64,000 nucleotides of DNA from Candidatus Aegiribacteria sp. GTDB lineage: Bacteria; Fermentibacterota; Fermentibacteria; Fermentibacterales; JCC-6. The notes below the pieces were generated by a model that was not told where the DNA came from, made no database searches, and saw only the letters and a program-made list of their open reading frames with translations. Positions 1 through 64,000 of the stretch are shown here, one piece after another. The stretch spans positions 82,342 through 146,341 of the forward strand of contig WTBT01000001.1 in assembly GCA_013138965.1 (NCBI GenBank). The letters run 5' to 3'. Positions within the stretch are counted from its first letter, which is position 1. Every line of letters starts with the position of its first letter. Both the position numbers and the translations under genes were made by a program.

Positions 1-183
1 CCATTACATTTGCTATATTGAGCATCTTCACATTACCCGGAAGATGTGTCTTTGCCACGATGGTATCAGCAGTAACGGAATCACCTGCGTTTACCAGTGT
101 CTCTCCCGCAAGGGGCAGCCTTCTTTCCTTGCGCACCAATGTGCAGCCCGCGACTCTGAGACCCGGTGTATATGCAAATGCCA
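1..183 (-). CDS. Partial CDS (runs off left edge), conserved hypothetical; N-terminus MAFAYTPGLRVAGCTLVRKERRLPLAGETLVNAGDSVTADTIVAKTHLPGNVKMLNIANVM
   Basis: Open minus-strand frame from ATG (RC of 181-183) to the window edge, absent from the ORF track because truncated; directly upstream of the GlmL/MutL-like gene. Confidence 0.7.
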
Positions 184-2058
184 TTATTCGTCTCCCTCCA
201 GGTCGATGAATCTCTCTGGATAGACATTCAGAGCATTCGACCATTCCTGCAGCTTTTCTATCCGCAGTGAATCATCTTCCGGAAGTACAAAGGGTCTTCC
301 CCTTCCGTCAAAGATAAGGCCTACAACCCCACCTTCAAGCTCACCGATCCACTCGGTGCCTGGTCCGTTTCCAACGTCGAGATTCTTAGCGGGTCTGATA
401 ACTGCGTTTACCTTCTCACCCACGCCCAGTGGTTCCACATGCATTTTCCCGGGCTCGATTTTGATATCAATGGAAGAACCGTCCTGCTTTGTGATAGTGA
501 CGAACGCCAGAACAGCGGCTTTTCTGTTCACTCCCGCGGGCGCTACGCATGTGCCCAGGCGGATGAGGCAGTCCTTGTCGAACACCTCGGTTGCCGCTTC
601 GGGAAGAACCTCCGAAAGCACGCCAAGCTGAGGCATCATGAAGATGGAATCCACCGCAAGCATTGTAATGCCCTCGGGGAGGAAGGCGTCGATCACCATC
701 AGGGCAGCCTGGCTTCGCCTCGGCGCGTGGGAGAGTACTCCTCCCGACCCTATGAGAAGATCCAGAGTCATCATATTGACCAGGGTTGCGCCGGTCTGGG
801 TCTGCTCGAACGCGTCTCCGATGGTTCTCTCCTGAGCAACTCCCTTGAGACCTGTGGCCAGTTCCTTATGCTGAACGAGGGCGAGGCGAAGAGCTTCCCT
901 GGCTATCGCCTGCTCCACTATGAGTTCCTTGAGTAACTGTGGAATAGTGGTAGGGCGTATCATCTTGTTTCTTATTCTGTTCCTTAGGTCGGCCTCGTCC
1001 ATATAGAACGGGACCCACCGCATAACATTGTCGTAACCGGCACTGACAAATACGTTAGATACACTGTAACTCATACCCAGATTCGCTGATACCGTTCTGT
1101 TGAATACGGTTTCCTCTCCGCTCCTGAAAACGCTGAACACATCTGTGGTGGCCCCGCCTATATCAACACCCATAACCTCAATGTTTTCCTTCTCCGCAAC
1201 AGCCTCGATCAGTTTGCCAACCGCACCGGGGGTGGGCATTATGGGAACCTGTTTCCATTCACCCTCCACATAATGTCCCGCCCATTCCATGAGCCTGGGA
1301 TATCCAGGCGCCTGGGCCATGACATGCTCCATGAAAAGTTCGTGAATAAGATCCCTTGCGGGACCCAGATTCTCTCTCTCGAGAACAGGTCTGAGATTAT
1401 CCACCATCTTCAGTTCAACCTGTTCACCGAGTTCTTCCTTAACCGGTTCTCTGGCGTCCTTATTACCGGCGTATATAACCGGGAGCTTGTATCCAACGCC
1501 GAATCTCGGTTTCGGGTCGGCTGCCCTGATTATTTCCGCGAGCTCGATTACATGATCGACCGTTCCGCCGTCAATACCACCGGAAAGAAGGATCATATCC
1601 GGTCTGAGCCTTCTTATGTCAGCCACCTTTTCATGGGGAAGCCGTCCATCGTTGGAGGCTACAACATCCATAACGATGGCCCCGGCGCCGAGCGCGGCCC
1701 TCTGGGCGCTCTCACCCGTCATGGATTTCACGACTCCCGCCACGGTCATCTGAAGGCCGCCTCCGGCAGAGGAAGTTGACATGTAAATATCCACTCCGTC
1801 GGTACTGTCAGGTGAAACCTGTACGCCGCCTTCACCCGCTTTAAGTAATTTGCGTCCCTCCAGGTCCTCAATCTCCCCGACAGCATTCAAAACGCCTTTT
1901 GTCACATCCTCGGCAGGGGCTTCGACCGTTGTCGGAGCCTCCCCCCTTCTGATGAGACGGAATTCGCCATCCTTCTTCTCGATAAGAATGGCTTTTGTGG
2001 TGGTACTGCCGCAGTCAGTCGCCATTATTCTGGTGATCTCTTTGCTGGCCACTGCCAT
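184..2058 (-). CDS. GlmL/MutL family protein (glutamate mutase accessory/reactivating ATPase-like)
   Basis: 624 aa; N-terminal DCGSTTTKAILIE and internal GVDIGGATTDVFSV phosphate-binding motifs typical of the ASKHA/MutL family. Confidence 0.85.
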   Translation of the reverse strand: MAVASKEITRIMATDCGSTTTKAILIEKKDGEFRLIRRGEAPTTVEAPAEDVTKGVLNAVGEIEDLEGRKLLKAGEGGVQVSPDSTDGVDIYMSTSSAGGGLQMTVAGVVKSMTGESAQRAALGAGAIVMDVVASNDGRLPHEKVADIRRLRPDMILLSGGIDGGTVDHVIELAEIIRAADPKPRFGVGYKLPVIYAGNKDAREPVKEELGEQVELKMVDNLRPVLERENLGPARDLIHELFMEHVMAQAPGYPRLMEWAGHYVEGEWKQVPIMPTPGAVGKLIEAVAEKENIEVMGVDIGGATTDVFSVFRSGEETVFNRTVSANLGMSYSVSNVFVSAGYDNVMRWVPFYMDEADLRNRIRNKMIRPTTIPQLLKELIVEQAIAREALRLALVQHKELATGLKGVAQERTIGDAFEQTQTGATLVNMMTLDLLIGSGGVLSHAPRRSQAALMVIDAFLPEGITMLAVDSIFMMPQLGVLSEVLPEAATEVFDKDCLIRLGTCVAPAGVNRKAAVLAFVTITKQDGSSIDIKIEPGKMHVEPLGVGEKVNAVIRPAKNLDVGNGPGTEWIGELEGGVVGLIFDGRGRPFVLPEDDSLRIEKLQEWSNALNVYPERFIDLEGDE

Positions 2059-2076
2059 ATTCCTCCTTGTCCTTTC

Positions 2077-2403
2077 TTAATCGCTCTTCCGTCTGAACCT
2101 GCTCCAGAAGGATTTTCTGTCCTGCTTCTCCTTCCGGCGAGCTTCCTTCATCTCCGACCGGCGCTGGACTTCAAGAGCGTTTTCCTCTTCTATTACAACT
2201 GTAAGTTTCTCTATGTTTTCCCTGTCTTCTATCATGCGGACAAACTTGTAGTAATTACCAGTCTGTACAACAAGAGATATAACCGGGTTCGCGAATATAA
2301 GAAGCTGGTTGCCCAGAAACGACAGGGGCTTGATGGTCTCGAGGAAAATGATCGCTGGAACGGTCAGCTGGCGCTGAACGATTTCCTTCGCGATCTTACT
2401 CAT
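2077..2403 (-). CDS. Hypothetical protein with charged basic C-terminus (start uncertain; ORF open to 2574)
   Basis: Track ORF 2077..2574; part upstream of Met58 overlaps the next gene. Confidence 0.5.
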   Translation of the reverse strand: MSKIAKEIVQRQLTVPAIIFLETIKPLSFLGNQLLIFANPVISLVVQTGNYYKFVRMIEDRENIEKLTVVIEEENALEVQRRSEMKEARRKEKQDRKSFWSRFRRKSD

Positions 2404-2449
2404 GAATTCGGAGAAATCCTCATTGCCATCGATATCGATCAGACCATGG

Positions 2450-2869
2450 CTACCCGGCGGTATGTGCCCTGATAAATTCAAGTGCTTCCTCTCTGTTTCC
2501 GGAGAACTGTACCGACAGTCCCCTGAATTTAGCCAGTCTGGTGGGTGAGGGGAAAGGACTGAGAAGAACACCATATTTGTCAGGCACTATGCTCTTCACC
2601 TGGCTCCATTTCTTGATTTCCGTGCCGAACAGGGATTTCTTACGCACTCCCTCACTGTCCATCCTGAACCTGATCGGAAGAAAATACGTCCACCCCGACA
2701 GGAAAAGAACTGCTATACCTATCATCCCCCACCAGGGATTGTTACCCATTGCCAGTGTGGCCAGAACACCCGAAAGCAGAATGATGAGAACGTAGGCTAC
2801 CGTCGCCCCCGGCCTCTCCTTCGCAGGATGGGATATCCATTCAAGAACCTGATCGCTGGTCCCGTTCAT
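2450..2869 (-). CDS. Hypothetical membrane protein (two predicted TM helices)
   Basis: 139 aa, hydrophobic VAYVLIILLSGVLATLAM and MIGIAVLFLSGWTYFLP segments; compact between neighbours. Confidence 0.6.
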   Translation of the reverse strand: MNGTSDQVLEWISHPAKERPGATVAYVLIILLSGVLATLAMGNNPWWGMIGIAVLFLSGWTYFLPIRFRMDSEGVRKKSLFGTEIKKWSQVKSIVPDKYGVLLSPFPSPTRLAKFRGLSVQFSGNREEALEFIRAHTAG

Positions 2870-2874
2870 TCCCT

Positions 2875-4335
2875 CTATGGGTTTCCTCCCTCTTTAACCG
2901 GTTCCACTATACATAGATCCTTGACAGCCTTAACCTCATCAAGTCTGAGTACAGGCGTATTGACGGGAGCATCCGTTACCAGGTACGGTTTCTCAACTGC
3001 TTCCCCCGCTATGGATACCATGGCTTCAACGAAGGAATCCAGGTCCTCCAGGCTCTCCGTCTCGGTGGGCTCGATCATCATTGCTTCGTGTACTATAAGC
3101 GGGAAGTAGACAGTGGGCGCATGGAAACCATAATCCAGAAGCCTCTTGGCTATATCAAGTGTCTTCACTCCCTGCTTTGCCTGCCTGTCTCCGGAAAGAA
3201 CAAATTCGTGCATGCACGGGCCGTTGTCAAATGGATTATCGAAATACTCCCCGAGTTTCGCTTTCAGGTAATTGGCGTTGATCAGAGCATTCTCGCTGAC
3301 TTCCCTCAGCCCTTCAGCTCCAAGTGTTCTGATGTAGGCGTAAGCCTTGTAAAGAACCCCGGTATTGCCATGGAAAGCCAGCAGCCTTCCGAAGGAATCC
3401 TGCTTCCTGCGGAGCCGAAAGCTTCCGTCATCATCAAGGATAACCACGGGATCCGGCAGGAAACGGGCAAGTTCATCGCTACATGCCACGGGGCCTGATC
3501 CCGGCCCTCCTCCCCCATGTGGAGTTGAAAAAGTCTTGTGGAGGTTCAGGTGGCATACATCGAATCCCATCTCACCCGGCTTCGCGATACCGAGCAGGGC
3601 GTTCATGTTGGCCCCGTCCATATAGTTCAATCCTCCGGCTTCATGTACTATTGAGGTCAGTTCCTCGATCCTGGACTCGAAAAGACCGAGTGTATTGGGG
3701 TTTGTAAGCATGAACAAAGCCGTATTGGGGCCGGCTTTCCGCCTGAGATCCTCAGGGTCCACCAGGCCGTATTCGTTGGATTCAACTCCCACAACAACGC
3801 AGTCGGCAAGGGTGGAAGTCGCAGGATTGGTTCCATGGGCGGAGTCCGGCATCAGGACTTCGTTTCTGTGCGGCTCTCCCCTGCTCTCATGGTAGCTTTT
3901 AATGAGCATGATCCCGCAGAATTCTCCCTGTGCTCCGGCTGCGGGCTGTAATGACACACCCTTGAAACCTGTTATCTCGCACAGGAATTCACCCAGCCTG
4001 TACATCAATTCAAGGGAACCTGCCGCAAGCGCAGAAGGAACAAGGGGATGAATTCCCGAGAGACCCCTGATTCTTGCCAGGTCCTCGTGAAGTTTCGGGT
4101 TATACTTCATTGTGCAGGAACCCAGAGGATACATGCCTTTGTCAACATGATGGTTCATCGTGCTGAGGTTTACATAATGCCTTAGAATCTGACCTTCAGT
4201 TGCCTCAGGCAAACCTGTTGTGCCTTCCCCTTCGCGCGATAGGAAAGCAGGAATCTCAGAGGCGGCAGGAACGTCAAGCTCAGGCAGCGATACGCCCATC
4301 CTTCCGGGGCTGCTGAGCTCAAATACGGTTTTCAT
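2875..4335 (-). CDS. gcvPB: Glycine dehydrogenase (decarboxylating) subunit 2
   Basis: 486 aa; PLP-lysine region HLNLHKTFSTPHGGGGPGSGP; adjacent to gcvPA, gcvH, gcvT. Confidence 0.96.
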   Translation of the reverse strand: MKTVFELSSPGRMGVSLPELDVPAASEIPAFLSREGEGTTGLPEATEGQILRHYVNLSTMNHHVDKGMYPLGSCTMKYNPKLHEDLARIRGLSGIHPLVPSALAAGSLELMYRLGEFLCEITGFKGVSLQPAAGAQGEFCGIMLIKSYHESRGEPHRNEVLMPDSAHGTNPATSTLADCVVVGVESNEYGLVDPEDLRRKAGPNTALFMLTNPNTLGLFESRIEELTSIVHEAGGLNYMDGANMNALLGIAKPGEMGFDVCHLNLHKTFSTPHGGGGPGSGPVACSDELARFLPDPVVILDDDGSFRLRRKQDSFGRLLAFHGNTGVLYKAYAYIRTLGAEGLREVSENALINANYLKAKLGEYFDNPFDNGPCMHEFVLSGDRQAKQGVKTLDIAKRLLDYGFHAPTVYFPLIVHEAMMIEPTETESLEDLDSFVEAMVSIAGEAVEKPYLVTDAPVNTPVLRLDEVKAVKDLCIVEPVKEGGNP

Positions 4336-5684
4336 GATGTACCCCCCCCGCAGATATCAGTTGCAGCTCTGACGTACCGGTCAATCTCATCCCGGGTTCG
4401 TTTTTCGGTGGCAGTAATAAGCATGGCGCCCTCTTCAAGCTCAACAACCGGCAATCCGGCCAGAATACCGTGTTCGATCATTCTGTCCCTGAGTTCAATT
4501 GAAGAAACAGGGAACGAGATGACGAATTCTCTGAAGAACGGTGTATTCTCGAAAACTCGGGAAACACCGTGAATTTCAAGGAGTTTCTTCTCGAGATAAT
4601 GACTTTTGTGGTAACACTGGCTGGAGATTTCCCGGAATCCCCGCTCACCCATCAGTGAAAGGTAAACCGTATTAGCGAGGGCCATCAGGGCCTGGTTGGA
4701 ACAGATGTTGCTTGTAGCCTTATTCCTCCTGATATGTTGCTCACGGGTTTGGAGGGTCAGAACGTAGCCGGTCTGCCCTGCACGATCAGTGGTCCTGCCT
4801 ATTATCCTCCCGGGCATTTTCCTTGCAAGTTTTGTTCTAGCAGCCATGAAACCGACGCAGGGGCCGCCAAAGGACATGGGTATTCCCATACTCTGGCCTT
4901 CTCCCACAACTATATCAGCCCCGGCGTCTCCAGGTGACCGGAGAAGTGGCAGGGCTACAGGGTCGGCAGCAACAATGAAAAGCCCCTTACATTCATGAAT
5001 CAGCTCCGCAACGGGTTGCAGATCCTCAATGAGACCGAAATAGTTCGGATACTGGGTAAGAACGGCTGCAGTACCGCCTTCGATAAGGTTCCCTGCGGTT
5101 TCAAGATCGAGAGTACCATCCTCAAGGAAAGGGATCTCGCTTATCTCAAAATCTTCTTTTCTCAGGTAAGTCCTTATGACATCAAGCCATCTGGGATTGA
5201 GCGAACCGGCAACCAGTACCCTCTGCTTCCTTGTGATTCGCATGGCCATAAGGCAGGCTTCGGCTGCGGCGGATGCGCCGTCGTACATGCAGGCATTTGC
5301 CATCTCCATTCCCGTAAGCCTTGCGATCATGGTCTGATATTCGAAAATCGCCTGAAGAGTGCCCTGGCTTACTTCAGCCTGATAGGGCGTGTAAGCTGTA
5401 TAGAATTCACTTCTGAGAAGAATATGGTCTACAGCCGCGGGAATGAAATGATCGTAGGCGCCGGCTCCCATGAAACAGGTCAGATCAGCTCCCGTGTTTC
5501 TGCGGGCGAATTCCTCGAATTCGAGGGTCAGCTCGAACTCCGAAAGCGGTTCGGGAATCTGGAGATTTTCCTTCAGCCTGAATTTTTCCGGGACCGGTTC
5601 AAGCAGATCCTCGAATTTCTCCAAGCCGATAGCGCGGAACATCTTCTCCCTCTGCTCCGGGCCGTTCGGTACGAATCTGCTCAT
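4332..5684 (-). CDS. gcvPA: Glycine dehydrogenase (decarboxylating) subunit 1
   Basis: 450 aa; FMGAGAYDHFIPAAVDHILLRSEFYTAYTPYQAEVSQGTLQ; operon context. Confidence 0.96.
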   Translation of the reverse strand: MSRFVPNGPEQREKMFRAIGLEKFEDLLEPVPEKFRLKENLQIPEPLSEFELTLEFEEFARRNTGADLTCFMGAGAYDHFIPAAVDHILLRSEFYTAYTPYQAEVSQGTLQAIFEYQTMIARLTGMEMANACMYDGASAAAEACLMAMRITRKQRVLVAGSLNPRWLDVIRTYLRKEDFEISEIPFLEDGTLDLETAGNLIEGGTAAVLTQYPNYFGLIEDLQPVAELIHECKGLFIVAADPVALPLLRSPGDAGADIVVGEGQSMGIPMSFGGPCVGFMAARTKLARKMPGRIIGRTTDRAGQTGYVLTLQTREQHIRRNKATSNICSNQALMALANTVYLSLMGERGFREISSQCYHKSHYLEKKLLEIHGVSRVFENTPFFREFVISFPVSSIELRDRMIEHGILAGLPVVELEEGAMLITATEKRTRDEIDRYVRAATDICGGGTS

Positions 5685-5687
5685 TGG

Positions 5688-6071
5688 CTACTCACCGATG
5701 AATTCAGTGTACTCTACGGCACTCTTGAGGCTTGTGAATCCCGACGGATCATCGGTTTTCACTACAATCAGCCAACCCTTTTCATAAGAACTCTCGTTGA
5801 TAAGAGCTGGTTCATCCTCAAGATCCCCGTTAACCCTCACAACCTTACAGTCGAATGGAGCGTAGAAATCCTCGGCAGTCTTCACCGCTTCAAGAGTACC
5901 CAGAATATCACCGGAATTAAAATCCTGCATGCCGGGAAATTCTACCATAACGATCTCGCCCATCTGATCCTGAGCGTAGAATGTAAGGCCTATCATGTAT
6001 TCGCCGTTTCCCAGATCCTTGATCCATTCGTGCGTTTCGGTATAACGGAGTTCTTCGGGAATATTAGACAT
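5688..6071 (-). CDS. gcvH: Glycine cleavage system H protein
   Basis: 127 aa; lipoyl-lysine context GTLEAVKTAEDFYAPFDCKV. Confidence 0.96.
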   Translation of the reverse strand: MSNIPEELRYTETHEWIKDLGNGEYMIGLTFYAQDQMGEIVMVEFPGMQDFNSGDILGTLEAVKTAEDFYAPFDCKVVRVNGDLEDEPALINESSYEKGWLIVVKTDDPSGFTSLKSAVEYTEFIGE

Positions 6072-6086
6072 TATTTCCTCCTAGCG

Positions 6087-7184
6087 TTACTTTCTGCTGC
6101 CGTCTTTGTAGAATGGCAGTTTGACAGTTTTAACCGGAATTCTCTTTCCTCTAACCTCGGCCTCAAGCACCGTATCCTTTTTATGAAATCCTTTTTCAAC
6201 AAATGCAAGGCAGACTCCGTATCCGAGGGTCGGAGCCAGGGAACCGCTTGTGACTACTCCAACTTTTCTGTTGCCTTCAAAGAGTTCAGCACCCTGCCTT
6301 GGAAATCCATTCCCCTGAACCTCCAGCCCTACGATATACCTGGCCGGTTTTTCCTTTTTCTGCCTGGCCATCACTTCGCGGCCTATGAATTCCTTATCTG
6401 TCTTGAGTTTTACAACCCACCCGAGCTTGGCTTCCATAGGAGTGGTTGTATAGTCCATATCGTTTCCATAGAGAAGGTATCCTACCTCAAGCCGTAAAGT
6501 ATCCCTGGCGCCCAATCCCACAGGCTTTATCTCGAACTCTTCCCCGGCTTCCATGACAGCGTCCCATACGGTTTCAGCGTCTTCCGATCTGATGTAGATC
6601 TCGAATCCGTCCTCACCTGTGTAACCGGTTCTTGCTATAAGGGCTTTTTTTCCGGCAAAGACTCCGGACGTGTGGGAATAGTAACCTATATCCTGGAGTT
6701 TTTCATCGGTAAGCTTCCGGGCTACTTTTTCGGCATCGGGACCCTGTATGGCAACAAGGGCTGTTTCATCACTCTCGTTGGTCAGATCTATGCTGTAGCC
6801 TGCCGTATGATTGTTCACCCATGCCCAGTCCTTCTCGATGTTGGACGCGTTGACAATCATCAGGTAGTCATCCTCTGACAATCGGTATACGACAAGGTCA
6901 TCTACAATACCGGCATCAGGATAGCACATTGTTGAATAATAAGCCTTTCCGGGCTCAACTTCAGAATCATTGGTCAGAAGGTAATCCAGAAACTTCGAAG
7001 CGTCTTTTCCCTTCACTCTGAATTCACCCATGTGTGAAAGGTCGAAGACACCCACTCCGGAGCGGACGGCATTATGCTCTTCCTTTACTGTCGTGTACTT
7101 GATAGGCATGATATAACCGGCAAAGGATTCCATCCTGGCACCTAGTTTGAGATGTTTGTCGTGCAAGGCTGTTTTTTTATCCAT
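6087..7184 (-). CDS. gcvT: Aminomethyltransferase (glycine cleavage T protein)
   Basis: 365 aa; GVGVFDLSHMGEFRVKG, ARTGYTGEDGFEIY motifs; operon context. Confidence 0.96.
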   Translation of the reverse strand: MDKKTALHDKHLKLGARMESFAGYIMPIKYTTVKEEHNAVRSGVGVFDLSHMGEFRVKGKDASKFLDYLLTNDSEVEPGKAYYSTMCYPDAGIVDDLVVYRLSEDDYLMIVNASNIEKDWAWVNNHTAGYSIDLTNESDETALVAIQGPDAEKVARKLTDEKLQDIGYYSHTSGVFAGKKALIARTGYTGEDGFEIYIRSEDAETVWDAVMEAGEEFEIKPVGLGARDTLRLEVGYLLYGNDMDYTTTPMEAKLGWVVKLKTDKEFIGREVMARQKKEKPARYIVGLEVQGNGFPRQGAELFEGNRKVGVVTSGSLAPTLGYGVCLAFVEKGFHKKDTVLEAEVRGKRIPVKTVKLPFYKDGSRK

Positions 7185-7213
7185 ACGACTTCTCCTGTAC
7201 TAAACTTGCTCCC

Positions 7214-7375
7214 AGGAGCCTGTCCGAGAATGAAACATTGGCATAAAACCCACACAACTGGCTATAATACTCGCATATTATCGTCAAATACATCCAGTAT
7301 TCTCCTCAAATCTACGAGCATTCTATCTCAGCCGTGAGAATATTCTGCTCAATGTACATTACCGGACACACTCCT
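7214..7375. repeat. MITE-like repeat copy 1, with imperfect terminal inverted repeats (TGTCCGAGAATG / CATTACCGGACA)
   Basis: TIRs at 7221-7232 and 7357-7368; internal homology to 43393-43528. Confidence 0.7.
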
Positions 7376-7553
7376 TGGATTATTTCATGAAATATACGGG
7401 TATGAATTTACCAAAATGGGAGATGAAATGCAATGATGGCGGAAGGGCTTATTATAGAAAGAACGGCTTTCAATTAATGCTGTTATCCCGCCACGGCTGG
7501 TTAAGAAACTCATAAGGGAAGCACGTGGTTCCGAAGCCCCGGATTTCCTCGAA

Positions 7554-8018
7554 GTGCTTCTTGCTGAAGCTGTGGCGAGAAGATGGTTCCTGAAACAAAG
7601 AACCCCTTGCTGGAGAACACCCCAGCACCCGATCAACAACGGCAGGTACAGCCTTCTTTTTTCAAGCGGGAGAAGAGCAATTGTCGTGCCTGCGGCCAGA
7701 CAACGGATTTCCTTCGATATATTGGCTAAAGCCGGGTGCGATTATCTGCTGACAGTTGAGATGATGGATACTTCTTCCGGATATGTGAAAGGGTTCTTCT
7801 GCCTGTTCGATATCCGAAAACCCGGGAACATCGGGTGGAGGCCCGACCTGAAAGCTCTGGACACCAGATCAATGGATGAGTTCCCCGAACTCCAGAAAAA
7901 ACCTCAAAACTTCAGACTCAGCTATTTCCTTCAAAGCCTCAGACTCCTGATAATGGGAGACAGAAAAGTCCCCCTTCCCCTGAAACCCCGCCCCCCTTCC
8001 GGGAGACGGGATTTTTAA
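7554..8018 (+). CDS. Hypothetical protein, possibly the C-terminal part of a decayed gene (frame open upstream of the called start)
   Basis: Frame carries coherent protein-like sequence; last ~30 aa duplicated at 12.6 kb. Confidence 0.4.
   Translation: MLLAEAVARRWFLKQRTPCWRTPQHPINNGRYSLLFSSGRRAIVVPAARQRISFDILAKAGCDYLLTVEMMDTSSGYVKGFFCLFDIRKPGNIGWRPDLKALDTRSMDEFPELQKKPQNFRLSYFLQSLRLLIMGDRKVPLPLKPRPPSGRRDF
7889..7974 (+). repeat. Direct repeat copy A (encodes ELQKKPQNFRLSYFLQSLRLLIMGDRKVPLP)
   Basis: Nucleotide and protein similarity to about 12563-12661. Confidence 0.75.
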
Positions 8019-8093
8019 CGACACCACGTTCAGAGCACTGTTTAAAGTTTCGAAGTAAAACAGTCAGCATGAATGAGTGCTGACAACGCTCTT

Positions 8094-8429
8094 CTACTCC
8101 CTCCTCACGACAAAACTGCCGTTGCTTACATCAGAGCCGATGCTGCACTGATAAAGGTATACTCCATTGGGCACTGGCGTTCCATCACCCGTATACCCGT
8201 TCCAGTGAAGAACACTGCCCGATTCAGCATGACCGCTCCAGATCATGCGGCCGGAAACATCATAGATCTTCACCGATGCTTCCTCGCTGAGTTCAGCAAC
8301 GGGAATCGCAAACATCCACTCTCCGTTTTCAGCACAGCGGGTAATCTCAACAGATGAAACTGCGTTCTCAGATTCCCTTACTCCGTAAACACTGACCTCT
8401 GAAAGACCGGAAGCTCCGCGTATCCGCAT
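8094..8429 (-). pseudogene. Orphan C-terminal fragment with FlgD/T9SS-type sorting-like domain
   Basis: VKIYDVSGRMIWSGHAESGSVLHWNGYTGDGTPVPNGVYLYQC...; frame continues upstream to about 8585 without an obvious start, then hits a stop. Confidence 0.55.
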
Positions 8430-8822
8430 GTAACGAACGGCATCGGCGCTGCTCCGTGAATCAGCAATACTGATCCGTGATTCAGCCGCAAATTGGTGAA
8501 ACTCCCTGTCAGAGCCGGCAACTTCAATTAGAAGAGAAGGTTCAACTGCACGGATTGCTTCAAGAGTTCCAACGGATTCAGCTGGAAATATGGTTTACAC
8601 AGCATCATTCCAGGAGCGGGAAGCAAGCTCCGACATCCTCTTCCACGTGGATCAATACGGCACTCTGGCCAATGTGGTAGATCCTGATCTGTTCCCCAGG
8701 ATACTCTTTCTGGAATTGGAGGATTGATCCAGAGAGAGAGCAGGCAGACGCCGTAAAACTGCATTCAGCCCGATAATCGGATCACGGAAAGTGATGGCAT
8801 AAATTCGGGATTTTCCGAATAT

Positions 8823-8832
8823 GTGGTACCAC
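8823..8832. promoter_or_regulatory. Perfect palindrome GTGGTACCAC, with a related half at 8887-8895 (TGGTACCAC)
   Basis: Read directly; upstream of the AAA ATPase gene. Confidence 0.4.
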
Positions 8833-8952
8833 TTTTTCTCTTTTTACCGGAAAGTTGTACTATTTTGTGGCACTCAATACATTAACTGGTACCACTTAAT
8901 GTCTGCGTATTACACTTATTGACTTTCTGCAATAGTTTTCTATATTTGTTCT

Positions 8953-10317
8953 ATGAAAAGAACCATAGAAACAGATCTTCAGCACTGGAAAAATCAAGCA
9001 TCTCGAAAACCTCTGCTTTTAAGGGGGGTTCGTCAGTCCGGTAAGACATATCTGCTTAAAGAACTCTTTGGGCCATCATTTCCAAAAGTACACTATTTTG
9101 ATCTGGAGCAGAACTTAGCGACAGCAACCATATTCAACAGAGATTCTCTTAAGTCCACAGAGCTGGTAAAGGCTCTTGAGCAGATCTCACAAGACACGAT
9201 TAACATTTACTCTGATCTGATTATTCTGGATGAGATACAGGCTTCACCAAGAGCTCTTACTTCTCTGAAATACTTTGCTCAGGAGATGCCAAAGGCATAC
9301 ATCGCAGCCACTGGAAGTCTCCTGGGAGTCAGTCTGGGGAAAGCCTCCTTCCCCGTGGGCAAAGTCGATTTTCTGGACGTTAACCCCATGAGTTTCACTG
9401 AGTTCCTGGAAGGTATGGGCGAGCACCGTGCAAATGCAACTCTTAAGGATCTTATCTTTGAAAAATCATTGGATGAATTCTATCACAACCGATTATGGGG
9501 TTTATTCAGTGAATACCTTTCCGTGGGTGGTATGCCTGAAGCAGTTAACTGCTACAAAGATCTCAGAAGCAAAAGTCTCTTCCATGCAACTGAAGAAGTA
9601 AGCAAAATCATGAATAATCTTGTTAACAGCTACCTGGCAGACATTGCAAAACACTCAGGTAATGAGAATTCAATGCATATTGCGGAAATTCTCAGAAACA
9701 TTCCTGCACAACTGGGTAGAGAAACAGATGGAAATGCGGATAGATTCAGGTTCAAAGGAATAATTCCAGGGAAAGTTAGATATCGTGATCTTGCCGGAGC
9801 CATCAACTGGCTGGTAGCCAGTAGCATTCTTCTGAAAGTACCAATTGCCAACAGAGGGGAGCAACCTCTTTCTGTCTGGGAATCTTGCACCAGATTTAAA
9901 TTGTATCTGCATGACATCGGGGTGCTTTCACACCTGGCTGAGATGCCGCTTTTGAAAACGGATGCTTTCCTTCCAGGTTTCTACAAAGGCTGGGTTGCTG
10001 AAAACTTTGTAGCTCAGGAGCTGACAGCATCTGGAATAAGTCAGCTGCATAGCTGGCAGGCAGGCAAGTCTGAAGTAGAGTTCGTCCTTCAATCAGATGG
10101 CATTTCAATTCCAGTTGAAGTAAAAGCAGGCAGAAGAACGCAAGCTAAGTCTGCTGGTGTCTTCGCTAAAAAACACTCTTCACCCCTGGTGATCAAACTG
10201 GGTTTCTGGACAAATTCACTAACCGACAGGAACAGGCCGACTCTCAACCTGCCACTCTATGCTGCTGGCCTTCTTGCAGATAGAAACAGAATCCAGAGTT
10301 GTTTCAACGGCACATAA
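8953..10317 (+). CDS. AAA family ATPase with DUF4143-like C-terminal domain
   Basis: 454 aa; LLLRGVRQSGKTYLL Walker A, LIILDEIQ Walker B, C-terminal nuclease-like fold region SEVEFVLQSDGISIPVEVKAG. Confidence 0.9.
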   Translation: MKRTIETDLQHWKNQASRKPLLLRGVRQSGKTYLLKELFGPSFPKVHYFDLEQNLATATIFNRDSLKSTELVKALEQISQDTINIYSDLIILDEIQASPRALTSLKYFAQEMPKAYIAATGSLLGVSLGKASFPVGKVDFLDVNPMSFTEFLEGMGEHRANATLKDLIFEKSLDEFYHNRLWGLFSEYLSVGGMPEAVNCYKDLRSKSLFHATEEVSKIMNNLVNSYLADIAKHSGNENSMHIAEILRNIPAQLGRETDGNADRFRFKGIIPGKVRYRDLAGAINWLVASSILLKVPIANRGEQPLSVWESCTRFKLYLHDIGVLSHLAEMPLLKTDAFLPGFYKGWVAENFVAQELTASGISQLHSWQAGKSEVEFVLQSDGISIPVEVKAGRRTQAKSAGVFAKKHSSPLVIKLGFWTNSLTDRNRPTLNLPLYAAGLLADRNRIQSCFNGT

Positions 10318-10340
10318 CAAAGTCAGACTATGGATACAAC

Positions 10341-10502
10341 ATGATGCACGATGAACTCAAAGGAAGAATTACCTGCGATGCCCAGGGCGAACCAGCACTG
10401 ATCGTTGATAGAATTCATCTCACTATAGACGACCTCGGACACATTATTTCTTCCAGTGAAGGGTTCGAGTTTTCGCTTAAAATAGTAGAGTCACTTATCT
10501 GA
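10341..10502 (+). CDS. Small hypothetical protein
   Basis: MMHDELKGRITCDAQGEPALIVDRIHLTIDDLGHIISSSEGFEFSLKIVESLI between two accessory genes; start within track ORF 10299..10502. Confidence 0.45.
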   Translation: MMHDELKGRITCDAQGEPALIVDRIHLTIDDLGHIISSSEGFEFSLKIVESLI

Positions 10503-10591
10503 CCAACTGTTATACACGAAAACATAAAAGTGGTAATACTTAATGCCATTACATTACACTTTGACTTGCTGTATACTTTTCATGTTTGATT

Positions 10592-12544
10592 ATGAAAAGA
10601 ACAAAGGAGATCACAAGCATGTTTGCTATTCACAGCATTCTTAAAGAAACATTTGGATTCAATGAATTCAAACCCGGTCAGCAACAGGTAATTACCGACC
10701 TTGTAGCAGGCAATTCCAGCATTGCAATCTTCCCCACCGGTGCTGGTAAATCTTTGTGTTATCAACTACCTTCTCTTCTTGAGCCTGGAATGACCCTGGT
10801 GATCTCTCCCCTCCTGTCTTTGATGAAAGATCAGCTTGACTTCCTGGAATCGAAAAATATCGCAGCAGCAAAACTTGATTCTGGAATGAGTTCTGATGAT
10901 TACAAAAACACTCTTGAAGCTGCCAGGCATGGGAACCTGAAAATTTTACTGATAGCCGTTGAGCGATTTAAAAACGAGCGGTTCAGAACTCAACTGAAGC
11001 AGATGAATGTATCTCTTCTGGTTGTAGATGAAGCTCATTGTATTTCGGAGTGGGGGCACAACTTCAGACCGGATTATCTGAAAATACCCAAATTCGCGGA
11101 GGAATTCGGCATTTCAAAAGTATTGCTGTTAACTGCCACAGCCACTGCAAATGTAGTAACCGACATGTGCAGTAAATTTGACATTCCCGGGAAGAGTGTT
11201 TTTCAAACAGGCTTCTATCGGAAAAACCTGTTTCTCCGTGTTCATCCTGTAGTTCAGGAAGATAAAGATGCGCACCTCCTGGAAGTTCTGGCGGGTAAAC
11301 CGCAAGGATCGGCAATAGTCTATGTGACACAGCAGAAAACTGCCGAGCATGTTGCTGGAATGCTGAAAGAAAATGGTGTAACTGCTGAACCGTACCATGC
11401 TGGAATGGAAAACGAATTAAGAGACTCTATTCAGAACCTGTTCATGTCCGGCAAAACTGACACAGTTGTGGCCACAATCGCCTTTGGAATGGGAATTGAC
11501 AAAAGAGACATCCGGAAGGTAATCCATTACGACCTGCCAAAGTCAATCGAAAGCTACAGTCAGGAAATCGGCCGGGCAGGCAGAGATGGACATCCTTCTC
11601 TATGCTGTCTTATGGGCAACAAAGACGGTGTGCCTGTACTGGAAAACTTCACCTATGGAGACACTCCTGAATACAGTAACATTCGACAAGTTCTGGAATT
11701 AATAGCATCCACTGAAGGAAACACCTTTGAGGTTCATCCATACAGATTGAGTAAAATATCGGACATTCGATTACTTGCATTAAAAACTCTCCTGGTGTAT
11801 CTGGAACTGGCAAAGATCATCAGCCCGCTTTATACCTTCTTTGAATCATACACCTTAAAATTCATAACTTCTGCTGAGGACATCCTTTCAAACTTCTCTA
11901 ATGGGAGGAAAGAATTTGTAAAGACCATTCTAAACAACTGCAAAACCGCCAGAATGTGGACCACAGTAGATATAGAGAAAATTGTAATTGAGTCCGGATC
12001 AGATCGCCAGCGGATTCTAACTGCTCTGGAATACTTCGATGAAAAGGAATGGATCAGCCTTCGTCCCAGAATTTCCGTAGATGTGTTTGAGATTCTTCAC
12101 AGGGAATTCGAGATTGATTCAACTGCCCGGAAACTGGCAGCTCTCTTCTCTCAAAAGGAAGAGAAGGATATTTCCCGTATTCACTCAATGATAAAATTCT
12201 TCGAGAAAGATCAGTGCCTGGCCAGAAATCTGTCTGCCTACTTCGGAGAAAATCTTGCAGAGAACTGCAACCGCTGCTCCGTCTGTTTGAATAAAGTACC
12301 GGCTCACTTACCGTTTACAAAACTTCCAACTCTCGGACAATATGATTTTGAAACTCTTGTTCAGCCACTGGTTGATGCGGCGGATTCTCCACTATCAGTT
12401 AATCAGATAGCACACTATTTCTGTGGGATACCCACGCCCCGGCTTGTTCAGTACAAAGCCAGACAGATGGCCGGTTTCAGCCAGCTTGCGGCGTACAACT
12501 ACAAAGCCGTAAAAGAATGGGTTCAATCACACAACAACGATTAG
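10592..12544 (+). CDS. RecQ family ATP-dependent DNA helicase
   Basis: FPTGAGKSLCYQLPSLL, VVDEAHCISEWGHNFRPDY, IAFGMGIDKRDIRKVIHYDLPKSIESYSQEIGRAGRDG, zinc-binding ENCNRCSVC; ATG at 10592 matches the leader alignment (track start 10586 is TTG). Confidence 0.93.
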   Translation: MKRTKEITSMFAIHSILKETFGFNEFKPGQQQVITDLVAGNSSIAIFPTGAGKSLCYQLPSLLEPGMTLVISPLLSLMKDQLDFLESKNIAAAKLDSGMSSDDYKNTLEAARHGNLKILLIAVERFKNERFRTQLKQMNVSLLVVDEAHCISEWGHNFRPDYLKIPKFAEEFGISKVLLLTATATANVVTDMCSKFDIPGKSVFQTGFYRKNLFLRVHPVVQEDKDAHLLEVLAGKPQGSAIVYVTQQKTAEHVAGMLKENGVTAEPYHAGMENELRDSIQNLFMSGKTDTVVATIAFGMGIDKRDIRKVIHYDLPKSIESYSQEIGRAGRDGHPSLCCLMGNKDGVPVLENFTYGDTPEYSNIRQVLELIASTEGNTFEVHPYRLSKISDIRLLALKTLLVYLELAKIISPLYTFFESYTLKFITSAEDILSNFSNGRKEFVKTILNNCKTARMWTTVDIEKIVIESGSDRQRILTALEYFDEKEWISLRPRISVDVFEILHREFEIDSTARKLAALFSQKEEKDISRIHSMIKFFEKDQCLARNLSAYFGENLAENCNRCSVCLNKVPAHLPFTKLPTLGQYDFETLVQPLVDAADSPLSVNQIAHYFCGIPTPRLVQYKARQMAGFSQLAAYNYKAVKEWVQSHNND

Positions 12545-12558
12545 TCATATTCTTCGTT

Positions 12559-12700
12559 TGCAGAATTGCAGTCTGCCATCATTCAGAAAAAATTCAAACT
12601 CAGCTACTTCCTCCAGAGCACCAGGCTTCTGATAATGGGCGACAGAAAAGTCCCCCTTCCTATCCCCCACGGATTTGACAATAAATCATGTGAGTATTGA
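12559..12700 (+). pseudogene. Gene remnant and direct repeat copy B (AELQSAIIQKKFKLSYFLQSTRLLIMGDRKVPLPIPHGFDNKSCEY*)
   Basis: In-frame translation closely matches the C-terminus of the 7554..8018 ORF; no start or N-terminal part. Confidence 0.6.
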
Positions 12701-12730
12701 TGTGCCTGGCAGAGAAAGAACAGGAGGAGA

Positions 12731-13051
12731 ATGCGGATGGCAGAGTTTAATAACGTAACGGTAGTGAAAAAAGCGAGCACATACTTCGAAGGTTCAGTAA
12801 CCAGCAGGACCGTCATATTCCAGGACGGCTCAAAGAAAACTCTCGGGATCATGATGCCTGGAGAGTACGAGTTTAATACTGCCGATAGGGAGCTTATGGA
12901 GATTCTTGCCGGAGAGGCAGAAGTACTTCTTCCAGGAGAAGAAAGCTGGAGTGTGTTCAGAGAAGGGGATGTATTCGAGGTGAGGGCGGATTCATCTTTC
13001 AAAATACGCACCAAGGGCATACTGGATTACTGCTGTTCGTACATCAGCTGA
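12731..13051 (+). CDS. ppnP: Pyrimidine/purine nucleoside phosphorylase PpnP-like (DUF1255 cupin)
   Basis: 106 aa; [11 protein letters not shown]...[32 protein letters not shown] matches the PpnP pattern; AGGAGG upstream. Confidence 0.85.
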
Positions 13052-13062
13052 AATTCTGCTGA

Positions 13063-13413
13063 CTATTCCCGAATGAAGTAGTACAAGCCGAATCCACCTC
13101 TTGAAATCAACGCAGAACTCCAAAGGGCATGGATCCAGCTTACATTTACTTTATCACTCATGAAAAGGTAGGTAAGAAGCACGAGAACAAAGGATCCTGA
13201 GCGGGAGTATACTTTAAGAAGAAGAAATTTCTCCCTTTCATCGTCATCTCTACCGTGATAGAACCATATATTGAAAACAGCGAGAGATGGAAGACATATC
13301 GCTATTATGGTGAGAAATTCGACTTTCCAGAATATCCAGAGTAGAGTGAACAGTATACCCGCAGCAAGCTGAACAGCTGCCCACCAGATGTAATTACCTT
13401 TAATTGATTTCAT
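13063..13413 (-). CDS. Four-TM membrane protein (DUF2178-like)
   Basis: MKSIKGNYIWWAAVQLAAGILFTLLWIFWKV...; immediately downstream of the XRE regulator gene. Confidence 0.7.
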   Translation of the reverse strand: MKSIKGNYIWWAAVQLAAGILFTLLWIFWKVEFLTIIAICLPSLAVFNIWFYHGRDDDEREKFLLLKVYSRSGSFVLVLLTYLFMSDKVNVSWIHALWSSALISRGGFGLYYFIRE

Positions 13414-13414
13414 G

Positions 13415-13621
13415 TTAATCTTCCTCCTCCAGCTGAAACACCTCGTCAACAGGAATCTTAAAAAACTCTGCGATTTTTAATGCTGTGATGATCGAAGGAT
13501 TGAATTTCCCGCGTTCAATTGAATTTACTGTCTGCCTGCTGAGACCTGCTTCTTCCGCAAGATCATTCTGACTGATTTCCTTTTCCGCGCGGAGAACCCG
13601 GAGCCTGTTTTTCAGTTTCAT
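13415..13621 (-). CDS. XRE/Cro-type HTH transcriptional regulator
   Basis: 68 aa; LRVLRAEKEISQNDLAEEAGLSRQTVNSIERGKFNPSIITALKIAEFFKIPVDEVF. Confidence 0.92.
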   Translation of the reverse strand: MKLKNRLRVLRAEKEISQNDLAEEAGLSRQTVNSIERGKFNPSIITALKIAEFFKIPVDEVFQLEEED

Positions 13622-13653
13622 CTTAACTCCTTCCTCCGAGAATGTAGTTAATC

Positions 13654-13686
13654 ATAGACATTATGTCAAGTATTATAGACATTATG
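13654..13686. promoter_or_regulatory. Tandem direct repeat ATAGACATTATG x2, 21 bp apart, putative XRE operator
   Basis: Exact copies at 13654-13665 and 13675-13686, just upstream of the XRE gene. Confidence 0.55.
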
Positions 13687-13819
13687 ACTAGAACGCATTA
13701 CACCAGTTACTGCATTTCCGTATAACTCCCCCGGCTTGTGAACTCAGGATACTCACTTTAGAATAGAGCTGGATACAGTCCGGCTATCTCGCACTAAAAC
13801 GGAGGTCAATAACTTTCTA

Positions 13820-14290
13820 ATGACTTTGAACGAAGCTGAAACAAGACGGCAACTGATCGACAGAGGCAACTCATCATTGCTGATGAAAGCCACAGGAGTA
13901 TTTACAACACATACAAACAGGTTATCCAGTATTTCCACGGGTTCAAGCTGGGTCTTACAGCAACGCCCAGAGATCATATAGACCATGACACATTCAAGCT
14001 TTTCCAATGTGATCCCGGCATGCCAACATTTCGATACCCTTTACTCGGAACTTGCCGGGAGATTATCCCGGGTAATCGTCTCAGATGATCCAAGAGTTCA
14101 CGGCAAAGGCGGGCTTATGGATCAGTTCAAGAATGCTGACATGCCCAGGATTGCAATTTCAGTAGATATGCTGGATACGGGAGTTGATATCCGGGAAGTG
14201 GTTAACCTTGTATTCGCCAAACCTGTGTACTCCTATGTGAAGTTCTGGCAGATGATAGGCCGCGGAACAAGAGATCATGAAGCTTGCTAA
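13820..14290 (+). pseudogene. Decayed type I restriction HsdR/DEAD-helicase gene
   Basis: LNEAETRRQLID (frame of 13820), then [43 protein letters not shown] in another frame, then [45 protein letters not shown] back in the first frame. Confidence 0.85.
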
Positions 14291-14370
14291 AGCACTCACT
14301 GCATGAAACACTCCTATGCAAGAACAATAAGGGTAACGAAACACTTCAACAAGGTAAAATAGCTAAGTCA

Positions 14371-14450
14371 TTACCCCATAAACCCAACCAGTGACTTCTA
14401 TTCAGGGTAATATATCTTTGACATTACCCCATTGATACATATATTACCCC
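14371..14450. promoter_or_regulatory. Cluster of TTACCCC motifs (14371, 14424, 14444) and inverted GGGTAA (14405) upstream of fic
   Basis: Read directly; last motif ends ~38 bp before the fic start. Confidence 0.45.
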
Positions 14451-14488
14451 AATAGCCACCAAGCATACCTCACAGTGAAAGGAAACAA

Positions 14489-15562
14489 ATGCACTCCATG
14501 CTCAGAAGTTTTGCAGGTTCGCTGAACTTCTCTTCAGAGCACCTCACTACTATTAAGAAACTGGGAGAGTACAAGGGCAAGCAGGAACTCTATTCAAGGC
14601 AGATACCAGAAGTACTGAAGCGCCTTCGTGAGAATGCGATTGTTGAATCAGTCACTGCTTCAAACAGGATCGAAGGGATAACAGCTCCGGAAACAAGGGT
14701 AAAAGCCATAATTCGAAACCCCGAAAAGGGTCACAATCACAACGAACAGGCTATAGCCGGATATCGGGACGCTCTCAATCTGATTCATTCATCGCACCAG
14801 GGAATGACGTTCGACTGTAACGTAATACTTCAGCTTCATTCAATGATCTACCGGTACTTGCCGGAAGCCGGAGGGCATTGGAAACATGAAGATAACCAGA
14901 TAATCGAGAAGAATCCTGATGGATCAATGATAAGGGTGAAATTCAAACCTGTAAGTTACATCCAGACACCTGAAGCCATGAAATCGCTCGAACAGGTATA
15001 TCTGGAGCAGACGGAACGCTACAGAACAGAATCGCTGGTATTAATTCCTCTGGCAATACTGGATTTTCTCTGCATACATCCCTTCGATGACGGGAACGGG
15101 CGTATCGCCCGCTTACTTTCATTACTTCTGCTCTACAAAAGCGGTTTTGAAGTTGGCAGGTACATCAGCCTGGAACGAATCATCGATGAATCGAGAAGAA
15201 GCTACTACGACACTCTCGAAGAAAGTTCCATAAACTGGCATGCCAACGTGCATGATCCTTTCCCCTGGATAACCTACTTCTGGGGAATTCTTATCAGAGC
15301 ATACAAGGAGCTTGAAGAACGAGTAGGTACATCGCAACCATCAAGAGGTTCCAAAACAGCCAGGGTAACAGAAGCTATTATGCGATTACCTGGAGAGTTC
15401 TCAATCTCAGATCTGCAAAAGATATGTCCCACAGTAAGCAGGGACATGATAAGAGTAGTTCTGCGGCAACTGAAGGAAGAAAATATCATATCCGTTCAGC
15501 GCAGGGGAAGAGCATCAAAATGGACCGTAATCAACAGAGGAGACCATGATGCTAACAAGTAA
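14489..15562 (+). CDS. Fic family protein (Fic domain plus C-terminal winged-helix-like region)
   Basis: 357 aa; HPFDDGNGRIARLLSLLLL catalytic motif; SVTASNRIEGI resembles the inhibitory helix motif. Confidence 0.93.
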   Translation: MHSMLRSFAGSLNFSSEHLTTIKKLGEYKGKQELYSRQIPEVLKRLRENAIVESVTASNRIEGITAPETRVKAIIRNPEKGHNHNEQAIAGYRDALNLIHSSHQGMTFDCNVILQLHSMIYRYLPEAGGHWKHEDNQIIEKNPDGSMIRVKFKPVSYIQTPEAMKSLEQVYLEQTERYRTESLVLIPLAILDFLCIHPFDDGNGRIARLLSLLLLYKSGFEVGRYISLERIIDESRRSYYDTLEESSINWHANVHDPFPWITYFWGILIRAYKELEERVGTSQPSRGSKTARVTEAIMRLPGEFSISDLQKICPTVSRDMIRVVLRQLKEENIISVQRRGRASKWTVINRGDHDANK

Positions 15563-15713
15563 ACTGCCCTCGAAGTTCGCTTCGAATGTACTTCCAAGTT
15601 TTTCCTGTATTGATATGATCTCAGATTGATCTGCATGCTCGATCTGATTAAATCCAGCTGCAGACTCCGTCTTCAATGCTTCCATGGGCGGGGTCCCGCG
15701 GCAGGGGGCATTA

Positions 15714-16028
15714 AATCACAAATGTTGTGCAAGCGGGATCTGTGGTGTAATGGTACAATTCCCCGCATCCAGGACAGGGAGTATCCCAGTGCCCCATTAT
15801 ACCGGATGTTTCAAGTTCACTGAGTTCTTCAGGGTATCGGTTGTAACTTCCGTAAAACATCAAGCATCCGGTTGCGAGAGATCTCATATTGCTGTGACAT
15901 ATTTCTGGCCAGTCTGCTGGATCTGGAGGCCAGCTGCTCTGGCCATTTACGATATATCCATGATTCGGATCAGAAGGAAGAGGACATGTGACCGTATATA
16001 CTTCACCGGAACCGCTGAGATCATACAT
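15714..16028 (-). CDS. Possible C-terminal fragment of a secreted/pseudopilin-like protein
   Basis: MRSLATGCLMFYGSYNRYPEELSEL...TPCPGCGELYHYTT; frame open to about 16105, then a stop. Confidence 0.35.
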
Positions 16029-16183
16029 ATACAGAAGATCGCATGAAGGACAAGTAAGGCTGCAGATTTCACACTGACAGCCTGCCGGTTTTCTCCGGGA
16101 TGAACCGATTGTATACTATCCTGATTTCAAATATTCACTTTACAGAGGGCTCCGGGCTCCAATCACAGAAAGGCAGAATCTAG

Positions 16184-16789
16184 ATGAAGAACAGCCTTCT
16201 TGCGATAATTGCTGCTGCTTCGGGTTTTCTGCTCTTTTCAGGCTGCATGGGAACTTTCGAGACGGCCAGGGTGGTACCTTTCAAGCTAGGCGCCACTTAT
16301 TTCGCAACAATTGATGCCAGCGAAGACGACTCCTTCACTATGCCCGGCATGATCCTTGAAACTGGATGGCCGGCGGCTCCGGCACGGTTCGGGCTGGGGC
16401 TTCACCTCAGGGCTACCGCGGTCATTGGATCCGACCAGAATGATGACAATGGTTTCATGATAGTCTGGGGGGGCAAGTTACAGATACCTCAGAACAGTCT
16501 TATCGATATTGCCCTGGGATTGGATATATGGGGTTATGTCCCGGGTGAAATCAAGTTGTATCTATCCAGAAGGTTCGGCATCATCGAACCTTACGTTATC
16601 CTGGCCGTAGCTGAACTCATCGATTTCAGAGATAGTGATATTTTAAATGCTGACGGTTTAACGAGTTATACCCTTGGCACGATGATTGAACTTGGAAGTG
16701 GGTCCGGCTGGGCGCTTGCTGCAGAGTTTGAAGGCGGAGACGTATGGGTTTCTCAGGGAGTGGGCCTGGGTCTGATCAGGGAATTCTGA
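16184..16789 (+). CDS. Hypothetical lipoprotein
   Basis: Signal peptide with LLFSGC lipobox; beta-rich sequence. Confidence 0.65.
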   Translation: MKNSLLAIIAAASGFLLFSGCMGTFETARVVPFKLGATYFATIDASEDDSFTMPGMILETGWPAAPARFGLGLHLRATAVIGSDQNDDNGFMIVWGGKLQIPQNSLIDIALGLDIWGYVPGEIKLYLSRRFGIIEPYVILAVAELIDFRDSDILNADGLTSYTLGTMIELGSGSGWALAAEFEGGDVWVSQGVGLGLIREF

Positions 16790-16801
16790 TCCTGCGCGGT
16801 C

Positions 16802-17476
16802 ATGTACACTGAACCGTTTGTAACGCCGGATAATATCGATGATAAACTTTCGGAGTGGCTGGCTCGGATAGAGAAACACACCCATCCCAGGCCGCACCTT
16901 ACACTAAAAGCAGACAAGTGCGCTCTGATCGTTGTGGATATGCTCCATTACTTCGCTGATCCCGGTGGAAGGGTATATCTGCCTTCGACAAGAGCGATCA
17001 TCCCTCGAATAGCCATGCTTCTGAAACACTGGAGAAGGATCGGCGGAACCGTGGTTTATACCAGGCACTGCCACAGCGGTTCTGAGGATCTGGGAATGCT
17101 TGGCAGATTCTTCAGCGATTACATCCGTTGCGGGAAGAAGGAATCCGAGATCATCTCTGATCTATCCCCCCTCCCCGGCGAGAGGGTGTTACGGAAAAAC
17201 ACCTACGATGCATTTTACAATACAGGTCTGGATGAGTTTCTGAGAAGCAGGTCTGTGGAGCAGGTTCTTGTTACCGGGGTGCTGACGCAAATGTGCTGCG
17301 AGACAACGGCAAGATCAGCGTTCGTCAGGGGGTACGAAGTGTACATTCCGGCGGACGCGGTGGCGACAAGCTCGGAGGAACTTCACATCGGCAGCCTCAT
17401 GAACCTCGCAAGCGGCTTCGCGGTTATCACCGATGCTTCATCCATCTGTGGCTACGGATTACAAAACATTGAATGA
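16802..17476 (+). CDS. Isochorismatase-family cysteine hydrolase
   Basis: LIVVDMLHYFADPGG, VLVTGVLTQMCCETTARSAFVRGYEV. Confidence 0.88.
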   Translation: MYTEPFVTPDNIDDKLSEWLARIEKHTHPRPHLTLKADKCALIVVDMLHYFADPGGRVYLPSTRAIIPRIAMLLKHWRRIGGTVVYTRHCHSGSEDLGMLGRFFSDYIRCGKKESEIISDLSPLPGERVLRKNTYDAFYNTGLDEFLRSRSVEQVLVTGVLTQMCCETTARSAFVRGYEVYIPADAVATSSEELHIGSLMNLASGFAVITDASSICGYGLQNIE

Positions 17477-18356
17477 CGTAACCGTTATCGGAGCGGGGCC
17501 GGCAGGCTGCGCGGCAGCTGTTCAGTGCAGAAGGCTGGGCCTTGATGTCATTCTGGTTGATACATGCGGAAAAGCGGGGGGGCTCATCCGAGAGGCACGG
17601 CTCATCGAGAACTATCCCGGGCTCGAAAAGCCTGTTGCAGGGCCTGCATTCGCACGAAGGCTGGTTTCCATCGTTTCAGCACACGATCTGAAGGTACGAT
17701 GTTTTCATGCTGACTCGATCGCTCTAAACGAAAATGTCTTTGAGATATACGGAAACGGCGAATGCATCAGATCGCGCTCGGTGATAGTCGCTGCGGGAAC
17801 GGTTCCGAAGGATTTCGGTCTCAAAATTAACGGAGATGTCAGAATACACCGGTCTATCCTAGATCTGCTTTCGCAACCTCCGAAACGAACAATAATAGTT
17901 GGTGGTGGCGAGGCCGCTCTGGACTACGCGCTGAACCTTTCAGATTCAGGATCATCTGTCAGCATGCTTGTCAGAGGCTCCCGCCTCAAGGCCGCAGGCA
18001 AACTCAGGGATAAAATCGAAAGACGCAGTATTGTTACAATCCTTTATAATACCGTTCCCGTATCGGCATCCAGTTTAGAGGGAATTACCCTTCTTGAAGC
18101 TGAGTCATCAGGACGGGAAATAATTCTGGAAGCGGATGCTGTGCTTGCAGCTGTGGGCAGGGAACCCCGGCTGCCTCGGATTATGAATGATTTCGTTCAT
18201 GACCGGGGAAATGTTAGAACATCAATTCATGGATTGTACATTTCAGGAGACGCTTCACTGGGCAGCCTGGGGCAGTCTGCCATAGCATCAGGCCAGGGTA
18301 TTCAGGCAGCGCTATACACATTTGAATTTCTGAAAGCAGGGAACGGCAAATCGTGA
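17433..18356 (+). CDS. FAD/NAD(P)-dependent oxidoreductase (thioredoxin-reductase-like fold)
   Basis: VIGAGPAGCAAAVQCRRLG, IIVGGGEAALDYAL, LYISGDASLG; start may lie at a TTG near 17469. Confidence 0.85.
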   Translation: MLHPSVATDYKTLNDVTVIGAGPAGCAAAVQCRRLGLDVILVDTCGKAGGLIREARLIENYPGLEKPVAGPAFARRLVSIVSAHDLKVRCFHADSIALNENVFEIYGNGECIRSRSVIVAAGTVPKDFGLKINGDVRIHRSILDLLSQPPKRTIIVGGGEAALDYALNLSDSGSSVSMLVRGSRLKAAGKLRDKIERRSIVTILYNTVPVSASSLEGITLLEAESSGREIILEADAVLAAVGREPRLPRIMNDFVHDRGNVRTSIHGLYISGDASLGSLGQSAIASGQGIQAALYTFEFLKAGNGKS

Positions 18357-19333
18357 AAATCGTAGGACAACGGGGAGAATCAGATCTCGCAACCGTTTAT
18401 ATAGGTGAGCTTTCTGGCGGTGAGCTTATCGAGTTCGTGGAATCGGTGCAGCCTCCCGTACCGCAGAATGAAAAATGGGTTCTCATCGTCTCCACACTCA
18501 AAGGCTGCCCCGTTAATTGCCCCATATGCGACGCCGGGAATTCCTATGCCGGAAAGCTCTCATTCGGGGAAATAATCGGCCAGATAGATTTCATGGTGCG
18601 AAGAAGATACAGTGACGGCAAAGTACCTGTCTCAAAGTTCAAGATTCAATTCGCCAGAATGGGTGACCCCGCTTTCAACCCGGCCGTTCTGGATGTTCTG
18701 CAGGAATTACCTTTCGTTTACGATGCCCCCGGACTATTGCCAAGCATATCAACCATCGCGCCAAGGGGTTGCGATGATTTCTGGGAAAAACTTACGGATA
18801 TTAAGAACAGGCTATACGCCGGCGGCAGATTCCAGATGCAGTTTTCAATCCATACATCGTCCGAGGAAAAAAGACCTGAACTTGTGCCCTGCAATACATG
18901 GAGCTTCAATGAAATGAGCGAATGGGGTGAGGAATTCTTCAGTTCCGGTGACAGGAAAATTTCCCTGAATTTCGCTGCGGTCAGAGGGTATCCGGCGGAT
19001 CCGGCAGTAATCGCCGACTTCTTTTCACCAGAGTGTTTCATGGTTAAGCTTACGCCCGTCAATCCGACACATTCTTCCCGGAGCCGTGGGCTTGAGGGTA
19101 TCATAGACCCTGATCGTCCGGAAACGGCTGATGAACTTGTTAACGGTTTCCAGAATGCAGGATTCGATACTATCCTGAGTATAGGCGAAACAAGGGAAAA
19201 CCGCATAGGTTCAAACTGCGGAATGTACGTTGGGCGTTTATCCAGTAACCGGGAGGAGAAAGCACCGCAAAAACACGCTCTCCAGATGTTGCCCCGTGAG
19301 TTCCCTGATAGATATCGTAGGGAGAGAAACTGA
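18353..19333 (+). CDS. Radical SAM protein, RlmN/Cfr-like
   Basis: VSTLKGCPVNCPICDAGNSYAGKLSFGEIIGQI (CxxxCxxC), FARMGDPAFNP, C-terminal SNCGMY; overlaps previous gene by 4 nt. Confidence 0.8.
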   Translation: MKIVGQRGESDLATVYIGELSGGELIEFVESVQPPVPQNEKWVLIVSTLKGCPVNCPICDAGNSYAGKLSFGEIIGQIDFMVRRRYSDGKVPVSKFKIQFARMGDPAFNPAVLDVLQELPFVYDAPGLLPSISTIAPRGCDDFWEKLTDIKNRLYAGGRFQMQFSIHTSSEEKRPELVPCNTWSFNEMSEWGEEFFSSGDRKISLNFAAVRGYPADPAVIADFFSPECFMVKLTPVNPTHSSRSRGLEGIIDPDRPETADELVNGFQNAGFDTILSIGETRENRIGSNCGMYVGRLSSNREEKAPQKHALQMLPREFPDRYRRERN

Positions 19334-19709
19334 ACCGGTAGGACATATTCCTGCGTGTGAAATCCACGGACCAGACAATCCAGCCGCCATTATCAAAGGG
19401 ACCCCAGGTCAGCGTTGTAATATTGGCATCGTAAAGCTCTTCAAGCTCGTAATGGTACGGCAGCCTCCAGTTACCGCCAATACTTGCAGCCCATATTCTG
19501 GCCTCGTACCAGTCGAAATCCCTGTTCGGGCCGACTATCCACTGCAGACCGGTTACTATATCCGTGATAATATTGTCAGAAGATACCAGGAAGCGGTCAT
19601 AAATACTTATGCGTGAGGTCGAAGGCCTGCAGCCGGGCAGAATAAGCGGAAACAGTGAAAGGATTATTACTGATGTCCTCAGAAATCCTTTGACTGTCAT
19701 TTCATCCAT
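19170..19709 (-). CDS. DUF1566/Lcl-type domain lipoprotein
   Basis: LILPGC lipobox; DIVTGLQWIVGPNRDFDWYEARIWAASIGGNWRLPYHYELEELYD. Confidence 0.7.
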   Translation of the reverse strand: MDEMTVKGFLRTSVIILSLFPLILPGCRPSTSRISIYDRFLVSSDNIITDIVTGLQWIVGPNRDFDWYEARIWAASIGGNWRLPYHYELEELYDANITTLTWGPFDNGGWIVWSVDFTRRNMSYRFSFSPYDIYQGTHGATSGERVFAVLSPPGYWINAQRTFRSLNLCGFPLFRLYSG

Positions 19710-19828
19710 TCCTTGATAACTTCTGATAACTTCTATGACTGCTTCTATGAGTTAGTATACTTCCGCTCATGCCGCAAGCATAACCCCGATCCGCCTGTAA
19801 GAATTCCTATCGACGGACCTTCATGATA

Positions 19829-21916
19829 TCAGGAATTATTGTTTGCCGCGTACTGAAGGAGGTAGAGATTGTAGTAGATGCCTCTTCTGGCAAGCAGTTC
19901 CTGATGATTGCCCCGCTCAAGGATTCTTCCATCGTCTATGACCAGTATCTGATCAGCCTTCTGTATTGTGCTTAGCCTGTGGGCAACCACGATACTGGTA
20001 CGATTCTTCATAAGCACATCTATGGCGTTCTGTATCAGCTGCTCGGTTGCGGGGTCAACATTGCTGGTGGCTTCATCAAGTACGAGAATCCTCGGGTCGT
20101 GAGCCAGGGCTCTGGCGAAACAGATCAGCTGTTTCTGTCCCGTTGACAGGGTGGCTCCCCTTTCAGCCATTACAGTGTCAAAACCCTCCGGCAGTTTCTC
20201 TATGAAAGGTGTGACCTGAACCATGTCCGCAGCTTTCCGTACCTGTTCTTTTGTAAGGTCCTGTCCCAGTCGTATGTTGTCCTCTATACTCCTGCTGAAG
20301 ATGAAGGCGTCCTGCAGGACTATTGAAATGCTCTCCCTCAGCGTCTTTACAGGCAGATCCCTCAGATCGTTGCCATCCAGGAGTATCCTGCCGGAATCAA
20401 CATCGTAGAATCTGCAGAGAAGGCTGATTATGGACGTCTTTCCCGCTCCCGTGGGGCCAACAATCGCAACACTCTTTCCAGATTCGACCTTGAAACTGAC
20501 ATGACGGAGAACCTTCTTGTCCGCTTCGTAAGAAAAGGTCACGTTATCAAATTCGATGGCGCCTGTCAGAGCGGTATCCCTGGCAGTGGATTTATCGGCT
20601 ATCTCAGGCTCGGTATCGAGTATCTCGAATATCCTCTCCCCCGCGGCCATGGCGCTCTGCATTATGTTGTATTTCTGGCTTATGTCCGCAAGTGGCTGAA
20701 ACATCTGTCTCACGTAACTTATGAAGGCAACAAGTGCGCCTATTGTAAGACCGCCTTTGAGAACGCTGCCTCCACCGTAAACCAGTACAAGAGCGATCCC
20801 GACTGACGCTGTTATCTCGATCAGTGGTCTGAAGATGCCGAAGATAACCATCTGCTTCATGTTAGCTTTGAAATAATTTCTGTTGGTCTCCTGATATTCG
20901 TCTCTCCGTCTTTTTTCCTGCCGGAAAACCTGTACGATCTTAATTCCGCTGAGATCTTCGGACAGACTTGAATTAAGTCCGGCGAGGAATTTCCTCACCG
21001 CCCTGTAAGCACCTCTTGCCTTAACGCGAAAGATCACGGTAACGATTATGAAAACCGGGGTAACGGAGAGGGAAACCAGGGCGAGTCTCCAGTTCAGCAG
21101 AAAGAGGATAATGGCTGTGCCGACGATCAGAATAACATCCTTGACAAGGTTCACAAGGACTGCGGTAAACATTTCGTTGAGGGCTTCGATATCGTTGGTT
21201 ACCCTGGTAACAAGCCTGCCTATGGGGTTCTGAGAATAGAACTTGAGTGACAGCTGCTGTATGTGCTTGAAAAGCTCAGTTCTGACATCGTACATGGATC
21301 TCTGCCCCGCTACCACCAGTGTCATGACATGACCATAGCCGGCCGCAAGGCTTATGATAATCAGTATGCCCAGGAACCATGCAAGCCTGCTTATACCGGC
21401 GATATCATCGCCTCTGACATCAACGATCACCGAAAGAGGTACACTGGAGAGTTCCGTCTCGGGTACAAGCCAGTAACCATCCATTACCTCGCCGGTATGG
21501 CCGTTGAAGCTGTCTCCCGGAAAGAGATAGTACGTCTCTCTTGAGAGGTTGCCTTCCTCCTCCATCTCAACCCGTTCAGCGGGGTCCATCCTGTCGAGCG
21601 CCGCTTTTCGGACCAGTAGAAGTGTGTCTGCTGAAACGGGAATAAAGTCGGTTGTATCCTGTGACGATTCAACAAATTCCGTACATACTGCCACAGGGGC
21701 CGAATATACCTGATAGAGTTTCGCCAGGTAATCATCAATCCCCACTTTTGTCACGTAGGGAATGAGCAGCTCGATTCCGGCGGTGACGACCATGAAGAAC
21801 ATTGCAAGGAAGACCAGGCGCCGATGCGGCCTTACGTAACGGAGCAGTCTCCTGATAAGGACGCGGTCGTACAGCTTCCCTCCAGCAGCATCTTCTACAA
21901 ACGGACTGCCGTGCAT
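19829..21916 (-). CDS. ABC exporter half-transporter with large extracellular insertion
   Basis: 695 aa; TM region with ~110-residue insertion; VGPTGAGKTS, LSTGQKQ, ILVLDEATSNVD. Confidence 0.93.
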   Translation of the reverse strand: MHGSPFVEDAAGGKLYDRVLIRRLLRYVRPHRRLVFLAMFFMVVTAGIELLIPYVTKVGIDDYLAKLYQVYSAPVAVCTEFVESSQDTTDFIPVSADTLLLVRKAALDRMDPAERVEMEEEGNLSRETYYLFPGDSFNGHTGEVMDGYWLVPETELSSVPLSVIVDVRGDDIAGISRLAWFLGILIIISLAAGYGHVMTLVVAGQRSMYDVRTELFKHIQQLSLKFYSQNPIGRLVTRVTNDIEALNEMFTAVLVNLVKDVILIVGTAIILFLLNWRLALVSLSVTPVFIIVTVIFRVKARGAYRAVRKFLAGLNSSLSEDLSGIKIVQVFRQEKRRRDEYQETNRNYFKANMKQMVIFGIFRPLIEITASVGIALVLVYGGGSVLKGGLTIGALVAFISYVRQMFQPLADISQKYNIMQSAMAAGERIFEILDTEPEIADKSTARDTALTGAIEFDNVTFSYEADKKVLRHVSFKVESGKSVAIVGPTGAGKTSIISLLCRFYDVDSGRILLDGNDLRDLPVKTLRESISIVLQDAFIFSRSIEDNIRLGQDLTKEQVRKAADMVQVTPFIEKLPEGFDTVMAERGATLSTGQKQLICFARALAHDPRILVLDEATSNVDPATEQLIQNAIDVLMKNRTSIVVAHRLSTIQKADQILVIDDGRILERGNHQELLARRGIYYNLYLLQYAANNNS

Positions 21917-23718
21917 CAGCCCTCACCCCCTTCATCACTGTCAGGGGTTTCTTCCTTCTTTGCTTCTTCCTCCAGCTGCTGCATTCTGAAAAGCTCAGCA
22001 TAGAATCCGTCATGCTCCACGAGTTCGGTGTGGGTTCCCTGCTCGACTATCCTGCCATCATCCATTACGATGATATTGTCGGCATTCTGTATGGTGCTTA
22101 TCCTGTGGGCGATAAGAATGCTTGTAAGATTGCTTATGTCCTTCTTCAGCCGCTTTAGAATGGCGGCTTCAGTTTCCGTATCGACACTGGAAAGAGCATC
22201 ATCCATAACAAGTATCCTTGGTTTCACAGCAAGCGCCCGGGCAATCGCTACCCTCTGCTTCTGACCCCCCGATAGGGTAACTCCCCTCTCTCCAACAGTT
22301 GTGTCGTACCCGTCGGTAAAGCCCTGGATTTCTTTGTCTATATCAACAACTGAAGATAATTCCTTAATCATTTCGCGGGATATGTCGCAATTACCGAAGG
22401 CAATGTTGTCAGCAATGGACATGGCGAACAGGAATGTCTCCTGGGGAACGTAACCGAACATTCCCCGGATGTTTGACAGTTTCATTTCATGAATATCGAT
22501 CCCACCAAGAAAAACCGTACCTTCGGGAGGGTCGTACAGCCTCATCAGAAGCTCAACAAGCGTAGTCTTGCCCGATCCTGTGCGCCCGACAATGCCAAGG
22601 GTTCCTCCTGCCGGCAGCTGGAAGGATACATCCTTGAGAACCTCTATCTCGGTACCAGAGTAGGTGAAGGAAAGATTTTTCACCAATATTTCAGGCTCGG
22701 GCTCGATATCCTTCGCGCCATCCATGATGTCAGGCAAGGTTGTGAAGATCTTCTGGAGCCTGTCCATACTCGCGGCACCCCTCTGAAGCAGATTGACTAC
22801 CCATCCTATTGCTATCATCGGCCATATAAGCATCATCAGGTAACTGGAAAAGGCAACGAACTCACCAAGCGAGATGATTCCCTTTACAACCATCGAGCCA
22901 CCTGCGCCAAGCAGTATGGCCATGCTTGCCATGGCAAGGGCTCCGATCATCGGCTGGAACATTCCCCATATCCGGGCGAGTCTGACATTCTGCAGGACAC
23001 AGTCCTCAGCCTTCTCAGAGAAGTATCTGTCCTCCGATTGCTCGTCTCCGTAGGCTTTTATGACCCTCACCCCCGAAAGAGATTCCTGGGCTTTCTCTGT
23101 AAGAGTGGAAAAAGCTTTCTGAACAGATTCGAACCTCTTATGAATCAACGCTCCGAACTTCAGCATCATAAAAGCAATAAAAGGAAGGGGTATCATGGTA
23201 AGAAGGGTCAGTTTCCAGTTCATGATAATCATGATAGTGATGCTGGACACCGAAAGAAAAATGGCATCGAACGAGGCTATTGTCGCAATACCGGTGGCCA
23301 TTCGTACGGCACTTATGTCGTTAGTTGCGTGGGCCATGATATCGCCCACCTTGGTGTGGTCGTAATACTGTGGCGACAGTGTCTGAAGATGATCGTAAAG
23401 CTCCTGTCTTATATTCCTGTCGATCCTGTGGCTTGAACCGATGACAAGATATCTCCAGAAGAACCGGAAAATACCCATGATCAGATAAAGTCCGAGTATT
23501 AAAAGTCCCAGTTCAAGCAGAAGCGAACGGGTCGCCATTCCACTGGCCAGACTGTCGATAACCTTCTCGAAAACCTTCGGAACAATGAGCTGCATTGCAT
23601 CCACTATTACGAGTGTGCAAAGCCCCAGACCGATAGCTTTCTTATGTCTTAATACCCTCAGGAACAGAAGCTTCAGGCTGGACTTTTTCATACCCTTTTT
23701 CGGTGACGCTGACTTCAC
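21916..23718 (-). CDS. ABC exporter half-transporter (partner subunit)
   Basis: 600 aa; VGRTGSGKTT, LSGGQKQRVAIARAL, ILVMDDALSSVD. Confidence 0.94.
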   Translation of the reverse strand: MKSASPKKGMKKSSLKLLFLRVLRHKKAIGLGLCTLVIVDAMQLIVPKVFEKVIDSLASGMATRSLLLELGLLILGLYLIMGIFRFFWRYLVIGSSHRIDRNIRQELYDHLQTLSPQYYDHTKVGDIMAHATNDISAVRMATGIATIASFDAIFLSVSSITIMIIMNWKLTLLTMIPLPFIAFMMLKFGALIHKRFESVQKAFSTLTEKAQESLSGVRVIKAYGDEQSEDRYFSEKAEDCVLQNVRLARIWGMFQPMIGALAMASMAILLGAGGSMVVKGIISLGEFVAFSSYLMMLIWPMIAIGWVVNLLQRGAASMDRLQKIFTTLPDIMDGAKDIEPEPEILVKNLSFTYSGTEIEVLKDVSFQLPAGGTLGIVGRTGSGKTTLVELLMRLYDPPEGTVFLGGIDIHEMKLSNIRGMFGYVPQETFLFAMSIADNIAFGNCDISREMIKELSSVVDIDKEIQGFTDGYDTTVGERGVTLSGGQKQRVAIARALAVKPRILVMDDALSSVDTETEAAILKRLKKDISNLTSILIAHRISTIQNADNIIVMDDGRIVEQGTHTELVEHDGFYAELFRMQQLEEEAKKEETPDSDEGGEG

Positions 23719-23785
23719 AAGTTTCCCTTCAGCTGAAGCGTTCAGAATCTATAGGTTTACCGGTAGATGTTGCCGGCAGGCAGGA

Positions 23786-24115
23786 TCATTCGTAAGCACC
23801 CTCCTCTGATCCTATCATCACGTACTCTATTAACTCGAGTTTCTGGAGTTCCGGATCCAATGACCAGCCCTCATCAGTGGGGATGGCGGTAATAATTAGA
23901 GGAAGGCCGTACTGCGTAACGAGTTCTCGCGCAAGGTCACCCACAAGGGCGAACCGTTCCCCGGTCTCAAAATCTTCAAAGATCACTGTTTCAGAACGGG
24001 TGCCGACAGCCATGACCTGAGTCGATCCTGTATACTGAATATAGCCATCCTGAATACGCTGACTTGTACCGCATGCAGCAATAAGAAGAATGATTAACGC
24101 AATATAATACTTCAT
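23786..24115 (-). CDS. Hypothetical lipoprotein
   Basis: MKYYIALIILLIAACGTS signal/lipobox; internal start of the 126-aa ORF. Confidence 0.6.
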   Translation of the reverse strand: MKYYIALIILLIAACGTSQRIQDGYIQYTGSTQVMAVGTRSETVIFEDFETGERFALVGDLARELVTQYGLPLIITAIPTDEGWSLDPELQKLELIEYVMIGSEEGAYE

Positions 24116-24125
24116 GGCTATTCCC

Positions 24126-25433
24126 CTAATTGAGTGGCCAGGGCTGCAGCTGATCAAAAGGAACAACTGTTGTGTCAGCGATTATTCCCCATCCTCCGTT
24201 GCCGACCCAGGTTTCGAGCACGACTCTGAGATCCTCAGGAGTCAGTTCCTCAATATTATCAAAAACGGTATAACCATTCCGCCAGTCACCTGTGCTGATT
24301 TCGAAACTGCCCATCATCCAGCATTGAGTATCCTTGCTTGCAGCCCTCATATTTTCCAGTGTTCTGCTCTTCTCAATTGTGCCCCTGACGATATCCACAT
24401 TCATCGGGTTTTCGATGGCATCTACGAGAACTCCGGCCATCAGGGAACAGGCCTGCACGGGTTGTTGAGAGCTGACGTACATGTAACCCCAGTTCTGCTG
24501 GTAACTCGTTGTACCGGAGAATACAGCATATGTCAGACCGTGGTCGGTTCTCAGGACCTGCCAGAGCAGATCATCGACTACGGTCAGAGCTGCCGTGAAT
24601 GGGAGCAGATCCTCATGTCCCTGTGGAGGAGCATTGAATTTGACGACCGCGTAAGCAGTGGGTATCTCTCTGTGCTGCACAACAACAGTATCGAACGGAA
24701 CCTGGAAAGGTTCTACAGCCTCATACTCCTGACCACCTTCGGGTATATCTGCGAAGGCTTCCTCCAGCATTTCTTTCAGTTCTTCAGAACCGGTAGGTCC
24801 GGCATGGGTGATAAGGATGTTGCCGGATCGAATTCTCTCATCAAGCATATCTTTCGCTTCATCTATTGTGAAACCGGCAACTGTTTCCTCTATCCCATCC
24901 GGCACATTTCTGTAAGTGTGTCCCGGCATGAAAGCATCATTTGCCACGAGCCAGATCCAGCTGTCAGGAGTGTAATATTTCTCCTGAAGATCCTGAATGG
25001 AACTTTCACGTACCTGTTCAACTGCCTGTGAGCTGAACTCAGGGTTAAGAAGGCAGTCGCCGAAAGCCAAGAGAAGAGCTGCAAGATCGTCCTTTGCGCA
25101 GCGCAGATGGTATCGGCTGAAATCGTAATTGAAACTGCTGGTCCATTCCGCCTGTGTTCTGTCCATGAGTTCGCGCCAGACAGGTCCTGGATATTCATCT
25201 GAACCCATCATCGCACATTCGAGGGCGAAACGTTCAAGCCCCTGAATGTCTTCCGTCAGGGCTCGGGATCCACCGATCAGGAAAAGAGAAAGACCCTCTA
25301 TATCGTTATTATCAATTGTTCGAGTAATTACCGGGATACCATTAGAAAGGGTGAACTCCTCAACATTCTCCGGTATTGCAGCTAAAGCTGAACCGGCAAG
25401 AACAGTCAGGATAATCGATACGAATATTCTCAT
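24126..25433 (-). CDS. M16 family peptidase-like subunit lacking the zinc motif
   Basis: 435 aa, M16 fold features; GLERFALECAMMGS at the HxxEH position. Confidence 0.85.
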   Translation of the reverse strand: MRIFVSIILTVLAGSALAAIPENVEEFTLSNGIPVITRTIDNNDIEGLSLFLIGGSRALTEDIQGLERFALECAMMGSDEYPGPVWRELMDRTQAEWTSSFNYDFSRYHLRCAKDDLAALLLAFGDCLLNPEFSSQAVEQVRESSIQDLQEKYYTPDSWIWLVANDAFMPGHTYRNVPDGIEETVAGFTIDEAKDMLDERIRSGNILITHAGPTGSEELKEMLEEAFADIPEGGQEYEAVEPFQVPFDTVVVQHREIPTAYAVVKFNAPPQGHEDLLPFTAALTVVDDLLWQVLRTDHGLTYAVFSGTTSYQQNWGYMYVSSQQPVQACSLMAGVLVDAIENPMNVDIVRGTIEKSRTLENMRAASKDTQCWMMGSFEISTGDWRNGYTVFDNIEELTPEDLRVVLETWVGNGGWGIIADTTVVPFDQLQPWPLN

Positions 25434-26746
25434 TGCTGACTCTCCTCTGCATCAAGGGGGATCATGATAAATGAAGCACGAGGTTTACCTTTTATCCAGG
25501 TTTCCAGGAAAGAGTTTATATCTTCCGGTTCAACTGCGTTAATACTGTCAGAATAGGTTGAGTAGTATTCCAGATTTCCCGCTACAACCCACCAGAATGG
25601 CAACGATTCTATGGCAACATCCCGGGCAGTCTCCTCCGCCATAATCCTGTGACGGTCAAGATCTTCCTTTGCCAGAATCAAACCCTCGGCATCGTAATAG
25701 TCAGGTGACTGCAGCTGTTCGATTTCTTCCAGCAGAAGGCTCAGCGCTTCTTCAGCCCGATCGGGATGAACCATACCGCTAAACGTGATTACAGGCGAGA
25801 AACGCTGTGTATAATAAGAACCGGAAATGCTGATGAAAGGACCGTTTGTAACAAGATCAGTATAGTACTCTCTACTCATCAGGCCCAGGTATGATCCCCA
25901 TACATCGGCTGGATAACTCGCTCCGGGGTCAGTAGATATTGATGGTCCCTCAAAGATGACTGAAATGAATCCTGCTCCTGAGGGGCTGTTCACGTATACA
26001 GTAGTGTCTCTTTCTATACTGACAAGCCGAGGCAGTATGTCGTAATTACTTAGTCCTCCGTACTCCCATGGAGAGAAGAGCTGTTCCGCAAGCATGAAAG
26101 CCTCTTCACATTCCACGTCCCCCGCAATGATGAGTGCGGAATTATCCGGAGTGTAGTACATCTCCTGGAAGTATTCCATGGCTGGAGGTGCGGCTGCCTG
26201 TATAACTTCAGGCACACCGATTGAGCTCTGCCTCCAGGGAGCGTCAGCGAAGATGACCTGCTCCTGGGCCAGCCAGAAAAGCCAGAGGGGATGGCTCGTT
26301 TTCCGCTCGTACTCGTTCATAATGACATCACGCTCACGCTCCATCTCAACCTGGTCAAAAAGCGGGGAAGTGATGGCATCGAACATGAACTGCAATCCCT
26401 CTTCAAAATTATCGCTGCCGAGAGTGATGTGGTACCAGACCCTCTCGGTAGAAGTCGCGCCATTGTTAATGATCCCGAGTTCTCCCATTCGCTGTCTATA
26501 TGCGGTCTGATCGGGGAGAGCGGAGTTCCCCTTGAAAAACATATGCTCGTAGAAGTGAGCAAGTCCGTTTGTCTCGGGAGTCTCGCATGTTGCTCCCGTC
26601 TTCACGGCAATACAGATTGTTACCACAGGAGATGTATCATCAGGGCTGACAATAACAGTTAAACCGTTTTCCAGCTCCATCGTTTCAAATTCGGCTGCTG
26701 AAACAGCTAAAACAAGCGGGAAAAACAGGATAATGAAGGCTTTCAT
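25430..26746 (-). CDS. M16 family zinc metallopeptidase
   Basis: 438 aa; GLAHFYEHMFFKGN (HxxEH). Confidence 0.92.
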   Translation of the reverse strand: MKAFIILFFPLVLAVSAAEFETMELENGLTVIVSPDDTSPVVTICIAVKTGATCETPETNGLAHFYEHMFFKGNSALPDQTAYRQRMGELGIINNGATSTERVWYHITLGSDNFEEGLQFMFDAITSPLFDQVEMERERDVIMNEYERKTSHPLWLFWLAQEQVIFADAPWRQSSIGVPEVIQAAAPPAMEYFQEMYYTPDNSALIIAGDVECEEAFMLAEQLFSPWEYGGLSNYDILPRLVSIERDTTVYVNSPSGAGFISVIFEGPSISTDPGASYPADVWGSYLGLMSREYYTDLVTNGPFISISGSYYTQRFSPVITFSGMVHPDRAEEALSLLLEEIEQLQSPDYYDAEGLILAKEDLDRHRIMAEETARDVAIESLPFWWVVAGNLEYYSTYSDSINAVEPEDINSFLETWIKGKPRASFIMIPLDAEESQQ

Positions 26747-26883
26747 ACAAACCCCGATCCAGCTATACTCGGATGAGTGATGTTGACATTATCGATAATC
26801 AAATGAATCTAATAAGATTTTCCGAAAGTGTCCCGGAATTGAAACTGTGCTTTTCAAGCAGCATGAGAATGGTGCATAATACG

Positions 26884-28185
26884 GCTATGGAAAAAGTACT
26901 TGATGTAGCTGGAATCATTGATAATGGTAAATTCTTTTCCGGCGGGTTTTCTATCGAACTGGAAAACGGTCTGATAGAATCCATCACCAGGGCTAATGCC
27001 AAGGGGAAATGGAAAAACTGTATCGCGATGCCCGGTCTGATACAGACACATATTCATCTGGGACAGACACTGTTCCGGGGTATGGCTGAAGGAAGAACAC
27101 TGCTGCCCTGGCTCGAAAACAGGATCTGGCCCTTCGAGGCCTCGCATACACCCGACACACTTGCAGTATCAGTGATCCAGTCATTGAGGGAGTTATTCTC
27201 ATCAGGATGTACAGGCCTTCTCGATATGGGAGTACTCAGATATTCAGAAGTCGCGGTGGATATTCTCAGGAGATCCGGCACACGGGCTCTGATCGGGAAT
27301 TCTCTTATGGATGTAGGTCCCGACTGGATAACGGAGGAACTCTCCTGGTTGAAGGAGGAAACTGAACGGATTAAGAATTCCTGCGGCGGCCATGTGACCT
27401 ATGCGTATACACCCAGATTCGCCCTTTCATGCTCGGACGCTATCTGGGAATGGCTGGCTGAGCTTCCTGCAGGTATCAAAAGGACAACACATGCTTCCGA
27501 ATCCATCGATGAAATCAGGCATCCGTCCATAAGAGAGAAAGGCGGCAATATACATTTCCTGGATAAGAGGGGCTTTACCGGTCCGGATACATTACTTGCC
27601 CACTGCATACACCTGCAGCAGGGAGAGTTAAAAATACTGCAGGGATCCGGAACAACAGCGGTACACTGCCCCTGGACTAATCTAAGGCTTGGAAGCGGTA
27701 TAGCAGATGTTCCTGCCATGGGTTCCTCAAACATCAGGGTAACCGTTGCAAGCGATGGGGCTGCATGCAATAACCGACTTGATCTGGCTGGTGATCTACG
27801 GCTGGCAATGGGGCTTGCGTCGATTAAGAAATCTCCTGCAGCCACATGCACAGAGTTCTGGTTCAACAGTGCGTCGCGATCAGCTGCCCTGGCACTGGGA
27901 TGGAAGAACACAGGAAGACTTTCCGAGAATTTCACCGCGGATATTACTCTCATCGAACCCTCATATGAGGAGTGGGAAGAACTCACGCTCTCAGAAGATC
28001 CGGTAAAGTATATACTTGAGCTGATATGGCCGGAGAGAATCGTATTAACGATGGTGGCAGGCAAAACAGTATATCGAACCGGCGAATTCCCGACATTGCC
28101 CCCACTTCCATTGAAGCTAAGTGAGGCGCGGCGGCAGGTTCTTGACAGAGCCGGCGCGATCCCGGGAAATCCCCTTTCCAAGTGA
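26884..28185 (+). CDS. Amidohydrolase family protein (chlorohydrolase/cytosine deaminase-like)
   Basis: AMPGLIQTHIHLGQTLFRGMAEGRTLLPWLE, HASES, VASDGAACNNRLDL; start within track ORF 26773..28185 uncertain. Confidence 0.85.
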   Translation, partial: AMEKVLDVAGIIDNGKFFSGGFSIELENGLIESITRANAKGKWKNCIAMPGLIQTHIHLGQTLFRGMAEGRTLLPWLENRIWPFEASHTPDTLAVSVIQSLRELFSSGCTGLLDMGVLRYSEVAVDILRRSGTRALIGNSLMDVGPDWITEELSWLKEETERIKNSCGGHVTYAYTPRFALSCSDAIWEWLAELPAGIKRTTHASESIDEIRHPSIREKGGNIHFLDKRGFTGPDTLLAHCIHLQQGELKILQGSGTTAVHCPWTNLRLGSGIADVPAMGSSNIRVTVASDGAACNNRLDLAGDLRLAMGLASIKKSPAATCTEFWFNSASRSAALALGWKNTGRLSENFTADITLIEPSYEEWEELTLSEDPVKYILELIWPERIVLTMVAGKTVYRTGEFPTLPPLPLKLSEARRQVLDRAGAIPGNPLSK

Positions 28186-30590
28186 CAACTGAGCCGGACA
28201 TCAAACTGATTGAAGTCGTCCTCAACAGGCCGCTCTGGCAGTCCTTCACATACTCAATACCGCCCGGGCTGGCTGGTGGTGACCTTGTTGGATGCAGAGT
28301 AGCGGTGCCTTTCGGAACAAGCCGGCTTATCGGCTATGTGTGGGGATTCACTACCACCGACCAGGAGAACAGACCGAAAGTAAAAGATGTTCTGGACAGA
28401 CTTGATGCCAATCCTCTTCTTCCCCGGTCAATCCTGAAGCTTGTGAGGTGGGCGGCTGATTATTACCAGGCGCCTCCCGGAATGATGATGGCGGCTGCTC
28501 ATCCTCCCGGAATCTCAGGCAAAGCGGAAAGGGTGGTAACCCTGACCGGTAAAATTGATCCTGAACATCCATTCAGCACCCTTCTTCCAGCCCGCCGGAA
28601 TGTTTCCGTGAAACTTCTCAGAGACAGTATGAACAGTGATTATCCCCTTGAAAAGGAATTGTCCGTACTTGAGAAAAGGGGAGTTCTCAGGACAATATGG
28701 AAATCCGTTTCAGGCCCTGAACCGGTCATGGAAAGAATGGTTGAAGCCGCTATCGATGATTCAGTGCTTATCAGGAAAGCTGATGTTCTGAAACGTACGG
28801 CTCCCCGTCAGGCTGAGATCCTATTGTACCTGGCGACCTGCGAAGGATCGGTTACCCGCAGTCAGTTATTAAAAACTACAGGCGCTACAGCATCTTCTAT
28901 TGAAGGCCTCAGAAAAAAAGGACTTGTGAAGGAATCCTATCGCAGAAGGTACAGGGAATCTCTGATTAGATCGGATATTGAGAAGGAAAAGGATGTTCCT
29001 GTGCTCTCCGAAGCTCAGGAGCACGCCCTGAAAGCAATTATTGAAAGCCTCGATCGTAACAGGGTCTTCCTCATGCATGGTGTTACAGGAAGCGGTAAGA
29101 CAGAAGTTTATCTCAAGGCGATATCCGAAGTTGTTTCAAGGGGTCGAACAGCCCTCGTTCTTGTTCCCGAAATTTCCCTTACACCCCTGACAGTTTCCCG
29201 TTTCAACAGAAGGTTTCCGGGGCTGGTAACCGTTCTCCACAGCGGAATGACCGGCGGCGAACGGCTTGACAGCTGGAATCTGGCAAAACTCGGAGAACGA
29301 AGAATTGTAATAGGTCCCAGAAGCGCTGTCTTCGCACCGCTTCCTGATCTGGGAATTATCGTTGTGGATGAAGAACATGACAGCAGCTACAAGCAGAATG
29401 AACTGCCGAAATACAATTCAAGAGACGTAGCGGTCGTCAGAGGAACGACGGAAGGCTTTCCGGTTATTCTGGGATCCGCGAGCCCCTCCATGGAATCGTA
29501 CGGAAACTCGGTGAACAGGAGATACCACCTTCTTGAGCTTGACAGCAGGATAGACGGTATTCCGATGCCTTCAACCGTCCTGGTTGATGAGAGAAGCATG
29601 CGTCAGCATCTGCTTTCGGATGAACTGCTCAAAGGCATCGGTCGCAGAACCGCGAGGGGGGAACAGAGCATCATCCTTATTAACCGCAGGGGCTTCTCTC
29701 CTACTCAGATGTGCAGAAACTGCGGACACCGGGAGGAATGCCCAAACTGTGGAGTAACACTGACTTACCATAGAAAGGGACAGGTTTTAAGGTGCCATTA
29801 CTGTAATCACTGGAAAGCCGCAATGATAAGATGCCCTGAATGCGGGTTCGATGAGTTCGCTCATATGGGACCCGGCATACAGAAAGTCGAGGAGCACCTG
29901 AAAAAGCTGCTGCCTGAAACCAGGGTGATCAGGATGGATGCCGACACTACCAGGGGCAAGGATGCACACTGGGATTTACTGAACGCATTCGCGCAAGGCA
30001 GGGGTGATGTGCTTCTGGGAACGCAGATGGTTGCCAAGGGGCATGATTTTCCCGGTGTTACGTTTGTTGGAGTGATTTCTGCTGATATGGGTCTGGCGTT
30101 TCCGGATTTCAGGGCGGCCGAAAGGACTTTTCAGCTGATTCTCCAGGTTGCCGGCAGGGCGGGCAGGGGAAAGATTCCAGGGGAAGTAATCATTCAGACG
30201 CATGACCCAGACAACCCTGTGATAAAAGCAGCCGCAAATCATGACTACGCTGATTTCTGGAAGAGGGAAAGCAGAATACGAGAAATGTTCGGATATCCTC
30301 CGTACGGCTATCTTGTGAGGTTCGTCTGGAGCGGGCTTGATAAAAGCAGGGTTCAGAAAGCGGCAAATGCCTCTGTAAGAAATATCGGCCAGCGCGATAC
30401 GTTCATATCAGACGTGCTTGAAGCTGCATTCCCGCGGATTAACAGAAGGTGGAGATGGAGCGCTATCGCGAAATCATCTTCAAGAAAAACACTTGCCTGT
30501 ATTTCGCGCGAAGTGAGAAAGCAGTTCGACACCATCCCCCATAAGGGTGTTCGCCTTGAGATCGACATAGACCCTTACCACCTCCTTTAG
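28182..30590 (+). CDS. priA: Primosomal protein N' (replication restart helicase)
   Basis: 802 aa; LMHGVTGSGKTEVYLKAI, VVDEEHDSSYKQ, paired cysteine zinc motifs CRNCGHREECPNCG...CHYC. Confidence 0.96.
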   Translation: MTTEPDIKLIEVVLNRPLWQSFTYSIPPGLAGGDLVGCRVAVPFGTSRLIGYVWGFTTTDQENRPKVKDVLDRLDANPLLPRSILKLVRWAADYYQAPPGMMMAAAHPPGISGKAERVVTLTGKIDPEHPFSTLLPARRNVSVKLLRDSMNSDYPLEKELSVLEKRGVLRTIWKSVSGPEPVMERMVEAAIDDSVLIRKADVLKRTAPRQAEILLYLATCEGSVTRSQLLKTTGATASSIEGLRKKGLVKESYRRRYRESLIRSDIEKEKDVPVLSEAQEHALKAIIESLDRNRVFLMHGVTGSGKTEVYLKAISEVVSRGRTALVLVPEISLTPLTVSRFNRRFPGLVTVLHSGMTGGERLDSWNLAKLGERRIVIGPRSAVFAPLPDLGIIVVDEEHDSSYKQNELPKYNSRDVAVVRGTTEGFPVILGSASPSMESYGNSVNRRYHLLELDSRIDGIPMPSTVLVDERSMRQHLLSDELLKGIGRRTARGEQSIILINRRGFSPTQMCRNCGHREECPNCGVTLTYHRKGQVLRCHYCNHWKAAMIRCPECGFDEFAHMGPGIQKVEEHLKKLLPETRVIRMDADTTRGKDAHWDLLNAFAQGRGDVLLGTQMVAKGHDFPGVTFVGVISADMGLAFPDFRAAERTFQLILQVAGRAGRGKIPGEVIIQTHDPDNPVIKAAANHDYADFWKRESRIREMFGYPPYGYLVRFVWSGLDKSRVQKAANASVRNIGQRDTFISDVLEAAFPRINRRWRWSAIAKSSSRKTLACISREVRKQFDTIPHKGVRLEIDIDPYHLL

Positions 30591-30736
30591 CCCGGATTCC
30601 CATTCTCTGTCAGGCACTAAAGACAGCCTTGCAACAAATTAGTCTGGATATTATTTTTATTGCAGGTTCAGCAAAACTATCAGTGGTGTTAGCTTCTGAC
30701 TACCGCTGTGTATTGTGCATTACATCTTAACTACGC

Positions 30737-30952
30737 ATGAAACAAAGGATATGTATGAATGAAAGAATAGATAGAAAAGCCATCAGTATTGGAAGCTTTA
30801 AAGAGTTGGAAAAACAGAATATACAGTTTTGGGCAATAGCTGGCGCAGCAGAAAAGTTTAAAACAATCACATATCTAAGGGAATGCTTTTATGGGCATGA
30901 AGCAACTACCGGAAGACTTCAAAGAGTTTATAGAGTTTTTAAACGATCATAA
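30737..30952 (+). CDS. Small protein upstream of a nucleotidyltransferase; putative cognate partner/antitoxin
   Basis: KLKQ-type small ORF: KTITYLRECFYGHEATTGRLQRVYRVFKRS; overlaps next gene. Confidence 0.6.
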   Translation: MKQRICMNERIDRKAISIGSFKELEKQNIQFWAIAGAAEKFKTITYLRECFYGHEATTGRLQRVYRVFKRS

Positions 30953-31343
30953 GGTTCATTACCTGCTTTTGGGCGGGTGGGCTGTTGGACTCTATGGAAA
31001 TCCAAGAGCAACAAAAGATATTGATTTCCTGATAGCAACAGATGACGAGAATATCAGAAGATTGCAGCAGGCACTCCTTGCGTTCGGGGCACCAACTGTG
31101 GAAAACAAAGTTTTCCAGAAAAAAGGCAATGTGTTCCGAATGGGTAGAACTCCAATACAGATTGACATAATTAATGAAGCAGATGGAATCAGTTTCAACG
31201 AATGCTATGAGCACAGAAATATCATAAGAATTGATGATATCGATATTGCCACTATATCCAAAGATGATCTAATAAAAAATAAAAAAGCTTCCGGGCGCCA
31301 CAGAGATTTAGCAGATATTGAATCCATCGAAAACCAGGAGTAG
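30891..31343 (+). CDS. Nucleotidyltransferase-fold protein (AbiEii/MNT-like)
   Basis: LLLGGWAVGLYGNPRATKDIDFLI motif. Confidence 0.8.
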   Translation: MGMKQLPEDFKEFIEFLNDHKVHYLLLGGWAVGLYGNPRATKDIDFLIATDDENIRRLQQALLAFGAPTVENKVFQKKGNVFRMGRTPIQIDIINEADGISFNECYEHRNIIRIDDIDIATISKDDLIKNKKASGRHRDLADIESIENQE

Positions 31344-31345
31344 CC

Positions 31346-32607
31346 TTTAAGGGACGTACCACATTTCTTCAACTTATGGGCATATTTATATCTATATTAA
31401 TACGTATTATGTATTTAAAATTGTCTAGGTATCTGAATGATCATGGAGAATATCATGTATTTCGGAATCGAAATCACATTCTGGGAGGAATCTATCTGCA
31501 GCAGCATGAACACCCTGAGAGCTGAGGTTCAAGATTCTACCGGAATCTACAAGACTCAAACCCAATATATTGACGAGAGTGTAGCTAACAAATTCTCTTG
31601 CTCTGGATATTGATCTGGTACGACCTTTTGAAGTAAGTGCCCTTTTATTGATCCCCCATTTTTTTTCTATGTATTTCAAGATCTTTGCTACTGATTCATG
31701 CTCATATTCGCGATCCCTTAGATGATCTTTTTTTCTGCGATTGACCTCATTGTAAATCTTCCGGGCAAAATCATAGTTCCCAAGTATTTGATACTGCGAG
31801 TATCCCCTCATATCTTCTTCTGATTCTTCCAGACTGAGTAATCCATTAGCCCCAAGGAGAAAAGATCCTTCATCAAATCTTCCGTCCTGATAGATAGTTT
31901 CCCCGGGTTCTACGATGAACTGTGCATATTGCTTTATTTTGTTCGTTTTATTTCCAGAAAAGGTATTCAGTACCTGATCAGTTTCCTGCCATGGATAATA
32001 ACCAGGATAGATTAATCCTGGATGACCTGTCCAGGGGTACTTTTTAAGCATCTCATGATCACTTACCAATTCTGCTTTCAATGGATTTAAATGAATGTAG
32101 CGTACTAGCTTGAGGAGATAAATATCAGCCTGAACAAGAATCGATTTGTAACGATTCTGAAATAGGTGTCCGACTCGATCGTACTTCTTATTGAAATAGT
32201 TTGCATGGCCTGTAAGAAGTTTCTGCATGAATTTCGAAAGGGGCATCTTCCGGGTTCGGATAAGCAAGTGTATATGATTGGGCATCAGTGCCCACGCATA
32301 TATTGATACTCCTGTTTCAGCAGCGCACTTCTCAATCCGAGACACGAACTGTGCTTTGTCTCTATCATCCTTGAATATGGCTCTTTTCTCGATGCCTCGC
32401 GCCATCACATGGTGCACTGCGCTTTTCCAGTCCAACCTATTTGATCTAGCCATAATACTGATAGTGTACGCACATGCACGATGTGTTTCAAGTGCGCAAA
32501 ATTGTTATTGCAATAATTCAATATAAATACACTATTTTAGTAGATATATTTAAATACAGGGTGATATCCAGTCAAATTAGTTGAGGAAATGTGGTGCGTC
32601 CCCTAAA
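31346..32607. mobile_element. RAYT/IS200-like element bounded by ~29 bp inverted repeats
   Basis: TTTAAGGGACGTACCACATTTCTTCAACT (31346-31374) vs RC of 32579-32607 TTTAGGGGACGCACCACATTTCCTCAACT, flanking the transposase gene. Confidence 0.8.
31425..32453 (-). CDS. REP-associated tyrosine transposase (Y1_Tnp) with DnaA-C-like C-terminal HTH
   Basis: ALMPNHIHLLIRT HUH motif, GHLFQNRYKSILVQADIYLLKLVRYIHLNPLKA; C-terminal SISRAREFVSYTLVNILGLSLVDSGRILNLSSQGVHAAADR. Confidence 0.92.
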   Translation of the reverse strand: MARSNRLDWKSAVHHVMARGIEKRAIFKDDRDKAQFVSRIEKCAAETGVSIYAWALMPNHIHLLIRTRKMPLSKFMQKLLTGHANYFNKKYDRVGHLFQNRYKSILVQADIYLLKLVRYIHLNPLKAELVSDHEMLKKYPWTGHPGLIYPGYYPWQETDQVLNTFSGNKTNKIKQYAQFIVEPGETIYQDGRFDEGSFLLGANGLLSLEESEEDMRGYSQYQILGNYDFARKIYNEVNRRKKDHLRDREYEHESVAKILKYIEKKWGINKRALTSKGRTRSISRAREFVSYTLVNILGLSLVDSGRILNLSSQGVHAAADRFLPECDFDSEIHDILHDHSDT

Positions 32608-33385
32608 TGAAGTCTGATAAGTACATAATTGAGTTGAATAATGCTGCGTTTGGTTTGTGACCCGCTATTGTCTCTGCCTGTTCAATCAAAGTTCTGGCCT
32701 GAAAATCAAGATCTCTTATCTCATCCCTCTCTTTACTGGATTCCGCCTTTTTCACAAGGAACCTGGCCCGTCCGGTAAGGACACCTATCTGCGCCGCGTC
32801 ATCAAGCATCATATCCGATGCCCCTGCGAGAAGCGCCCCACCGTGCGAAGCGAATCTGGCCAGCTGACCGCTATACAATTCCGACAGTGACCGTCCATCA
32901 GGAACTACCGTTTCTACTCCATCCGCGCGATCGACTTCCATAGATAATCCTGTGAGCATCCCACCGGCTCCCACAGCCTTAACAGCTTCCGAAACCAGCC
33001 TTGAGGAGCGCATACCACCGTTATCCGCGAGATACTCGATTGCAAGCGCAATAAGCCCGTCACCGGCCAGAATTGCCAGCGTATCATCCTTTTCATCAAG
33101 CAATTGAGGCAGTCTTTCAAAAACTCCGGCAAAACTGCTTACTTCAAGATGAACTGTAATGCCCGCGCGGAGCATGAGAGCTGCAATTGCGGCAGGCATG
33201 CCCGAACACTCAGTGGAACCACACCACCTTGATGAGGCGCATGCGAGAAGGCTCAATTCAAGATTGTAATTATGCCCGACACATGAATGCAAAGCATTCC
33301 GAAAAGCTCCGGGCATCTTCTGTACAGAACTGCTGATGACCGCATGGACGGTATCGACAAGTTCCTGCTTGAGCTTATCAAGCAT
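32603..33385 (-). CDS. Polyprenyl synthetase-like protein lacking Asp-rich motifs
   Basis: DDTLAILAGDGLIALAIEYLAD segment typical of isoprenyl diphosphate synthases; no DDxxD found. Confidence 0.7.
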   Translation of the reverse strand: MLDKLKQELVDTVHAVISSSVQKMPGAFRNALHSCVGHNYNLELSLLACASSRWCGSTECSGMPAAIAALMLRAGITVHLEVSSFAGVFERLPQLLDEKDDTLAILAGDGLIALAIEYLADNGGMRSSRLVSEAVKAVGAGGMLTGLSMEVDRADGVETVVPDGRSLSELYSGQLARFASHGGALLAGASDMMLDDAAQIGVLTGRARFLVKKAESSKERDEIRDLDFQARTLIEQAETIAGHKPNAALFNSIMYLSDFI

Positions 33386-33387
33386 GC

Positions 33388-34197
33388 TTAGTTTTCTCTT
33401 TCCGAAGTAAGTTCTACAAGTCTTTTGCCGAACTCATCCAGCAGAATGGCTTCTTCGAGAATTCCGTTATAGGCAATGCTGAAGTTACCCGTTTCCTCAC
33501 TTACGACAACGGCAATAGCATCGGAAACTTCAGTTACTCCGATAGCCGCCCTGTGACGGGTTCCAAGGGCAGGTCTGGGCCTGTTCACCCTGGATCTTCC
33601 AAAATAAGTTTTGCGCGAAAGAGGAAGGATTGCCCTGGCTCCGACAATACGTCCGTTACTTATAATGATAGCGCCGTCATGGAGAACTCCAGGGGGCTGA
33701 AGGAGCGAAGCCACGACAGGAGGGTTGATCCTGAGCTTATCAAGCATGACGGGATCACCGTAGATACTTTCAAGAGATTCCTCTCTTTCCATTACAAAGA
33801 GCCCTCCGAGCCGAAGCTTTCTTAAAAGAACACAGGATTCAACAAGTGATTCAATCTCACTCTGCTCAATGATATCAGCATGGCCAATGAATCTTCTCAG
33901 ATTACGACCCATTGTGCCCAGTAAATCCTTGATCTCTTCATGGAAGATAACCACCACCGCTATGAATAGAATTGGTGTAAGAAGCTGAAGCAGGTAGTTG
34001 AACGTAAAGAATCCCAGTTCTCCGAGAATGTTCGCGAACAGTATGATGATACTGAACATCAGGATTACAGGCATTGCAGGAGTTCTCCAGAGGTACTTCA
34101 GCAGCATTCTTACAATGAAGGCGATAATGACGATGTTTGCCAGCTGCGCAAGCCAGAAACCGCTGATGATGGAGTGACCCAGTGGCTGTATCATCAT
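33388..34197 (-). CDS. cdaA: Diadenylate cyclase (CdaA/DacA)
   Basis: Three TM N-terminus; LHDGAIIISNGRIVGARAILPLS and LGTRHRAAIGVTE. Confidence 0.94.
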   Translation of the reverse strand: MMIQPLGHSIISGFWLAQLANIVIIAFIVRMLLKYLWRTPAMPVILMFSIIILFANILGELGFFTFNYLLQLLTPILFIAVVVIFHEEIKDLLGTMGRNLRRFIGHADIIEQSEIESLVESCVLLRKLRLGGLFVMEREESLESIYGDPVMLDKLRINPPVVASLLQPPGVLHDGAIIISNGRIVGARAILPLSRKTYFGRSRVNRPRPALGTRHRAAIGVTEVSDAIAVVVSEETGNFSIAYNGILEEAILLDEFGKRLVELTSEREN

Positions 34198-35390
34198 ATT
34201 CTCTGTCCAAACTCCATGGAGACTTTTAGAATCTGCAATGTTCCCTCAACATCATGAACCCTCATGATATCCGCACAGTATGAAGATAGTGCAGTTACCG
34301 CGTGCGTACCAGCATCAAGAAGAGAGGGTCTCTCGATTCCTGTCAGCATACCGAGAAAACTCTTTCGAGAGTGTCCGAGAAGAACTCTGCAACCCAGCCA
34401 TTTGAATTCTGCAAGCCTTGATATGAGTTGTATATTATCTTCCAGTTTTTTACCGAAGCCTATGCCCGGATCAACGATAATATGTTTTCCAGATATCCCC
34501 GACTCAACCGCTGCTGTGATTCTCTTCTGAAGAAATGTGTAAACTTCTTCCACCACATCAGTATATTCCGGATTATCCTGCATAGTCTCAGGTTGTCCCC
34601 GCATATGCATCAGAACCACCGGGACATCCGCATTCGCTACTATTTTCGCCATTGCCGGGTCGGACATGGCAGTTACATCGTTTATCATCTCAGCCCCAGC
34701 CGAAAGAACTGTATCCGCAACCTCCGCGCTGGATGTATCAACGGAGATAACAGCCCTGCAGTCAGATGAAAGCCTTTTCACAATGGGAAGCAGCCGTTCA
34801 AGCTGAACGGCAGAAGGTACAGGTTGTGAACCGGGTCTGGTGGACTCCGCCCCGATATCAATTATATCCGCTCCCTGACTCGTCATTAATCTTGCATGTT
34901 CAACCGCCACTTCCGTATCAAGATAGTTCCCTCCATCGCTGAAAGAATCGGAGGTTACATTCAGAATACCCATTATGAGTGGTCGTCCGCTGAAATCAAG
35001 CACTTTACCGCGGGTCAGGATCTTTTCCGACAGACAGGGAGAGCCTTCAAGTGCCGCTCCGAGTTCATGTGCAAGCTCCGGGAGTTCAAACGGCTGTCCG
35101 ATAAGCGACTCGCACCCACGCATTATCTGTTTTGTCGTCCCTACGATCAGCGCCCTGGTCTCACTTGTTCTGCAGGAAACCGTTTTCCTGGATACTATGG
35201 CATCCGCTCCTCCGGAAAGCATGCATTGCTTCAGAATATTCGCCGCAGTTGCGGACATTAACCCTGTGGAAAATACGGTTACTCTGCATTTCCTGGAAAG
35301 CCTGTCCCAGGTAACAGGGTCAGCCCCTATGAAATTCAGTTCTCTACGCCATTGATCATCGGTGGAAATATGAAGTTTCCTGATTCTCAT
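34194..35390 (-). CDS. folP: Dihydropteroate synthase
   Basis: IMGILNVTSDSFSDGGNYLD, DIGAESTRPGSQPV, DPGIGFGK. Confidence 0.95.
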   Translation of the reverse strand: MRIRKLHISTDDQWRRELNFIGADPVTWDRLSRKCRVTVFSTGLMSATAANILKQCMLSGGADAIVSRKTVSCRTSETRALIVGTTKQIMRGCESLIGQPFELPELAHELGAALEGSPCLSEKILTRGKVLDFSGRPLIMGILNVTSDSFSDGGNYLDTEVAVEHARLMTSQGADIIDIGAESTRPGSQPVPSAVQLERLLPIVKRLSSDCRAVISVDTSSAEVADTVLSAGAEMINDVTAMSDPAMAKIVANADVPVVLMHMRGQPETMQDNPEYTDVVEEVYTFLQKRITAAVESGISGKHIIVDPGIGFGKKLEDNIQLISRLAEFKWLGCRVLLGHSRKSFLGMLTGIERPSLLDAGTHAVTALSSYCADIMRVHDVEGTLQILKVSMEFGQRI

Positions 35391-35959
35391 CAGGTGACTC
35401 TGATCGCTCTTCCAATTAGGGAAAGCGCTTCTGTCCTTGTTTCAAGTTTTTTTAGATATCCGCGCATGGCTGATGTGACTATCCTTGAATCGCGTTTTTT
35501 GACGCCACGCATTGCAAGGCACATATGCTCAGCTTCCATCACGACCATAACGCCTTTAGCAGATAGTTCGGCCATAAGTCTATCCGCTATTTCGGTTGTA
35601 AGCCTCTCCTGAATTGTCGGCCTGGCCGCCATCGTTTCAACCATCTCAACAATTGATGACAAACCTGCTATGCGATCGTTCGCAGGGAGATAGACAACGT
35701 CACACCTGCCTATATAGGGAAGAAGATGGTGCTCGCACAAAGATGAAAAACTGATATCCTTTACGATGATCATTTCGTTCTGCCCGATGCAGGACATGGT
35801 CTTCGCAGGCTTGATCTCCTCGGAGTTCAGACCCCGGCACAACTCGGCCATTGATCTGGATACGCGGTAAGGAGTCTCCTTCAGCCCTTCTCTGTCAGGA
35901 TTCTCCCCCACTCCCTCCAGCATCAGCCTCACTCCCTTTTCTATTTTCTTCAGATCCAT
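35390..35959 (-). CDS. folE: GTP cyclohydrolase I
   Basis: FSSLCEHHLLPYIGRCDVVYLP, GLSSIVEMVETMAARPTIQERLT; likely start MDLKKIEKG overlaps ftsH 3' end by 65 nt. Confidence 0.95.
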   Translation of the reverse strand: MDLKKIEKGVRLMLEGVGENPDREGLKETPYRVSRSMAELCRGLNSEEIKPAKTMSCIGQNEMIIVKDISFSSLCEHHLLPYIGRCDVVYLPANDRIAGLSSIVEMVETMAARPTIQERLTTEIADRLMAELSAKGVMVVMEAEHMCLAMRGVKKRDSRIVTSAMRGYLKKLETRTEALSLIGRAIRVT

Positions 35960-37931
35960 CATTTTCACGAACTTCCTCTTCTTGTTCAGGATTAACGTTG
36001 GAAGATTCGGCTGTTTCCCCAATCTCTGAAATGGGTGGAAGAGAGGGTATAGGACCCATATCAGGGCGTAGATCCCGGAATATGTCATTAATCTCAGCGC
36101 TTGAAATCGTTTCCTTTTCCAGAAGCTGTTCAGCTATTCGCTCTACAATGTCCCGGTTATCATTCAATATTTCAAGAGCAACGCTGTATGCTTCCTCAAT
36201 AATTCTTTTAACCTCTGAATCTATCACTCTCGCAGTATGCTCACTGTAATCCCTGGTTTTGTTGAATTCCCTTCCAAGGAAGATCAAGTCTCCCGATTGT
36301 GAGTGTGTGACGGGGCCGAGTTCCTCGCTCATTCCCCATTCACAGACCATTTTCCTCGCAAGTTCGGTTGCCTTTTCCAGATCATTTCCGGCACCGGTGC
36401 TCAGAGTATCAAGAAAGAGATTTTCAGAAGCCCTGCCCCCCATCAGTGTGGCGAGCATACTGACAAGTTTCTTTTCAGTATAGGTATATCGATCATCGGA
36501 GGGGAGAAAACTGGTCACCCCCATGGCCATTCCCCTGGGAACTATTGTAATTTTGTGTATTGGATCCGTTTCAGGAACGAATATGCCCACCACCCCGTGT
36601 CCGCTTTCATGGTAGGCGGTACACTTCTTCTGATCGGGACTGATAACGATACTCTTACGTTCCAGCCCGAGTATGATACGGTCAATCGCATAGTCGAAAT
36701 CATCCTGTTCGACTTTCTTTGCGCCTCGTCTTGCCGCCCTTAAAGCCGCCTCATTGGCCAGGCTTTCAAGGTCGGCACCGCTGAAACCGGGAGTACTCCT
36801 TGCAACCTTTTCAAGGCTGACCTTCTCATCAACCGGCATTTTGCGTGTGTGCACTTTCAGTATGGCTTCCCGGCCCTTTACATCTGGCATACTCACGACA
36901 ATCCGCCTGTCAAATCTGCCCGGCCTCAGAAGTGCCGGGTCAAGAACATCGGGACGGTTTGTCGCTGCCATTACAATAACCCCGGCATTCTCCTCAAAGC
37001 CGTCCATCTCTACAAGAAGGGCATTGAGGGTCTGTTCCCTTTCATCGTGTCCCCCTCCGAGACCTGCCCCCCTGTGTCTCCCAACCGCATCTATCTCATC
37101 GATGAAAATAATGCAGGGCGCCTTGGATTTACCCTGTACAAAAAGGTCTCTGACCCTGCTGGCTCCTACTCCTACGAACATTTCTACAAAATCGGAGCCG
37201 CTCATTGAATAGAATGGAACCTTTGCTTCTCCTGCAACCGCTTTCGCCAGGAGAGTTTTACCTGTTCCAGGTCTTCCGACCAGAAGTACACCCTTGGGAA
37301 CTTTTCCACCCAAACGACGGAACTTTTCAGGCTTATTGAGGAATTCAATCACTTCAAGCAGTTCGGCTTTTGCCTCGTCTACTCCAGCCACGTCCTCAAA
37401 GGTAATTGAAGGTTTATCGCTGGAAAAGAGTCTGGCTCTGCTTTTACCGAATGAGAACGCCTTGCCGCCGCCTCCAGCCCTTCTCATGAAATAGATAAAG
37501 AAACCGATCAGAAGCAGGAAAGGAATGAAGGAAAGTATCTGTGCAAGCAGTTCATTTGGCTGTTTGGCTGTTACGAGCACATTATGAACAGCCAGTGAAT
37601 CAAGTACCGCGGTATTCTCAAAAGGGATGAAGCTGGTGAACCCGCTGTATTCAACTCCATCCTTAACAACAGGGAAAGTGAATTCCCCTTTAATAAACCC
37701 GCCGGTTTCTATGACGACTGACTCCACTTTGTCACGGCTGATATAATCCATAAGGCCAGAAGTACCGGAGTAGGGTATTTCGATGCTGTCGGTACCAGTA
37801 TCGAAAACCCGAAATACTGTGAACGCAATCAGAGCCATCAGCAGCCACATCGTAAGTGTTTTAACAGAACAGCCTGAAGTTAATGGCTGCAAGGGCATTT
37901 TGCCTGGTTTTCGTTTATTATCCTGGTTCAT
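35895..37931 (-). CDS. ftsH: ATP-dependent zinc metalloprotease FtsH
   Basis: [33 protein letters not shown] (HExGH), [12 protein letters not shown]. Confidence 0.97.
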
Positions 37932-37946
37932 GAAACTCCTGGTTTT

Positions 37947-38474
37947 TCAATCTTTAAGTGTTACGATATCGGGAAGATTGCGACCATATCCCCCCGGGCT
38001 GTCCAGCCCGTATCCGAACACGAACCTGTCAGGAATGCTGAATACGCATCCGTATACTTCCACATCAACCTGCCGTCTGGCTTTTTTATCAAGCAGTACA
38101 ACCGTACGAAGGGAGGCTGGATTTCTTGATTTAATCAGCTTTTGAATATACGCCAGTGTAAGTCCTGTGTCTACAATATCCTCCACCAGCAGGACATCCC
38201 GTCCTGACAGGGGAAGTGTTGTATCAAGAGTAAGACGAACCTCTCCCGATGATCTGGTCTGCTCCCCGTAGCTTGCAGCACCAAGGAATTCGATCTGCAG
38301 ATCAACATCCATATTCCGGATAAGGTCGGCTGCGAACATGAAACCACCCCTGAGAAGTGGTATAACAACGATCCTTCTGCCGGCGTAAATCTCTGTAAGC
38401 TCTGCTCCGAGCTTTCTGATACCTTCCTGAATGTGAGCTGAAGAGATCAGCATGTCCCAGCCATTACTCCTCAA
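37947..38474 (-). CDS. hpt: Hypoxanthine phosphoribosyltransferase
   Basis: VLLVEDIVDTGLTLAYIQKL PRPP motif, IVVIPLLRGGFMFAADL. Confidence 0.93.
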   Translation of the reverse strand: MRSNGWDMLISSAHIQEGIRKLGAELTEIYAGRRIVVIPLLRGGFMFAADLIRNMDVDLQIEFLGAASYGEQTRSSGEVRLTLDTTLPLSGRDVLLVEDIVDTGLTLAYIQKLIKSRNPASLRTVVLLDKKARRQVDVEVYGCVFSIPDRFVFGYGLDSPGGYGRNLPDIVTLKD

Positions 38475-39439
38475 TCTTCTACCTTTCCCGCACTTTTCAA
38501 GGGTTGCAGGATATGGATCCTGCCCCCTTCAGCAGTAATTCTCGCTCCCCCGGGAAGAATATGGTATCCATCCTTTTTCCCCAGAATCCACCTGTCGGTT
38601 TTTTCTAATTCCCGTTTTCCACCCCTGGGTCGACCGCTCACAGCCCAGAGAATTCCCAGCCTTACTGCTCTCGGTAAAATCAAATACATCTCTCTCCGGA
38701 ATGTATCTCCCTCAAGGAGTTCGTCAAGAGAATCATCGATAATACTGTCCGCAATATCCCTCCATTGGGAAAGATTCGCTGAAGATCTGGCTATAGCGCA
38801 TGTGCTTCCCGGTGATATGGATTCAAGAACAGGAATAACCCTGTGACGGATCCTGTTCCTGAGAAATGAATCCTCCTGGTTCGTCGGGTCTTCAATCCAG
38901 TTCTGTCCAATTTCCTCAAGGTATTCGCGAAGTTCTCTACGGGTGAAATCCAGCAACGGCCTGCGAACAGATCCGCGTCCGAAGTAATCCATTCCCCCCA
39001 GCCCCCTGAGTCCGGATCCCTCAAGCAGTCTCATTAAAAGTGTTTCCGCTCTGTCAGATGCCGTATGTCCCGTGGTAATAAGAATTTTCTCCGAAGCGTA
39101 TTCCCTGTAAATTCTAGTCCTTTCGGCACTGAAGTGCCCTTCGGAAGATCCGGACCCGTGTGATGAGATTTCTTCAACATTGCAGCGCAGACCGATTCCT
39201 TCTGCAAGATCCTTTACGAAAACGGCATCTTCACCACTCCGGGGTCTGGCTCGATGATCGATATGGAGGACTGCCAGTTTCCAATGCATGTGATTGGCAA
39301 ACCGGTGAAGAAGCTGCAGCAGTGCAACAGAATCACTCCCGCCCGAAACAGCTGCGAATATATCTGAACCGCAAGGGAGCAGATTCCTGAGTTTAACTGT
39401 CTCAATAAAAGTGTTCTCGAAAGATCGCTGTAAACTCAC
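38471..39439 (-). CDS. tilS: tRNA(Ile)-lysidine synthase
   Basis: AAVSGGSDSVALLQLL PP-loop; likely GTG start with AAGGAG upstream (track ORF to 39502). Confidence 0.92.
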   Translation of the reverse strand: MSLQRSFENTFIETVKLRNLLPCGSDIFAAVSGGSDSVALLQLLHRFANHMHWKLAVLHIDHRARPRSGEDAVFVKDLAEGIGLRCNVEEISSHGSGSSEGHFSAERTRIYREYASEKILITTGHTASDRAETLLMRLLEGSGLRGLGGMDYFGRGSVRRPLLDFTRRELREYLEEIGQNWIEDPTNQEDSFLRNRIRHRVIPVLESISPGSTCAIARSSANLSQWRDIADSIIDDSLDELLEGDTFRREMYLILPRAVRLGILWAVSGRPRGGKRELEKTDRWILGKKDGYHILPGGARITAEGGRIHILQPLKSAGKVED

Positions 39440-39531
39440 ATATTCTCCTTTTAACAGTAATATACATGAACCCTTGAAACAAGGTGGACTTGATGCCTTC
39501 AAAAGATAATAATGCTTTCAGGGGGTAACTG

Positions 39532-41394
39532 ATGCATCAACATAGAGAGAAAAACGCCAGACTCTCCCGGGATCTCGGCATTCCTTCCCTTTTCGCGATC
39601 GCAACAGGCGCGATGATAAGCTCCGGGCTTTTTGTTCTGCCTGCACTGGCTTTTACTGTGGCGGGTCCCGGTGTGATATTCTCTTACCTCATAGCTGGAA
39701 TTATCACCATCCCAAGCATGCTCAGCAAAGCTGAACTTGCGACTGCAATGCCAAGAGCAGGGGGAACCTACTACTTCATCGACAGGTCTCTTGGCCCCCT
39801 GGCCGGAACTCTGTCCGGGCTGGCGGCCTGGTTTTCTCTATCAGTCAAAACAGCTTTCGCGTATGTCGGGCTTGGAATATTCATGGAGTTCCTATCTCCC
39901 GAGATCAATGGAAGACTTTTCGCGATGATAGCCTGTGTTGTCTTTACGGCAGTTAATCTCAGAGGTGTCGGACATGCTGGAAAAACTCAGATAGTACTGG
40001 TTGCCGGGCTTCTCATATCCCTGACTCTGTTTGCAGGGTTCGGCTTAACTAACCTTTCCCCCGGTCACTTCAGACCCATCGCGCCGGGGGGCTTCAATGG
40101 AATTCTGGAAGGGGCAGCTCTGGTGTTTGTAGCTTTCGGGGGTCTGACCAAGGTAACAAGTGTGTCGGAGGAGGTGAAACGACCGGGGCGTGATCTTCCG
40201 GTCAGCATGTTTCTCGCTCTGACCGTGGTAACGATCTTCTACTTCGTATCGGTGCTTATCTGTGTGGGCGTTCTCGACCCTTCCGTTCTCTCTTCAAGCG
40301 GCATGCCCATCTCCGAGGCAGCCAGAGTGATTGCAGGCAAAACAGGCCTGACGGTAATGAGCATTGCAGCCGTACTGGCATTTCTTTCAACAGCCAACGC
40401 GGGAATCATGGCCTCCGCAAGGTTCCCATTCGCGATGAGCAGGGATGATCTGCTTCCTGCCGGCCTTTCCAGAACTTCAAGAAAGAAAGGTGTTCCATGG
40501 GTTTCCCTGATTCTGACAGGTGTGATAATAATCCTTCTTCTCCTGCTTGATTTCACGCATCTGGTGAAGCTTGCGTCAACGATGATGCTTATTCTGTTCC
40601 TGCTTGTTAACATCTCTCTGATAGTAATGCGGGAAAGCCGCATACATACCTACAAACCCGTATTCAGAAGCCCCGGATACCCCTGGATTCAGCTTCTGGG
40701 AATTGCCGGCATGCTTATTCTTCTCGCAAAACTCGGCCAGTCCGCGCTTACAGCCAGCCTGCTGGTCATTGTCGGAGGAACCATCTGGTATTTTGTATAC
40801 TCCAGGAAGAGGACTCAGAGGGAATATGCACTGCTGCATCTTACCGCAAGAATTTTCCCAAGAGAACTGGTTAAAAACGGTCTTGTAAGGGAACTGGCGC
40901 AGGTTCTCAGGGATCGGGATCACATAATCGAAGACAGATTCGATGACCTGGTTTCCAATGCAGTAATACTGGATATCGATAGATCAATTGATATGCAAGA
41001 ATTCTTCAGGATGGCCTCTGAAAATCTGGGGGATTCCCTCTCTCTGGAAAGAAGTAAAATCGATAGACTTCTGATTGAAAGGGAAAGTGATTCTTCAACC
41101 GCTTTGCGGAAAGGCCTTGCCATACCGCATATCATCGTTCCCGGTCCTGGTAGATTCTCCGTCCTTCTGGCCAGATGCAGAGAGGGTGTTGATTTCGGAG
41201 GAGAGAATTCACCGGTAAGGATGATCTTTGTACTTGCGGGTTCAAGGGATGAAAGAACTTTCCATCTTCGCGCGTTGATGGCGATTGCGGAAATTACCAG
41301 TTCCCCCGATTTCGACTCGAAATGGCTGAAATGCCGCAACATAGATGAACTGAGAGATCTTGTACTCCTGACAAAAAGAAGAAGACTGGAATAA
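39532..41394 (+). CDS. APC-family amino acid permease fused to C-terminal PTS EIIA type-2-like domain
   Basis: GAMISSGLFVLPALAF APC TM1 motif; C-terminal ALRKGLAIPHIIVPGPGRFSVLLARCREGVDFG...RALMAIAEI. Confidence 0.9.
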   Translation: MHQHREKNARLSRDLGIPSLFAIATGAMISSGLFVLPALAFTVAGPGVIFSYLIAGIITIPSMLSKAELATAMPRAGGTYYFIDRSLGPLAGTLSGLAAWFSLSVKTAFAYVGLGIFMEFLSPEINGRLFAMIACVVFTAVNLRGVGHAGKTQIVLVAGLLISLTLFAGFGLTNLSPGHFRPIAPGGFNGILEGAALVFVAFGGLTKVTSVSEEVKRPGRDLPVSMFLALTVVTIFYFVSVLICVGVLDPSVLSSSGMPISEAARVIAGKTGLTVMSIAAVLAFLSTANAGIMASARFPFAMSRDDLLPAGLSRTSRKKGVPWVSLILTGVIIILLLLLDFTHLVKLASTMMLILFLLVNISLIVMRESRIHTYKPVFRSPGYPWIQLLGIAGMLILLAKLGQSALTASLLVIVGGTIWYFVYSRKRTQREYALLHLTARIFPRELVKNGLVRELAQVLRDRDHIIEDRFDDLVSNAVILDIDRSIDMQEFFRMASENLGDSLSLERSKIDRLLIERESDSSTALRKGLAIPHIIVPGPGRFSVLLARCREGVDFGGENSPVRMIFVLAGSRDERTFHLRALMAIAEITSSPDFDSKWLKCRNIDELRDLVLLTKRRRLE

Positions 41395-41445
41395 TCGAAT
41401 ACCTGAAGAAAATTGCCGCAGGCAGTTACACCCGCGGCAAAATTC

Positions 41446-41521
41446 TGGTAGCGGCGGAGGGACTTGAACCCCCGACCCGCGGATTATGATTCCGCTGCTC
41501 TGCCAACTGAGCTACACCGCC
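41446..41521 (-). tRNA. tRNA-Met (anticodon CAT)
   Basis: GGCGGTGTAGCTCAGTTGGCAGAGCAGCGGAATCATAATCCGCGGGTCGGGGGTTCAAGTCCCTCCGCCGCTACCA; 5-bp anticodon stem, encoded CCA. Confidence 0.93.
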
Positions 41522-41565
41522 ATGGACGAGGAAAATAGAGTCACCAGGATGAACTGTCAAGATTG

Positions 41566-43344
41566 TTAATGCTGCTCTTCTTCATTCTGTGCTTTAAGTT
41601 TTTCGATCACATCAACCAGTTCCTCATCACCGAGCCCCTTGCCGCTTTTCTGTATTCTGAAGAGAATAGCGGATACACCAGCCCATTCGATAATACTCAC
41701 ATTAACTGTGTATTCTTTTACCGCTTCAAGAAGATGCTGGAACGCGACCTCCTCACTTTCGCAAACAAAACAGATCAGAGTTGCCACTTTTCTGTCACCC
41801 TCCAATACGTTCCGTGAACATGGATTACCCGATGTCTCCCGGCTCGCGAGATATGATGATATGGAATCGTATACAAGCCTGATATGCTCAGACAGCTCAT
41901 CAACAGAAATACTGGCCCTGAGAAAATCCTCAATATGGTAATAGAAATCTGTTACTACACTGTCAGGGATCTCGTTCAGTTCGGATCTTATCTCTTTCAG
42001 TTGCCTTACATCGTTAAGTCTCATCCCTCTGTCAAAATCTCTGAACTGTCCGAAATTTTCTTCAATAGCAAGTTTAATATCCCTGTAAGCATCTTCCATC
42101 TCCGCAAAGTCTTCCCGATCGATGGTTACATTCAGAATATCCACCCAGATATTCCTGTAGTTGGAAGGGGATCTGAAGGATACCACAGTAAGCCCTTTCA
42201 TAGCGTTAACCGAGCCTACCAGATCTATAATTTTTGTATCGTGAGCATTACTGTCATGCTGATTCGTAACAAGAACAAGTTTCAGCTGAGCCTGGAATGT
42301 TGATGATGAGAATATGGCGAGATATGCTTGATTCATACCTGTTGTCTCACACTCTTTTTTCAGCAGGGGAATCAGAGCTCTGGCGTAATGTTCGCTGCCG
42401 CCGTACTGGTGAATTCTCTTCAATTTTTCAAGTTCATGAGCCACCAGGAGCTTCTTGAGGCTCCTTCTTATAACTATCTGTTCCGCTCTGGTTGCGCTCA
42501 AACCGCTGGGGCCGGTCATCTCTATCCTTATGGAAATAATACCGTCCCGCGTGGTATATCTTCTCTGGTGGCGAATGGAGGCTCCGTACCACGAGTGTGT
42601 AAGCGCGGTTACACAGTTCTGAAATGAAATGTCCCTCTCGAATCCAGCAATGTTAATACCCGTAAGGTCTTCCCTCGTCGTCCTGAGGTTCTTAATGGCG
42701 AACTGGGGTTTTCCAGAACTTGCTCTGACCATGTTAACCAGCTGGAAATTCGTCTTGATTATCCAGGCAAGGTCACTTGCTTTTCTCTCGGCACGGTACT
42801 CATCAGATCTTGATGAAATGAACAAAACGAGTTCTCCCTTTTTCCCGAGAATACCCGCCGGCACCTTCTTATCACTGTACAATACCTCCAGGGCGGTCCG
42901 TACTTCTTCAAATTTCTCAAGCCTTTCAGCTGCCCTTGACAGTAAAGAGACGGTTCCCGCGCTTCCCTGTGCCAGATTGGCAAGAAGATCGGCCATTTTG
43001 CCGGCATCGGAAATGAATTCATCCCGCCGTTTTGAATCCTCGTCCCTGATTCCTGTTATCACGAACCCTCTTCGAATACCATCAGCATTCAGCGCAAAGC
43101 CTTCCAGAAGATCCAGATTCCATCCGGAGTGGTGAAGCTCGCTCAGTACAACAGTTGCCAGCCCCGGCCAATCCACTGCTCCTACTCCAACGAGAACAAG
43201 GTCATCGCCTTCCTTCTGGTTAATGACAACCTTGGTTTCACATGACTTTTCCATATCAAGCAGCTCATTGAAAATAGCCGATCTTCTTTCGGAAGGAATA
43301 ATGCTTCCGGGGCAGCCAACGTGTTTCTTATCCGCTTTGCTCAA
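41566..43344 (-). CDS. Large hypothetical protein with ACT-like N- and C-terminal segments
   Basis: 592 aa; DLVLVGVGAVDWPGLATVVLSELHHSGWNLDLLEGFAL resembles an ACT fold; no recognised full-length family. Confidence 0.65.
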   Translation of the reverse strand: MSKADKKHVGCPGSIIPSERRSAIFNELLDMEKSCETKVVINQKEGDDLVLVGVGAVDWPGLATVVLSELHHSGWNLDLLEGFALNADGIRRGFVITGIRDEDSKRRDEFISDAGKMADLLANLAQGSAGTVSLLSRAAERLEKFEEVRTALEVLYSDKKVPAGILGKKGELVLFISSRSDEYRAERKASDLAWIIKTNFQLVNMVRASSGKPQFAIKNLRTTREDLTGINIAGFERDISFQNCVTALTHSWYGASIRHQRRYTTRDGIISIRIEMTGPSGLSATRAEQIVIRRSLKKLLVAHELEKLKRIHQYGGSEHYARALIPLLKKECETTGMNQAYLAIFSSSTFQAQLKLVLVTNQHDSNAHDTKIIDLVGSVNAMKGLTVVSFRSPSNYRNIWVDILNVTIDREDFAEMEDAYRDIKLAIEENFGQFRDFDRGMRLNDVRQLKEIRSELNEIPDSVVTDFYYHIEDFLRASISVDELSEHIRLVYDSISSYLASRETSGNPCSRNVLEGDRKVATLICFVCESEEVAFQHLLEAVKEYTVNVSIIEWAGVSAILFRIQKSGKGLGDEELVDVIEKLKAQNEEEQH

Positions 43345-43392
43345 GGCGCTTATTCTCCAATCGTAACGGGCTCATGTTTTCAGAGGTGCTGT

Positions 43393-43528
43393 AGGCTGTC
43401 CGAGAATGCGGTATCGGCGTAAGGAACCAGATATTATCATCAAATACACTCAGTACTCTCTTCAGATTTGTAATCATTCTATCTCAGCCATGCGGCTCTT
43501 CTGCTCAATGCCCATTGTCGGACAACCT
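43393..43528. repeat. MITE-like repeat copy 2
   Basis: TIRs AGGCTGTCCGAGAATG / CATTGTCGGACAACCT (14/16 matched); internal homology to 7214-7375. Confidence 0.75.
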
Positions 43529-43597
43529 CCTTGACAGAAAGCACCAGTCAAACCATATATGCTGCCCGGTTGCAGAACCTGCAACCATCATTCTTGT

Positions 43598-43674
43598 GGG
43601 CGAATAACTCAGCTGGCTAGAGTGCCTGCCTTACAAGCAGGATGTCGGGGGTTCAAGTCCCTCTTCGCCCACCA
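43598..43674 (+). tRNA. tRNA-Val (anticodon TAC)
   Basis: GGGCGAATAACTCAGCTGGCTAGAGTGCCTGCCTTACAAGCAGGATGTCGGGGGTTCAAGTCCCTCTTCGCCCACCA. Confidence 0.93.
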
Positions 43675-43780
43675 TCCACAATTACAGGCCTTACAATATT
43701 TCTTCATCATAGTATCGAGGTCATGGTTTTAACTGTGAAACTCCATGAATGCTCCGCAACCAACGACATCTCCTGATCAG

Positions 43781-43999
43781 TTATCCGAACCCGGTAACGG
43801 ATCCAGAGGCAAGTACGGATACTGTAGTAAAATCACCGAATCCAGTTGAATCGGTAAACACTGACCAGGAATATCCTCCGGGGGGAATCGTGATAACCAG
43901 ATTGTCATTGTATGGCTGCGCTGAGAGTGTGCCAGCTGCAAAAATAAAAACGAAAAATGCAGCAGGCAAGGTGGGAAATATGCAAAATCTGTTATTCAA
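43781..43999 (-). CDS. Short signal-peptide-bearing hypothetical (possibly an N-terminal fragment)
   Basis: MNNRFCIFPTLPAAFFVFIFAAGTLSAQPY signal peptide; short for a secreted protein. Confidence 0.35.
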   Translation of the reverse strand: MNNRFCIFPTLPAAFFVFIFAAGTLSAQPYNDNLVITIPPGGYSWSVFTDSTGFGDFTTVSVLASGSVTGFG

Positions 44000-44057
44000 A
44001 GAAACTCCTTTAAATTACATTATTATGTATATTTATCGTTATTTATTAACTGTATAC

Positions 44058-44091
44058 TGTCAAACTAGTTGAAGAAGTGTGCTACGTCCCC
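44058..44091. repeat. Solo copy of the RAYT element end (REP-like)
   Basis: CTGTCAAACTAGTTGAAGAAGTGTGCTACGTCCCC vs 32569-32603 CAGTCAAATTAGTTGAGGAAATGTGGTGCGTCCCC. Confidence 0.8.
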
Positions 44092-44873
44092 GGGAGCAGG
44101 ATACGGAAGCCGATGTGGCGTGCCCGGTCGCCGGGGGCCAGGTATTTTACCGCGTCAATTGTAACCTCCCCACCAGGCGACAGCCATGCTCCTCCACGGA
44201 CCGCTAATACTGAATCCAGAGGTGAATAGGTCCATTCGGATACATTACCCGCCTGGCATGTAAAACCCGCATCAGTCAATGGGAATGAATCAACAGGGGC
44301 GGTCCAGAAGTATCCATCCATTCCTCTGGTCTCCCACTCATCTCCAGCGAGGAGGTTGGCCGGATATTCCGCATCCTCAGGCTTGAGAGAACCCCAGGGA
44401 TACTGCCCCGCGACATCCCCTGATACTCCCAGTGACGCCGCATATTCCCACTCGGAACTCGTGGGAAGCCTTCCTCCCAGTACTGCTGCGGCCGCTGCGG
44501 CCTCTCTTACGCTTACGTTTACCACAGGATAATCCGGATATTCGAAAAGGTAATGGCTCATCCCCGGAAATTCGGGATCCGGTGGCAGTTCAAGGCCCTT
44601 TTCATCGGCAAGATAATAATAGAGTCTGTTGGATACTTCGTACCTCCCCAGACGAAAATCTGATATCTCCACCGTATCTCCGGCCTCGCTGATAAAAACT
44701 CCCCCTGTTACGAAAACGAAGGCTGTGTCCTTTGCCGTCAACGGAAGGGGATCAGGCCTGAACAGCTGCTCTTCACCATCGCCACAGGCCAGGAACAGAG
44801 TCAGCGTGAGAGCAGCAAGCGAGTGTTTCACGCTAAGCAGTTTCAGGCCGCTTTTTTCTGAATACGATGGCAA
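44082..44873 (-). CDS. SUMF1/formylglycine-generating-enzyme-like lipoprotein
   Basis: LGRYEVSNRLYYYL, GGRLPTSSEWEYAA, CQAGNVSEWTYS, VRGGAWLS, HIGFRILL. Confidence 0.85.
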   Translation of the reverse strand: MPSYSEKSGLKLLSVKHSLAALTLTLFLACGDGEEQLFRPDPLPLTAKDTAFVFVTGGVFISEAGDTVEISDFRLGRYEVSNRLYYYLADEKGLELPPDPEFPGMSHYLFEYPDYPVVNVSVREAAAAAAVLGGRLPTSSEWEYAASLGVSGDVAGQYPWGSLKPEDAEYPANLLAGDEWETRGMDGYFWTAPVDSFPLTDAGFTCQAGNVSEWTYSPLDSVLAVRGGAWLSPGGEVTIDAVKYLAPGDRARHIGFRILLPGT

Positions 44874-45075
44874 TGGGGATGATGACGCAGTACCCTGCGA
44901 TCAGCATGACAGGGGCAATGGTGATATGTCCCCCGCGGAGGAGAAACCATCCGATGATAATGTCAAGCAACCCCGCGGCAAACAGTATATAATTTACAAG
45001 TGTAAATGGAGCTGCGCCTTCTGTACTCTCCTTCTGATCGATCTCTTCAGGAGCAGCCTTGTTCTTTTTCGCCAT
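44833..45075 (-). CDS. Small two-TM hypothetical protein
   Basis: 80 aa; two hydrophobic segments with charged N-terminus. Confidence 0.6.
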   Translation of the reverse strand: MAKKNKAAPEEIDQKESTEGAAPFTLVNYILFAAGLLDIIIGWFLLRGGHITIAPVMLIAGYCVIIPIAIVFRKKRPETA

Positions 45076-45126
45076 TGAATTCTACCTCCATCATAATGGA
45101 TCTTAAATCTACTGTATGAATAATAC

Positions 45127-46404
45127 TTATACACTACTCTTCAGAGGACTGTCAACGTTGGTAATATGATCGAAAAGCTGTCTCTGTTCCTCCCCCTCTT
45201 CAGGCATGGTTATCCAGCCCTTCTCCCACGCCTGCCGCATTGCGTTTCCGACAACGAAGAACGAACCCGTTACAACCAGAATATCCGAAGCCAGGGATCT
45301 GCCCTTTTCCAGCGCTCTGCCTATATCATCCTCCCGGATGGCTTCAACTCCGTTTTTCCGGAATTCAGCAGCGAGTGTTTTTGCCGGCAGGGATCTCTCG
45401 TTAATCGGTGTAGTTGTTATCACCGGGTTGAATATTCCTTTCAGCTGGAGGGTCATTTCCCGCCAGAATTTGTCCTCCAGGAAACCAATCACAACCGGTA
45501 TCGGGGTCTTCCAGCCGCTTTTCAGATGCTTAATCAGATTAGCTATTGAACCTGGATTATGAGCGACATCGAACAGGATGGAGGGAGAACCGGAGCGCAG
45601 ATCGATACGCCCCGCCCACCGTAGTGTAGAACATGCTTTCTCGAAAGCGCTCATGATCGAAACGTCATCTTCTCCCGTTATCTGAATAGCTGCTGAAATA
45701 GCAAGTCCTGCATTGCGCTTCTGATGTTCTCCCGGCATGGGAGCGCTCGAAGCCGGTTCCGGCCATTCGCGAACTAAATTCCTCTCCCTGACGGCATCTG
45801 CAATAACTTTCTCCACTTCAGGTTCCTGCCTGTAAGCGATGAGTACTGACCCCTCCCTGGCAATGGCTACCTTTTCCGCTGTGATGGCAGCCTCAGTGGA
45901 TCCAAGAATTCTCCTGTGCTCAATCTCCACCCCAGTGAAGACGCTGCATTCGCCATTAAGAAGCCTTGTAGCATCAAGCCTTCCCCCAAGGCCGGCCTCT
46001 GCGACCACCAGATCTACACCACTATTCATGAAATGCCATGCTGACATGACAGTTGTAATCTCGAAGAAGGTCGCGCTGTGCTCCTCAATTCTATCTCTGA
46101 AGAGTTCCACGAATTTCACAACTTCCTCTTCCGGAATCCACAATGAGTTCACCGCAGTCCTTTCCCTGTAGTGGAAAAGATGGGGGGATGTAATTCTCCC
46201 TGTTCTGAATCCGAGATGCCTTAGAATCTCGGAAAGAAGTGCGGTGGTGCTGCCCTTTCCGTTGGTGCCGACAACATGAACGGTTCTGAAATTCTCCTGC
46301 GGGTTTCCGGCATCCTTCATAAGTTTTCTGACCCGATCAAGGCCGAATTTCATACCCATCCTCCTCCTGTCGAAGAGGTATTTCTCCACATCACTGTAAT
46401 TCAA
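45127..46404 (-). CDS. folC: Bifunctional folylpolyglutamate/dihydrofolate synthase (likely TTG start)
   Basis: VVGTNGKGSTTALLSEILRHLGFRTGRITSPHLFHYRER; LNYSDVEKYLF follows a TTG overlapping the upstream stop. Confidence 0.92.
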   Translation of the reverse strand: MNYSDVEKYLFDRRRMGMKFGLDRVRKLMKDAGNPQENFRTVHVVGTNGKGSTTALLSEILRHLGFRTGRITSPHLFHYRERTAVNSLWIPEEEVVKFVELFRDRIEEHSATFFEITTVMSAWHFMNSGVDLVVAEAGLGGRLDATRLLNGECSVFTGVEIEHRRILGSTEAAITAEKVAIAREGSVLIAYRQEPEVEKVIADAVRERNLVREWPEPASSAPMPGEHQKRNAGLAISAAIQITGEDDVSIMSAFEKACSTLRWAGRIDLRSGSPSILFDVAHNPGSIANLIKHLKSGWKTPIPVVIGFLEDKFWREMTLQLKGIFNPVITTTPINERSLPAKTLAAEFRKNGVEAIREDDIGRALEKGRSLASDILVVTGSFFVVGNAMRQAWEKGWITMPEEGEEQRQLFDHITNVDSPLKSSV

Positions 46405-47677
46405 CTGAAACAGCCTCCCGGATGAAGTAAGCAAGGAAGGCTTCCTGTTTTTTTCTGACCTTTTCCTGTGATGATAGAACTTCCTCATGGGTAACCACCG
46501 CTTCCGGGGATGCGGCATTGGTTACCAGTGATACCGCTGCCACATCAAATCCCCGCGCCGAAAGAAGCAGGGCTTCAGGCACAGTTGACATGGATACTGT
46601 CGAAAAATCTTTATTCTTCAGAAACTTTATCTCCGCGGAGGTTTCGTAGGCAGGTCCGGAAACACACGCAAAGATCCCTTCCCTTAATTCTGTTCCGGTA
46701 CTGCGTGCAGCTTTCTCAGCCGCTTTTCTGAGCCTGTTTGAATAGACTGATCTTCTTACCCTTCCAATTATACACTCCGGCACACATCCGGCGAAGTTCA
46801 CATGATCTCTGAACAGAACGGCATCACCGGGGAGGAGTTCGGTGTCGACCGCTCCGGAAGATGACGTAAGTATCCATGCTGTAACACCCAGATCTCCAAG
46901 TACGCCGGGCAACATGGATATCTCGTCTCCCAAATATCCCTGATAATGGTGCAGCCTGCCGAGCATGAAAACGAACCTGCCGCAACGGCTGAATGAGATC
47001 TTCCCGGGATGTCCGGGAACTTCAGGGCTCGATTCTCCGAGTAATTCCTCAAAGCTGATCTCAAGCAGTGATCCGAACTCCTCCGCAAGCCATGACAGTC
47101 CGGAGCCCAGAATTACTCCCACGGGGGGGATTATGGCACACCTTCTTAGAATCCGCTCAGCAATAACTGAAGCAACCCTGTCGGGACGGATTGTTTTCCG
47201 GAACTGAAGACCGTCTTCTCCATCGGGATAGTAACCTTGAATAAGCTGCGTACCGCTGTAGTCGCTTTTTTTATATAGAGCCCGGGCAGGCAGAGCGCTT
47301 TCCCGTACTTCAAGAAAAGAAACCTCAGCGCCGAGACGCCGACCCCACGATTCAGCGGTTCTAAGAAGACAGGTTGCCAGACCCTGCCTCCTATAATTCT
47401 CACCTGCCGCAAGGTTAACAATATGAAGCCCGGGAGCATCGAGTTCTGCGGTAATGTACCCCGCGACTCTGCCATCGAGCCTTGAGATCCATGTCCGGAA
47501 GGACGGGGATTCAATACAGGCATTAATGGTTTCAGTATCCCATGGGCAGGGGAATGATTGATTCTCTATATCCATTATGCCGGGAATATCAGTTACGGAC
47601 GCAAGACGTATCTCAGGGAACACTGCTGTCAGCCTTCTCATTGAAACCACGGAGGTACACGGGAGCCGGAGAATCAT
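46391..47677 (-). CDS. Fusion protein: N-terminal RimI-like GNAT acetyltransferase plus C-terminal purine nucleoside phosphorylase
   Basis: IMDIENQSFPCPWDTETI...IVNLAAGENYRRQGLATCLL (RimI) followed in the same frame by PPVGVILGSGLSWLAEEFG...PGHPGKISF...ITSSSGAVDTELLPGDAVLFRDHVNF (PNP). Confidence 0.88.
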   Translation of the reverse strand: MILRLPCTSVVSMRRLTAVFPEIRLASVTDIPGIMDIENQSFPCPWDTETINACIESPSFRTWISRLDGRVAGYITAELDAPGLHIVNLAAGENYRRQGLATCLLRTAESWGRRLGAEVSFLEVRESALPARALYKKSDYSGTQLIQGYYPDGEDGLQFRKTIRPDRVASVIAERILRRCAIIPPVGVILGSGLSWLAEEFGSLLEISFEELLGESSPEVPGHPGKISFSRCGRFVFMLGRLHHYQGYLGDEISMLPGVLGDLGVTAWILTSSSGAVDTELLPGDAVLFRDHVNFAGCVPECIIGRVRRSVYSNRLRKAAEKAARSTGTELREGIFACVSGPAYETSAEIKFLKNKDFSTVSMSTVPEALLLSARGFDVAAVSLVTNAASPEAVVTHEEVLSSQEKVRKKQEAFLAYFIREAVSVELQ

Positions 47678-48287
47678 CGAAGCCGTATAATTCAGCCTTC
47701 AATGAACCCAGCAAAGCGACAACTGAAGGTCTTGGAGTGTCCCAGAGTGGATCTGTCTTTCTCACCTTGTCGGAAAACGACATAACCTTCCTGCCGCTGC
47801 CCACCACTATAATTTCATCCAGTTCATCTATCCTCTTCTCAATGGCAGAGGTCGTGTAAACACCGGAAGGAACGATCTCACCAGCCTGGAATGAACTGTT
47901 TTCATAAACAGCGGCATAAACCTCTTCACTTCTCGCAATTATACATGAAAGAACAGGGCAATTGGCTGTAACTGACGCAGCAAGAACTCTGAGTGTTTCT
48001 ACACCTACCGCGCCTATGCCCCATCCGGCAGACAATCCCTGGGCCGTGGCGATTCCGATGCGAAGACCTGTGTAAGATCCAGGGCCTGATGATACGGCGA
48101 TTCCGGTAATCTCTTCAGGTGTCACTTCAGCCTGCTTCAGAAGTCTTGCGATACCTGGAAGGATTTTTTCTGAGTGCGTCGCCCTGACCGGGAAACACTC
48201 CTCCGCCAGAAGAACTCCATTCTTCATTACCGCAACTCCGCCTGTTGCGGTAGTGCTCTCAATTCCCAGCCAGACTCCTGTCATCAA
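47613..48287 (-). CDS. tsaB: tRNA threonylcarbamoyladenosine biosynthesis protein TsaB
   Basis: VSSGPGSYTGLRIGIATAQGL; neighbours tsaE and rimI. Confidence 0.94.
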   Translation of the reverse strand: MMTGVWLGIESTTATGGVAVMKNGVLLAEECFPVRATHSEKILPGIARLLKQAEVTPEEITGIAVSSGPGSYTGLRIGIATAQGLSAGWGIGAVGVETLRVLAASVTANCPVLSCIIARSEEVYAAVYENSSFQAGEIVPSGVYTTSAIEKRIDELDEIIVVGSGRKVMSFSDKVRKTDPLWDTPRPSVVALLGSLKAELYGFDDSPAPVYLRGFNEKADSSVP

Positions 48288-48684
48288 TCTCCACCTCCCT
48301 CATCATCGGATTATCTGTAAAACCGATGGTCACGAAGACCCCGTTCTTCTGAATGGCCGCATCCAGGCGCTCAGCCCATTCTACAATTACTGCGGCATCG
48401 CTTTCAAGGACTTCGTAAATCCCGTAGAACTCCAGCTCATCAGGAATTCCCCGCAGCCTGTAGAGGTCTATGTGATGAATTTCCAGGCCGGCAGCGCTAT
48501 AAACGGCATCCACAATGAAGCTTGGACTCGGGATACTGCCTTTCACACCCAATTTCCGGAGAACAGCTCTTGCGAATACAGATTTTCCCGCGCCCAGATC
48601 ACCGGAAAGAAAAAGCCTGCTGCCGGGTCCCATGTGACAGGCGATTCCCGCGGCGAGCTTCTCCAGCGCAACCTGATCAATCAT
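48259..48684 (-). CDS. tsaE: tRNA threonylcarbamoyladenosine biosynthesis ATPase TsaE
   Basis: LFLSGDLGAGKSVFARAVLRKLGV, SPSFIVDAVY, HHIDLYRL. Confidence 0.95.
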   Translation of the reverse strand: MIDQVALEKLAAGIACHMGPGSRLFLSGDLGAGKSVFARAVLRKLGVKGSIPSPSFIVDAVYSAAGLEIHHIDLYRLRGIPDELEFYGIYEVLESDAAVIVEWAERLDAAIQKNGVFVTIGFTDNPMMREVEIDDRSLAGN

Positions 48685-50237
48685 CTCATGCTCTTGGGCT
48701 TCAGGATTATACTGGGAACTATCATCTCCTCAAGCGAAACCCCGCCATGCTGGAAAGTATTTCTGAATTTGCGCATCTCGTCTCTGGGAACATTCTGGAA
48801 CATCATGAAATAATCCGATCTCGCTAAGAGGTAACCCTTTGAAGGCCTGTCGTCGGGCAAACCCCATTCAGCCGGATTCCTTACGTTAATAACCGCCTTT
48901 TGATCAGCTGACATCGAGTTTCCGAAACGGAATCTTATACTGCCCGAAACCCCTCTACCCTTAATCCTTGTCTCCCGGGATGTAAAAACGGAACCGTGAT
49001 CGCTGGTAATCACAACTGTGGTTCCCCTTGCCGCAAGGGTATGGAATAAATCCTTAAGAAATGAAGATCTGAACCATGTTCCGGCCAGTTTCCGGAAACT
49101 TGTTACATCGGGAGCCAGATCCCTGATAAGATCCAGCTCTGACCTGCCGTGGGTCAGATGATCTATGTAGTTGACTATTATCGCGAAAAAACCATCCTTG
49201 AGAGATTTTGAGAGGGAGTGCATCAGCGCTTCTCCTTCTCTTCTGTTGCTTATCTTCGCGTATTCCGGCTCGATACTCCTGTTACAGCCCAACCTTCTGA
49301 GAGCTTCCGTAAGGAAATAACGCTCATGCCTGTTTAATCCGGCTTCTCCGTAGTTCTCATTCCATTTATGCCGGTAGAATCTCCAGATATCTCTTGGAAG
49401 AAGGCCCGCGAAAATGGAGTTTCTGCTGTAGGGCGTCGCGGATGGAAGTACAGTAAGCATGAAATCGGTCTCAATATGAAACCACTTCTCCACTATGGGA
49501 GCCATAGTAAGCCACTGGTCGTACCTCATGCAGTCTATTACCATCATAACCAGCTCATCGGAAGATTCCATCTGAGGAACCACCACCCGTTCAAGATAAT
49601 TGTGCGACATGAGGGGAGAATCAGGGCCTGTGCCGGATATCCAGTCTCGATACTTGAGTTCAACATGTTTTGAGAAATCAAGCTCCAGATCACTGAACCT
49701 GTTCTTATCAACGCTCCGCATTTCGTCCGCAAGGGAACCGTCCGAAGCGACATCTTTCTCGACCCACGAACGGTAGATATTGACCCATTTTCTCCAATCC
49801 ATCTCATGGCTGAGCATATCCATGACCATGGTTGTCTGATCGGCCATCTCTCTGGCGGCCCTCTGGGTTCTCAGGCGGTTGCCCATCAGTAACCTCTTTA
49901 TTACAAGAAGTATCTGGCTGGGGTTCACAGGTTTTGTCAGATAATCATCGACCTCACCGCCTATGGCGAGATCCATCAGTTCCTCTTCCTCGCTCTGGGT
50001 TACCATGACGATCGGGAGCACATGATAGTTTTTCCGGATTCTCGCTACGGTTTCTATTCCATCCAGTCCCACCATCATCTGGTCCATGAGAACGATGTCC
50101 ACCTGGTTTCCTCGCAATACATCAAGGGCCTGTTGTCCGCTGTGCGCGGTAAGCACCCTGTAATCGCGCTTTTCCAGGAATCTTATATGACTTCTGAGAT
50201 GCTGTATTTCATCGTCAACCCAGAGGACCGTAATCAT
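48681..50237 (-). CDS. Response regulator with C-terminal PglZ/alkaline-phosphatase-like domain (PorX-like)
   Basis: REC domain ITVLWVDDEIQHLRSHI...DIVLMDQMMVGLDG; VVITSDHGSVF, VIDCMRYDQW. Confidence 0.9.
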   Translation of the reverse strand: MITVLWVDDEIQHLRSHIRFLEKRDYRVLTAHSGQQALDVLRGNQVDIVLMDQMMVGLDGIETVARIRKNYHVLPIVMVTQSEEEELMDLAIGGEVDDYLTKPVNPSQILLVIKRLLMGNRLRTQRAAREMADQTTMVMDMLSHEMDWRKWVNIYRSWVEKDVASDGSLADEMRSVDKNRFSDLELDFSKHVELKYRDWISGTGPDSPLMSHNYLERVVVPQMESSDELVMMVIDCMRYDQWLTMAPIVEKWFHIETDFMLTVLPSATPYSRNSIFAGLLPRDIWRFYRHKWNENYGEAGLNRHERYFLTEALRRLGCNRSIEPEYAKISNRREGEALMHSLSKSLKDGFFAIIVNYIDHLTHGRSELDLIRDLAPDVTSFRKLAGTWFRSSFLKDLFHTLAARGTTVVITSDHGSVFTSRETRIKGRGVSGSIRFRFGNSMSADQKAVINVRNPAEWGLPDDRPSKGYLLARSDYFMMFQNVPRDEMRKFRNTFQHGGVSLEEMIVPSIILKPKSMR

Positions 50238-51604
50238 TCTGCGTCCTCCGTTATCGCGGGCAGCATTATTACAAAAGTAGTTCCTTTTCCAGGTGAGCTG
50301 GCTTTCAGACGCAGGCTTCCATTATGGTACTGTTCTATAATACGCCTGCTGAGTGCCAGACCGAGCCCCCATCCTCCCCGTCTTGTACTGAAACCCGACT
50401 TGAAAATTCTTTTCTGATCGGCAAATGGAATTCCTTTGCCGTTGTCGGCTATTTCCACTTCAACCAGCCCCGATCCTTCCTGAACGTCCCTCGTGCTTAT
50501 TCTTATTATACTGCCTTTTGTTTCCTTCAAAGCGGCAATTGAATTCTTCAGAAGATTTTCGATGACCCAGCTGAATAACACCCTGTTAAGATCGATCAGA
50601 TACTCGGATTTCAGTTCAATTTCCAGATTCACGCCGTTATCCAGGAAACCGGGACGTCCGGAGAGATAGTGTACCGTATCGAGAATAACAGAATTGATCA
50701 TGCACTTCTCAAGCTTCGGTTTCTTTCCCATCTGGCCGTATCTCCCGGCTATCTGCTTCAATCTGTCAATATCGTTTTCGATAAACTCCAGGGCTTCCGC
50801 GAACTCTTTATCCGTCTCAGCCTCAGGTCTCTCCCTGAGCAATTCTATCCAGCCCATAAGGGATGAGAGAGGAGTACTGATCTGGTGTGCCGTTTCCCTG
50901 GCAAAACCAACCCATGAAAGCTCCTTTTCCTTCTTCATTTCTATCCTGATAACGTAAAGAAAAAGGAGAACAAATATAAAGAAGACACCGAGTTCAATAT
51001 ACGGCACGAGCAGGAGTTCCTTTGCCAGTTTATCAGCTCCGTAATGAAGATATCCAATGGTTTCACCATAGGAATCCGTTATTGCAACCGGCGCGTTCTC
51101 ATCGTCAAGCTCCTCGGTAAGCAGCATCAGGGATTTTAGACTCTCTACGCTCATCGAATCTGCAACCGCAATGCCGTTTACAACCTGGGGAACCATATTA
51201 GTATCGGAAAGAATAGTCGTATAATCAAGTCTTTCAACCAGATCTTTGAAGAGTCTCCTGGTTCTCTGAAAAAGTCTCCGCCGTTCCTCAATGCCTTCCA
51301 TTGTAACGAAGTACCATTTGTTCACCTGACCACATTCCTGACAGAACCTCGTTATGCTGGAATCCGATTCAAACCCGTATGCAGGGATTATTGAACCGCA
51401 TCCCGAGCAGACGTACATCATGCCAAGCTCCGCCAGCCTGCTCATGGGAACCTGAGCCCCTGCCCAGAACCATGCTATGGTTTCGTTTGCATTTACCCTG
51501 GCTTCCCGGAGACGGGACACCAGGCTGTAACTGTAGTAGAAAAACACCCATACAAGAACGATCACGACAAACAGTGGTAATAGCCGGGTTCTTAGCCTCC
51601 ACAT
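50234..51604 (-). CDS. Sensor histidine kinase with a CxxC...CxxC sensor-region motif
   Basis: ETAHQISTPLSSLMGWIELL H-box, GWGLGLALSRRIIEQY; YVCSGCGSIIPAY...FCQECGQVNKW. Confidence 0.93.
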   Translation of the reverse strand: MWRLRTRLLPLFVVIVLVWVFFYYSYSLVSRLREARVNANETIAWFWAGAQVPMSRLAELGMMYVCSGCGSIIPAYGFESDSSITRFCQECGQVNKWYFVTMEGIEERRRLFQRTRRLFKDLVERLDYTTILSDTNMVPQVVNGIAVADSMSVESLKSLMLLTEELDDENAPVAITDSYGETIGYLHYGADKLAKELLLVPYIELGVFFIFVLLFLYVIRIEMKKEKELSWVGFARETAHQISTPLSSLMGWIELLRERPEAETDKEFAEALEFIENDIDRLKQIAGRYGQMGKKPKLEKCMINSVILDTVHYLSGRPGFLDNGVNLEIELKSEYLIDLNRVLFSWVIENLLKNSIAALKETKGSIIRISTRDVQEGSGLVEVEIADNGKGIPFADQKRIFKSGFSTRRGGWGLGLALSRRIIEQYHNGSLRLKASSPGKGTTFVIMLPAITEDAE

Positions 51605-51605
51605 C

Positions 51606-52787
51606 TCAGTTTTCTTCCGAAACCGGCACTACGAAACCCGCTCCAGATATGAAAATGGGTCTGTCGCATTTCTTCTGCGTGATCCATGATTCAATATCAT
51701 GAACAGGTTCAATACCCATTCCTTCCACAATACTGTCAGGCAGGCTGCTTGAAAGTGCCAGATTTATCCTTTTCCTCATACTCTTGAGCCGGACAATGGT
51801 ATGATCTCCAAGATTGTACTGATGTCTCTCGGGAGTGTTCCAGGTTTCGTCCATGGATGTTATGAAGGCTTTCTCAAGGTGATCCGCTCCGAGACCTTCC
51901 CCGCATGAACTGATAAGAAGAAGAAAACCACCATCCTCAACAATCGAATCACAGTTGTAAATAGCTTTTTCCGACTGGTAGAGATTTATGTCCAGTGGTT
52001 CTCCTGGATGAAGGATAACCACCGGGGATCTGTATGGAACGGAAACCGTAGACAGGACAGCTGAAGCCTCGGACGCTTTCATAAAAGATTCCCTGCACGT
52101 ACCCGAGTAAAAATGCACCAGCCTGCCGCGGTGTACGACCCCGTTCCCCTGCACTATCTCCACTCTATCCTCCAGCATGGAGAGAGCATCCATCATGTCC
52201 GCGTGTACAGGGTTGCCGTCAAGCCTTCCGGGCAGCGCCCCCTTCATACAGGCATGAAAGTGGTTCATTACTATGGATTCCCTGGAGGAAACACCCGGAA
52301 GAAAGGATTTTCTTCCTCCGGTGTATCCGGCAAAATAGTGGGGTTCGACGGAATTCACGGCTATTACCGGATTCCCGTCGAAAAGCCATGGGTCCATACT
52401 TACCGGTGTGCCGCCAGGAGTTCTGCCTATGTAAACCATATCCTCAGAATCGCAATCATTGTTCTTCCACTGCGCATCCGGAAAGCAGCCACCGAGAAGG
52501 GCTGATTTCTCATCCGGGGTAACTGGCCTGTGGGTTCCGGTGGCAAACAGGATTCTTACTTTATCACCAAGAATTTTCTCCAGGGGCGCAATCATGGGAA
52601 AGGAAGCCGGTCTTGTGGCATCGTTAACCACAAGCGTTACAGCTTCGCTGTTCCCGAACCTGACCAGATCAGACATGATATCAGCCCATGCATCCTTAAC
52701 CTGCTGCTCGGTAAGGGGCTGCGGGGCAACGGGACTGGAAACCTCTATTTCTTTCAGTATTTCCGGCACACAAATCGGCACGTTCAT
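51606..52787 (-). CDS. Nickel-dependent lactate racemase (LarA)-like protein
   Basis: VNDATRP, FATGTHRPVTPDE, VEPHYFAGYTGGRKSFLPGVSSRESI. Confidence 0.88.
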   Translation of the reverse strand: MNVPICVPEILKEIEVSSPVAPQPLTEQQVKDAWADIMSDLVRFGNSEAVTLVVNDATRPASFPMIAPLEKILGDKVRILFATGTHRPVTPDEKSALLGGCFPDAQWKNNDCDSEDMVYIGRTPGGTPVSMDPWLFDGNPVIAVNSVEPHYFAGYTGGRKSFLPGVSSRESIVMNHFHACMKGALPGRLDGNPVHADMMDALSMLEDRVEIVQGNGVVHRGRLVHFYSGTCRESFMKASEASAVLSTVSVPYRSPVVILHPGEPLDINLYQSEKAIYNCDSIVEDGGFLLLISSCGEGLGADHLEKAFITSMDETWNTPERHQYNLGDHTIVRLKSMRKRINLALSSSLPDSIVEGMGIEPVHDIESWITQKKCDRPIFISGAGFVVPVSEEN

Positions 52788-53242
52788 TGGACTTGTAATC
52801 TCCTCCCGTCCCAGACAAGCTCAGTTCCGGCTATGTCCTGAACACCGGTGAAGGAATTGAAATCATCCTCGTACGTAAATGTTCCCTCTCCCTGGAGAGA
52901 GCCCTCAGAGTAAGTAAATTCAAGAATACTACCCGTTAGAGTTCCTCTAATGGTTCCCAGCGGATATTCTCCCGTAACGTTATCGGAATCATCCACTACC
53001 AGTTCCAGTTGACCCATGGTCGTATCCCATAACCCCGCAGGATCCGCTGTTACTGGAACAGTTTCTGCTGTCTCCTGCAGTTGTTCCGACACATCTGTTA
53101 TCACGGGTTCTCCGGTAATCACGGTATCGGGGAGTACCTCAGTGGAAGAGGAATCCACCGTTTCCGATTCGGAGTTACCGCCGCAGGATCCGATGGTTGC
53201 AAGCAGAGCGATGAAGATCACCACTGTTGATGAAATGCGCAT
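52784..53242 (-). CDS. Hypothetical lipoprotein
   Basis: MRISSTVVIFIALLATIGSCGG lipobox. Confidence 0.65.
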   Translation of the reverse strand: MRISSTVVIFIALLATIGSCGGNSESETVDSSSTEVLPDTVITGEPVITDVSEQLQETAETVPVTADPAGLWDTTMGQLELVVDDSDNVTGEYPLGTIRGTLTGSILEFTYSEGSLQGEGTFTYEDDFNSFTGVQDIAGTELVWDGRRLQVQ

Positions 53243-53396
53243 ATGGAAACATCCTTTCAATAATTTGTCAATCCATCAGGAAATAAATGATAAGGTGCTA
53301 TTCCGTGTAAATGATTATAACCGCAGATACAGCTATGGACACATGGAACATAAAAATATACACTATACTTATCCAGCTATCATAAGGAGGGTATTT

Positions 53397-55301
53397 GTGT
53401 TCGGATCCCATGAAAATAAAAGAGGCCTGCTTTTTCTCATATTGACCGGTATTCTGCTCGTTCTTGCATCCACCGCTTTCGCAAGAGCTGGAGGAGGCGG
53501 AAGCTACGGCGGCTCAGGCGGAGGAGGCGGGGGAGGAGGCAGCGGGGCGGGATACATAGTTTACCTTCTTATCAGGCTGGCCATCCATAAACCGCTCATA
53601 GGTGTACCGCTTCTGGTAGTAGTGGTAATCCTTGTCATAAAATCCGGGAAGAAGGCTAAGGGCGGATACGAAACACATACTATCACGAGGGCTGGAAAAC
53701 TCAGAAGAGAGCAGGAGCACCAGGAAATGCGGAACGCTCTGGACGCTTTAAAACAGAGAGATCCCGGGTTCTCGAAGGAGAATTTTCTACGGAAGGTGAA
53801 CAGGGCTTTCATAGCGCTTCAGGAGGCCTGGTCGAATCAGTGCCTTTCATCTGTAAATCAGTTCGTCTCCGACGGGATAGATGAACGGTTCAGCCTTCAG
53901 ATTGAAATGCAGAAGGCTGAAGGATACAGAAACAGAATGGAGAATATAACGGTTCAAAGTTCCAGAATTGTTGGTGTTTTCAGTGATTCGCACTTCGACA
54001 CGATTCACGTTGAGATTACTGCCAGGGCCGACGATACTGATGTTGACCTGAAGACCGGAAAACGGATCCGGATGAACACCTCCGCGCCGTTTACCGAATA
54101 CTGGAGTTTCCTCCGGAAACCCGGCGTCCAGACCCTTGAGGGAAAAGGCCTTGTAGAAGGAGTCTGCCCGAACTGCGGAGCTCCTATTGAACTCAGTGAT
54201 ACCGGCAGATGTGAAAACTGTGATTCTGTTCTTACCAGCGGCGAATATGACTGGGTGCTTGCTGAAATAACCCAGTCAATGGAATGGAACGTGATATCCG
54301 GCAAGTCCCTCATTCCCGGGTTCGAGAGTATGCTTGCCATGGATCCGGGCTTCAACCTGCAGCATATCGAAGACAGAACTTCCGTGATTTTCTGGAGGTT
54401 GATGAAAACATGGTTCACCAGCGAGGTATCTGAGGCAAGGAAGGTTGCTCTCCCATCGTTTCTTGAAGGATTCGAAAAACAGCTGTCCACAACCGGAAGT
54501 GATAACGGCTGGCTCTTTTTCAAGGACGCAGCTGTTGGCACTGTTGAAGTTCAGAACATTATTCCCGGAACGAAGAACCGTATGGACAGGATCGAGGTTC
54601 TCGTAAAATGGTCAGGTATAAACGCCAGGAGAGACGAAGCGGGAAAGGTACATGTAACCGGACGGAAAATTATAAGACCCCAGATATACACCCTTGTCCG
54701 CAAATATGGCGTAAGAACCGTCGTTGATCAAAGCTTCAGATCATCTCACTGCCCCGGCTGCGGAGCACCTTACGAAGGCGGCAGTACCGGTGAATGTGAA
54801 TACTGCGGAAGACCTCTGAACGATGGAAGCCAGGACTGGGTGCTGGAATCTGTGAAACGTTTCTCCGCGTCCAGAATCACCGCAAAGGCTATTGACGGGA
54901 TAGAAAAAGCAGCCCTGGTGCCGCCGGAACTGCTTCTCTCAGCAATGGTCAAAGCCATGTACGCGGACGGTGAGGTGGATGAAAAGGAGATGAAAACCCT
55001 TTCGTCCTTCGCTGAAAAAAGGAACATAACCGGCGAACAGCTGACCGAAATCATCAACACGGTAAAATCAGGACAGGATGTACTGCCGGCTCCGAGCAAC
55101 CAGCGTGAGGTCAGGGAAATACTGGCAGCCATGTCGCGGATGGCGCTTGCGGACGGGAGACTTACCGGTAGCGAGAAGAACCTTCTTCAGACCTTTGGTG
55201 AATCCCAGGGGCTGGTATGGGCGGACGTGAAGCTCATCATTTCACAGCAGAAGGCGAAATTGTACACCGAAGCAAAGAGGGTTATTAAAGAGACCAGATA
55301 A
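53397..55301 (+). CDS. Membrane protein with two Tim44-like/zinc-ribbon units and a TerB-like C-terminus (GTG start)
   Basis: GGAGG then GTG at 53397; CPNCGAPIELSDTGRCENCDSVLTSGEYDWVL and CPGCGAPYEGGSTGECEYCGRPLNDGSQDWVL; ADGEVDEKEMKTL TerB-like. Confidence 0.82.
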   Translation: MFGSHENKRGLLFLILTGILLVLASTAFARAGGGGSYGGSGGGGGGGGSGAGYIVYLLIRLAIHKPLIGVPLLVVVVILVIKSGKKAKGGYETHTITRAGKLRREQEHQEMRNALDALKQRDPGFSKENFLRKVNRAFIALQEAWSNQCLSSVNQFVSDGIDERFSLQIEMQKAEGYRNRMENITVQSSRIVGVFSDSHFDTIHVEITARADDTDVDLKTGKRIRMNTSAPFTEYWSFLRKPGVQTLEGKGLVEGVCPNCGAPIELSDTGRCENCDSVLTSGEYDWVLAEITQSMEWNVISGKSLIPGFESMLAMDPGFNLQHIEDRTSVIFWRLMKTWFTSEVSEARKVALPSFLEGFEKQLSTTGSDNGWLFFKDAAVGTVEVQNIIPGTKNRMDRIEVLVKWSGINARRDEAGKVHVTGRKIIRPQIYTLVRKYGVRTVVDQSFRSSHCPGCGAPYEGGSTGECEYCGRPLNDGSQDWVLESVKRFSASRITAKAIDGIEKAALVPPELLLSAMVKAMYADGEVDEKEMKTLSSFAEKRNITGEQLTEIINTVKSGQDVLPAPSNQREVREILAAMSRMALADGRLTGSEKNLLQTFGESQGLVWADVKLIISQQKAKLYTEAKRVIKETR

Positions 55302-55331
55302 ACCAGAAATAGCATGAATAAGGAGTCTGAA

Positions 55332-56813
55332 ATGAAGCTTTCAATCGTATACATGGCCTTTATCGCGTTTCTACCGGGCATTCTTAATGCAATGCCGGTT
55401 GATCAACTCGAAGCTGAGAGTATTGCAGAAGCCAGACTTACTCGCGATGGTCAAAATCTCTGTTTCACAATAGCAAGCTGCATCACACTTGAGAATGGTC
55501 AGGATCAACTAACACTGGCATACGTCTTCGAGCTCAGTCCCGCTGGATACGTAGTAATAGCCGCTGATAACGATCTACCTCCGGTAATAGCTTATTCTTA
55601 CACGAATAACTGCACGATTGCAGAAGTTGAAAGAAATATCCTTCTCGATATGATCGCACTGGATATCGAACTGAGGCTGTCATCCCTGGATGATGCCCCA
55701 GCGGAGTTACTTCAGGTGCATCGTACCTGGTGGGAAGAGTATTCCTCGGGAGACTATATGCTGCTATCCGACAATCTTACAGAGCAGTGGCCTCCGGCGG
55801 GTACAACACCCACAGAAGGATGGCTCATGGAGAACTGGACGCAGGGAGCGCCTTACAACAACTACTGTCCATTGGATCTCATCGCAGGCTCCAGAAGTGT
55901 TGCAGGCTGCCCTGCGGTTGCCATGGCATCGATCCTGAATTTCGGAGAAACAACAAACGGCACACAGTTCAGCAATACCGACGACTATTACCATAATTAC
56001 CATGAATACTACTGGATAGACGATGATCATGTTGCACATGATTTCCCCTCCTGGCCGGAATTGAACGTATATCTGGATTCACTGGAATACCATTATCTGA
56101 ACCATGAAACGATTACGAATTCTGACAAAGCAGCGCTGGTTTACTCCTGCGGGGCAGCCTGCAAACAGGTTTACACAGCCTCGCTTTCAGGTACTTTCGG
56201 GGTGAATCAGGCCTACGATGCATACCTGAAGTTCAGCTTCTCGGATTGCAGCCTTCTCGATGCATCTTCGGACAGTCTTTACGAGAGGCTTTCAGCGAAC
56301 ATGATGGTCGCCATTCCAGCTCATCTGGCGATTGTGGATTCTGGACCGACGTACGGTCATAATCTTATCATCGATGGTTACAATACAGATGAATTCTATC
56401 ATCTGAATTTCGGCTGGGGAGGAGCCTACAACGGCTGGTATCAATTCCCTCTGTCGGGAATGCCATACAGTATGAATATCATAGAGGGGATCATACTTGA
56501 TATAGGCGAAGGGCAGCTGTCCGTTGAGGGTGAGACGGTGCAGGATGAAATCGCTGTTCTGTTCCTCTCGTGTCAGGCAAATCCTGTTTCTGATTATCTG
56601 CTCATCAATCTTGAGATCATGCAGAGGTGCGGGGTGAATGTATCCATTTACAGTATCTCAGGGCACCTTCTTGAGACAGTTGCAAACAGGGAGTTCTATC
56701 CCGGTTCCTGCCAGCTTGGCTGGGTTCCCGGGAACACGGAGAACGGTGTATACATTCTTGCAGCCTCAGGTTCATGGGGAGTTGAAACAGCAAGATTCAC
56801 AATCCTGGATTAA
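55332..56813 (+). CDS. Peptidase C10 (streptopain)-family protein with T9SS-type-A-like C-terminal domain
   Basis: AGCPAVAMASILNF, GHNLIIDGYNTDEFYHLNFGWGG; C-terminal VNVSIYSISGHLLETV...NGVYILAA; AAGGAG 5' of ATG 55332. Confidence 0.87.
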   Translation: MKLSIVYMAFIAFLPGILNAMPVDQLEAESIAEARLTRDGQNLCFTIASCITLENGQDQLTLAYVFELSPAGYVVIAADNDLPPVIAYSYTNNCTIAEVERNILLDMIALDIELRLSSLDDAPAELLQVHRTWWEEYSSGDYMLLSDNLTEQWPPAGTTPTEGWLMENWTQGAPYNNYCPLDLIAGSRSVAGCPAVAMASILNFGETTNGTQFSNTDDYYHNYHEYYWIDDDHVAHDFPSWPELNVYLDSLEYHYLNHETITNSDKAALVYSCGAACKQVYTASLSGTFGVNQAYDAYLKFSFSDCSLLDASSDSLYERLSANMMVAIPAHLAIVDSGPTYGHNLIIDGYNTDEFYHLNFGWGGAYNGWYQFPLSGMPYSMNIIEGIILDIGEGQLSVEGETVQDEIAVLFLSCQANPVSDYLLINLEIMQRCGVNVSIYSISGHLLETVANREFYPGSCQLGWVPGNTENGVYILAASGSWGVETARFTILD

Positions 56814-56876
56814 AGGACAGACTGACAGAATTCAGGTTCATCACTGATCGTTTTAATAACTAATTCAGCGATCTGC

Positions 56877-58301
56877 TTACTTTCGAAACAGCTTTTTCAC
56901 ATGAGAAAACATTTCGCGGGTCATTCTTGAGATGTGCTTATGAGTATTCCTTATATCATACTTCACAATCGATGCAAATAATGGAAGAAGCCGTAGCGGT
57001 GACCAGGCTGCCACTGAATAATCCCTTATGAAATTGTAGTTGAAGAGCTGAAGATTCCCCTTCATGAAGGCACTGATCCGCTCTTTACATAGGTAATCAT
57101 CCGTTTCAAAAATGCAATAGACCTTCCTCTTATGGAACATGAACGGAACATTCTTCCAATCGCGGAGAAATCTTACACTGTTGTCTGCCATAAGTATATC
57201 GTAACCTTCTGTCTTTTTGAAGGGACAGAAGAGGTTAAACCATACGGCATCAAGATTCAGCTTTTTTGCAAAAGCAATACTTTCCATGTCACTCTGAAAA
57301 TCACTTCCTGGAAGGCCAATTATGAATGAAGCTGCAACCCTCATACCGGCAGCCTTCACCATATTCACCGATTCCTCGATTGTTTTCAAAGTTTCACCCT
57401 TCTTAATACCAGCAAAAACAGCAGGTGAACCACTTTCTATGCCGAAGTCAATTCCGGTGCAACCAGAATCCTTCATCAGGCTGACAAGCTCTTCATCTAT
57501 TCTATCCGCTCTGATCCCGTTGGAACACTTCCATCGGAAGTTAAGTTTCTTTTTAATCAGCTGCATGCAAAATTCTTTTACGCGGGAAATGTCAAATGTA
57601 AAATTATCATCTGCAATATCAATGCACTGAATTCCGGGGTGTGTTATTAATGCGTGCTCAAGTTCCTCAATGATATTACTCACGCTTCTGAATCTCCACT
57701 TTCTGCCGGATATGGATGGGACGTTACAGAATGTGCATTTGAATGGACAGCCCCTGCTCGTACAGACCCAGTATACCTTCATGCCATTTGAGAAAATGTC
57801 GAAATGTGTGTAATCCGGGAAAGGAATCATATCAAGATCGTCTACCGGTGCTCTGAGTTCTGTGCGTAAAAGACCGTCACCACTCCTCGCAATAATACCT
57901 TTAATCTCCTCAAGTTTCCTGTTTCCAAGCAGGTAATCAATTATCTCCAGAATGGTATCCTCACCCTCACCGGCAACACCAATATCAAAGCACGAATGTT
58001 CATTGAGAAAAGCTTCACCATCAATGGTTATGTGTGGACCGCCGCAGATTATAGGGCCGTCATAGGACTTTCTAACTTCCATTGCGGCATCAATTACCCG
58101 CAGTACGGTACTGGATTTAATAGAGAACCCGACGATATCCGGTTGCTCTTCCATAATAATTCTGGAAACTTTACAGACGCTTTCTGCACCTTTGACAACT
58201 CTGCAGTAATGTCCATGTGCTTTGAGAACACCACATAGATACCCCAGACCAACATTACTCTCTGTTTCAGATAGATATGGATCTATAAACAGTATATTCA
58301 T
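56877..58301 (-). CDS. B12-binding domain radical SAM protein
   Basis: CTSRGCPFKCTFCNVPSISGRKWRFRS; N-terminal B12-binding-like region. Confidence 0.92.
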   Translation of the reverse strand: MNILFIDPYLSETESNVGLGYLCGVLKAHGHYCRVVKGAESVCKVSRIIMEEQPDIVGFSIKSSTVLRVIDAAMEVRKSYDGPIICGGPHITIDGEAFLNEHSCFDIGVAGEGEDTILEIIDYLLGNRKLEEIKGIIARSGDGLLRTELRAPVDDLDMIPFPDYTHFDIFSNGMKVYWVCTSRGCPFKCTFCNVPSISGRKWRFRSVSNIIEELEHALITHPGIQCIDIADDNFTFDISRVKEFCMQLIKKKLNFRWKCSNGIRADRIDEELVSLMKDSGCTGIDFGIESGSPAVFAGIKKGETLKTIEESVNMVKAAGMRVAASFIIGLPGSDFQSDMESIAFAKKLNLDAVWFNLFCPFKKTEGYDILMADNSVRFLRDWKNVPFMFHKRKVYCIFETDDYLCKERISAFMKGNLQLFNYNFIRDYSVAAWSPLRLLPLFASIVKYDIRNTHKHISRMTREMFSHVKKLFRK

Positions 58302-58333
58302 TGATAATTCATTCGTTTATGACAAAAGGTTCA

Positions 58334-59689
58334 TCACTGATCGTCTTCCAGCAGCTTATTCAGCTTTTCCACATCTATCGCAAGCAGCCTGGCGGCAGCC
58401 TTTTTTTCGGAGCCGCAGTACTCCAGGGTTTGCATTACATGATCGATGATCTTGTCATGGAGTTTCATGGGAGTGAAATCCCCAGACATTTCACCCGGAA
58501 TAATTCTCTCACGGATGTAAGGCGAAAGAGAATCCTTGTTCAGTATTTCGCCGTCAGTGTTCACAACTGCACAGGCTATGATGTTTTTCAGCTCCTGAAC
58601 ATTGTCGGGATAATTGTACTGCTTGAGAAACTCAAGCAGCTCACCTGAGAAACCGGTAATTTTCCTGCCTGTCCTTTCTGCTTCCTCCTTCAGAAAATAC
58701 TCGGCAAGAAGTGGTATATCATCAGCCCTGTCCCTCAATGGAGGAATACGAATGGAATTCACCATAAGATGGTATAGAAGGTCCCTGGAGAATGAGTCCC
58801 GGTATCCGGAGCTTGTCAGATCATGTGTGGAAGCAACTATGAGCCTTACATCACTTCCCAGAATCTCAGTGGAATTATCTCTGTAGTACTCGCTTGTCTG
58901 TATGACCCGCTTCAGCCTTACCTGAACGTGTAAGCTCATATTCTCGATATTATCGATGAATAGAGTTCCGCCTGAAGCGGTTTCCAGGAAACCGGGCATC
59001 TCCTTGCTCTTCCCGCTCCAGTCCCTGACCCTGCCGAACAACTCTGATGAGAATTCCTCCGGGGAGTGGGAAGCGCTGTCTACTGCGATGAAGGGTTTGT
59101 TAACCCTTGGGGACGAGTTGTGAATCGCTCTTGCCAGTGATTCCTTACCGGTGCCCCGCTCGCCCCAGATGAATACGCTCAGGTCCCCACCCGCCATCTG
59201 TTCAGCCTGGTGGAAAAGGCGGATAACCGCGGTATCCTGTGTAGGGAGATGCTCAAAGGCGGCCGTATTGTCCAGATCCTCCCTGGATAGGGCCTGGGGC
59301 AGTCTGTTAATCGTGCTGTAGAGGGTTCCGTACTCCATGGCATTATTAAGGACTTCCAGAAGGTGTTCATCATCAACCGGTTTTGTAAGGTAATCGAAAG
59401 CGCCCCTCTTCATGCTTTTTACAGCCAGATCAACATCGTTAGCTCCGGTCAGTATAACTACAGGGATGTTTATGTCCTTGGTGTTCATCATCCCCAGTAT
59501 ATCCATACCGGTGACATTGGGCATATCGAGATCCAGCATTATCACATCAAAATGTTCTTCCTCAATAAGTTCTTCAACCTGCCTTGAATCGTTGATCACT
59601 GTAGTTTCGAATATCTCCGTCTGCATGAGGAACACCATGAAATAATTGGTTACAGCAACGTCATCGTCTACAATGAGTATTCTTTTCAA
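58334..59689 (-). CDS. NtrC-like response regulator (REC-AAA) lacking GAFTGA
   Basis: REC domain RILIVDDDVAVTN...DVIMLDLDMPNVTG; GERGTGKESLARAIHNSS; ELFGRVRDWSGKSKEMPGFLETASGGTLFIDNIE. Confidence 0.88.
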   Translation of the reverse strand: MKRILIVDDDVAVTNYFMVFLMQTEIFETTVINDSRQVEELIEEEHFDVIMLDLDMPNVTGMDILGMMNTKDINIPVVILTGANDVDLAVKSMKRGAFDYLTKPVDDEHLLEVLNNAMEYGTLYSTINRLPQALSREDLDNTAAFEHLPTQDTAVIRLFHQAEQMAGGDLSVFIWGERGTGKESLARAIHNSSPRVNKPFIAVDSASHSPEEFSSELFGRVRDWSGKSKEMPGFLETASGGTLFIDNIENMSLHVQVRLKRVIQTSEYYRDNSTEILGSDVRLIVASTHDLTSSGYRDSFSRDLLYHLMVNSIRIPPLRDRADDIPLLAEYFLKEEAERTGRKITGFSGELLEFLKQYNYPDNVQELKNIIACAVVNTDGEILNKDSLSPYIRERIIPGEMSGDFTPMKLHDKIIDHVMQTLEYCGSEKKAAARLLAIDVEKLNKLLEDDQ

Positions 59690-61677
59690 TTGCTCACCTT
59701 CTCTGCTGTCGCATCCTCACCGGTGGGAATCCTGACTGTGAATTTTGTTCCGGCCCCGGGCATGCTGCTTACGGAAATGTTTCCGCTGTGTTCCTCCGCG
59801 ATCCGGAAGGCTATTGCAAGGCCCAGGCCTGTACCTCCTTTTGCCCTTTTTGTTGTGAAGAACGGATCGAATATCTGCTTCTGTGTCTTCTCATCCATAC
59901 CCTTCCCGTTATCCTCTATCTCTATCACTACATTATTACTGTGGTCCATGCACGTTCGGACAGTGATAAGGCCTTTCCTGTCATCGGGAATTGCCTGTGC
60001 GGCGTTTACAATGAGATTAACGAAAACCTGCTCTATCTTCTGTGAATTCCCGGTAAATTTCGCCAGGTCATTCCCCAGTTCAAGCACTATCTCTGCATGC
60101 TTGTGTACCTCATTTTTCACCAGCCTTGTTGTGGCCTCCAGAAGAGTATTTACATCAACAGTATCAACCAGAAGCCCCTCATCTTTTCTGGCGAAACTCC
60201 TGAGTCCCTCAACTATTCCCTTTATTCGCTCGGAACCGTGTATCATGTCATCAACAAGGGTCATGATATGCTCGCGGAAGAAATCGTACTTGAGACGTGC
60301 AATTTTCAGATCGAGATGATCCTCCCGGTACGCATCAACTATGGGCAGCATATCCGTTATCGCCTGTTTGATGATCTTGATATTGCCCCTTATGAACTGG
60401 TTCGGATTGTTTATCTCATGGCCGATACCGCTGACCAGCTGCCCAAGGGAAGCCAGTTTGTCCGCCTGCTGTATCTGCTGTTCATAGGTCTTCTCAAGGG
60501 TGACATCCCTGTAGAACTCCAGTATTCCATCGACTTCCTCCTCCTGATTGTATACAGGAAGAGTATGGACTTCCATGAACTTGTCCCCGTCCCTGATTGT
60601 GATCGTTATGGGTGTCTTATCACGCTTGATCTTACCAAGTCTGCAGTCTCTGCACGGTGTATCACGGTTGAAATAGGTTCTATAGCATTTATCACCGGGT
60701 TCAATGTCATCGTGATTGCTCATGACCACATTCCTGTTGAGATCTATCAGCATGACTTCTCCTGGAATGACCTTGAACATGGTTTCAAGACGATGTCTTG
60801 TCTCGTCCCAGCTTCTGTTGATCCTGTCCAGGTAGGAATCGGCAGTACTCAGTTTCTGCTTCTGTTCCTCCAGGTCCCTTTCCCGCTCATCGATTTTTGC
60901 TTCCAGTTTATTCAGACGGCTATTCAGCTCTTCTTCTTCCTCCTGTTTGAGAACCATCCTTTCGGAAAGCTCTTTACGCTCCAGAGCAACGCTCAGCATT
61001 CTTCCTATTTCGTTAAGCATCTTCTGCTCTTCAGGAAGATGCTCGTGAGGTCCGCTTATGTATCCCACCCTGATCTCACCCTTATGTTCACCGTTGATTA
61101 TGAGTTCTACACTGATGTAATCATCCCCGGAGGGTTTCTGCCCGTATTCCTCCCCCTGGAATATGGAGTAAACAACTGCTTCGTCAGGTGAACGCATCCC
61201 ACGTGAGAGGTATTCGGGCAGTTTTGTAAAAAACTCCTTGATGGAGGCTGAAACTTCTATCCATTCGGCAACCGTGTACAGGCAGGAGAGCTCCTTTACC
61301 CGCTCCTCCTTCTCCCAGTCACTGATTCTTCGCAGGGCATCTACCTGGACACCGAAGAAAAGGTAGATCCCTCCATGAACACTCTCAATATATCCGACTT
61401 TCATTGGTACGGGGGTTAATTTGCTCGCCTGCACGGCAAACAGCGAAATAACGCCCCTTGCTCCTTCATGCACTTTTTCAATGGCATTTCGAAATGACTG
61501 AAGGGATTCCAGGTCAAGAATGTCATGAAGATGTATTCCGGAAGCATCGCGGTTCGCAGGAGAACAGGTTCGTTTAAGCAACGGGCTTACGTAGATTATT
61601 TTCTCGTTCGCGTCAGCAACCAGCAAAAAATCAAAGCTGCTCTCAATGAGTGTATACAGGCTTTCAAGGCGGATCAT
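59686..61677 (-). CDS. PAS-domain sensor histidine kinase
   Basis: LGQLVSGIGHEINNPNQFIRGNI H-box; GGTGLGLAIAFRIAEEHSGNISV. Confidence 0.93.
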   Translation of the reverse strand: MIRLESLYTLIESSFDFLLVADANEKIIYVSPLLKRTCSPANRDASGIHLHDILDLESLQSFRNAIEKVHEGARGVISLFAVQASKLTPVPMKVGYIESVHGGIYLFFGVQVDALRRISDWEKEERVKELSCLYTVAEWIEVSASIKEFFTKLPEYLSRGMRSPDEAVVYSIFQGEEYGQKPSGDDYISVELIINGEHKGEIRVGYISGPHEHLPEEQKMLNEIGRMLSVALERKELSERMVLKQEEEEELNSRLNKLEAKIDERERDLEEQKQKLSTADSYLDRINRSWDETRHRLETMFKVIPGEVMLIDLNRNVVMSNHDDIEPGDKCYRTYFNRDTPCRDCRLGKIKRDKTPITITIRDGDKFMEVHTLPVYNQEEEVDGILEFYRDVTLEKTYEQQIQQADKLASLGQLVSGIGHEINNPNQFIRGNIKIIKQAITDMLPIVDAYREDHLDLKIARLKYDFFREHIMTLVDDMIHGSERIKGIVEGLRSFARKDEGLLVDTVDVNTLLEATTRLVKNEVHKHAEIVLELGNDLAKFTGNSQKIEQVFVNLIVNAAQAIPDDRKGLITVRTCMDHSNNVVIEIEDNGKGMDEKTQKQIFDPFFTTKRAKGGTGLGLAIAFRIAEEHSGNISVSSMPGAGTKFTVRIPTGEDATAEKVSN

Positions 61678-62051
61678 CTACATTTCCCTTCAATCACGAT
61701 GTTCGGAGGTTCCTGTAATTCAATTCATTAGATGTGGAATTGCAGCATGCCCGTCAAGCACCGGCTTGTGCCGGATGGAACGATCTGCCTGCTCAGTAAT
61801 CATGTTTCTCAAAATATCTTCGGAACTCTTCCATCGCATCCTGTATGTCAATCCACCTCCTACATTAACAGCAGCTGTTAAACAACGTTTTTCGCAGTGT
61901 TAGTATACATATGCTTACTTTATGATGTCATGATAACCGCCTTAACTCCCAGTATCCTGCGCTATATTTTCCAAGGTAATGAACTACACCCGCCGCAAGC
62001 AGCGGGGTATCTATAAGTCGAACTGCAACTGTTGCTACGCCCCAAGGAGGA

Positions 62052-62159
62052 TTATGCAAAGCTTTGCATAAACCGCCTTATGCAAAGTAAAGTATTATGC
62101 TAAGTAAACCTGCCAACTCCAATAGAACTAGTGGCTTACATCCTATTTACTTTGCATAA
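62052..62159. repeat. Cluster of TTATGCAAAG repeats including a 20-bp perfect palindrome
   Basis: 62052-62071 TTATGCAAAGCTTTGCATAA; 62079-62092 TTATGCAAAGTAAA; 62095-62108 TTATGCTAAGTAAA; inverted copy 62146-62159 TTTACTTTGCATAA. Confidence 0.8.
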
Positions 62160-62168
62160 TATCTTCAC

Positions 62169-63191
62169 TTACTTCAATTCTGATAGCCATGAAAGCAGTG
62201 CCTGATCTTCGCTCCAGTCAGGCAAGTTACTATCAATCAGCTCCGGATAGGCACTCTCGATTGCCTTCCGTTTTGTTTCAGTATCTGTTCTTGCGTAGAT
62301 TTCTGTAGTTTTTAGATTGACATGCCCCAAAAAATCCCGGATGTAGATTAAATTTACACCTGCCTGCAAAAGGTGCATTGCCTTGCTATGGCGGAACATG
62401 TGCACTTTTACCTTAGGGGGTACTAAGGTCGGTGATCTCCTTGCCATCTTCACATATTTGGCAACTATATATGCTACGCCTTCTTTTGTAAGTTTATTGT
62501 GTTGGTTGTTTACGAAAAGTGGGTTTTCATTTTTCCCAGGTTGCTTCAGTCTGTTTTCCGCAAGATAGCTTTGCAGTAACAAAACAGCGTTCTTCATTAA
62601 AGGAACTCTTCTGATTTTGTTTCCTTTTCCGGTCAGAGTAATTACAGCAGGATTATCCAAGACAACATCACCGACCTTGATATCAATCAACTCCTGTACA
62701 CGTGCTGCGGTATCATACAAGATACTCATCAGAGTCAGGTCGCGCCTACCTTTTTGGGTATGTTTATCCGGTTGCTCTAGAAGCAGTTTCATAGCTTCCG
62801 GTGCCAAATGCTCAACTATTGTTTTCTTAGCTTTTTTTATTGGGATAGCAATTATCTTTTGAAAATGGAAGATCCCAGCAGGTTCTTCTGACTGTACGTA
62901 CCGAAAAAAAGAATGAACAGCGGCAAGCCTTTGGTTTCTGCTAGAAATGCAGTATTCTCTATTATTCTCCAGCCATTCCAAAAAACTGGTAATTAGCTTA
63001 CTAGAAAGGATGTCCAGCTTAATCTTTTCTGCAGGAATACTTTTCTCCTCCCAACAATACCTTATCAGTAATTTAAACGTATCACGGTAGGAGTAAATCG
63101 TATTCTTGCTGGAATTTTTCTGTAATGGAAGGTAAACGGAAAGGAATTCAGTAAGGTGCTTTGCAAAATCAGTGGGTTTCATCGCAATCAC
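62169..63191 (-). CDS. Tyrosine recombinase/integrase
   Basis: 340 aa; YDTAARVQELIDIKVGDV, HMFRHSKAMHLLQAGVNLIYIRDFLGHVNLKTTEIYAR. Confidence 0.93.
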   Translation of the reverse strand: MIAMKPTDFAKHLTEFLSVYLPLQKNSSKNTIYSYRDTFKLLIRYCWEEKSIPAEKIKLDILSSKLITSFLEWLENNREYCISSRNQRLAAVHSFFRYVQSEEPAGIFHFQKIIAIPIKKAKKTIVEHLAPEAMKLLLEQPDKHTQKGRRDLTLMSILYDTAARVQELIDIKVGDVVLDNPAVITLTGKGNKIRRVPLMKNAVLLLQSYLAENRLKQPGKNENPLFVNNQHNKLTKEGVAYIVAKYVKMARRSPTLVPPKVKVHMFRHSKAMHLLQAGVNLIYIRDFLGHVNLKTTEIYARTDTETKRKAIESAYPELIDSNLPDWSEDQALLSWLSELK

Positions 63192-63897
63192 CTCCCAGCG
63201 CAGGGATTATCCCCTGGTACAATGTTTCTAGTTTTAGTGTAATATCTGGAAAAACATCCGCAGTCAGGCGCAAATAGTAGGCTGTATCGGCAAAGGAGTA
63301 GTGCCCCATATATGTTTTTAGTACCGGAAGATATACTGCTAAATCAATTTTCTGTTGTACCCATTTTTTTAGGCAGTGTACGGCGAAAGAGTGACGAAAA
63401 TCATGAATGCGTGGCCCATATCCTCTGCCGCCATGTGAAATTCTGGCACACCACAAAAACCTGCGAAAGTTATTGTATACATTCCCTACTGTCATCGGCT
63501 TACCATTAAGTGCTGGGAAATATATATCTTCCTGTTTTGGATGTGGGTGTACCTTTTCCGAATAATGTCGGCAATGTACCGTAAGATAGTCTGACATGGG
63601 TACCAGTCTGTCGTTATCCTTTTTTGAATGACAAATGGCAAGAATGCCGTTTTCAATGTCAACATCACCCACCTTGAGAAGTCGTGCCTCAGACACCCGC
63701 AATCCGCATGTATATATCATGCGAAAGAATACAGGCATAATCAGATGGCGGTATGGATGCTCATAACAATAGCGACACTTATCGGTTTCCGCGAAAAACT
63801 TTGTTAATTCATCGACTGTATAGATGTGGGGAATATATTGCGCTTCCGTAGGATAATATCCTTTGGGAATGATATAGATGGCACCGACAGAATTCAA
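63169..63897 (-). pseudogene. Tyrosine recombinase catalytic domain, apparently N-terminally truncated
   Basis: YTCGLRVSEARLLKVGDVD, IHDFRHSFAVHCLKKWV, LKTYMGHYSFADTAYYLRLTAD present; no N-terminal core-binding domain; in-frame stop just upstream of TTG start. Confidence 0.7.
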
Positions 63898-64000
63898 TAA
63901 TCATACAGCAAGCCGCAACTGATATTTTTCAATCCGATGGGTATTTCTCATCCGAAGATGGAAATATCTCCAGTTCAACCTGATTTGACCCCGAATTGCG

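Follow-up and report, generated by a model that had tools for sequence, protein, structure and literature searches.

A gene-less, MITE-like element family of Fermentibacteraceae with a hairpin conserved on one strand

In a 64,000-nucleotide stretch of a Candidatus Aegiribacteria genome (contig WTBT01000001.1, positions 82,342 to 146,341; the window), two look-alike stretches lie in the same orientation, each just upstream of a minus-strand gene. What are they, how did they arrive there, and does their placement mean that they carry a promoter or favour a special niche, as a preliminary description had proposed? The explanation that we favour, with a probability of roughly 0.78, is a non-autonomous, gene-less MITE family of Fermentibacteraceae, which would be mobilised in trans by a DDE transposase and whose hairpin may have a role as RNA. 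The features of the window on which the argument rests are the following.

7214..7375, minus strand: element copy 1, full length (GGAG...CTCC core at 7215-7374)
7215..7232, plus strand: left terminal inverted repeat (TIR) of copy 1, GGAGCCTGTCCGAGAATG
7357..7374, minus strand: right TIR of copy 1, GGAGTGTGTCCGGTAATG as read on the minus strand
6087..7184, minus strand: gcvT, neighbour of copy 1, matching GCV_T (E=4e-96) and GCV_T_C
43391..43530, minus strand: element copy 2, an internally shortened member of about 140 bp
41566..43344, minus strand: 592-aa ORF, neighbour of copy 2
43598..43671, plus strand: tRNA gene on the opposite side of copy 2

Copy 1 reads AGGAG at 7214 and CTCCT at 7375, and its left TIR together with the preceding base contains both the Shine-Dalgarno-like AGGAG and an ATG; the minus strand, on which its stably folding RNA would lie, is sense to gcvT, 30 bp away. 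Copy 2 has a TIR that begins GTAG in place of GGAG, is without about 20 bp of its left arm, and is separated by 46 bp from the 592-aa ORF, for which a Pfam search returned no match. The resemblance reported for the two stretches is real, since their ends and the named interior blocks align. Similarity ceases beyond the TIRs, except for CTCCTTG, a short tail overlapping the TIR, so a conserved intergenic region, the alternative that had been raised, was not seen. The coordinates first given for copy 1 were exact, and those for copy 2 (43393-43528) fell 2 bp short at each end.

Whole-genome BLASTN with either copy as query returned at least 40 matches, and the TIR pattern occurred at 143 places in the genome (81+62) versus 16 (7+9) for the reversed control, far above chance. 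A covariance model based on 31 diverse copies put the count for the 2.9-Mb genome at 69 or more, so the suspicion that there might be no further copies, which BLASTN of the genome and its relatives was meant to address, fails. The family is about 160 bp long (also about 140 bp), is bounded by 18-bp inverted ends (GGAGnnTGTCCGAnAATG, read inward at each end of the core), and contains short incidental ORFs only. In the covariance-model search, 26/42 genomes of the phylum carried copies, all in only two genera of Fermentibacteraceae; the named host records comprise Candidatus Aegiribacteria and further Fermentibacteria MAGs, and the copies of the second genus share about 73% identity. Many contigs start or stop inside the element, as expected because repeats break short-read assembly, and the element accounts for many of the contig breaks in these draft genomes.

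Several members have hardly anything between their two ends. Versions of 38, 39, 61 and 83 bp with both ends kept occur in this genome, at the following places.

L103:1305-1343, L105:1206-1244, L061:1501-1538, L081:1501-1561 and L102:1223-1305: minimal versions, little more than two ends

These are probably internal deletions; internal deletion is common in the family, and the ends are the part retained. Single ends in this genome were considered as the ends of a longer element and were traced to copies that had been truncated or had decayed, or to the ends of contigs. In the second genus we also noted a variant of about 205 bp (L404; G025:C189:18287-18492; G034:C100:4554-4758; G028:C99:3093-3297), which apparently holds an internal insertion.

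Evidence for insertion came from the relatives. The spacer between tRNA-Val and tRNA-Met holds a copy in this genome (G000), and in 13 congeners without the copy it is a few bases long. When the flanks of 20 copies were joined and set against six congeners, alignable orthologous sites were found for 14 copies, both window copies included, and nearly all of these sites were empty. With the GGAG...CTCC core excluded, the filled site was exactly 2 bp longer at 9/14 sites, consistently across several relatives, and the remaining 5/14 did not show this increment. Window copy 1 faced empty sites and the 2-bp increment in 4/4 congeners; copy 2, with its mutated TIR, also faced empty sites, with an increment of 1 bp. 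The MITE-like character first proposed is thus borne out by the high copy number, the inverted ends, the lack of coding capacity and these empty orthologous sites.

The flanks prefer the form C-YA/GGAG...CTCC/TR-G, and the two flanking dinucleotides of one copy are often unlike each other and unlike the empty site. Measured against a CTAG-like target, the C-YA and TR-G flanks and the added 2 bp were present, and the paired dinucleotides were often non-identical. Of the target-site duplications that had been anticipated, therefore, insertion and a 2-bp gain were seen, and clean dinucleotide repeats were often absent. The pattern is consistent with a TA-type 2-bp duplication, judged by length and not by clean repeats. 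Longer target duplications of 8-9 bp were rejected: the z-scores were weak and the offsets scattered, and we took them as a product of multiple testing. At the congener site of another copy (L379) we found a version of about 40 bp with little beyond the two ends, and at that of a further copy (L356) a remnant of one end.

Which enzyme could have moved such an element? Genes for DDE_3, DUF772, DDE_Tnp_1 and Y1_Tnp proteins were sought over 36 draft genomes of the family, and the fetched loci were scanned for the element's ends. None of the loci examined from these four classes was bounded by them, and no autonomous parent emerged there. DDE_3 genes occur in 12/36 genomes, again with 0 bounded by the ends, and two transposase genes of this genome are listed below.

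L092:695-1821, minus strand: the single DDE_3 (IS630-type) transposase detected in this genome; its gene is broken across two frames, and its ends do not resemble those of the element
31425..32453 of the window, minus strand: 342-aa RAYT-like protein (Y1_Tnp)

The C-terminus of the RAYT-like protein gave a weak match, below cut-off, to a DnaA-type helix-turn-helix. The element was most likely moved by cut and paste, in trans, by a DDE transposase with a TA target (IS630/Tc1-like or similar); such an enzyme would recognise the ends only, and would now be absent from the assembled genomes or have been missed there.

The idea of a promoter cargo or special niche did not survive a wider sample. 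In 65 contexts, defined with a simple ORF caller, 24 copies lay sense and 20 antisense between co-directional genes, 19 lay in divergent gaps and 2 in convergent ones. The sole visible bias was avoidance of convergent gaps, against roughly 14% convergent in an intergenic-length background, and because the co-directional contexts split 24:20, the common orientation of the window copies is unremarkable. An orientation preference relative to genes had looked strong in 39 contexts (29/39) and was gone in the co-directional set of the 65. A search of the element for promoters and terminators found nothing that exceeded shuffled sequences.

Many copies touch gene ends, with stop codons at the recurring offsets -1, -19 and -26, because the junction TA/GGAG makes a TAG stop and the ends hold TGA in other frames. 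The end of the element also offers AGGAG followed by an ATG ten bases on. The frame of three truncated copies continues into the ORF that follows, for a MazE-like protein (L096:2617), a PAP2-family protein (L098:2526) and a lipoprotein-like protein (L099:2265) respectively, and their sequences suggest that truncated ends may occasionally be captured as a translation start, providing ribosome-binding site and start codon. A full-length copy elsewhere (L300, G014:C367) has a reading frame that stays open from the first ATG, crosses the whole element and continues into a lipoprotein-like ORF.

The most distinctive property of the family is its fold. The element is imperfectly palindromic over its full length, and one strand folds far better as RNA than the other (means of -71.7 versus -45.0 kcal/mol), the better strand being the same in 86/86 copies, those of the second genus included, although these are not 86 independent events, the copies being related by descent. 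The complement of the window plus strand reached -72.7 kcal/mol (z -8.7) and the opposite strand -43.2 (z -5.5); in the second subfamily the z-scores were -8.6 for the stable strand versus -4.5 for the other. DNA parameters gave a strand bias too (-31.5 versus -21.8 kcal/mol).

Compensatory changes between subfamilies are stronger evidence than the 86/86. In the 31-copy alignment, changes on both sides affected 16/49 pairs and 74 cells; shuffles gave 9.5 pairs and 17.3 cells, and slid controls no more than 9 and 13. In the same alignment 97.0% of cells were paired (30-44% in slid controls) and G-U pairs outnumbered A-C mismatches by 165 to 19, both statistics being partly circular since that strand had served to derive the structure. 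None of the shuffles (0/500) reached the observed paired percentage, double changes or covariation score, and a consensus fold obtained by the identical derivation gave -6.5 kcal/mol on the opposite strand versus -46.7. Changes private to single copies were rarer in paired than in unpaired columns (2.5% versus 4.1%) and favoured G-U over A-C (40 versus 20, p=0.013), in the same direction, with small numbers, for sense (11:6) and antisense (13:5) insertions. Covariation and G-U bias thus show an RNA-like hairpin to be conserved on one of the two strands, and this strand-specific fold is kept irrespective of host-gene orientation.

Could the fold itself be the means of spread? A REP/BIME-type repeat moved as folded single-stranded DNA by RAYT, an IS200/IS605-like Y1 tyrosine transposase, would account for the better fold of one strand, and the persistence of the bias with DNA parameters fits this, as does the abundance of Y1_Tnp genes (up to 9 per genome in the host genus; this genome has 7, including the one in the window). 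We nevertheless regard it as unlikely. No Y1 gene among the loci examined was flanked by the repeat or its ends, one lying about 500 bp from a copy and a few others at least 2 kb away; Y1 presence is uncorrelated with the element, as five genomes bear it with no Y1 match (G022, G027, G028, G033 and G034) and Y1 genes occur in eight genomes where the covariance model had no match; and neither 18-bp inverted ends nor filled sites longer by 2 bp are expected of that mechanism. More generally, the family might be a structure-dependent mobile element whose spread depends on how one particular strand folds, whether as RNA or as single-stranded DNA, and not a plain MITE recognised by its DNA ends; this would explain both the compensatory evolution and a G-U bias independent of host-gene orientation, and we hold it to be improbable. 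Somewhat more doubtful still is a selfish element that needs its folded strand to propagate, for instance as regulator or substrate of its own enzyme: the excess of private G-U changes, alike in both orientations, speaks for it in that the orientation of host transcripts offers no explanation, but the numbers are small, the private changes may come from unsampled source copies, and the enzyme itself is hypothetical.

A promoter or regulatory cassette selected upstream of genes appears very unlikely indeed. The downstream gene is on the same strand in 43/65 copies, both window copies among them, but this figure stems from the divergent gaps, the element holds no promoter above shuffles, and the congeners retain the genes yet are without copies at the corresponding sites. 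We return to the non-autonomous MITE. Where a copy lies inside a transcript, its hairpin could behave as ERIC or NEMIS RNA does, through processing or through a change in mRNA stability and translation, and by analogy with those elements an action on neighbouring mRNAs is plausible; short of this, the copies, placed in intergenic gaps and at gene ends, would mostly be neutral passengers.

An Rfam search at the window copy matched no known RNA family, searches for a phage or plasmid origin (plasmids by distant BLASTN) gave no match, and a search of a literature library found no description of such an element for Fermentibacterota. The best reading is of a real and new family of a known kind, ERIC/NEMIS/RUP-like MITEs: it is built like a MITE, and the elements that it resembles most are ERIC, NEMIS/Correia and RUP. 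ERIC (IRU/RU-1) of enterobacteria is a high-copy intergenic element of 127 bp whose RNA hairpin has an orientation-dependent effect on mRNA (PMC2229807, PMC10969869). Our family is similar in size, intergenic location, copy number and RNA hairpin, the RNA effect being here a predicted one; it differs in its phylum, in its 18-bp GGAGnnTGTCCG ends and in the lack of an Rfam match at the window copy. The NEMIS/Correia elements of Neisseria are short, TIR-bounded and often near gene starts, and their hairpin RNA is processed by RNase III (PMC10969869). The likeness lies in a short TIR-bounded element with a hairpin. Correia elements carry strong promoters, whereas none was detected in our element, and the ends differ. 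RUP has ends in common with IS630-Spn1, while among the transposase loci examined no IS had ends matching our element. RUP of Streptococcus pneumoniae is about 107 bp long, with a TA target, TIRs and many intergenic copies (PMC2229807).

REP/BIME sequences are palindromic, intergenic and associated with RAYT (PMC3733652). Our element is likewise palindromic and intergenic in a genome with RAYT genes, but it is much longer, has true TIRs, adds 2 bp at its sites and is unlinked to those genes. Its host being far from Proteobacteria, it offers an independent example of a mini-transposon whose conserved hairpin is strand-specific, and its many naturally empty sites make it testable whether the fold serves host transcripts or the element's own spread.
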